Source of the DNA: an uncultured Verrucomicrobiota bacterium
Lineage (GTDB): Bacteria > Verrucomicrobiota > Verrucomicrobiia > Limisphaerales > UBA9464
DNA: 37,989 nucleotides
Direction of reading: 5' to 3'
Assembly: GCA_903880005.1 (NCBI GenBank)
Contig: CAIRNV010000270.1
Coordinates: 1 to 37,989, forward strand
Shown here: piece after piece, positions 1 through 37,989 of the stretch
Position numbering within the stretch: position 1 is the stretch's first letter
Layout of the letters: every line of letters starts with the position of its first letter
Position numbers and translations under genes: made by a program
Notes under the pieces: generated by a model
The model's input: only the letters and a program-made list of their open reading frames with translations
Database searches by the model: none
Told to the model about the DNA's origin: nothing

Positions 1-8
1 GCCCTTCG

Positions 9-111
9 GGTTGCTCCAAGATTGCCCCGGGGCTTCGTTGTTCGTCCGTCACAGACCGCTGCGGGTATGCTCCGTCCTCACGCCTTGCCCCGGGGCATTC
101 TTGGAGCAACC
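9..111. repeat. Inverted-repeat element, 25-bp arms (9-33 and 87-111) around a 53-bp centre
   Basis: GGTTGCTCCAAGATTGCCCCGGGGC (9-33) versus GCCCCGGGGCATTCTTGGAGCAACC (87-111), reverse complements with one mismatch. Confidence 0.8.
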
Positions 112-294
112 AAACACCAGCGATTTGTGAGACACGACACTGGCCTGCCATGACCTGGGAGCGCCAACGGCGCGACACACGCCAGGCCCGCGGCGACGCC
201 CCGTCAGGGCTTGTGTCTTCACTCGATATCGGTTTTCGGAGTCGCCGACTGAAGCCATCGCATTCAACCTCAAAACGGCGGTTGAAGAAGATTT

Positions 295-380
295 CAAGGC
301 AAGGACAGGGCCGTCCCATCGAGGCGAAGGGGCCCTGAGGGACCCATTTGCTCCGATGGGACGTTTCCTTCCTTGCCTTG
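295..380. repeat. Imperfect 27-bp inverted repeat / long hairpin
   Basis: CAAGGCAAGGACAGGGCCGTCCCATCG (295-321) versus CGATGGGACGTTTCCTTCCTTGCCTTG (354-380). Confidence 0.65.
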
Positions 381-475
381 GAATCCCCTTTAACGGCCGT
401 TGTGGTTTCAGCGGCGTGCTCCATGCCCGGGGTTCGCCGGTTGGATGCCGGGCCTTGGGGTGGGGTTGGTTGGCA

Positions 476-512
476 AAGCAAAAGGCCCGGCGATCCGATG
501 GATGCCGGGCCT
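476..512 (-). terminator. Rho-independent-like terminator downstream of the 552..1046 gene
   Basis: Perfect 9-bp stem AGGCCCGGC/GCCGGGCCT (483-491, 504-512); on the minus strand it is followed by TTTTGCTTTG. Confidence 0.65.
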
Positions 513-551
513 GTTGTTTCCCCGGCTTGTCAGCCGGGCGGGGTCAGGGAA

Positions 552-1046
552 TTAGTTGGTGGAGGCGGGGGCCTCGGCGGTCTCGGCCGGGGCAGCCGGG
601 GCTTCGGCGGGCGCGGTGCCCTCGACCCAGACGCGCTTGCCGTTGGCGCCGGCCTTGATCTGCGAGATCAGCTTGCCGGTGCTGCTAAACCAAGTGGCGA
701 TGTTGATGGGCTTGGCCTTGAGCTTGTCGGCCACCTCGCGTGCCGTGAGGCCCTCCGGGCCGGCCGCCTTGAGGATCTTGATGATGGAATCCTTGACCGC
801 GCCGCGCTTGCCGCGCTTGCCCGGCTTGGACTTAGCCTTGGGCGCCGGCGCCTTGGGCGCGGACTTCTTGGGGCGGCCGGGGGCGCGGCCTGGCTTGCGG
901 CCGGGCTTGGAGGCGGCCGGGGTTCCGGATTGTATGGAGGCCAGCTCGGAGTCGATGGAACGAATCTCGTCCTGGAGCTTGCCCTTCCTTTGGAGCAAAG
1001 CCTGGATGCGACCAAATTCGGATGCGCTAATTTTTGTGAGGTCCAT
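552..1046 (-). CDS. Small basic protein: N-terminal coiled coil, AT-hook-like linker, C-terminal winged-helix-like domain
   Basis: MDLTKISASEFGRIQALLQRKGKLQDEIRSIDSELASIQ..., GRKPGRAPGRPKK, DSIIKILKAAGPEGLTAREVADKL; alternative start at 1067. Confidence 0.7.
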   Translation of the reverse strand: MDLTKISASEFGRIQALLQRKGKLQDEIRSIDSELASIQSGTPAASKPGRKPGRAPGRPKKSAPKAPAPKAKSKPGKRGKRGAVKDSIIKILKAAGPEGLTAREVADKLKAKPINIATWFSSTGKLISQIKAGANGKRVWVEGTAPAEAPAAPAETAEAPASTN

Positions 1047-1206
1047 TGCAAAACGAATCAAGCGCATGTCGAAATGCCGTGCAACACGGATTTTTAGTTT
1101 TCTTGGCCGGCGATCCTGTTGGGTTGGCCGTGCCGGCTGGGTCCTCCCCCACCCGCGAGGCCTGCGTCGTTGGATTGTGATGTCGGCGCGACGGGCCGTG
1201 TGGCCG

Positions 1207-1938
1207 TCATGAGACCGGGGGGCAGCCCCCCTGGACCGCCGCGGTGCGCGGCTGTTTTCGGCGGGAGCGATAGACCAGGAACAGCTCGTCGCCATGCCGT
1301 TTGATGGAATCCAAACGAAGGCGCTTGGCTTGGGCAATCGAGGCGAAACCCAGGCCGTCCGCGGCGGTGGGTGCCTTGGCTCCGCCCATGAGGAGCGGGC
1401 ACCATGTGAGGTGCAGCTCGTCCACCACGCCCGCGCGGAAGAACGCGTCGTTTAGGAATCCCCCGCCCTCCAGCAAGGCGTCACGGACGTGGTGCGTCTT
1501 GGCGAGCCAGCGAAGCCCGGCCTTGACGTCGATGTCGTCGCCCGGGCTCATCCAAATCTCGTCCGCGAGCCTGGAAAGGACCTCGACGCGACGGCGTGGG
1601 GCGGAGGCCCCGACCCACGCAACGATGGGCGACGAGCGATCCCCCCACAACGCGGCGTCGGGCGAGATGGAGGCGGAGCCGGAGACGACGACGCGCACGG
1701 GACGAGGTTGTCGTCCAAGGCGAAGCCTTAAGGCATCGAATCGCGGCCCGCCGTTGCCGAGCGTCGCCCCGGTCTCCTCAATGGTGCGCGCGCCGCAGAT
1801 GATGGCGTCGGCCCCGGCCCTCAGCTCATGGAGGTGACGTCCGTCGCGCGGGCTTCCAAACGTGTGCGCCGCGCGGTTGGCCGTGGCGACCTTGCCGTCG
1901 GCCGACATGGCCATGTTGATTCGGAGGTAAGGCCTCAT
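1207..1938 (-). CDS. RibD C-terminal / dihydrofolate-reductase-like family protein
   Basis: MRPYLRINMAMSADGKVATANR..., DAIICGARTIEETG, LLEGGGFLNDAFFRAGVVDELHLTWCPLLMGG; ATGA overlap with queA stop. Confidence 0.85.
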   Translation of the reverse strand: MRPYLRINMAMSADGKVATANRAAHTFGSPRDGRHLHELRAGADAIICGARTIEETGATLGNGGPRFDALRLRLGRQPRPVRVVVSGSASISPDAALWGDRSSPIVAWVGASAPRRRVEVLSRLADEIWMSPGDDIDVKAGLRWLAKTHHVRDALLEGGGFLNDAFFRAGVVDELHLTWCPLLMGGAKAPTAADGLGFASIAQAKRLRLDSIKRHGDELFLVYRSRRKQPRTAAVQGGCPPVS

Positions 1939-3056
1939 GTGATGAGCATGGCGTCGCCGTAGGAGAAGAAGCGAAACCGCTCCTGCACGGCATGCCGGTA
2001 GGCTTCCATGAGCAGGACGCGTCCGGCGTCGGGTTCCCCGGGCGCCATGAAGGCGCTGACCAACATGAGCAGGGTGCTTTGGGGGAGGTGAAAATTGGTG
2101 ACCAAGGCATCCAGGACGCGAAACCGCGCGGGCGGGTGGATGAAGATGCGAGTGCGCCCATGTGCGACGTCGGGGAGTGGCTGGAACGTGGGAGGGACCT
2201 CGTGGTCGGGCCGGGTCCCCCAGAGGTCGTTGCCCGGGTCGTGGCCGCGGGCGACGGATTCGAGGACGCGGGTGGTGGTAGTGCCCACGGCGATGACGCG
2301 ACGGCCCTCGGCCTTGGCTTGGTTGATGGCCCGGGCGGTTTCCGGCGGGAGCGTGAATCGTTCCTCGTGCATGCGATGGTCCTCGATGGACTCGGACTTG
2401 ATGGGCAGGAAGGTGCCGGCCCCGACATGAAGGGTTAGCCATGCCATTTGGATGCCGTCGGCGCGGAGCGCTTCCATGAGTTCGCGCGTGAAGTGCAAGC
2501 CGGCGGTGGGGGCGGCGACGGAGCCCGCCTCGCGGGCATAGACGGTTTGGTATCGATCCCGGTCCCCGGCGTGGGTGGCTCCGGGCTCGCGACGGATGTA
2601 CGGGGGCAAGGGCATCTCGCCGTGGCTGGCCGCGAAGGCCAAGGGGTCGCCGTGGAATTCCATGACCACCGTGCCGTCGGACTCCTTGCGGAGGAGCGTG
2701 GCCGGGAGGGGGGCGTGTTCGGGGCCCAGGACGATCGTTGAGCCTTCCCTGACGCGTTTGGAGGGCCGGAGCATGGCGCGCCACTGGCGGGGGGCGCATT
2801 CCTCGAGGAGGAGGATTTCGATGGCGCCGCCCGAGCCGGGCTTGCGGCCGCGGAGGCGGGCCGGGATGACCTTGGAGTCATTGAAGACGAGGAGGTCGCC
2901 GGGGCGGAGCCATTCGCCGATGCGATGGAAGCGGGCTTCGGTTTGGGCTTGGGGTTGGCGTTGCAGGACGAGGAGCCGGGATTGATCGCGCGTGGGGCAC
3001 GGATGCTGAGCGATGAGGTCGGGGGGCAGGTGGAAATCAAAGTCGGCGACTCGCAT
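1935..3056 (-). CDS. queA: S-adenosylmethionine:tRNA ribosyltransferase-isomerase
   Basis: MRVADFDFHLPPDLIAQHPCPTRDQSRLLVL, VFNDSKVIPARLRGRK, SVAAPTAGLHFTRELM, NFHLPQSTLLMLVSAF. Confidence 0.97.
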   Translation of the reverse strand: MRVADFDFHLPPDLIAQHPCPTRDQSRLLVLQRQPQAQTEARFHRIGEWLRPGDLLVFNDSKVIPARLRGRKPGSGGAIEILLLEECAPRQWRAMLRPSKRVREGSTIVLGPEHAPLPATLLRKESDGTVVMEFHGDPLAFAASHGEMPLPPYIRREPGATHAGDRDRYQTVYAREAGSVAAPTAGLHFTRELMEALRADGIQMAWLTLHVGAGTFLPIKSESIEDHRMHEERFTLPPETARAINQAKAEGRRVIAVGTTTTRVLESVARGHDPGNDLWGTRPDHEVPPTFQPLPDVAHGRTRIFIHPPARFRVLDALVTNFHLPQSTLLMLVSAFMAPGEPDAGRVLLMEAYRHAVQERFRFFSYGDAMLIT

Positions 3057-3082
3057 GGGAAAGTGGGGAAAAGGGGGAGGGG
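3057..3082 (+). other. G-quadruplex-type motif abutting the queA start codon (C-rich on the queA sense strand)
   Basis: GGG-aaagt-GGGG-aaaa-GGGGG-a-GGGG immediately next to the CAT at 3054-3056. Confidence 0.6.
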
Positions 3083-3235
3083 TGGCCGTGGTGGAGGTGC
3101 GGGCGTGGAGGGATGCGGGGCGTGGATGCCGAGGATGGGATGTCTTAAGTGGTTGGAGGCGAGGGATATCTGCAAGGGAATGGTCTAGGTGAACAACGTG
3201 TGGACAAGTCGGCGCGCCGAATTGGGAAGAGTGAG

Positions 3236-3271
3236 TTGACGGATAGTGGGAAAAAGTGGCATGAAATGGGT
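3236..3271 (+). promoter_or_regulatory. Candidate MraZ operator (three phased boxes) overlapping a TTGACG -35-like element
   Basis: TTGACG at 3236-3241; TGGGA(3247) N5 TGGCA(3257) N5 TGGGT(3267), exact 10-bp spacing. Confidence 0.65.
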
Positions 3272-3366
3272 GGTTGAGCGCTCGTTAGTTGCCTTTTTGC
3301 ATTGGATAGTGGCTGGGTGTGGATGGTTGGGGTGGGCGAGGCGGCGGGCGAGCGGCCACCGGGCGG

Positions 3367-3411
3367 GAAGCGGGCATCAGCGAAGCGGGCATCAGGGAAG
3401 TGTGCATCACG
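3367..3411. repeat. 15-bp tandem repeat, three copies, just upstream of mraZ
   Basis: GAAGCGGGCATCAGC / GAAGCGGGCATCAGG / GAAGTGTGCATCACG. Confidence 0.7.
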
Positions 3412-3415
3412 AAGC

Positions 3416-3964
3416 ATGGGCGCGATCGACACCAAGGAAGCGGTGGCATCGACCGAGACCGGGTCCGGACCTGGTGCTGCGGGGCGTCCGTATTTCACGT
3501 TGCGATACAAGCATGGGGTGGACGCGCAGGGTAGGGTGCAATTTCCGAGCCGCTGGAAGGGGCGGGCGTCGGGCACGACGTTGGTGGCGGTCTTGAGGGA
3601 GATGACGGTGGCGGTGCCGTCGAAGGCGAATCCCTCCATCTCGGATCGCCGGGCCCTGAGGTACGTGGAGGTGATGCCGTCGGGGATGTTTGAGGAGCAT
3701 TACGAGGAGGTGATGCGCGCGTGCTCGAACGAGTCGGCGCGTCAGGCGGCGCGGCGGCGATTTTCCTGGAGGATGGTGGAGTTGGACTTTGATGGCGCGG
3801 GTCGTTTTTCGCTTCCGGAGGAGTTGAAGGGTCCTGCGGAGCTGAAGGGCACGGCGTGGTTGGTGGGGTGCGTCCACAAGTTTCAGATCTGGAGCCCGGA
3901 GCATTTGGAATGCGCTGATGCGGACGACGCGCATGTGTTGGCGAAGGAGAACCTGGACTGGTAG
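3416..3964 (+). CDS. mraZ: Transcriptional regulator MraZ (AbrB-like fold, two DxxxR-type repeats)
   Basis: DAQGRVQFPSRW and DGAGRFSLPEEL; position at the head of dcw. Start uncertain; the ORF extends to 3302. Confidence 0.82.
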   Translation: MGAIDTKEAVASTETGSGPGAAGRPYFTLRYKHGVDAQGRVQFPSRWKGRASGTTLVAVLREMTVAVPSKANPSISDRRALRYVEVMPSGMFEEHYEEVMRACSNESARQAARRRFSWRMVELDFDGAGRFSLPEELKGPAELKGTAWLVGCVHKFQIWSPEHLECADADDAHVLAKENLDW

Positions 3965-3988
3965 GCCGGGCGAGCGAGGAGGCTGCGA

Positions 3989-4321
3989 ATGAACAAGCGA
4001 CGTGATGGGACGACGGGGCGTTGGGGGCGCGACTGGTGGCGGCCGTGGGCGTGGTTCCGCCGGCCGGCATCGTCTGGCTTTGCGCCGTCGCCGCGGCAGA
4101 TGGAGATGATCCTGGGCGCGGTGAAGCCGGTGAGGAACCCATTGCTGGACGACGACGTGGACGTGGTGGCGCGCCGTGCCGGGGGCGGACGGCTGCTGCA
4201 TGAGACCCGACCGTCTGCCGGGGTGCTGGAGTCGAGGATGCAGGCGGAGTCGGATCGCACCTACGAGCGACTGCGCGGGCGTCGGATGCAGGCCTTGAAG
4301 GTGGAGTTGCAGGATTCCTGA
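3989..4321 (+). CDS. Small orphan protein between mraZ and rsmH, Arg/Trp-rich N-terminus
   Basis: Open 110-aa ORF filling the mraZ-rsmH gap, co-directional: MNKRRDGTTGRWGRDWWRPWAWFRR... Confidence 0.6.
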   Translation: MNKRRDGTTGRWGRDWWRPWAWFRRPASSGFAPSPRQMEMILGAVKPVRNPLLDDDVDVVARRAGGGRLLHETRPSAGVLESRMQAESDRTYERLRGRRMQALKVELQDS

Positions 4322-4341
4322 AGACGGGTTGCGACGCCCAG

Positions 4342-5280
4342 GTGAGCACGTTCAACCACACGCCGGTCTTGGGTCGGGAGCTGCTGGAGGGCCTTGGGGT
4401 TCGCCCGGGAGGGCGTTGGCTGGACGCGACGCTGGGCGGCGGCGGGCATGCCGAGGGGATTCTGGAGGCGACGTCGCCGGACGGCTTCCTGTGGGGTTGC
4501 GACCGGGACGGCGCGGCGGTTGAGGCTGCGGGGCGGCGTCTGGGGCGGTTTGAGGGTCGGCACGAGCTGAGGCGCATGAACTTTGCGGACGTGGGGGAGT
4601 GGCTTGGCCACGGGACCGTGGATGGGGCGTGCATGGACCTGGGGGTGTCGTCGCACCAGCTCGACACGCCGGGTCGTGGCTTCAGCCTGCAAGCGGACGG
4701 GCCCTTGGACATGAGGATGGACACGCGAGGGGGGCCGACGGCGGCGGACGTGGTGAACGGGTGGGAGGAAGGGGACTTGGCGCGGGTGTTTCGCGAGCTG
4801 GGCGACGAGAAGGACGCGGGGCGCATTGCGCGGAGGATCGTGCGGGAGCGGGCGGTGCGTCCGTTTGCGACGACGTTGCAATTGGCGGGCGTGATAGCGG
4901 CGGCGGCCCCGCGCCCATGGCAGCGGACGCACCCGGCCACGCAGTGCTTCCAGGCGTTGCGCATGGTGGTGAACGCGGAGGTGGAGTCGTTGGGGCGGGG
5001 GTTGGAGGGGGTTTGGCGGGTGTTGGCGCGGGGCGGGCGGCTGGCGGTGATCACCTTTCACTCGGGGGAGGACCGGGTGGTGAAGCGGTTTTTCCGGGAG
5101 CGCGCGATGGAATACCGGGTGCCGGAGGGGCAGCCGGACGTGCCGGAGCTGCGGGAGCCATGCCGTGCGCGGGCGCGGCTGGTGAGCCGGAAGCCGGTGC
5201 GTGCGTGCGAGGCGGAGGTGTTGGCGAACCCTCGGTCGCGGAGCGCGCAATTGCGGGTGGCGGAAAAGCTGGAGGACTAG
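4342..5280 (+). CDS. rsmH: 16S rRNA (cytosine(1402)-N(4))-methyltransferase
   Basis: HTPVLGRELLEGL, WLDATLGGGGHAEGIL, DLGVSSHQLDTPGRGFSLQADGPLDMRMD, ALRMVVNAE, ITFHSGEDRVVKRFF. Confidence 0.97.
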   Translation: MSTFNHTPVLGRELLEGLGVRPGGRWLDATLGGGGHAEGILEATSPDGFLWGCDRDGAAVEAAGRRLGRFEGRHELRRMNFADVGEWLGHGTVDGACMDLGVSSHQLDTPGRGFSLQADGPLDMRMDTRGGPTAADVVNGWEEGDLARVFRELGDEKDAGRIARRIVRERAVRPFATTLQLAGVIAAAAPRPWQRTHPATQCFQALRMVVNAEVESLGRGLEGVWRVLARGGRLAVITFHSGEDRVVKRFFRERAMEYRVPEGQPDVPELREPCRARARLVSRKPVRACEAEVLANPRSRSAQLRVAEKLED

Positions 5281-5282
5281 GG

Positions 5283-5681
5283 ATGGCGACGAACCGGAGG
5301 CGAGGCGAGGGAGGGCTTGGGTTGGGCACGGTGGTGCGTGCCCTGCTGTTGAGCGGTTTGATCGCGGGCCTGGGTGTTCACTACGTCCGGATGCACGCCG
5401 AGCAGTTGGCGTTGGGCAAGAGGATCACGGAGCTGGAGAAGCAGGACCTGTCGCTGGCGCACGAGCTGGACCTGGGACGTGCGACGTTGAACGACCTGTT
5501 GACGCGGCCGCGGCTGCTGGAGGCGGTGCAACGATTCAACCTGCCGCTGGTGACGCCCCCGGCGTCGCAGCGCCTGAACATCGAGCTGGCGGAGCCATGG
5601 CCGGTGGCCGCGAAGGGTCCCGGGGGCGACGGGGTCGCGGCGCCGGTGCGGCCCATGGCGGCGCTGGGTGCGACGCGCTGA
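5283..5681 (+). CDS. ftsL: FtsL-like bitopic division protein
   Basis: Short basic N-terminus, one TM (VVRALLLSGLIAGLGVHYV), coiled coil, position between rsmH and ftsI. Confidence 0.7.
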   Translation: MATNRRRGEGGLGLGTVVRALLLSGLIAGLGVHYVRMHAEQLALGKRITELEKQDLSLAHELDLGRATLNDLLTRPRLLEAVQRFNLPLVTPPASQRLNIELAEPWPVAAKGPGGDGVAAPVRPMAALGATR

Positions 5682-5697
5682 GGAGGAATGGGACGCG

Positions 5698-7800
5698 ATG
5701 GAAGCCGACACGATGCGCCGACGACTGCGGGGGATGGCCTGGTTGCTGGGCCTGGTCCTGGTCGCGCTGGGTGGGAGGCTGGTGCAGGTGCAATGCCTGA
5801 GCCCTGTGGAGGCGGGCCCTGGCGAGGGGACGCAGCAGCGGGTGGTGCGGCCGGCGCTTCGCGGGAAGCTGTTGGACTCTCGGGGCCTGGTGTTGGCGCA
5901 GAGCCGGTGGCTGCATGACCTCTACGCGGACCCGGTGGTGGTGGGGACCAACGGGGCATGGCTGGCGCGGGTGGCGGGGCGTGCGTTTGGCGTGGAGCCC
6001 GGGGACTTGGAGCCGCGCTTCGCGGTGAAGCGGGTGGAACGTCACGCCCGGACGGTGGAGTCGGTGGGCGGCGCGTGGGTGACCAACGTGACGGTGCGAG
6101 CCTTCACCAACCGGTCGGTCCTCGTCCTGACGAACGTGGAGGACGCGGTGCTGGAGCGGTACCGGGAGGCGGTGCGGGAGGCGAAGCTGCCGCGGTTGGA
6201 GGAAGTGGAGCGGGAGATCGAGGCCTTGCAGAAGGAGATGCCCAAGCCCTTGGAACGTCTTCGGTTGCTGGCGACGGGGCGGCGCGGGGAGTTGCGCGAG
6301 CAGGGGTCGAGGATCCGGGCATTGCGCAAGGAGATGGCGGGGCTGCGTGACCAGAAGAGGACGATCGAGGCGAACGCGATCGTGGCGCTGCCCGTGGAGC
6401 ATCGGGCCTATCCGCTGGGGCATGCGGCCGTGCATGTGCTGGGGCACGTGACCAACGGGTTTGTGACCAACCAAAACGTGGTGAGGCACCAGCGCTTCCT
6501 GAGGCGGTCGTTGGGGGCGGCGGGGATCGAGGCCAAGTTCGACTCCGCGTTGCTGGGCGTCCCCGGGTTGGTGGAGACGCGCGTGGCGCGCGGGCGCGAG
6601 TTGGTGAGCATGCGCGGGAGGGACCTGGCCCCGCGGGACGGGCTGAACGTCCGTCTCACGTTGGATGCGCATTTGCAGAGCATCGTGGAGCAGGCCATGG
6701 ACGAGGGGGTCGCGGCGATCGCGCCCGAGAAGCTCGTGTGCATCGTGGTCCGGCCTTCGACGGGCGAGATCCTGGCGTTGGCCAACCGGCCTTGCTACGA
6801 CCCCAACCGGTTGGGCGAGGCGAGGGCGGACGGCCTGCCCAACTGGGCGTTGGGGATGGGGACGGACCCGGGCTCGACGTTCAAGATGGTGACGTATTCG
6901 GCGGCGCTGGACCTGGGCCTGGCGACGCTGGATGGCATGGTGAACTGCCATGGGGGCACGTGGCAGCCGTCGTCGGGTCGGCCCGTGCGGGACGTCGAGG
7001 GCCACGGGTTGTCCGTGGTGACGCTGGAGGAGGCCTTTGCCAAGTCATCGAACGTGGCCGCGGCCCAACTGGGGCTTGGCATGCGCCCCGACCAGTTGAT
7101 GGACTACATCCGCCGCTTCGGGTTCCTGGCGCGAACGGGCATCCTGGCCCCCGCGCCCAACCGTGCCGGCGGCGAGTCTTCGGGGGGCATTGATCGCCCG
7201 GACCGCATGAACGTCGAGCGGCAGGGCCGCTTGTCCTACGGCTACGGCATCCTGGTCACGCCCTTGCAGACCGTCATGGCGGCGGCGGCCATCGCCAACG
7301 ATGGCGTCCGGATGAAGCCCATGTTGGTGCGGTCGCTCGAGGAGCCGGACGGCACGGTGGTGGCGCGATACGAGCCCGAGGTGGGCACCCGGGTCATGAA
7401 GCCCGAGACGGCGGCCCAGATGCGCCGGGCGATGCGGGCGGTGGTGCAGAACGGGACGGCGAAGGCGGTGGCGATGGAGGATTTCGAGGTGGCTGGCAAG
7501 ACCGGCACCGCCCACCAGTTCGTGGATGGGCGCCAAAGCTCGGAGAAGTACGTCTCCACCTTCGTGGGGTTCCTGCCCGCCGACCGGCCTGAGCTGTGCA
7601 TCCTGGTGCTGGCGCACTCGCCCGAGAAGCGCGGGCCGGGCTCGTACTTCGGCGGCAAGGCCTGCGGCCCCATCTTCAAGGCCATCGCGCGTCACGCCGC
7701 GAACCACCTGGGGCTCGTCCCCAGCGCCCGTACCAACGACGCGTCGGCCGTCGTGCGGGGGGCTGGAACCTTCCCCGGCGCGGGAGCGCGCACCCCCTGA
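5698..7800 (+). CDS. ftsI: Class B penicillin-binding protein (FtsI/PBP3-type) with N-terminal-domain coiled-coil insertion
   Basis: N-terminal TM; SxxK = GSTFK, SxN = SSN, KTG = AGKTGTAH; AGGAGGA upstream. Confidence 0.93.
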   Translation: MEADTMRRRLRGMAWLLGLVLVALGGRLVQVQCLSPVEAGPGEGTQQRVVRPALRGKLLDSRGLVLAQSRWLHDLYADPVVVGTNGAWLARVAGRAFGVEPGDLEPRFAVKRVERHARTVESVGGAWVTNVTVRAFTNRSVLVLTNVEDAVLERYREAVREAKLPRLEEVEREIEALQKEMPKPLERLRLLATGRRGELREQGSRIRALRKEMAGLRDQKRTIEANAIVALPVEHRAYPLGHAAVHVLGHVTNGFVTNQNVVRHQRFLRRSLGAAGIEAKFDSALLGVPGLVETRVARGRELVSMRGRDLAPRDGLNVRLTLDAHLQSIVEQAMDEGVAAIAPEKLVCIVVRPSTGEILALANRPCYDPNRLGEARADGLPNWALGMGTDPGSTFKMVTYSAALDLGLATLDGMVNCHGGTWQPSSGRPVRDVEGHGLSVVTLEEAFAKSSNVAAAQLGLGMRPDQLMDYIRRFGFLARTGILAPAPNRAGGESSGGIDRPDRMNVERQGRLSYGYGILVTPLQTVMAAAAIANDGVRMKPMLVRSLEEPDGTVVARYEPEVGTRVMKPETAAQMRRAMRAVVQNGTAKAVAMEDFEVAGKTGTAHQFVDGRQSSEKYVSTFVGFLPADRPELCILVLAHSPEKRGPGSYFGGKACGPIFKAIARHAANHLGLVPSARTNDASAVVRGAGTFPGAGARTP

Positions 7801-7804
7801 CGCC

Positions 7805-9133
7805 ATGTTGCTGCAAGAAATCCTACCCCTGTTGCCCGGTGCGCGGTGCGATGCCTCGCGGCTGCGGCGTGCCCCGGGCCGGGAGCTTCGCGGCGTGTCG
7901 GTCGATCCACGCCAATCCGGGCCGGGCATGGTGTTCGTCTCGTTGCCGGAGCGGTCGCGAAGCAACCCCTTCGAGGCCTGCGCGGCCCGTGACCGGGGCG
8001 CCCGCGTCGTCGTCCGGGAGCGGTCGGACCCGGCCGGTGCCCCCACGGGGATGGTGTGCATCGAGGTGGACGACGCCCGTCGGGCCTACGGGCTGCTGGC
8101 GTCCGCGCTTCATGGGGATCCATCGCGTCGCATGACGGTGGTGGGTGTGGCGGGCGAGCCGGGCTGGCGCGAGCGAGTGGCGGGGCTGGCCTCGGCATTG
8201 CTGACGGCCTTGGGCGAGCGGTGCGCGTGGTTCTCGGGACGCGCGCTCGTATCGGGCGAGCGCAGGCTTCCTTGGGAGGCGATGGGCGTGGAGGCCGGGC
8301 GAGTGCAGGCGGAGATGGAGCGCCACGTGGCGGCCGGCGGGGGCGCGTGCGTGCTGGAGCTCGGGACGGGCGGGCTCGGCATGGAGGCCGTGCACGGCGT
8401 GGAGTTTCGGATGTTGCGGGAGGCGGCCCCGGGCGTCTCGGGCGGTCTTGAGATGCAGCGGTTGTCGGCGAGGGGGACGATGGCTCGGTGGGATGGACCG
8501 GGTCGTGGGCGCACGGTCCTCACGCCGTTGGTGGGGCGATCGCAGGCGTCGGCGCTGGGGCAGGCGCTCGCCTTGGTGTCCGACCTTGGGTTTGAGACGG
8601 CGCGGTTGGTTTCTGCGACGTCGGGGTTGCAGGGATTGCCGGGCTGGATGCAGACGGTCCTCGCGGGCCAACGGTTTGGGGTGTTGGTGGACGGTGCGGA
8701 TGCGCCGACGTCGCTGGCGGAGGCCTTGGCCGATGCGCGGGAGCTGGGCTCGGGCCGGATCGTGCTCGTGACGGGGCCGCGGCCCGGACTGGGGGAGGAT
8801 GCATGCCGCGAGCTGGCCCGGGTGGCGGGCCGGGGGGCCGACGACGTGGTGGTGACGGCGGATGACTTGGACCCCGCGGGATGGGCGGAGCATGGGCCGT
8901 CGTTTGCGGCGACGGTGGCATCCATGGGCGGCACGACGTGCTGCGAGCCGGACCGTCACCGGGCCGTGGCGCGGGCCTTGCGCATGGCGGGTCCGCGCGA
9001 TGTCTTGCTGTTGGCGGGGAAGGGGCGGCGCCCGGTGCAGGTTTCGGGGCTGACCCGGGTTCCGTGGGACGACGCGGCCCATGCCCGGGCCGCGTTGGCG
9101 GCGATGGGGCATGTCGGGGGAGGATGGGATTGA
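7805..9133 (+). CDS. MurE-like protein, catalytically degenerate (predicted pseudoenzyme)
   Basis: MurE-type N-domain (LRGVSVDPRQSGPGMVFVSLP) and MurE position, but P-loop replaced by GVAGEPGWRERVA; other motifs lost; intact 442-codon frame. Confidence 0.8.
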   Translation: MLLQEILPLLPGARCDASRLRRAPGRELRGVSVDPRQSGPGMVFVSLPERSRSNPFEACAARDRGARVVVRERSDPAGAPTGMVCIEVDDARRAYGLLASALHGDPSRRMTVVGVAGEPGWRERVAGLASALLTALGERCAWFSGRALVSGERRLPWEAMGVEAGRVQAEMERHVAAGGGACVLELGTGGLGMEAVHGVEFRMLREAAPGVSGGLEMQRLSARGTMARWDGPGRGRTVLTPLVGRSQASALGQALALVSDLGFETARLVSATSGLQGLPGWMQTVLAGQRFGVLVDGADAPTSLAEALADARELGSGRIVLVTGPRPGLGEDACRELARVAGRGADDVVVTADDLDPAGWAEHGPSFAATVASMGGTTCCEPDRHRAVARALRMAGPRDVLLLAGKGRRPVQVSGLTRVPWDDAAHARAALAAMGHVGGGWD

Positions 9134-10527
9134 TGGACGCGCGCGACATGGGTTGGTGCGTCCGTGCGCTCGGCGCGGCGCTGGTTCAGGGGGCTGCGGG
9201 CAAGGCCGTGACGGGGGTGAGCACGGATTCTCGTCGGGCTGGGCCCGGCGACGTCTTCGTGGCGTTGCGCGGCGAGCGTTTTGACGGGCACGACTACGTC
9301 GATGAGGTCGCGCGTCGTGGGGTGGCCGGGGTGGTGGTGTCGATGGGTTTCGCCGGGAGTGTTCCGGGCGACGTGGCGGTGTTGAGGACGGACGACACGC
9401 GTGCGGCGTTGGGCAGGATGGCGGCGGCGTACCGTGGCGAGCTGGGAGCGACGGTGGTGGCGGTGGCGGGGTCGAATGGGAAGACGACGACGAAGGAATT
9501 GCTGGCGCGGGTGCTGGGGACGGCGGGGCCGGTTTGGTGGAGCGCGGCGAGCTTCAACAACGACGTGGGGGTGCCGTTGAGCCTGATGGCCGGCGCGGGC
9601 ACGGACCGCGTGGGGATCCTGGAGGCGGGCACGAATCACCCGGGCGAGCTGGCGCCCTTGCTGCGCATGATGCGGCCGCAGGTGGGCGTGCTTACGAGCA
9701 TCGGGCGGGAACACCTGGAGTTCTTCGGGGACGAGTCGGGCGTGGCGCGCGAGGAGGGTGCCTTGGCCGAGTCGTTGGGCGTCGATGGGCTTTTGGCGTT
9801 GCAGGGCGACGGGCCGTTTGCGGACGGGATTGCGGCGCGGTGCGCCGGGCGGGTGCTCCGGTTTGGTTGGTCGGCCTCCAATGACTGGCGGGTGGTGTCG
9901 TCGCGGAGCCTGTGGGAGGGGGAGGAGTTCGAGGTGGCGGGCGGCGGGGCGGGTTGGGACGGGACGTGGCGCGTCGGGGTGCCTGGGCGGGCGATGGCGT
10001 CGAATGCCACGGCGGCGTTGGTGGTGGCTAAGGAGCTGGGCGTGGAGCCGGGGGCGGCTCGGGAGGCGCTGGCGGGATTTCGCGCGCCGGAGCGGCGGAT
10101 GGCGGTGCGGGAGGCGGGCGGGGTTCGGATCCTGGACGACTGCTACAACGCGAACGCCGACTCCGTGGCGTCGGCGCTGGAGACGTTTTCGAGGCTGCCT
10201 TGCTTGGGCAGGAAGGTGGCGGTGCTTGGGGACATGGCGGAGCTGGGAGGGGCGAGCGAGGCGGCGCACGCGGAGGCCGGGGAACGGGCGGCGGCGAGCG
10301 TGGATGCGTTGGTTGCGGTGGGGCGTTGGTCCGGGGTGATGGCGTTGGCCGCGCGCGGGGCGGGGATGGAAATGGCGATGGCGTGCGAGGACGTGGACGG
10401 GGCGTTGGCGTGGCTGGAGGGGAGCTTGAGGGAGGGGGACGCGATGTTGGTGAAGGGTTCGCGGTCGTCGCGCATGGAGCGCGTGACGGAGGGGTGGGTT
10501 CTCAAGGCTGGGGGTGCGGCATGCTGA
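9133..10527 (+). CDS. murF: UDP-N-acetylmuramoyl-tripeptide--D-alanyl-D-alanine ligase
   Basis: VSTDSRRAGPGDVFVALRGERFDGHDYV, VVAVAGSNGKTTTKELL, SFNNDVGVPLSLM, EAGTNHPGEL, DDCYNANADS; ATG overlaps the upstream stop. Confidence 0.95.
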   Translation: MDARDMGWCVRALGAALVQGAAGKAVTGVSTDSRRAGPGDVFVALRGERFDGHDYVDEVARRGVAGVVVSMGFAGSVPGDVAVLRTDDTRAALGRMAAAYRGELGATVVAVAGSNGKTTTKELLARVLGTAGPVWWSAASFNNDVGVPLSLMAGAGTDRVGILEAGTNHPGELAPLLRMMRPQVGVLTSIGREHLEFFGDESGVAREEGALAESLGVDGLLALQGDGPFADGIAARCAGRVLRFGWSASNDWRVVSSRSLWEGEEFEVAGGGAGWDGTWRVGVPGRAMASNATAALVVAKELGVEPGAAREALAGFRAPERRMAVREAGGVRILDDCYNANADSVASALETFSRLPCLGRKVAVLGDMAELGGASEAAHAEAGERAAASVDALVAVGRWSGVMALAARGAGMEMAMACEDVDGALAWLEGSLREGDAMLVKGSRSSRMERVTEGWVLKAGGAAC

Positions 10528-11657
10528 CGTACCTGGCGGACTGGCTGCCGCAGGCGCCGTGGTCGCTGTTGCGGTATGTGACGGTGCGCGCCGGGGGCGC
10601 CTTGGTGACGGCGTTGTTGATGTCGTGGTGGCTGGGGCCCCGCATGATCGAGTGGCTTCGCGATTTGAAGTTCCGGCAGGAATACCGGCCGAAGGACGCG
10701 GGCGGGGCGGGGGACGTGACGGGGGCGGCGGATGACCGCGCGAAGCGGGGGACGCCGACGATGGGCGGGATCTTGGTGGTGCTGACGCTGGACGTGGCGG
10801 CGTTGATGTGGGCGAGGCCGGGGCCGCTGGTGGTGCTGGTGTTGCTGGTGCTCCTGGCGTTCGCGGGATTGGGGTTGTACGACGACTGGACGAAGGTCTC
10901 GCGGCAGAACGCGGAGGGCGTCTCGGGGCGGCTCAAGCTGGCGGTGCAGTTCTTGGTGGCGGGCGGGGTGGTGGCGTACCTGTGGGCGTTGCCCTCGACG
11001 GAGAAGTTGGTGACGGAGCTGCACGTGCCGTTCGTGCCGGCGCGGCTGGCCTACTGGTCCGGAGGGTTGGCGGCGGCGTTGGCATTGGCGACGAGCCTCC
11101 TGACCATCGTGGGATCCAGCAACGCGGTGAACCTGACGGACGGGATGGATGGCCTGGCGATCGGGTGCACGATTCTGTGCGCTTCGGTGTTGATGGTGTT
11201 CTGCTACGTGGCGGGGCATGCGGAGATCGCGCGGTACCTGTTGGTGCCGCGGGTGCCGGGCGCCGGGGAGCTGGCGGTGGTTTGCGCGGCGATGGTGGGG
11301 TCGGGCCTTGGCTTCTGGTGGTTCAACTGTCATCCGGCGCAGGTGTTCATGGGCGACACGGGAAGCCTTGCGCTGGGGGGTGCCCTGGGGACGGTGGCGG
11401 TGGCGGTGCATCAGCCGCTGATGCTGTTGTTGGCGGGCGGGGTGTTCGTGGCGGAGGCGTTGAGCGTGGTGTTGCAGGTGGGGTGGTTCAAGTACACGCG
11501 CCGCCGCACGGGACAGGGCCGGCGCATCCTGTTGATGTCGCCCTTGCACCATCACTTCCGGAAGAAGGGTTGGTCGGAGACCAAGGTGGTCACGCGGTTC
11601 TACATCGCGGGGATCCTGTGCGCGGTGGTTGCCTTGAGCACGCTGAAGATTCGATGA
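10521..11657 (+). CDS. mraY: Phospho-N-acetylmuramoyl-pentapeptide-transferase
   Basis: GTPTMGG, GLYDDWTK, NAVNLTDGMDGLAIG, VFMGDTGSLALGG, MSPLHHHFRKKGWSETKVV. Confidence 0.97.
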   Translation: MLTYLADWLPQAPWSLLRYVTVRAGGALVTALLMSWWLGPRMIEWLRDLKFRQEYRPKDAGGAGDVTGAADDRAKRGTPTMGGILVVLTLDVAALMWARPGPLVVLVLLVLLAFAGLGLYDDWTKVSRQNAEGVSGRLKLAVQFLVAGGVVAYLWALPSTEKLVTELHVPFVPARLAYWSGGLAAALALATSLLTIVGSSNAVNLTDGMDGLAIGCTILCASVLMVFCYVAGHAEIARYLLVPRVPGAGELAVVCAAMVGSGLGFWWFNCHPAQVFMGDTGSLALGGALGTVAVAVHQPLMLLLAGGVFVAEALSVVLQVGWFKYTRRRTGQGRRILLMSPLHHHFRKKGWSETKVVTRFYIAGILCAVVALSTLKIR

Positions 11658-12006
11658 GCCCGACGACCCCCATCGCTGCCGCCGTGGCTGGAAGGCGTCC
11701 TTGCACGTGCTGCCCCGGGCCGATACAACGGCGTGGTGCAGGGGCGTGGCAAGCGCCCGGCATGGCGGTGCGTGCGGCGGCACCGTTCGGCGCGGATGCA
11801 ATCATGAATCAACCGGTCCCCGGCCAGGTGCCCCGACGGGCGCGATGGGCGGGGGCCAGGACATTTTTCCTCGCGGGTAGCGAGGGACTTCCCGCTGGTG
11901 TCAGCCGGAAAAGATTTCGCCTCGGCCTCCCATGGGGAGGGGCCGGGGTGGAAACGCGAAACCAATCCCATCCCCTGGGGGACGCCCTCGAGCGTCCCGA
12001 GCATCC

Positions 12007-12933
12007 ATGAGCACCCCGAATCCACTCGCCCCGCAAGGCTCCCTGCTGGAGAAGCAGGGGCGCGGGCGTTCCACGTTCCAGATCATCGGCTTCATCGGAG
12101 CGCTGCACGTCTTCGTGTTGTGCGCGTTCCTTTGGATTGGCTGCAAGCAGGACAAGCCGGCCGTCGGGGCTGGCGGGCCTGAGGCGGGCCTGCCTGGCCA
12201 GGACGCCGGACTGCCCCCCGTGACCGAGCCCCCAGCGATCGCCGACCCTGGCTCCACCAATCCCGTCGTGGCTCCTTCCACGAACCCGCCGGCCTTCCCG
12301 GCACCGGGCGTGGGGGTTGCGGTGGGCTCGCCGCCCGTCGCCGTGCCCGGCCCCGGCAACCCGCCGGTGACGGCCCCGACGCTCCCGGACTCGGTGCCTC
12401 CCGTGGCGGTCCCTGGGACGGGCGCCGAAGCAGGCGCCGCGCCGGCCTCGGAACACAAGGTCGCGCAGTCTGAAACCGGGGCGGCGATCGCCAAGAAGTA
12501 CGGGGTGAGCGTCAAGGCGTTGACGGCGGCAAACCCGAACGTGAACTGGAACCGGTTGAAGATCGGCCAGGTCCTGGCGATTCCCGCGCCCGCCGCCAAG
12601 GCGGCTGACGCGCCGGCTCCCGGAGCCCCGGCAGGGGCGGCGGCCAGCGGGTCGGCCACCGGTGGCACGGCGGAGGGCGGTTCCACCTACACGGTTCGTC
12701 CGGGCGACACGGGCTCCAAGATTGCGAAGAAGGTGGGCGTTGCCTGGCGCAAGATTCGGGACCTCAACGGGCTGTCCTCGGACAACCTGAAGCCGGGCCA
12801 GAAGCTCAACATCCCCGCGAAGGGCGCGGCGTCGGGCCCGGCGGGCGGCGACGCCCCGGTTCCGGCCGCGCCGACGGTTCCGGACAGCGCGGTTCCCGTC
12901 GTGCAGCCGTTGCCCTCGACGGGCGGGCGGTAG
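12007..12933 (+). CDS. Membrane-anchored protein with two LysM domains
   Basis: TM (IIGFIGALHVFVLCAFLWIGC), Pro/Ala linker, LysM-like EHKVAQSETGAAIAKKYGVSVKALTAANPN...LKIGQVLAIP and STYTVRPGDTGSKIAKKVGVAWRKIRDLNGLSSDNLKPGQKLNIP. Confidence 0.9.
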   Translation: MSTPNPLAPQGSLLEKQGRGRSTFQIIGFIGALHVFVLCAFLWIGCKQDKPAVGAGGPEAGLPGQDAGLPPVTEPPAIADPGSTNPVVAPSTNPPAFPAPGVGVAVGSPPVAVPGPGNPPVTAPTLPDSVPPVAVPGTGAEAGAAPASEHKVAQSETGAAIAKKYGVSVKALTAANPNVNWNRLKIGQVLAIPAPAAKAADAPAPGAPAGAAASGSATGGTAEGGSTYTVRPGDTGSKIAKKVGVAWRKIRDLNGLSSDNLKPGQKLNIPAKGAASGPAGGDAPVPAAPTVPDSAVPVVQPLPSTGGR

Positions 12934-13011
12934 GGAAGGCCTGGAGGCGAGGCCCGGCGTCGCGTGCCGAGAGGGGCGCGGCGCCGGGTGTGGGTGCGGG
13001 GCGGCCATGGC

Positions 13012-14166
13012 ATGGCGATGAAGACCTGGTTGATGCTCTTGTTGCTGGCGGTGGGATCATTGGTGGCCCTGAGCCTGACGGTGCTGACGAGCGCGACGCT
13101 CCTGGACGCCCGGCCTGGCATGACGGTGACGAGCCAATGGGCGGCGTGCGTGGCGGGCGTGGCGTTGCTGCTGGGGGCGGCCTCGATGGATTATCGCCGT
13201 TGGTCGCGCCTGGCGTGGCCGTTGCTGGGGGTGACGCTGGTGTTGCTGGCGTTGGTCTTGGTGTTTGGCCGTGAGATCAACGGGGCGCGACGGTGGTTGT
13301 GGGGCGTGCAACCGGCCGAGATGGCGAAGCTGGCATTGATCATCGTCCTCTCCCTTCATGGCGCGCGGAACGCGGCGTCGATGGGCCGGGTGCGGACCTT
13401 CCTCTGGGGGGCGTTCGTGCTGGCGGGGCCGTTGGTGGCGTTGGTGTTGATGGAGCCGGACCGCGGCACCGGGGCCTTGCTGCTGGCGTTGACCTTGATG
13501 CTTCTTCTGCTGGCCGGGGCCAGTTGGTGGATGGTGGCGGGCCCGGCCGTCCTGGGTGCGGCGGCGCTGACGACCATGATCGTCGTGAGCCCCATGGCGC
13601 GCGACCGGATCGAGGCATGGTTGCATCCCGAGGCCAACCCGAAGGCCCACTTCCAGGTGCGACGCGGGCTGCTGGCGTTTGGATCCGGCGGCGTGGAGGG
13701 GACGGGGCTGGGGAAGGGCACGATGAAGTTCTCGGTGCCGGAGGTGCGGACGGATTTCATCCTGCCGGCGGTGGGGGAGGAGCTGGGCCTGACGTTCACG
13801 TTGGCCGTGGTGACGGCGTACCTGGTGATCTTGTGGGCGGGCACGTCCATTGCCCTGCGTGCGCCGGATGACTTCGGGCGGCTCATGGCCTCGGGCATCA
13901 CGTTCCTGATTGCGATGCAGGCGGTGATCAACATCGGGGTGGTGACGAGCGTGTTTCCCAACAAGGGGATGCCCCTGCCATTTGTGAGCCGCGGGGGGTC
14001 CAACCTGATCGTGTTGCTGACGATGGTGGGCATCCTGGCCGCGATTGCCCGGGCGGCGGACGAGGAGGGAGAGGAGCCTCGTGGAAAGGCCGACGCGGCG
14101 AGGCCCTCCCGCGTGCGGCGCCGCAACCCGTTTGGCAGGGACGACGAATGGGTGGGGGCCGCATGA
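13012..14166 (+). CDS. ftsW: SEDS-family division protein / PG polymerase FtsW
   Basis: GREINGARRWL, QPAEMAKLALI, MEPDRGTGALL, RTDFILPAVGEELG, LPFVSRGGSNLIVLL. Confidence 0.95.
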   Translation: MAMKTWLMLLLLAVGSLVALSLTVLTSATLLDARPGMTVTSQWAACVAGVALLLGAASMDYRRWSRLAWPLLGVTLVLLALVLVFGREINGARRWLWGVQPAEMAKLALIIVLSLHGARNAASMGRVRTFLWGAFVLAGPLVALVLMEPDRGTGALLLALTLMLLLLAGASWWMVAGPAVLGAAALTTMIVVSPMARDRIEAWLHPEANPKAHFQVRRGLLAFGSGGVEGTGLGKGTMKFSVPEVRTDFILPAVGEELGLTFTLAVVTAYLVILWAGTSIALRAPDDFGRLMASGITFLIAMQAVINIGVVTSVFPNKGMPLPFVSRGGSNLIVLLTMVGILAAIARAADEEGEEPRGKADAARPSRVRRRNPFGRDDEWVGAA

Positions 14167-15329
14167 GCCTCGGGGACGTGCGGGACATCCACGTCGCGAT
14201 CGCGTGTGGCGGCACGGGCGGCCACCTGTTTCCCGGGCTGGCTGTCGGGCGCGAGCTGCGGTCGCGGGGCGTGGGCGTGACCTTGCTGGTGTCGCCCAAG
14301 GCCGTGGATCGGGAGGCGGTGACGGGGGTGGCGGACGTGCCGGTGGCCGTGCTACCGGCCGTCGGCTTGCAAGGGAGGAACTACCTGGGGTTTGCCTTGG
14401 CCGTCCTGAGGTCGTGCAGGGAGGCACGCCGGTTGTTCCGTCGGATTCGTCCATCGGCGGTCCTTGGAATGGGCGGGTTCATGTCCGTGCCGCCCATCCT
14501 GGTGGGGCGATGGATGGGTTGCGTGACGGCCTTGCATGAGTCCAACACGGTTCCGGGACGTGCGAATCGTTGGTTGGGCCGGCGCGTGGACTTGGCTCTG
14601 GTGGGCTTCGAGGAGGCTTCGTCGCGATGGTCGGCGCGGGTCGTGGAAACGACGGGCACGCCGGTGCGCGAGGCCATTCGTCCGATGAACGCGGCGGCGT
14701 GCCGCCAGGAGTTGGGTCTCGACGCCGGGAGGCCGGTGTTGGCGGTGATGGGTGGGAGCCAGGGTGCGACGGGGTTGAACACGGCCGTGACGGCCGCCCT
14801 TCCCGCCATTGTGGCCCGCTGGCCCGCGTTGCAATTCATCCACCTTTGCGGCCACCGCGACCTTGCGGCCGTGCGCAAGGCGCACGAGGCGGCCGGCGCG
14901 AGGTCCGTGGTGGAGGCGTTCACGAGCCGGATGGAACGTGTGCTGGGGGCGACGACGCTGGCAGTCGCGCGCTCCGGGGCCTCGACGTTGGCGGAGTTTG
15001 CGGCGGCGGGCGTCCCGTCGGTGTTGATTCCATTCCCGGCCTCGATGGACGACCATCAACGCTTCAATGCGCGGGCGATGGAGCGGGCGGGGGCGGCCGA
15101 GGTGTTGGATCAAGGGGAGGCGACGCCGGAACGCCTGGTGGATGTCCTGGGCCGCACCTTGGATGACGAGGACGCACGCGGCCGCCGCGTGCGTGCGGCG
15201 ATGTCGTTGCACCGACCGGACGCGGCGCGACGCATGGCGGAGCGATTGCTGGCGTTGGCATGGGGGCGGCGACGCGGGGGCGCGGAGGCGGGCGCGTCGT
15301 CGGCGCGGGCGGCGGAGGGGTTGCCATGA
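14163..15329 (+). CDS. murG: Lipid I GlcNAc transferase MurG
   Basis: IACGGTGGHLFPGLAVGREL, GMGGFMSVPPILVG, HESNTVPGRANRWL, MGGSQGATGLN, ARSGASTLAEFAAAGVPSVLIPFP; ATGA overlap with ftsW. Confidence 0.96.
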   Translation: MSLGDVRDIHVAIACGGTGGHLFPGLAVGRELRSRGVGVTLLVSPKAVDREAVTGVADVPVAVLPAVGLQGRNYLGFALAVLRSCREARRLFRRIRPSAVLGMGGFMSVPPILVGRWMGCVTALHESNTVPGRANRWLGRRVDLALVGFEEASSRWSARVVETTGTPVREAIRPMNAAACRQELGLDAGRPVLAVMGGSQGATGLNTAVTAALPAIVARWPALQFIHLCGHRDLAAVRKAHEAAGARSVVEAFTSRMERVLGATTLAVARSGASTLAEFAAAGVPSVLIPFPASMDDHQRFNARAMERAGAAEVLDQGEATPERLVDVLGRTLDDEDARGRRVRAAMSLHRPDAARRMAERLLALAWGRRRGGAEAGASSARAAEGLP

Positions 15330-16321
15330 GCATGTTGAAGCTATCCGGGGAGGCCGTGGACGGGCTGCTGTGCGACGCGTTGGGACGTGCCGAGCGCATG
15401 GCCGACCTGCACCGGGACCTGGCCGGGGTGTTGTCGGCCGGGGCGGTCCTGCGACGGGACGAGCCGATGTCGAGGCGGACGACGCTTCGGGTGGGTGGCC
15501 CGGCGGACGTGTACGTGGAGCCTGCGACGGAAGGGGACCTTGGGGAGGCGTTGGGTCTGGCGATGGCGCATGGGGTTCCCGTGTTTGTCCTGGGGCGTGG
15601 GTCGAACTTGCTGGTGCGGGATGGAGGGCTGAGGGCGTTGGTGGTGTCGTTGGCGCAGCCGGCGTTTGCCCGGGTGGAGCGGGTGGAGGGGCGGCTTCGG
15701 TGTGGGGCGGGGGCGTCGTTGCGGCAGGTGGCGTTGGCGGCGCGGGACGCCGGGCTGACGGGGCTGGAATTCCTGGAGGGGATTCCGGGCAGCGTGGGCG
15801 GGGCCCTTCGGATGAACGCCGGGGCGATGGGCGGTTGGATGTTCGACGTGGTGGAGACCTTGAGGTTCATGGATGCGCAGGGCGTGGTGCAGGAGGTGCC
15901 CGGGGCCGAGGCGGGGGCGGGGTATCGGGAATGCCCGATGTTGCGGACGCACGTGGCGCTGGGGGCGGTGCTGAAGGGGAGCCCGGCCGGCCGCGCGGAG
16001 ATCGAGGCGCGGTTGGCGGACAGCAACCGGAAGCGGTGGACGAGCCAGCCGAAGCAGCCGAGCGCGGGTTGCACGTTCAAGAACCCGCGTCCGGATCTTC
16101 CGGCGGGGCGGTTGATCGACGAGCTGGGGTTGAAGGGATTGCGGGTGGGGGACGCGATGGTGTCGGACGTTCACGCCAACTTCTTCGTGAACCTCGGCCG
16201 TGCGACGGCGGCGGATGTCCTGGAGCTGGTGCGACAAGTGCGCGAGCGGGCCCGGCTGGAGCGCGGGGTCGAGCTGGAGGCGGAGGTGGAGATCGTGGGG
16301 GAGGAGGCGACGGCGCCATGA
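15326..16321 (+). CDS. murB: UDP-N-acetylenolpyruvoylglucosamine reductase
   Basis: TTLRVGGPADVYVEP, VLGRGSNLLVRDGGL, GLEFLEGIPGSVGGALRMNAGAMG, PSAGCTFKNP; ATGA overlap with murG. Confidence 0.96.
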   Translation: MSMLKLSGEAVDGLLCDALGRAERMADLHRDLAGVLSAGAVLRRDEPMSRRTTLRVGGPADVYVEPATEGDLGEALGLAMAHGVPVFVLGRGSNLLVRDGGLRALVVSLAQPAFARVERVEGRLRCGAGASLRQVALAARDAGLTGLEFLEGIPGSVGGALRMNAGAMGGWMFDVVETLRFMDAQGVVQEVPGAEAGAGYRECPMLRTHVALGAVLKGSPAGRAEIEARLADSNRKRWTSQPKQPSAGCTFKNPRPDLPAGRLIDELGLKGLRVGDAMVSDVHANFFVNLGRATAADVLELVRQVRERARLERGVELEAEVEIVGEEATAP

Positions 16322-17226
16322 AGCAGGTTGAGAGGATTGCGGTGTTGCGGGGCGGGCCGTCGGCGGAGCGCGAGGTCTCGCTGCGTTCGGGCGCGGCGGT
16401 GGCGCGGGCATTGGCCGCGTTGGGGCATGACGTGCGGGAGGTGGATCCCGAGCCGGGGCGGCTGGCATTGCCGCCGGGGACGACGGCGGCGTTTTTGGCG
16501 TTGCACGGGACGTATGGGGAGGACGGCCAGGTGCAGGCGGAATTGGAGGCGCTGGGGATCCCGTACACGGGATGCGGCGTGGAGGCATCGCGGCTTGCCT
16601 TTGACAAGGTGTTGACGCGGCAAGCCTGCGAGGCGGCGGGCGTGCCGGTGGCCCGCGGGCACGTCTTGGTGCGTGCGGACGAGGGCTGGCCGGAGGGGTG
16701 GCGGCCGCCCGTCGTGCTGAAGCCGTCCCGGCAAGGAAGCAGCGTGGGGTTGCAGTTCGTGGACGACGCGGGCGGGTGGGCGTCGGCGTTGGCCGAGGCG
16801 TTTCGCCATGGATCCGAGGTCCTGATGGAGGAACGGATCCTGGGTCGGGAGACGACGGTGGGCATCCTTGCGGGCGAGGCGTTGCCGGTGGTGGAGGTGC
16901 GCCCGCGTTCCGGGGCCTATGATTACCGCAACAAGTACACGCCGGGTGCGACGGAGTATTTTTGCCCGGCGGACCTTCCCTTGGCGGTGACGCAGGCGGT
17001 GCAAGGGGCGGCGTTGGGGGCGTTTCGGGCGGTGGGTGGCCGGGACTACGCGAGGGTGGACGTGATGGTGACGGGGGAGGGACGCCCGGTGGTGCTGGAG
17101 GTGAACACGTTGCCGGGGATGACGGAGACGAGCCTGCTGCCGAAGGCGGCGGCGGCGGCGGGGCTGGACTTTGGGGCGTTGTGCCAACGGTTGCTGTCGA
17201 TGGCGCTGGAGAGGAGGCGTCGGTGA
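16318..17226 (+). CDS. ddl: D-alanine--D-alanine ligase
   Basis: RIAVLRGGPSAEREVSLRSG, LALHGTYGEDGQVQAELE, VLKPSRQGSSVGL, YDYRNKYTPGATEYFCPA, LEVNTLPGMTETSLLPKAA. Confidence 0.96.
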   Translation: MKQVERIAVLRGGPSAEREVSLRSGAAVARALAALGHDVREVDPEPGRLALPPGTTAAFLALHGTYGEDGQVQAELEALGIPYTGCGVEASRLAFDKVLTRQACEAAGVPVARGHVLVRADEGWPEGWRPPVVLKPSRQGSSVGLQFVDDAGGWASALAEAFRHGSEVLMEERILGRETTVGILAGEALPVVEVRPRSGAYDYRNKYTPGATEYFCPADLPLAVTQAVQGAALGAFRAVGGRDYARVDVMVTGEGRPVVLEVNTLPGMTETSLLPKAAAAAGLDFGALCQRLLSMALERRRR

Positions 17227-18185
17227 AGCGGGGATGGGGCCGGGGCAACCGTCGGCAGGAACGACGGGTGGAGCTGGACGTCCGGTTGCGGAGCCGTGGC
17301 GGGCTGGGCAGGACGGGGGGCGCGGTGGCACGGGGCGTGGCGGGGTTGGTGTTGGCGTCGTTGGTGGCCGGGGCCTGCCTGGCGGGCTACGTGGTGGCGC
17401 GGGACCGGTGGTTGCACCGGACGGAGGCGCTGGCGCTGAGGCAATTGACGGTGACGACCGACGGGTCGCTGTCGCGCGCGGACCTCCTGGCGCAGGCGCG
17501 GGTGCGCGAGGGGATGAACACGTTTGCGATCGACCTGCCGACGATGCGGGACCAATTGATGCGGCATCCCAGGCTGGCGTCGGTGGAGGTGCATCGGGAG
17601 TGGCCCGCGACGTTGCGCATCCATGTGCAGGAGCGTTTTCCCGTGGCCCGCGTGAAGGTCCTGGACCGGCAGGGGATCGACTTTGCGTACCTGCTGGATG
17701 AATCCGGGCACGTCATGTTGCCGTTCGAGCGGGGGCATGCGGCCCCGGAAGTCGTGGAGTCGGAGTCCACGCTGCCCCTGTTGCTGGGGGCGCAGGGGGC
17801 GTTTGTGGTGGGGCAGACGACGTCGCATCCCGGGGTGTTGGCGGCGCTGCAATTGCTGTCGGAGTACCAAGGCTCCGAGATGGCGACGTTGGCGGACGTC
17901 GTGAGCGTGGATGTGAGCCGGGTGGGCGAGGTGGAGGCGCAGACGTGGCTGGGGAGCCGCGTGACGTTTGGGATCCCGGAGCCGGGGCGTGGGTTTGACC
18001 GGGCGTTGCGGTTGTGGAAGGCGGTGCACCTCGACTCGGCCGGCCGCGGTCGCTTGATTGGCACCCTGGATCTTTCGGTGACCAACCACGTTCCCTTGCG
18101 GTGGATGGATTCGCCCGCCGAGCCGGCGAAGGTGGTGCCGCGTCCCGCCAAGGCCTCGCGCAAGCCCGTTCGACGCCATGGCTGA
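17223..18185 (+). CDS. ftsQ: Cell division protein FtsQ (POTRA)
   Basis: Basic N-terminus, TM, POTRA-like LALRQLTVTTDGSLSRADLLAQARVREGMNTFAIDLPTMRDQLMRHPRLASVEVHREWPATLRIHVQER; GTGA overlap with ddl. Confidence 0.88.
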   Translation: MKRGWGRGNRRQERRVELDVRLRSRGGLGRTGGAVARGVAGLVLASLVAGACLAGYVVARDRWLHRTEALALRQLTVTTDGSLSRADLLAQARVREGMNTFAIDLPTMRDQLMRHPRLASVEVHREWPATLRIHVQERFPVARVKVLDRQGIDFAYLLDESGHVMLPFERGHAAPEVVESESTLPLLLGAQGAFVVGQTTSHPGVLAALQLLSEYQGSEMATLADVVSVDVSRVGEVEAQTWLGSRVTFGIPEPGRGFDRALRLWKAVHLDSAGRGRLIGTLDLSVTNHVPLRWMDSPAEPAKVVPRPAKASRKPVRRHG

Positions 18186-19377
18186 TCCCGGCTCCATCGT
18201 CGTGGGTCTCGAAGTCGGCACCAGCAAGGTGTGCGCGGCGGTGGGCGAGGTGTCCCCCGCGGGCGTGTTCAGCCTGCTGGGCCTTGGGCAGTCGAAGTCT
18301 CGGGGCGTACGGAAGGGCGAGATCACGGACGCCCAAAAGGCCATCGAGGACGTGCGCAACGCCATCGCCGAGGCCGAGCAGATGGCGGACGTCGAGATCC
18401 GTTCGGCCTACCTGGGGGTCACGGGGGCCCATGTGCGGGGCGAGACGCGACAGGGGTTGCACCCGATCGTGTCCGAGGGCCGGGAAATCACGGCCGAGGA
18501 CGTGCAGGACGCTGTGGAGAACGCGCGGGCGCGGGACCTGCCGCACGAGCACGTGGTGATCCACACGATCCGCCAGGATTTTTCCGTGGACGACCACGAT
18601 GGGGTGGCGAACCCGGAGGGGATGGTGGGGTCACAATTGCTGGCGCACGTGCATGTGGTGCACGGCCAGCGCAACCGGATCGACACGGGGGTCCGCGCGG
18701 TGCAATCCCTGCAGCTCGAGGTGGACAACGTGGTGTTCAACGGTCTGGCGAGCGCGTTGGCGGTGCTGACGACCCAGCAGAAGGAGATGGGGGTGTTGGT
18801 GGTGGACCTGGGCGCCGGGGTGACGGAGTACGCGGTGTACGGCGACGCCTTGCTGCGGGGTTGCGGCGCGTTCGCCGTGGGGGGCGACCACGTGACCAAC
18901 GACCTGGCCATCGGGCTCAAGATTCCCCTGGGGCGGGCCGAGCAGTTGAAGGTGTCGCATGGCGCGGCGGAGCCGGTGGCTCGCGGGGAGGATCCGGAGC
19001 CGGTCGCGTTGCCGGCCGATCCGGGCTTGCCCGAGCGCACGATCAACCTCGCCCAGCTTCGCCTGATCCAGTCGGCCCGGGTGGAGGAGACGCTCGAACT
19101 GGTGGCCCGCGCGGTGGGGCCTTCGCTGGACCTGTGCCGGGCCGGGGTGGTGCTTTGCGGCGGGGGTGCGCGCATGGTCGGCATTGAGGCGGCGGCCCAG
19201 CGGGTGTTCAAGCTGCCCGCCACCGTGGGGCGCGTGCAGGGTGTCTCGGGTCCCGTGGACCTGCTGGGGCATCCGGAGTTCGCGGCGGCGATTGGCTTGG
19301 CGCGGTTTGGGGCCATGCGCCGCCCGCCGCCATCCCGGGGCGGGCTGAGGCGGCTGCTGGGCCCATGGTTCCGTTGA
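18178..19377 (+). CDS. ftsA: Cell division protein FtsA
   Basis: IVVGLEVGTSKVCAAVGE, LVVDLGAGVTEYAVY, CGGGARMVGIEAAAQRVF, C-terminal amphipathic RRLLGPWFR. Confidence 0.95.
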   Translation: MADPGSIVVGLEVGTSKVCAAVGEVSPAGVFSLLGLGQSKSRGVRKGEITDAQKAIEDVRNAIAEAEQMADVEIRSAYLGVTGAHVRGETRQGLHPIVSEGREITAEDVQDAVENARARDLPHEHVVIHTIRQDFSVDDHDGVANPEGMVGSQLLAHVHVVHGQRNRIDTGVRAVQSLQLEVDNVVFNGLASALAVLTTQQKEMGVLVVDLGAGVTEYAVYGDALLRGCGAFAVGGDHVTNDLAIGLKIPLGRAEQLKVSHGAAEPVARGEDPEPVALPADPGLPERTINLAQLRLIQSARVEETLELVARAVGPSLDLCRAGVVLCGGGARMVGIEAAAQRVFKLPATVGRVQGVSGPVDLLGHPEFAAAIGLARFGAMRRPPPSRGGLRRLLGPWFR

Positions 19378-19414
19378 TCTTCCTCCACCACTCCTTTCTC
19401 CATTCCCACACGTC

Positions 19415-20791
19415 ATGAGCGCGAGCCGCGAGATGAACCCGGGCCCGAACCCGGGCGCCCCCACCGCCCCCGAGGTTGCCGGCAGCCCCGGGTCCGACGC
19501 CATGCCGAAGCCCGTGCAGGACTTTCGGGTGGTGGCCGTTGGGCGCGCCGGCATCCATGCCGTGGAACGTTTGTGCGGCGAGGGTGCGTTGCCGGGCGTC
19601 GATGTCATCGCTTGCCACACGTCGGCCTCGGCGCTGGCCCAGTCCGCGGCCCCGTTCAAGGTCCCGATGAAGTCGGCCGGGTCGCGTGGGCTGGGTGCGG
19701 GCGGGGATCCATTGCTGGGCCAGGCGTCGGCCGAGGGCTCCAAGGAGGCGCTGGGCATGATGTTGGCCGGGGCGCGGGTGGTGTTCGTCCTGACGGGCCT
19801 TGGCGCCGGCACGGGGACGGGCGCCGCCCATGTGGTGGCGCGCTGTGCACGCGACGCCGGCGCGCTCGTGCTGGGGGTGGCGACGATGCCCTTTGATTGC
19901 GAGGGCCGGCTGCGTGGCGGCCACGCGCGGCGCGGGCTTGAGTTGCTCAAGGGCGCGGCCGACGCCGTCGTGACGGTGCGCAACCAGCACGTGCTGGAGA
20001 CCTTGGACGAGCGCGCGCCGGCGGCGGAGGTGTTTGACGCGGCGAATCGCCTGCTGGTGGAGGGGGTGCGGGGGCTTTGGGGTTTGCTCACGCGGCCGGG
20101 CCTCATCCGGCTCGACTTTGCCAGCCTGGAGCGGCTTCTCCGGGGGCGTCACACCGAGAGCGTGTTCGCCACGGCCGAGGGATCCGGGGAACGTCGTGCC
20201 ACGGAGGCGGCGGAGCGCCTGCTGTCGCATCCGTTCGTCGCCCGGGATGCCGTCCTGGGGACGGCGGATGCCGTCGTGTTGTCGGCGGTGACGGGCCCGG
20301 ACGTGCCCTTCACGGACATTGAGCGCGCATTTTCGCTCGTGCAGCGGCATTGCGACCAGGCGCAGGTGGTGGTGGGGACGAGCATCGACCCCGGGATGAC
20401 CGGCCGGTTGTCGATCACGTTGGTGGCGTCCATCGGGGGCTCGGCGCCCTTGCCCGAGGCCTCCGGCGCGGCGGCGTCCGCGGTGGGCGCACCGAAGGAG
20501 TCGCCGACGCGGGATGTGGGCATCGGGATGGAATTGAGCGAGCCGACGTCCTCCATGGGGCGAGCCAGCGGATCCTTGGTGCCGCCGGCCCCGGTCCTGA
20601 CCGTGGATCAGCGGCAGAAGGCGCTGGATCGATCCGGCAAGGGTTCGAGCCGCCGCCGGCGCGTGGTGCAGTCGATGTTCGACTTCGACGTGGTGAGCCG
20701 CGGTCGGTTCGAGAAGACGGAGGCCACGATCCTGGACGGCCAGAACTACGACGTCCCCACGTACCTGAGGCGGCGCATCAGCCTGAATTGA
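19415..20791 (+). CDS. ftsZ: Divergent cell division protein FtsZ
   Basis: SRGLGAGGDPLLGQASAEG, TGLGAGTGTGAAHVVA, TRPGLIRLDFASLERLL, C-terminal NYDVPTYLRRR; position after ftsA. Confidence 0.9.
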   Translation: MSASREMNPGPNPGAPTAPEVAGSPGSDAMPKPVQDFRVVAVGRAGIHAVERLCGEGALPGVDVIACHTSASALAQSAAPFKVPMKSAGSRGLGAGGDPLLGQASAEGSKEALGMMLAGARVVFVLTGLGAGTGTGAAHVVARCARDAGALVLGVATMPFDCEGRLRGGHARRGLELLKGAADAVVTVRNQHVLETLDERAPAAEVFDAANRLLVEGVRGLWGLLTRPGLIRLDFASLERLLRGRHTESVFATAEGSGERRATEAAERLLSHPFVARDAVLGTADAVVLSAVTGPDVPFTDIERAFSLVQRHCDQAQVVVGTSIDPGMTGRLSITLVASIGGSAPLPEASGAAASAVGAPKESPTRDVGIGMELSEPTSSMGRASGSLVPPAPVLTVDQRQKALDRSGKGSSRRRRVVQSMFDFDVVSRGRFEKTEATILDGQNYDVPTYLRRRISLN

Positions 20792-20801
20792 GGGGCCGGC
20801 C

Positions 20802-21974
20802 ATGCAGCCGCGCGGGACATGTTGGGAGGTGGCGCGGACGTTCCTGTGGCTGGGGTTGAGGTCCTTCGGGGGACCCGTCGCGCACGTGGGGCATTTTCGC
20901 GCGGAGTGCGTTTCCAGGCTTCGCTGGGTGGATGATGCAGCGTACGCGTCCTGGGTGGCGCTTTGCCAGTTCCTGCCGGGGCCGGCCAGCACGCAGTTGG
21001 CCTTTTGCCTTGGCTGGTTGCGGGCCGGTTGGGTGGGTGGATGGGTGGCGTTTGTGGCCTTCACCGTGCCGTCGGCCGTCCTGATGACCGGCGTGGCGTG
21101 GGGGCTCCCGCGATGGGTTGGGCCGTGGTCCGGCGCGACGTTGCATGGGTTGAAGATCGCGGCGTGGGCGGTGGTGGGGCATGCGGTGGCGGGCATGGCC
21201 ATGCGGATGAAGGGCGCGCCCGCCGAGTGGATCGTGGCGATCCTCGCCGGGGTGGCGTCGGCGTGGTGGCCGCGCGGCGAGTTGCAACCCTTGTGGGTCC
21301 TGGGCGGGGCGGTGGTGGGGTGGGCCGTCTCGCGCCGTGACTCATTAACGTTGGCATTTCCGGCCGGTGTCTCGCTGCGGCCGTGGCTGGCGTGGGGTTG
21401 CCTTGGGGTGGGGGTGGCCTTGCTGGTGACCACGCCTGCGTGGGGCGGGAATCGGTTGGGAGGATTGGGTGCGGCGATGTACCGGGCGGGGGCCATGGTC
21501 TTCGGGGGCGGCCATGTGGTGCTGCCGTTCCTCGAGGAGTCCGTCGTGGTGCCGGGGTGGGTGACACGTGACGACTTCCTCGCGGGCTATGGGGCGGCGC
21601 AGGTCATGCCGGGCCCCATGTTTACGTTGGGCTCCTACCTGGGGATGCGCGCGGGCGGATGGCCCGGGGCGATCATCGGGACGGTGGCGATCTTCCTGCC
21701 GGGCCTGTTGTGGGTGTCGGCGATCGCGCCCTCGTGGTCGGCCGTGGCGAGCAAGCGGAGTGCGGCCCGCGCGGTTTCGGGTGCGGGGGCCGCCGTCGTG
21801 GGGTTGCTGGCGTCGGCTTGGCTGGGGCCCGTCTGGGACGGGGCCATGCACGGTGGGCGAGACTTGGTCCACGGGTGCGCGGCGATGGCGGCGTTGGGCA
21901 GCGGACGCGTGCCGGTCTGGTTGGTCGTGGGCGGATGCGTCGTGGTGGCGGTGGGTCGGTTCCTTGTGGGTTGA
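20802..21974 (+). CDS. ChrA-family (chromate ion) transporter, two-domain
   Basis: LGLRSFGGPVAHVGHFRAECV...FLPGPASTQLAFCLGW; second half FGGGHVVLPFLEESVV...AQVMPGPMFTLGSYLG. Confidence 0.92.
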   Translation: MQPRGTCWEVARTFLWLGLRSFGGPVAHVGHFRAECVSRLRWVDDAAYASWVALCQFLPGPASTQLAFCLGWLRAGWVGGWVAFVAFTVPSAVLMTGVAWGLPRWVGPWSGATLHGLKIAAWAVVGHAVAGMAMRMKGAPAEWIVAILAGVASAWWPRGELQPLWVLGGAVVGWAVSRRDSLTLAFPAGVSLRPWLAWGCLGVGVALLVTTPAWGGNRLGGLGAAMYRAGAMVFGGGHVVLPFLEESVVVPGWVTRDDFLAGYGAAQVMPGPMFTLGSYLGMRAGGWPGAIIGTVAIFLPGLLWVSAIAPSWSAVASKRSAARAVSGAGAAVVGLLASAWLGPVWDGAMHGGRDLVHGCAAMAALGSGRVPVWLVVGGCVVVAVGRFLVG

Positions 21975-21977
21975 GGC

Positions 21978-22007
21978 GGAACGATGGCGTGGTCCATCGG
22001 TCGTTCC
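21978..22007. terminator. Hairpin directly after the chrA-like stop codon, possible end of the dcw operon
   Basis: GGAACGA...TCGTTCC (21978-21984/22001-22007) enclosing ATGG/CCAT; no clear U-tract. Confidence 0.4.
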
Positions 22008-22113
22008 TCGCCTTCGGCAGGCATCGGTGGCGCTCCGACTGCATGGTCCTGGATGGGTCTGGGATTGGGGTTGATTCGACGCGGGGGACGGGCTTGGAAT
22101 GTCTCCATCAACC

Positions 22114-22914
22114 ATGAGCGCAAGGAAAGTGGCGTCGCGGGCCCGGACGGGCTTCACCCTGATTGAGCTGTTGGTGGTGATCGCCATCATCGCGATCCTG
22201 GCCGGCATGTTGTTGCCGACACTCGCGCGTGCGAAGGCGAAGGGCGACCAGACCGTGTGCCTGAACAACCTCAAGCAAGTGGCGTTGTTCATGAACCTCT
22301 ACATCGAGGACAACAACGACACCTACCCGTCGCATCGGAACCACGGGCTGACCACGGCGGACGAGGCTCCTTCGCGCACCAACTGGTGGGGCACGACGAT
22401 CCTGCCGCCCGGGCAGCGCTACTCGAACCTGTTCCGGTGCCCGAGTATCAAGGGGCGTCGGCTGGACAACGGGGTGAAGTGGGAATGGAGGTTCGACCCC
22501 CACAAGGTCGGGTACGGCATGAACACCTACTTCTTGAGCCTGTGGCCGTATCCATCCGCCGAGGTGACGGTGGCGGGCATCCGGTTCGACAGCCGGCCGT
22601 GGTTCAAGCGTTCGCAGATCGTGTCACCGTCCAATTGCCTCCTGGTCGGGGACGCCATGCCGAAGGCGGACGGCTTTTGGAGCAGCAGCCTTTGGTGGCC
22701 CAACGCCTGCATGGACAAGAAGGTGTCCAACGGCGGCTTCGAGGGCATCGACCAGGCCCGTCACCAAAACAAGGGCGTGGTGGTGTTCACGGATGGCCAC
22801 AGCGAGGCGCGCAAGGATGCGTCGATCAACCCGCCCGTGGACCCGGGCTCGGGCAGTGCCAAGGGCATCGTGAACTCGGAGTTCTGGGATCCGCTCAACC
22901 GGGCGAGGCGGTAG
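22114..22914 (+). CDS. Type II pseudopilin-like protein (prepilin N-terminus, H-X9-DG-type C-terminus)
   Basis: [52 protein letters not shown]. Confidence 0.88.
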   Translation: MSARKVASRARTGFTLIELLVVIAIIAILAGMLLPTLARAKAKGDQTVCLNNLKQVALFMNLYIEDNNDTYPSHRNHGLTTADEAPSRTNWWGTTILPPGQRYSNLFRCPSIKGRRLDNGVKWEWRFDPHKVGYGMNTYFLSLWPYPSAEVTVAGIRFDSRPWFKRSQIVSPSNCLLVGDAMPKADGFWSSSLWWPNACMDKKVSNGGFEGIDQARHQNKGVVVFTDGHSEARKDASINPPVDPGSGSAKGIVNSEFWDPLNRARR

Positions 22915-22928
22915 CCACGCCGGCGGGT

Positions 22929-24221
22929 TCAACGCCGGGGACGAACCAACATCAGGAGGTTGGTGACCCATGGGCATGCGAAGATGCCCACGGCGAAGGT
23001 GGTGGCGAGGCCGCGCAGCCACGGCATCCATTGGCGGGCCTGGGACCGCGGGAGGGTGTCCACCAACACGCCCGCGACAAACGCCCCGATGCCGACCGCG
23101 ACCATGACGAGGGCGAGGAGGGTCATGACCTTTCGCGGCCAGCCGGGCTGGCACTTGTAGGGCGCCGTCACGGGCAGCACGAGGAACGCAAACATCCCCG
23201 CCCCAAGGAGCCAAACAACGGGGTCGGCGACGAAGGGGGAGAAGGCGGCGCACAGGAGCGCGGCGGCGACGCAGGCGCCGACCCACGTGGATTCGTCGCG
23301 CTCGGAGTCCGAGAGGGCCATGCGGCCGTGACGGTTGAGGCGGAGGAGGAAGTTGAAGAGCGGTTGCGCGGCCCAGGTCAGCCACACGAAGACGACGTAG
23401 GCGATGCGGATGGGGAGGATGACGGGGGCGAGGGCCGGCTTGGATTGCTGGAGGTCGCCCAGGAGCGAGTTGCCAAAGTAACCGCCGAGGATGACGAGCC
23501 ACTGGGCCTTGCGGCTGAGCCGGTTCATCCAGAGGAAGTACTTGAGGAGGACGGCGTAGAGGAGGTTGCCGGCCTTGAGGGCCTCGACGACGCCCGATCG
23601 GGCCCATTCATTGCCCGGGTCCAGGCGCAGGGCCTCGTGGAAGTGACGCAGGGCCTCCTTGTGACGCCCGGCATGGAGATGGGTCCAGCCCATGTTCGCG
23701 TGCGTGGTGGAGTCCTCGGGGTTGCGGACCAAGGTGGCGTCGAGGGTGGCGCCGGCCTCCTGATGGCGCCCAAGGTGGACCAACGCGGCGGCCCGGATGT
23801 TGTTGGCGGACTCGTTCTCGGCGTCGAGGGCGAGCGAGCGATCTGCCGAGGCGAGGGCCTCCTCCCATCGGCGCTCCTGGAGGAGCAGGGCGCCTTGGAG
23901 GGCGTGGTGGTCTGCGTTGCCCGGGTCCAGGCGGATGGCCTCGCGGACGGAGCGGAGGGCGCCGGCGAGGTCGTTGCGCTTGGACAGGATGGAGGCCATC
24001 GAGTGATGGGCGTAGGAGGAGTCCGGGGCGGCGACGATGGCCTCGGCGGCGGCGTCCTGGGCCTCGGCGAGGCGGCCGGCCTCCGTGAGGGCGACGCCGA
24101 GGAGCATGAGGCCATGGGGATCCCCGGGTTCCTGGGCCAGCCCAAGGCGCACCTCGTCCACGGCGAGGGCGGCCCGGTGTTGGCGGATGAGGAGGTCGCC
24201 GCGGGCGAAGTGGGGGTTCAT
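22929..24221 (-). CDS. TPR protein with C-terminal multi-TM domain
   Basis: Serial TPRs, then YFLWMNRLSRKAQWLVILGGYF and several hydrophobic segments. Confidence 0.85.
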   Translation of the reverse strand: MNPHFARGDLLIRQHRAALAVDEVRLGLAQEPGDPHGLMLLGVALTEAGRLAEAQDAAAEAIVAAPDSSYAHHSMASILSKRNDLAGALRSVREAIRLDPGNADHHALQGALLLQERRWEEALASADRSLALDAENESANNIRAAALVHLGRHQEAGATLDATLVRNPEDSTTHANMGWTHLHAGRHKEALRHFHEALRLDPGNEWARSGVVEALKAGNLLYAVLLKYFLWMNRLSRKAQWLVILGGYFGNSLLGDLQQSKPALAPVILPIRIAYVVFVWLTWAAQPLFNFLLRLNRHGRMALSDSERDESTWVGACVAAALLCAAFSPFVADPVVWLLGAGMFAFLVLPVTAPYKCQPGWPRKVMTLLALVMVAVGIGAFVAGVLVDTLPRSQARQWMPWLRGLATTFAVGIFACPWVTNLLMLVRPRR

Positions 24222-24234
24222 GGGGCGGCGGTCG

Positions 24235-25629
24235 CTAGAGCTTGAGGTAGCGGAGGATGTCGTCGTAGGCGCCGCCCTGGTTGGCGTAGAGCGCGTAATT
24301 GCGGGCCGTGGCGAACCACTCGCGGGTCGTGGGCTTGAGCTTGGAGACGACCGCGAGGAGGTCCTTGGTGCGAAGGGGCTGCGGGGTCCCCGAGCGCATC
24401 GCGTCGCGCAGCTTGGCCTCCACGGACTGGTCCACGACGGCCTTGAGGTCGGCGCCCGAGAAGCCCTCGCACTTGGCCGCGATGGCCTCGGCGTCGAGGT
24501 CCTCCTGGGGCTTTCCGACGAGCAGGATGCGAAGGATGGCGGCGCGGGCCGGGGCGTCGGGCGGCGGGACGAAGAGGATGCGGTCGAAGCGGCCGGGGCG
24601 GCGGAAGGCGGAGTCGAGGTGCCACGGGGCGTTGGTGGCCCCGAGGACGAGGACGCCCTCGTTGGACGACTGGACCCCGTCGAGCTCGTTGAGGAACTGG
24701 TTGATGAGGTGGCGTCCGCCCGAGGTCTTCATGTCCGTGCGGCTGGCGCCGAGGGCATCGACCTCGTCGAAGAAGAGGACGCACGGCTTGTTGCGCCGGG
24801 CTTGCTGGAAGAGGTGATGGAGGTTGCGCTCGCTGTTGCCGAGCCACATGTCGAGGACGTCGTGGATGCCGATGGAGATGAAGCCGGCCTTGATCTCGCC
24901 GGCCGTGGCGCGGGCGAGGTGGGTCTTGCCGCAGCCGGGCGGGCCATAGAGCAGGATGCCGCCGCCGGCGGACTTCCCGTACGCCTTGTACAGGTCCGCA
25001 TGGGTGATGGGATGGACGATCTTGAGCTGGATCTCCTCCTTGAGCGCATCCATGCCGCCGACGTCCGCAAAGGTGATGCGGGGCCGCTCCACGACGACGT
25101 CGTCGAGCCCGGCCTCCCCCTCGCTGGAATGGGACCGGACGCGTCCCTCCTCCACGTCGAAGAGGTCGCCCGAGGGGAATCCGTCGTCGTCCTCGTCGCC
25201 TTCCTTGTCCTCGGGCTCGGGTTCGGGGCGGATGCCCATTTTCTGGGCGAACTCCGGGTCGGCGGCCTCGGGGTCCTTGGCGATGCCCTTGCGGTATTGC
25301 ACGACCGCCTGCTCGACCTCGCCCATGGAGGCGAGGAGGCGCGCGTAGAGGACGTGGGCGCGGGCCGGGGCGCTGGCGAGGGTCACGAGGTCCTCGAGGA
25401 CGACGAGGGTATGGCTTCGCTTCCCCTGCTGGTGGAAGGCGCGGGCCAGGCCGAGCTTGAGGCCGGGCTGGTCGGGTGCCAGGGCCAGGGCGGCCCGGTA
25501 CTCGGCCTCGGCCTCGGCGTGGCGCCCGGAGGAAACGAGGGCGTCGGCGAGGGCCTGGCGCAGGGGGATGTTGCCGGGGGAGAGCGCGACGGCCTCGCGG
25601 AGCTGGGAGATGTGGTCGGGCTGACTCAT
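24235..25629 (-). CDS. AAA+ ATPase (classical AAA clade) with N-terminal TPRs
   Basis: TPR N-terminus; Walker [14 protein letters not shown], Walker [35 protein letters not shown]. Confidence 0.92.
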
Positions 25630-25636
25630 GGCGGGG

Positions 25637-27175
25637 CTACTCCCACTCGATGGTGCCGGGGGGCTTGCTGGTGATGTCGAGGACGACCCGGTTGATGCCC
25701 CGGACCTCGTTGGTGATGCGCGTGGAGATCTTCCCGAGGAGGTCGTACGGCACGTGGACCCAGTCGGCGGTCATGCCGTCCTGGGAATCGACCACGCGGA
25801 GGGCGACCGTGAAGTCATAGGTGCGCTCGTCGCCCTGGACGCCCACGGAGCGGACCGGAAGGAGGACGGCGAAGGCTTGCCAGGTCTTGTAGTAGAGGTC
25901 GGCGGCCTTCATCTCCTCGACGACGATGGCGTCGGCCTTGCGGAGGATATCGAGCTTGGGCGCGGAGATGGGACCCAGGCAACGGACGGCGAGGCCGGGG
26001 CCCGGGAAGGGCTGGCGTTGGACGATCTCGCGTGGGAGGCCGAGCTCGACGCCGAGCTGCCGGACCTCGTCCTTGAAGAGGGAGCGAAGGGGCTCGAGCA
26101 ACTCGAACTTCATGTTCTTGGGGAGGCCGCCGACGTTGTGGTGCGACTTGATGAGGGCGGCAGGGTTGCCGGCGATGGGGACGGACTCGATGACGTCGGG
26201 ATAGAGGGTGCCTTGCGCGAGGAAGCGGGCCTTGCCGGCGCGCTTCGTGGCGGCTTGGAAGACGTCCACGAAGGCCTTCCCGATGACCTTGCGCTTGCGC
26301 TCGGGGTCGGAGACGCCCTTGAGCTTGCGCAGGAAGAGGGGCGTGGCGTCCTCGTACTGGAGCCGGATCTTGAAGTTGCGCCCGAAGACCTCCTGGACGA
26401 CCTCGGCCTCGCGGGCGCGGAGGAGGCCGTTGTTGACGAAGATGCAGGTGAGCTGGTCCCCGATGGCGCGGTGGATGAGGGCGGCGGCGACGGACGAATC
26501 CACGCCGCCGCTCAGGCCGAGGATGACGTGGTCCTTGCCCACGCGCGCCCGGATCTCCTCGGTGGCCTGCTCCACGTAGTTGCGCATGGTCCAGTCGCGC
26601 CCGCATCCGCACACGCCATGGACGTAGTTGGCGATGACCTCGCGCCCGCGCGGCGAGTGGGCGACCTCGGGGTGGAATTGAATGCCGAAGAAGCGGCGGC
26701 GGGCGTCCTCGATGGCGGCGTAGTCGGAGTTCTCGGTGGTGCCGACAACGACGAAGTCCTTGGGGAGGCGGGTGAGCTTGTCGCCGTGGGAGTTCCAGAC
26801 CTGGAGCTCGCGGGGCAAGCCCTTGAACAGGACGCATTGGGCGTCGGTGACGGAGAGGGTGCCCTTGCCGTACTCGCGCTTGTCGCCCCGCTCGACCTTG
26901 CCGCCGAGGTAATGGGCGAGGAGCTGGACGCCGTAGCAAATCCCCAGCACCGGGATGCCCATCTTGAAGATGGCCTTGTCCGGGAGGGGGGCGTCCTTGG
27001 CGTACACGCTGGACGGGCCGCCGGACAGGATGAGCCCACGCGGGTTCATGGCGGCGATCTCCGCGGCGGGCGTGTCGAAACGCACGATGGTGGAGTACAC
27101 GTTGCACTCACGGACGCGCCGGGCGATGACCTGCGTGTACTGGGAGCCGAAGTCGAGGATGACGATCTGTTCCAT
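25637..27175 (-). CDS. guaA: GMP synthase (glutamine-hydrolysing)
   Basis: [64 protein letters not shown]-terminal KPPGTIEWE. Confidence 0.98.
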
Positions 27176-27307
27176 GCGCTGAAACGAAGGGGTCAGGATG
27201 TGACGACAGGGCGGGGGAAAGGAAAGGCCAAAGTAGGGCCCGATCTCGTCGTCTCGTCGGCCATGCATGGCTTGACAGCGTGTGGCGACGCGAAGCATCC
27301 ACGGTCC

Positions 27308-28174
27308 ATGCAGGGTTCACCGTTGCGACGCCGTACGGGTGGAACGGAAGGCTTCACCTTGGTCGAGCTGCTGGTGGTGGTCGCCATCATCGCGATCCTG
27401 GCGGGCATGTTGCTGCCCGCGTTGTCCCGGGCGAAGTCACAGGCGCAGGGCATCCAGTGCATGAACAACACCCGGCAGGTCATGCTGGGGTGGTTGCTGT
27501 ACTCGGACGACCACGACGGCCGCGTGTGCGGCAATGCATCGGGCTCGGCGACGCCGTTCGACAACTGGGTCGTGGGCACCATGCGCTCGATCAACGGCGG
27601 CCCCAACCCGGACAACACGAACACGCTGTACCTCGTGGGCCCGCCGGCCCAGTTGGGGCCCTACGTGAAGACCCACCGGCCCTACCGATGCCCGTCGGAC
27701 ACGTCCGTGGGCCTCGTGCCCGGCGTCAAGAACCCGATGCCGCGGGTGCGCACGCTCTCCATGAACGGGTGGCTGGGCTACAACTCGGAGGCTTGGGACG
27801 GCCCCGGCGGGTTGATCGTGTACCGCAAGCTCTCGGAGATGGTGCAGCCAGGGCCCTCCGGCATTTGGGTGGTCGTGGACGAACGCGAGGACAGCATCAA
27901 CGACGGGTGGTTCGCCGTCAGCATGGCCGGCGTGGCCACGCCCGCCGGGAAGCCGGCCAACCCAGGCCAGTATCAAGTCATCGACTTTCCCGCCAGCTAC
28001 CACCATCGCGCCTCGTCCTTCGCCTTCGCGGACGGGCACTCGGAGATGCACAAGTGGAAGGACGCGCGGACCAACCCGGTGCTGCGCAAGGGCCAGGACA
28101 CCGCGTTGCGCGTCCCCACGCCGGGCAACCCGGACGTGGAGTGGATCCAGGCCCACACCACCGGTTTTCGCTGA
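27308..28174 (+). CDS. Type II pseudopilin-like protein
   Basis: [70 protein letters not shown]. Confidence 0.87.
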
Positions 28175-28205
28175 GCCGGAACGACCCACCCGCCCCGACC
28201 CACGT

Positions 28206-28649
28206 TCACAAGAAGCGATCGCGGACGCCGGGCGACGGCACCAGGCAGGCCGCGGGCGTTCCAAACCAACGATGCCGGTTCCGCGCGACGAGGTCATAGG
28301 CGCGGTCGCGAAGCGCGCGGGGCACCCAGCGGATCCAGGCGCCGGCCTTCCACGGCCAACCCAGGTGCCGCGCCACCTCGATCGCGGCGTCGGATCGCAT
28401 GAGCCGGCGCCGGCCCGTCACCAGGAGCAGCGTGCCGGGTTGGGACGGGTCAAGGCCGGCCGCCCGGTACGCGCGGCGACCGAGGTCGGACTGGATGGGA
28501 AGGAACTTGAACCGCCGGCCCCGGTCGCGCGGCAGCACGAACGCGACGGTGGCGTTGCAGAGGTTGCATGCCCCGTCGAACAACAGGACATGCGGGTGAG
28601 GGAGGATCGCCTCGTCGCCTTGGCCGACGGTCTCGGGCGTGGATTCCAT
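28206..28649 (-). CDS. DCC-family (DUF393) thiol-disulfide oxidoreductase-like protein
   Basis: VLLFDGACNLCNATVAFVLPRDRGRRFKFLPIQSDLGRR. Confidence 0.88.
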   Translation of the reverse strand: MESTPETVGQGDEAILPHPHVLLFDGACNLCNATVAFVLPRDRGRRFKFLPIQSDLGRRAYRAAGLDPSQPGTLLLVTGRRRLMRSDAAIEVARHLGWPWKAGAWIRWVPRALRDRAYDLVARNRHRWFGTPAACLVPSPGVRDRFL

Positions 28650-28665
28650 GGGCCGGGCGGGGCGG

Positions 28666-30048
28666 TTAGTCGAACATCTTGCCCGGGTTGAGGATCCCGT
28701 GGGGGTCGAGGGCGCGCCGCAGCTCGCGCATGACCCGCATCTGGGCATCCCCGGCAAACCGGGGGAGGAAGGACTTCTTGGCGAGGCCGACGCCGTGCTC
28801 GCCGGTGATGGTGCCGCCGAGGCGGATGGCCTCGTCAAAGATCTCGTGGAAGGCCTCCTCGATGCGGTGCATCTCCTCGTGGTTGCGTTCGTCCGTGAGG
28901 AAGGTGGGGTGGAGGTTGCCGTCGCCCATGTGGCCAAAGGTGCCGATGCGGAGCTTGTAGCGCCGCGCGACGTCATCCACGAAGCGGACCATGCGGGCGA
29001 GTTCGCTGCGGGGGACGGTGGCGTCCTCGAGGATGGTCGTGGGCGACATGCGGGCGAGCGCGGAGAAGGCGGAGCGCCGCGCGGCGGCCAGTTGGTTGGC
29101 CTCGGCGTCGTCCTTGGCCACGCGGACCTCCCGGCACCCGTTCCTGCGCGCGATGGCCACCATCTGGTCGGCCTCCTCCGCCACCTGGGCCGGGTGGCCG
29201 TCGGTTTCCATCAACAGCAATGCCTCGCAGTCCGTCGGCAGGCCCACGCGTGCGAAGTCCTCGACGCAACGGATCGTGGTGCGGTCGAGGAACTCGAGCG
29301 TGCACGGGATAATCTTGGCCGCGATGATGTCGGACACGGTCTGGGCGGCGGCGTCCATGGCGTCGAACGTGGCAACCATGGTCTTCTTGGCGGCGGGCTT
29401 GGGAATGAGCTTGAGGAGGACCTCGGTGATCACGCCGAGGGTGCCCTCGGAGCCCACGAAGAGATCCTTGAGCGAGTAGCCGGCCACGTCCTTCACGCAC
29501 TTGTTGCCCGTGCGCACCACCTCGCCGTCCGCCAGCACGACCGTCAGGCCCATGACGTAGTTCCGCGTGATGCCGTACTTGAGGCCGCGCAGGCCGCCCG
29601 AGTTCTCCGCGACGTTGCCCCCGATGGTGGAGATCTTCATCGAGCCCGGGTCGGGCGGGTAGAAGAGGCCGGCGGCGGCGGCGGCGTCCGCCACCTGCAA
29701 CGTCGTCACGCCCGGCTCCACGGACAGGGTCAGGTTCGCGGCGTCCAGCTCCAGGATCCGGTTCATCCGCGCCGTGCAGAGCACGATGCAATCGGGCGCG
29801 GGGACCGACCCGCCCGACAGCCCCGTGCCGGATCCGCGCGTCACCACGGGGACGCGGCAGGACTGGGCCAGGCGCAGGACCTGCGAGACCTGCTCCGTGG
29901 ACGACACGAACGCCACGCAGCCCGGCAGGCGACTCAAGGCGGCGGTCCCGTCGAAGGAATACACCACCAGGTCCTCGGGCGACGTCAGGACGTTCTCCTC
30001 GCCCACCAGCGCCCTCAGGCGGGCCACGACTTCAGCAGACAACGGCAT
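28666..30048 (-). CDS. FAD-linked oxidase, GlcD-type (glycolate / D-lactate dehydrogenase family)
   Basis: VVTRGSGTGLSGGSVP, DPGSMKISTIGGNVAENSGG, GSEGTLGVITEVLLKL, GTFGHMGDGNLHPTF, GEHGVGLAKK, ALDPHGILNPGKMF. Confidence 0.95.
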   Translation of the reverse strand: MPLSAEVVARLRALVGEENVLTSPEDLVVYSFDGTAALSRLPGCVAFVSSTEQVSQVLRLAQSCRVPVVTRGSGTGLSGGSVPAPDCIVLCTARMNRILELDAANLTLSVEPGVTTLQVADAAAAAGLFYPPDPGSMKISTIGGNVAENSGGLRGLKYGITRNYVMGLTVVLADGEVVRTGNKCVKDVAGYSLKDLFVGSEGTLGVITEVLLKLIPKPAAKKTMVATFDAMDAAAQTVSDIIAAKIIPCTLEFLDRTTIRCVEDFARVGLPTDCEALLLMETDGHPAQVAEEADQMVAIARRNGCREVRVAKDDAEANQLAAARRSAFSALARMSPTTILEDATVPRSELARMVRFVDDVARRYKLRIGTFGHMGDGNLHPTFLTDERNHEEMHRIEEAFHEIFDEAIRLGGTITGEHGVGLAKKSFLPRFAGDAQMRVMRELRRALDPHGILNPGKMFD

Positions 30049-30156
30049 GCACCCAGCGTGGTGAAGCAGGGGAGCCCGTGGAAAGAGGGAACTTGGGCGC
30101 CATGGGCCGCTGGAAGGATCGATCGGTGGCGATCGTGGGTGCGGGACCGCCCCCGC

Positions 30157-30228
30157 AAGGGCCTCGTGCTTCGTCCAACACGGCCCTTGGCTTGGCGCGC
30201 GCCGTCGCCCCGGGGCATCCCCCGGGGC
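30157..30228. other. Two consecutive strong hairpins in the gap downstream of the 30269..32950 gene
   Basis: AAGGGC..CGTG(10-nt loop)CACGGCCCTT (30157-30188); GCCCCGGGG-CATC-CCCCGGGGC perfect 9-bp stem (30207-30228). Confidence 0.55.
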
Positions 30229-30268
30229 GCAGCGCGGCCGCCATCCATGGCGGGAGAATCGTTCCGGC

Positions 30269-32950
30269 TTAGCGACGGGCGCGATAGAACTTGCGCGCGT
30301 CGTTCGCGGGCACGTCCAAGGGCGACGCGGGCGAGCCTTCGACGGGTGTCCAAGGCCCCGTGATGGCGTCGGAGGACTCCAACGTCCCGTGACTCCATGT
30401 GAGGCGAAGGCCGCCGGCGATGGGACCGAGGGACAACATGGGGGGCGGCACGAAGGTGGACTGGGTGACCAGCAGCTTGCCATTCCCGGCCAGGGGTGCG
30501 GTCTCGGATCCGTAGGTCCCGTTCGGCATCTCCTGACCGTTGATGAAGAGCTGCTTCACTGGTGCGACGCCCGCGAAGTCGAGTTGGAGGATTCCCTGGG
30601 CCGTGTTCAGGCGGAAGGCACTGTTCGGGCTGACGGCCTCGGGCGAAAGGACCTGGAGGATGCCGTCGTTGACCGTGGTGTCGCCGTGGTAGTTGCTGGC
30701 GATGGGGTTGGCGGGTGCATCGGCGGGATAGGTGCCGAGCGGTTGGATGGCCGAGCCCTCCTTGACGAGGGCGAGGGTGCCGCCGGTGGCGGGGTCATCC
30801 AGGAGCGGGGCGCGGAGGCCGCGGGGCGTGGCGGCGCCGTTGTAGGCGACGAGGTTGGTGCAGTTGAAGCACACGGTGAGGGTGGAGACGGTGCCGAAGG
30901 CACTGTTGGTGATGACGGAGTTGGCGTCATTGCCCGTGAACACGTAACCGACCTTCTGGCTCGTGCCGTTGAGGTCGATCTTGCCGCTGTTCATGAGGAT
31001 ATGACGTGCGGGGCAATTGACAGCCGGCGGATAGCCCAGCGTGCCTTGGTTGGTGAGAATGATGGTGTTGCCCGTGCCGCTGTTCAGGCGGATGAAGCCC
31101 GTGAACGAGTTGGAGCCGCCGAGGACGAGGGTGTAGCTGCCGCCGTTCATGTCCACGTTCTGCTGGTAGGCGATCCCCTGCGAGGTGGTGTTATTGGGGC
31201 CGCCGTCCTTGATCTGGCCGTCGAAGACAAACACGCCGCCGTCGCCTCGTTGCAGCTTCAACACCGCCCGCTTGTAGGGCGAGCTGTTGACGATGGTGCC
31301 GAAGCCCTCCGGCGGCGGGTATTGGAGGCCGTTGTCGTCGCCGTTGTTGTCAAACGTGCCGCCTGTCAGGCGCAGGCGCCCGCTGGTCGCGGTGCGCAAC
31401 ACCTGGCCGTCGGAGGGACGGACGTTGTTCGTGCCGTCGTTGACCGTGCCCAAGCGGACGGTCGCGCCGGCGTCGATGGCCTCGATGTTGCCCAGCGCGA
31501 AGGAATCGCCCGCCGTCGTGACCCCCACGGCCTTGAGCACCACGGTCCCGCCCCGGACGTAGGTGCCGCCCGTGAACGAGTTCGCCACGTTGGCCGTCGC
31601 GTCGCCCGCCAGCGTCAACTCCGAGTTGCCGACCACGACGAGTCGTTGCTCGCCGACCAGGCTGGCCGCGACGGTCGCCGGGGAGCGTGCGGAGACGACC
31701 GCGCCTGCCGCGTCGCCTCCCAATTGAAGGCTCCCGCCGCTGCCTTGCAGCACGTAGCCGGGGGCGTGGAAATCGAGCTTGTGGACGACGGTGGTCGCGC
31801 CGACCAGGACGGTGCCGACCCCGGGCTCCCTGAAGAGGGCGTCGCCCTCGTCGGCCCAGGTGGCGGGGCTGGTCCAGTTCGCGCCGCCCCAGGTGAAGTC
31901 ACCGGCGGCGTTCGACCAGGTGTTGGCGATGGACTTGCCGAGGGCATGGTTGACCGCGTTGAGGAACATCTTCTGGCCGTCGGCAGACAGGTCGAGCGCC
32001 CCGGCCTGCGGGTTGGGCGACGACGTGACCGCCCCGGAGGCGTCCCGTGTGCCGCACGCGAACAGGAGCCGGTACCCGGCCAGCATCTCGGACCCGTCCG
32101 TTACCTGCGTGGTGCGGACGACGGCGCCCGCCTGCCATTCCACCACGGCGTAGCCGGTCGCGACATGGGAGGCGTTCACGGCAGGGGCCTGACCGGCCGG
32201 GATGTTCACCCCGGGGTCCAATGGGTTGAAATCGATGGTGGCCAGCACGCGCCCGCTCCCGTCCACGTCGTTGGCGATGCCTTGGTCCACGCCGCCGATG
32301 CTGAGGCGGAAATACTGGACGGACGTGCCGCGGTTGTTGGCGGGGATGGCAACGCGGATGTTGGCGAATTGGTCCATCACCTCCTTGCCGCCGACGGTGG
32401 ACCGCGCGATGCCGGCGAAGATCGGATGGGCGGGCTCCAGGAGCGTCCACTTGCCGCTGGCCGTGGTGCTCGCGTCGGCGGCGCAGTCGAACTCCTTGTT
32501 GTCGAGCAGGAACCCGGTGCGGTCCCGGCGCACCAGGGTGGACTTGGTGTAGATCATGGGCGCCGTGATCATGGTGTTCCACTTGGCGCCGCGTGCGTTG
32601 AGGTTGAAGGGCCCGCTGTTGAGCGCCGACCCGGCGATCACGAGGTCGAAGCTGTTGATCATCGGCACGTCATCCAGTGACATGACCTGCGAGGCCGGGT
32701 TGTAGCGTGCGACCGTGTGGCCTGCCGCCACCAAGAGATCCACGAATGCCTGGTCCACATAGGGCGTGCCGTTGGTGGAGTTGGCGGGATGGAAGGTGCC
32801 ACGCGTGACGCCGTCGCTGCCCACCTGCGTGCCCTTCAGCCCGTTGTCGCTCACGAACAACAGGGACGCCGCATTGAGGGATGGGAGAAGGCATGTGCAC
32901 GCCATCCAGCACGCCACGGCCTTGGATGGAACCAGTCGATTCATTTTCAT
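30269..32950 (-). CDS. Secreted protein: N-terminal glutamine-amidotransferase-like/ThuA-like domain plus autotransporter-type beta-strand repeats
   Basis: Signal peptide; LLFVSDNGLKG...YVDQAFVDLLVAAGHTV...FDLVIAG...GQKMFLNAVNHAL; repeat units LVLGGSNSFTGFIRLNSGTGNTIIL and NSFTGGTYVRGGTVVLKA; tail GPWTPVEGSPASPLDVPANDARKFYRARR. Confidence 0.75.
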   Translation of the reverse strand: MKMNRLVPSKAVACWMACTCLLPSLNAASLLFVSDNGLKGTQVGSDGVTRGTFHPANSTNGTPYVDQAFVDLLVAAGHTVARYNPASQVMSLDDVPMINSFDLVIAGSALNSGPFNLNARGAKWNTMITAPMIYTKSTLVRRDRTGFLLDNKEFDCAADASTTASGKWTLLEPAHPIFAGIARSTVGGKEVMDQFANIRVAIPANNRGTSVQYFRLSIGGVDQGIANDVDGSGRVLATIDFNPLDPGVNIPAGQAPAVNASHVATGYAVVEWQAGAVVRTTQVTDGSEMLAGYRLLFACGTRDASGAVTSSPNPQAGALDLSADGQKMFLNAVNHALGKSIANTWSNAAGDFTWGGANWTSPATWADEGDALFREPGVGTVLVGATTVVHKLDFHAPGYVLQGSGGSLQLGGDAAGAVVSARSPATVAASLVGEQRLVVVGNSELTLAGDATANVANSFTGGTYVRGGTVVLKAVGVTTAGDSFALGNIEAIDAGATVRLGTVNDGTNNVRPSDGQVLRTATSGRLRLTGGTFDNNGDDNGLQYPPPEGFGTIVNSSPYKRAVLKLQRGDGGVFVFDGQIKDGGPNNTTSQGIAYQQNVDMNGGSYTLVLGGSNSFTGFIRLNSGTGNTIILTNQGTLGYPPAVNCPARHILMNSGKIDLNGTSQKVGYVFTGNDANSVITNSAFGTVSTLTVCFNCTNLVAYNGAATPRGLRAPLLDDPATGGTLALVKEGSAIQPLGTYPADAPANPIASNYHGDTTVNDGILQVLSPEAVSPNSAFRLNTAQGILQLDFAGVAPVKQLFINGQEMPNGTYGSETAPLAGNGKLLVTQSTFVPPPMLSLGPIAGGLRLTWSHGTLESSDAITGPWTPVEGSPASPLDVPANDARKFYRARR

Positions 32951-33192
32951 CTTGGGGTTTCGAGGAACGTTCCACTTGCACCCAGGGCGCGACACCACCC
33001 TTGTGGGCGTGCCGTGGAAGAGGGAACACACGAACCGTGTTGCCCGTCTTGGGGTGGGTGCAAGGACCTTTACACCCTCGGGGGCAAGCGATCACCAAGG
33101 GCCGTGGGATTCATCGGAAAAACGGCCTCGAAGGTCCTGGGATCCCCATGGCAGCGCAGGCGCCCAGCAGGCGCGCCCATGCAGGCAAGCCG

Positions 33193-35610
33193 TCACCGCC
33201 TCAACTGCATGGAGCGCCGCACGAGGTCCACGAACTCCGCGCGGTAACCCTCCGGGTCCGCGCCCATCCCCTGCTGGGCCATGCGCAGCACCGCCTCCCA
33301 CGTCACCGCGCCCCGGTGCGGCGAGCCCCGAAGGAGCATCGCGTGCGACGCCACGGCGGCTGCGAACCGCACGTCGGCGCTGGCCTCGGACAGCGGACGT
33401 TCCGCGTCCTTGACCGGCACCTCCAGCAGACGGCTGGCGTCGCCGTCGGGTTGCTTGTAGCGAATCTTCACCAGCAACAGCTCGTCCTCGTGGCCCGGCT
33501 TCAGCCGCGGCCTCACGGCCTCCGCCTCCTCCGCCCCGGCGTTGCCTTGGTAACGCATCGGACCCACGCCCGGCCTCCCTGCCGAGACGGGCTCCACCTC
33601 GTACAGGATCGTCACCTGGTGCCCCGCGCCCAGCTCGCCGCCGTCCTTGGCATCGTCATGGAAGTCGCGGTCCTGCAACGCGCGGTTCTCGTACCCCACG
33701 AGCCGGTAGGAGCGCGCGCGGGCGGGATTGAACTCCACCTGCGCCTTCACGTCCTTGGCCACCGTCACGAGCGTCCCCTCCAGCTCCTCGCCCAGCACCT
33801 TACGCGCCTCGCGGAACGAGTCGATGTACGCGTACTGCCCGTTCCCCTTGTCCGCGAGCAGCTCCATCGTGGCGTCCTGGTAGTTGCCCATGCCGAAGCC
33901 CAGGACCGTGAGGAAGACTCCCGAGCGGGCGCTTCGGGTGATCAATTCCAGCAATGCGTCATGCGACGTCTTGCCGATGTTGAAGTCGCCGTCGGTGCAC
34001 AGGACGACGCGGTTGACCCGATCCGGCTGGAGGTGGCGGCCGGCGAGGGCGTAGGCGGCCTCGATGCCGGCGCTGCCGTGCGTGCCGTTGCCCGCCTGCA
34101 ACCCCTCGACCCGCCGCAGCAACCGCGCCTTGCCCTCCGCATCCACCGGCGTCGGCTCCGCGAGCACATCCGAGCCCGCCGCATAGGTGACCAACGCGAC
34201 CCGGTCCCGTGCGTCGAGCCGATCGAGCAGGAGCCTGAGCGAGCCCTTCACCAGGGGCAGCTTGTTCTCGGGCGCCATGGAGCCGCTGACGTCGATGAGG
34301 AACACCAGGTTGGCGGGCGGTCGTTCGCCGCGGTCCACCGGCCGCGCATGAATCCCCACCCGCACCAGCTTGTACCCCTCGCGCCAAGGCGAGGACGTCA
34401 CCTCGACGCTGACCGACACCGGCGCGTCGCCGCGCGGGGCGGGATAGGCGTACCGGAAGTAATTCACCATCTCCTCCACGCGTACGGCGTCGCGCGGCGG
34501 CAACGATCCCTCGCGCAGGAAGCGCCGGACGTTCGCGTAGCTGGCCGTGTCCACGTCGAGGCCGAAGGTCGAGAGCGGCGTGTTGGCGACGCGCAGGAAG
34601 TCGTTCTCGGCCACCGCGGCATAGCCCTCGCCGCTCGCTCCCCGGAAGAACCCGCTGGCACGGTCCCAGGCTTGCCCCATCCCGCCGGCCAGCTCGCCAT
34701 AGCCCATGGGCAGACTGCGCTCCTCAAGCTTCTCCTCCGTTGTCACGGCGCCCGAGTCCCGCAGCCCGGCCAGGCCTTGCGACGTGGCAGGCTTTTGCCT
34801 CTCGAAGTTGTCGGGCTCACGTGGCGCCAAACCGTACCGGTTCGCCAACCTCGGGCTCGCGTCGGGCCCTGGTCTTGGCGCGGAACCCGCCTGGGTGGCC
34901 GCAAGGGAACGTTGACCAGATTCGGCCTTCGCTTTCTCGCGAGGCGCCGTTGGCACGGGGCCGTTGACCGCTTGCCCCGCACTGGAGGCACGCGGCGCGA
35001 CCGGAACCGACGCGGGCTTGCTGGGAGGCACCGCGACGGGCGCGGGCGGCGGGGAGGGCACGGGCATGTCGGGGGCTCGCCGGGCCTTCGCGTCCGCCTG
35101 CACAACCTCACGCAACGGCGCGCGCCTTCGCTCTACCGGCACCGGCGCGTCCTGGTACCGAAGGCCCGTCGATGCCACCTGCATCTCGTTCCTGCCGGGA
35201 CGAACCCAGAGGACGCACGCGACGACGCCCGCCGCCACGGCGAGCCCTGCCAAGGGATACCGAAGGCGCGTCCAGGCCCACGAAACGAGGGTCCACACTC
35301 CAGGAGGGCGATCCTTGGGTTCAGCGGCCGGGCCTTGGTTGAAGGGATTGGCCTGGGCTCGACCCGGCGCGAGGGCCCGCGCGGACGCGGCGGCGAGGAC
35401 GTGCGCCCGGCGATCCGGGTCAAGTGCCGGCACGGCCTCCGGCGAGGCCAGCCATGCCTCCATCGAGCGTGCGGTGCGTTCGAGGGAGGCGACCTCGTCG
35501 GCCAGATCGGGGGACGCGGCGATGGCGGCCTCGACCTCCGCGACGAGCGCGGGCGGCAGCTCGCCGAGGACGTAGGCGGTGAGTTCGGGGGAATCCGGGG
35601 TGATCTTCAT
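33193..35610 (-). CDS. Anti-sigma-like N-terminus + TM + VWA domain (YfbK/DUF3520-type) protein
   Basis: LTAYVLGELPPALVAEVEAAIAASPDLADEV; TM YPLAGLAVAAGVVACVLWV; MIDAS LVFLIDVSGSMAPENKLPLVKGSL; FGLDVDTASYANVRRFL. Confidence 0.88.
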   Translation of the reverse strand: MKITPDSPELTAYVLGELPPALVAEVEAAIAASPDLADEVASLERTARSMEAWLASPEAVPALDPDRRAHVLAAASARALAPGRAQANPFNQGPAAEPKDRPPGVWTLVSWAWTRLRYPLAGLAVAAGVVACVLWVRPGRNEMQVASTGLRYQDAPVPVERRRAPLREVVQADAKARRAPDMPVPSPPPAPVAVPPSKPASVPVAPRASSAGQAVNGPVPTAPREKAKAESGQRSLAATQAGSAPRPGPDASPRLANRYGLAPREPDNFERQKPATSQGLAGLRDSGAVTTEEKLEERSLPMGYGELAGGMGQAWDRASGFFRGASGEGYAAVAENDFLRVANTPLSTFGLDVDTASYANVRRFLREGSLPPRDAVRVEEMVNYFRYAYPAPRGDAPVSVSVEVTSSPWREGYKLVRVGIHARPVDRGERPPANLVFLIDVSGSMAPENKLPLVKGSLRLLLDRLDARDRVALVTYAAGSDVLAEPTPVDAEGKARLLRRVEGLQAGNGTHGSAGIEAAYALAGRHLQPDRVNRVVLCTDGDFNIGKTSHDALLELITRSARSGVFLTVLGFGMGNYQDATMELLADKGNGQYAYIDSFREARKVLGEELEGTLVTVAKDVKAQVEFNPARARSYRLVGYENRALQDRDFHDDAKDGGELGAGHQVTILYEVEPVSAGRPGVGPMRYQGNAGAEEAEAVRPRLKPGHEDELLLVKIRYKQPDGDASRLLEVPVKDAERPLSEASADVRFAAAVASHAMLLRGSPHRGAVTWEAVLRMAQQGMGADPEGYRAEFVDLVRRSMQLRR

Positions 35611-35632
35611 GGGAGGACCTGGAGGCGGGGTT

Positions 35633-36199
35633 TCAAGGTTGGGCGCCGGCGCGTGGCAACGGGTGCGATTCCATGCGGGTTCGCAAGGTCCGGAGGGCGG
35701 TGTGGAGGAGGAAGCCTACGTTCGTGACGGTGAGGGAGGTGACGCGGGCGATCTCCTGGTAGCTCAGGTGAGGCTCGAAGCGAAGCCGGACGACCTCGCG
35801 TTGGTTCGGGGGAAGGCCGGCGAGCAATTGGCGGGCACGCCGCGCGTCGTCGTGGGCGGCGGCATCGTCGGCGGGCGAGGGCCCGTGCGCGGGTCGCTCC
35901 TCGATGCCGTGGTCCTCAAGGGTCGTCATGCGTCGTTCCTTCCTGCGCACGTCGAGGATCCGGTTCCGGCACACCGTGAAGAGCCATGGCAGCAAGTGCC
36001 CGTCCAACGACCCCTCCGGCTGCTCGCACAGCCGCAGGAACGTGTCCTGCACCGCGTCGCGCGCCGACTCAAGGTCACCTGCGATGGAGAGGGCATAGGC
36101 CATCAACGAGGCCTCGTGCCGTTCCAACGCCTCGCGGACGTGCCGGGCGGACGTCGCGCCCGCCGCGTCGTGCCCCGCTTGATGGGCTGGTGAATCCAT
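35633..36199 (-). CDS. ECF-type RNA polymerase sigma factor
   Basis: Region 2 LMAYALSIAGDLESARDAVQDTFLRL...LLPWLFTVCRNRILDVRRK; region 4 LAGLPPNQREVVRLRFEPHLSYQEIARVTSLTVTNVGFLLHTALRTLR. Confidence 0.94.
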   Translation of the reverse strand: MDSPAHQAGHDAAGATSARHVREALERHEASLMAYALSIAGDLESARDAVQDTFLRLCEQPEGSLDGHLLPWLFTVCRNRILDVRRKERRMTTLEDHGIEERPAHGPSPADDAAAHDDARRARQLLAGLPPNQREVVRLRFEPHLSYQEIARVTSLTVTNVGFLLHTALRTLRTRMESHPLPRAGAQP

Positions 36200-36514
36200 T
36201 CCGTGCTGCCGGGATAACGGGGTCGTCGCGGGTTTATTAGGAAAAAGTTCGCCCCGGCGACACGTGGCCCGGCCCCGGGGGGCTGGTGATGTTCACTCGT
36301 GCCAGGTCCTTGGGCGGCCAGCGTCGGACCGCGCCGCTTCCGCGATGAATGCCCTTGGCTGAGCCGGACAGTTGCAGGGCCTCCGCCCAAATCCACGCGT
36401 AGGGATGGGAGAGACTTCGGATCCGCAACTCCGTGGAGCACGGCAGGCTTCGTGCCACAACGCGGTCGTAGCGGATGGGCATCAACCGCGGCATGGGCAT
36501 CCATGAGACCGCAT

Positions 36515-36625
36515 TCTTCGCGTCTTCGCGTCTTCGCGTGAGGAAATCCCGGCCGCATGCGTCACGGGTTCAGTACATGGGAAGGCATGGTTTTTGAATC
36601 ACGCGAGGACGCGAAGACGCGAAGA
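36515..36625. repeat. Dispersed-type repeat as an inverted pair: 8-bp-period TCTTCGCG arms of 27 bp separated by 57 bp
   Basis: TCTTCGCGTCTTCGCGTCTTCGCGTGA (36515-36541) versus TCACGCGAGGACGCGAAGACGCGAAGA (36599-36625), one mismatch. Confidence 0.82.
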
Positions 36626-36764
36626 GAGCCCGCTGGATTCACCCTCTGGCAGCGCCGCACGAGGCGAGAGCCCTTCCACTCAAAAACTGCTTACGCGTGG
36701 ATCAGGGCGTCCGGGAACCGTCTCGACAGGGCCGCCGTGTTTGCATGAACGTGACGGCCTCAAG

Positions 36765-37826
36765 ATGAGCAAGCAGAAGGCCTACGCGGCGGCGGGCGTG
36801 GACATTGACCTCGGGAACCAAGTGAAGGCGACGTTGCCGGCGTTGCTCGCATCGACGCGGCGGCCGGGCGTCCTGGGCAAGGTGGGCGGCTTCGGAGGGT
36901 TGTTCGCCCTCGACACGCGACGGCACAAGAACCCGGTGTTGGTGAGCTCCGTGGATGGCGTGGGCACCAAGCTGAAGATCGCCTTTGAAACGGGGCGGCA
37001 CGACACCATCGGGGAGGACCTCGTCAACCATTGCGTGAACGACATCGCGGTGCTGGGCGCGGAGCCGCTGTTCTTCCTGGACTACCTGGGCACGGGCCGG
37101 CTGGAGCCCGGGGTGTTCACGGACATCATCGCGGGGTTCGCCCGGGGCTGCGCGGCCAACCGTTGCGCCTTGATTGGCGGCGAGACCGCCCAGATGCCCG
37201 GGTTTTACCAAGCGGGCGAGTATGACGTGTCGGGGACGATCGTGGGGGTGGTGGACCGGGACCGGATGCTGGACGGCCCACGGCGCGTGAAGCGCGGGGA
37301 CGTGCTGCTGGGGATTGCATCGTCCGGCCTGCACACGAACGGCTACTCGCTGGCGCGGAAGGTCTTGTTCGAGACGCTGCGGCTGAAGGTCACGTCGCGT
37401 GTGGCCGGCATGGACGGCACGTTGGGGGAGGAGCTGCTCAAGGTGCACGTCACCTACGGCCCGTTGGTCCAGGCGTTGCTCAAGAAGTTCAACCCGGTCC
37501 CTGGCTCGGGAGCCATCCACGCCCTGGCGCACATCACGGGCGGCGGCTTCATCGACAACATCCCCCGCGTCCTGCCCCCGCGCCTCGACGCGGTCGTGAG
37601 GAAGGGGAGCTGGGATTCGCTGCCCATCTTCGACTTGATTGCCAGCAAGGGGGGCGTGGACGAGGCCGAGTTGTACCAGGTGTTCAACATGGGCGTGGGC
37701 ATGGTGGTCTTGGCGGACGCGGGGTCGGCGGACGCCGTGTTGCGTGCGATCCGCAAGGCAGGCCATGCCGCGTGGGCGATTGGCGAGATTGTGCCCGGCA
37801 AGGGCGAGTCGCGCGTGGTGGGCTGA
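36765..37826 (+). CDS. purM: Phosphoribosylformylglycinamidine cyclo-ligase
   Basis: YAAAGVDIDLGNQVK, SSVDGVGTKLKIAFETGRHDTIGEDLVNHCVNDI, GGETAQMPGFY, HITGGGFIDNIPRVLP. Confidence 0.97.
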   Translation: MSKQKAYAAAGVDIDLGNQVKATLPALLASTRRPGVLGKVGGFGGLFALDTRRHKNPVLVSSVDGVGTKLKIAFETGRHDTIGEDLVNHCVNDIAVLGAEPLFFLDYLGTGRLEPGVFTDIIAGFARGCAANRCALIGGETAQMPGFYQAGEYDVSGTIVGVVDRDRMLDGPRRVKRGDVLLGIASSGLHTNGYSLARKVLFETLRLKVTSRVAGMDGTLGEELLKVHVTYGPLVQALLKKFNPVPGSGAIHALAHITGGGFIDNIPRVLPPRLDAVVRKGSWDSLPIFDLIASKGGVDEAELYQVFNMGVGMVVLADAGSADAVLRAIRKAGHAAWAIGEIVPGKGESRVVG

Positions 37827-37828
37827 CC

Positions 37829-37989
37829 ATGGGCGCCATGAACCACAAAGGTCCATCCATCGAGCCCGCCGCCGACCCGCTGTTCCGGCGCCTGGTTGCG
37901 ATCTCCACGGGGCTCGCGTTTGGCGGGATGCTGGCGTCCCTGGCCGTGTTCGAGCGGGCGAGCCACGGGAAGCTTGCGTTGCGATGGCA
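37829..37989 (+). CDS. Truncated ORF at window edge, putative membrane protein
   Basis: Open frame MGAMNHKGPSIEPAADPLFRRLVAISTGLAFGGMLASLAVFERASHGKLALRW with no stop before window end. Confidence 0.45.
   Translation, partial: MGAMNHKGPSIEPAADPLFRRLVAISTGLAFGGMLASLAVFERASHGKLALRW

Follow-up and report, generated by a model that had tools for sequence, protein, structure and literature searches.

Treadmilling and the hydrolysis of GTP are generally regarded as the core of how FtsZ works. The ftsZ gene in the stretch of Verrucomicrobiota DNA analysed here (37,989 nucleotides; the window) raises the question of whether an FtsZ in which much of the nucleotide-binding and catalytic loops has been replaced can still serve cell division.

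The ftsZ gene, its surroundings and its active-site loops

The gene (19415-20791, + strand) starts with ATG, encodes 458 amino acids and is the only match to the FtsZ model in the source genome. It forms the end of an intact dcw cluster, all on the + strand, that comprises an ftsI-type transpeptidase (5668-7800), a Mur ligase (8881-10527), ftsW (12964-14166), murG (14148-15329), murB (15260-16321), ddl for D-Ala-D-Ala ligase as the C-terminal part of an over-long ORF (15067-17226), an ftsQ-type ORF with a POTRA domain and a putative start (16962-18185) and, directly upstream of ftsZ, the gene for the FtsZ membrane anchor FtsA (18178-19377; TIGR01174, 326.5 bits, cut-off 175.85), whose product ends in GLRRLLGPWF, an amphipathic-looking helix as judged from its sequence. 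Directly 3' of ftsZ lies a chromate transporter gene (20802-21974, + strand; PF02417, 222 bits). The ftsZ product matched Pfam PF00091 (Tubulin/FtsZ GTPase; 1.8e-25, 90.8 bits against a cut-off of 33) and PF12327 (FtsZ_C; 9.8e-11, 42.3 bits against a cut-off of 27), and BLASTP gave 36% identity with E. coli K-12 FtsZ over 319 aligned positions. An AlphaFold model, which was built on a shallow alignment (mean pLDDT 54.6) and is confident in the N-terminal domain only, with a poor C-terminal half, reached a TM score of up to 0.86 by target length against FtsZ structures, and the solved structures it matched best were all FtsZs. Orthology is thus what every feature points to except the score of 223.9 bits on the NCBIfam equivalog TIGR00065, which falls under the cut-off of 295.2 bits, a curated threshold that marks no mechanistic feature.

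Residues were mapped by BLASTP against E. coli K-12 FtsZ and by alignment with S. aureus FtsZ, both of which left the T7 loop ungapped, and the substitutions that an earlier note had listed for T1, T2, T6 and T7 were borne out in both. The T1 loop GRAGIH (19541-19558, + strand; E. coli positions 19-24) carries G20R, G21A, G23I and N24H at residues R44, A45, I47 and H48, and the T2 loop CHTSAS (19613-19630, +) carries N43H, D45S and Q47S at H68, S70 and S72. In the T6 region RNQ (residues 189-191; 19979-19987, +), P164 is replaced by R189 and D166 by Q191 while N165 is kept as N190, and in the T7 loop GLIRLDFASL (20099-20128, +) N207 has become R232 and D212 has become S237, with D209 retained as D234, exactly as first read. 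R142 is kept as well (R167). The note had also taken T3 and T4 to be intact, which holds for T3; the T4 loop GLGAGTGTG (19796-19822, +) has the change G106A, which is genus-wide, with its remainder kept, and its GAGTGTG thereby departs from the tubulin signature [SAG]GGTG[SAT]G as quoted in PMC1845146.

The weight of these changes can be gauged from S. aureus FtsZ, in which residue numbers are those of E. coli plus one. D46, Q48, R143, N208, D210 and D213 are there reported to be conserved among species and to have key roles in assembly or hydrolysis, and a high-resolution study showed that D210 swings the catalytic water while D213 shapes its surroundings, that N208 coordinates K and that the waters around Mg are held by N44 and D46; assembly was abolished by each of the single changes D46A, R143Q, N208L, D210N and D213N (PMC8936486). 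Four of these six residues are lost in the protein studied here, which retains R143 and D210 (S. aureus numbering). It thus resembles the canonical FtsZs of E. coli and S. aureus in fold, Pfam domains and dcw position and has the C-terminal peptide, the T3 and T5 loops, D209 and R142 in common with them, and differs in the replaced nucleotide, Mg, K and water residues of T1, T2 and T7 and in its place below the equivalog cut-off.

The C-terminal FtsA-binding peptide GQNYDVPTYLRRRISLN (20738-20788, + strand), said earlier to be intact, was indeed present; its YDVPTYLRRR matches the FtsA-binding motif D-x-P-T-[FY]-x-R, which was found in 188 of 205 FtsZs of the phylum. Ahead of it, and beyond the usual short tail (20693-20788), lies a linker block containing GRFEKTEAT, VSRGRFEKTEAT (20693-20728, +), whose conservation in the alignment spans the genus and extends to canonical members of the order. 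The GRFEKTEAT stretch recurs at loci L003, L005, L006, L013, L014, L016, L017, L019, L028 and L030, and the block may be a binding site for another partner.

Distribution of the substitutions among relatives

To place these residues in context, FtsZ sequences were collected from the genus, family, order, class and phylum of the source genome and 205 of them were aligned, a check that the earlier note had itself proposed, with the FtsZs of E. coli, S. aureus and B. subtilis, archaeal FtsZs, the canonical families f32, f34, f36 and f40 of the class and 13 FtsZ-bearing control genomes as controls. The results showed that the T1, T4 and T7 changes are common to the genus: T1 GRAG(I) and a T7 loop of the form [QR]-[LV]-DF-[AS]-[SHNT] were present in every congener where they could be read, with S, T, N or H at the drifting position 212, and the T4 GAG was shared by members. 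Within the genus only D45S, the T6 change P164R and a P-to-H change after T4 were private to the source genome. G21A and the T6 Q, which the earlier note had listed, are present, but both are ordinary in the order, including its canonical FtsZs.

At family level none of 48 FtsZs kept both T7 acids and none kept N207, whereas R142 was kept in all; some genera retained D209, others D212 and one neither. T7 variation in the phylum had been mentioned in the earlier note, rightly, and proved far larger than suggested. Among 204 FtsZs, 42 had both acids, 77 D209 only, 77 D212 only and 8 neither, N207, D209 and D212 were kept together in 28, and all six key residues persisted in 22 of 203. Canonical T7 loops of the form N-[ILV]-DFADL persist in the order and class (families f3, f9, f14, f32, f34, f36 and f40 among them), and the losses are therefore read as derived. 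The TIGR00065 cut-off was passed by 0 of 50 genomes of the family, 27 of 113 of the class and 5 of 59 of the phylum sample, in comparison to all 13 control genomes having FtsZ. A scan of named genomes with this FtsZ returned archaeal FtsZs only, all with an intact T7 NLDYADV, and a scan of viral contigs gave a single distant match. Taken over these alignments, the erosion of the active site is phylum-wide and repeated and no quirk of one genome.

Two other families bear on the range of this divergence. In family f49 N207 is R or K and D209 is G in both genera sampled, and its genomes carry neighbouring tubulin gene pairs, as in Prosthecobacter; if Verrucomicrobium spinosum belongs to f49, it would have an essential FtsZ without D209. 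In family f37 (L170-L178, genomes of 2.2-2.5 Mb) only the N-terminal part of FtsZ matched the FtsZ model (E 1e-6 to 1e-22), and the adjoining ftsA was recognisable and far less diverged than FtsZ.

We next asked whether the retention of one T7 acid exceeds chance. Joint loss of D209 and D212 was rarer than expected (Fisher 2e-16 by genome, 7e-7 by genus and 3e-4 by family), in a simple test that is inflated by relatedness. On the ftsA tree at least 14 changes fell on one position and at least 18 on the other, and a simulation of independent loss with similar loss totals gave 24 tips with neither acid on average against the 8 observed (P ~0.0015); the simulation that was not conditioned on loss counts was weaker (P 0.089), and an independent-pairs test had too few supported pairs to have any power. 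With moderate confidence, these patterns suggest selection for at least one T7 acid.

Maintenance of the gene and possible modes of action

The evidence that this protein is maintained comes from several sides. A profile search of the source genome, as called for in the earlier note, found no second FtsZ, and rescue by a second canonical copy was rejected, none being present in the genome or its relatives. FtsZ is single in each genome of the order, where each relative has exactly one tubulin-superfamily gene, and across the phylum it is usually single and adjoins ftsA, which shared the retrieved stretch with ftsZ in 204 of 209 cases. Besides the main FtsZ, L208 and L209 (family f69) each have a further FtsZ-like match at a separate place, which is weak (E 6e-9 and 8e-7), and the one family member in which FtsZ was missed (G071) most likely reflects a gap in a draft genome. 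The gene is under purifying selection in the genus, with a median dN/dS of 0.22 for ftsZ and 0.24 for ftsA, values that are rough because dS is near saturation; intact ORFs together with dN/dS ruled out a pseudogene. Given the ftsA synteny, the FtsA-binding tail, the dN/dS and the one tubulin-superfamily gene per relative, we conclude that the FtsZ protein is maintained. Its hydrolytic interface is less well kept than its anchor tail and most parts of the face that binds nucleotide. FtsA phosphate motifs usually have an Asp at which the FtsAs of this family differ; their motifs read GLE[IV]GTSK and D-[LI]-G-[AG]-G-x-TE and are mostly common to the order.

We favour, with a probability of roughly 0.6, the reading that this FtsZ still works as a scaffold of the divisome, with a slowed GTPase between subunits that depends on a single T7 acid. 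The FtsZ fold would be kept and GTP bound through the retained T3, T4 and T5 elements, and head-to-tail filaments would form and be tethered to FtsA by the conserved tail. The inter-subunit site would be relaxed, the Mg-holding T2 residues, the K-coordinating T7 Asn and the second T7 acid being gone, so that hydrolysis would rest on D209, the residue that moves the catalytic water into position, and on R142; one acid and R142 would give slow hydrolysis and longer-lived filaments, and septum closure would proceed mainly via peptidoglycan synthesis by the intact dcw machinery. The altered or very slow hydrolysis predicted in the earlier note agrees with what has been published on the roles of the missing residues; most of the substitutions behind that prediction are not peculiar to this protein. 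In E. coli, FtsZ D212A hydrolyses GTP much more slowly and, together with FtsA, forms extra septa that close, in cells also having normal FtsZ (PMC4383033), while division can run on D212G once one genomic suppressor is present (PMC5405962). The constriction rate of S. aureus is independent of FtsZ treadmilling (PMC10994846), while treadmilling is important for condensing the ring in B. subtilis (PMC8079713). Counted against the favoured reading is that four combined losses could leave no polymers at all, if their effects are additive, because S. aureus D46A, N208L and D213N each stop assembly.

An unlikely alternative is a rebuilt site with near-normal GTPase, in which, for example, R232 at the N207 position makes up for the positive charge of the lost K ion and the T2 contacts are taken over by other residues. 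The eroded state is old and stable under selection, a basic residue occupies N207 in 23 of 203 FtsZs, and an Asp at position 211, found in 25 of the 85 FtsZs without the D209 acid, looks like a shifted acid. In most altered lineages, however, N207 has become P, Q, S, G or A, none of which could replace K, and the congener alignment showed no compensating acid near T7 in the genus. Less probable again is that the protein is a pseudo-GTPase which may bind nucleotide without hydrolysis, static FtsZ and FtsA marking the site while peptidoglycan synthesis does the work. The loss of four of six key residues would suit such a role, as would the absence of any FtsZ from Planctomycetota and Chlamydiota (PMC12283558), and a few lineages lack both T7 acids; against this, one T7 acid and R142 have been retained, which points to continuing selection for some catalysis.

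The source genome has one further, solitary tubulin-family gene (G000 contig C40:31109-32428; L002:1336-2814, P0001), on a contig assigned to this genome because its ileS is 85% identical to that of the nearest congener. Its matches, which take in the C-terminal helices, are to eukaryotic beta-tubulin (6e-27), Asgard tubulin and BtubA, and by similarity it is a tubulin and not an FtsZ. It has the T4 loop GGGYGAG and shares only 24-31% identity with the paired tubulins of f49. A search of 57 relatives, plasmids and phages found no counterpart. Its tubulin-type matches give some footing to the idea that FtsZ is a decaying relic whose part in division was taken over by another filament such as this one, which we regard as very improbable: ftsZ is syntenic and under purifying selection, the V. 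spinosum gene is essential (PMC12283558), and the tubulin was found in none of the 57 relatives, which have the same FtsZ erosion; it was accordingly rejected as a replacement. Most improbable of all is an artefact of misassembly, sequencing error or T7 misalignment, as the draft of 492 contigs and the three private substitutions might suggest, since the same T1, T4 and T7 pattern occurs in independent congeners, which rules out sequencing error for the shared changes, and T7 aligns ungapped.

Known FtsZs and the meaning of the erosion

The T7 loop of beta-tubulin, which faces the non-hydrolysed alpha-tubulin site, keeps the first T7 acid and has the second replaced; unlike it, the FtsZ studied here is expected to form a homopolymer, so that every interface would bear the T7 change. 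E. coli D212G and D212A alter the same position and lower the GTPase, but they are laboratory mutants, whereas here the state is fixed across a genus. A natural likeness is the FtsZ of Candidatus Thiosymbion oneisti, which has a low GTPase (PMC8953583), a property only predicted here. Nitrosopumilus maritimus has a natural FtsZ without the conserved T7 loop that does not polymerise (PMC3684127); that archaeon has Cdv proteins, in contrast to the source genome with no known replacement. Within the phylum, accelerated ftsZ evolution was described for Methylacidiphilum infernorum, with ftsA unaffected and the data unshown, and, citing earlier work, for Prosthecobacter (PMC2474590), and V. spinosum FtsZ was called divergent (PMC1845146). 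The passages concerned do not describe T7-acid loss, and each lineage has its own set of losses. Our literature search found no report of T7-acid loss or active-site erosion in FtsZs of this phylum; the novelty is provisional because that search covered few subscription papers.

Together, these data make the phylum, with most sampled FtsZs lacking at least one key residue and usually no spare copy, a natural series from complete to nearly dismantled sites, and hence nature's own test of whether cells require rapid GTP consumption by FtsZ in order to divide. A wider proposal, which we hold tentatively and at less than even odds, is that either T7 acid suffices and the K-coordinating Asn is dispensable, that the active site has been repeatedly dismantled in a pattern, and that division on slow or near-static scaffolds represents a living intermediate toward the FtsZ-free Planctomycetota and Chlamydiota. 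The minimum GTPase of a dividing cell becomes testable in cultivable relatives, and the erosion of FtsZ in this phylum may shed light on the way in which other members of the superphylum came to lose FtsZ.
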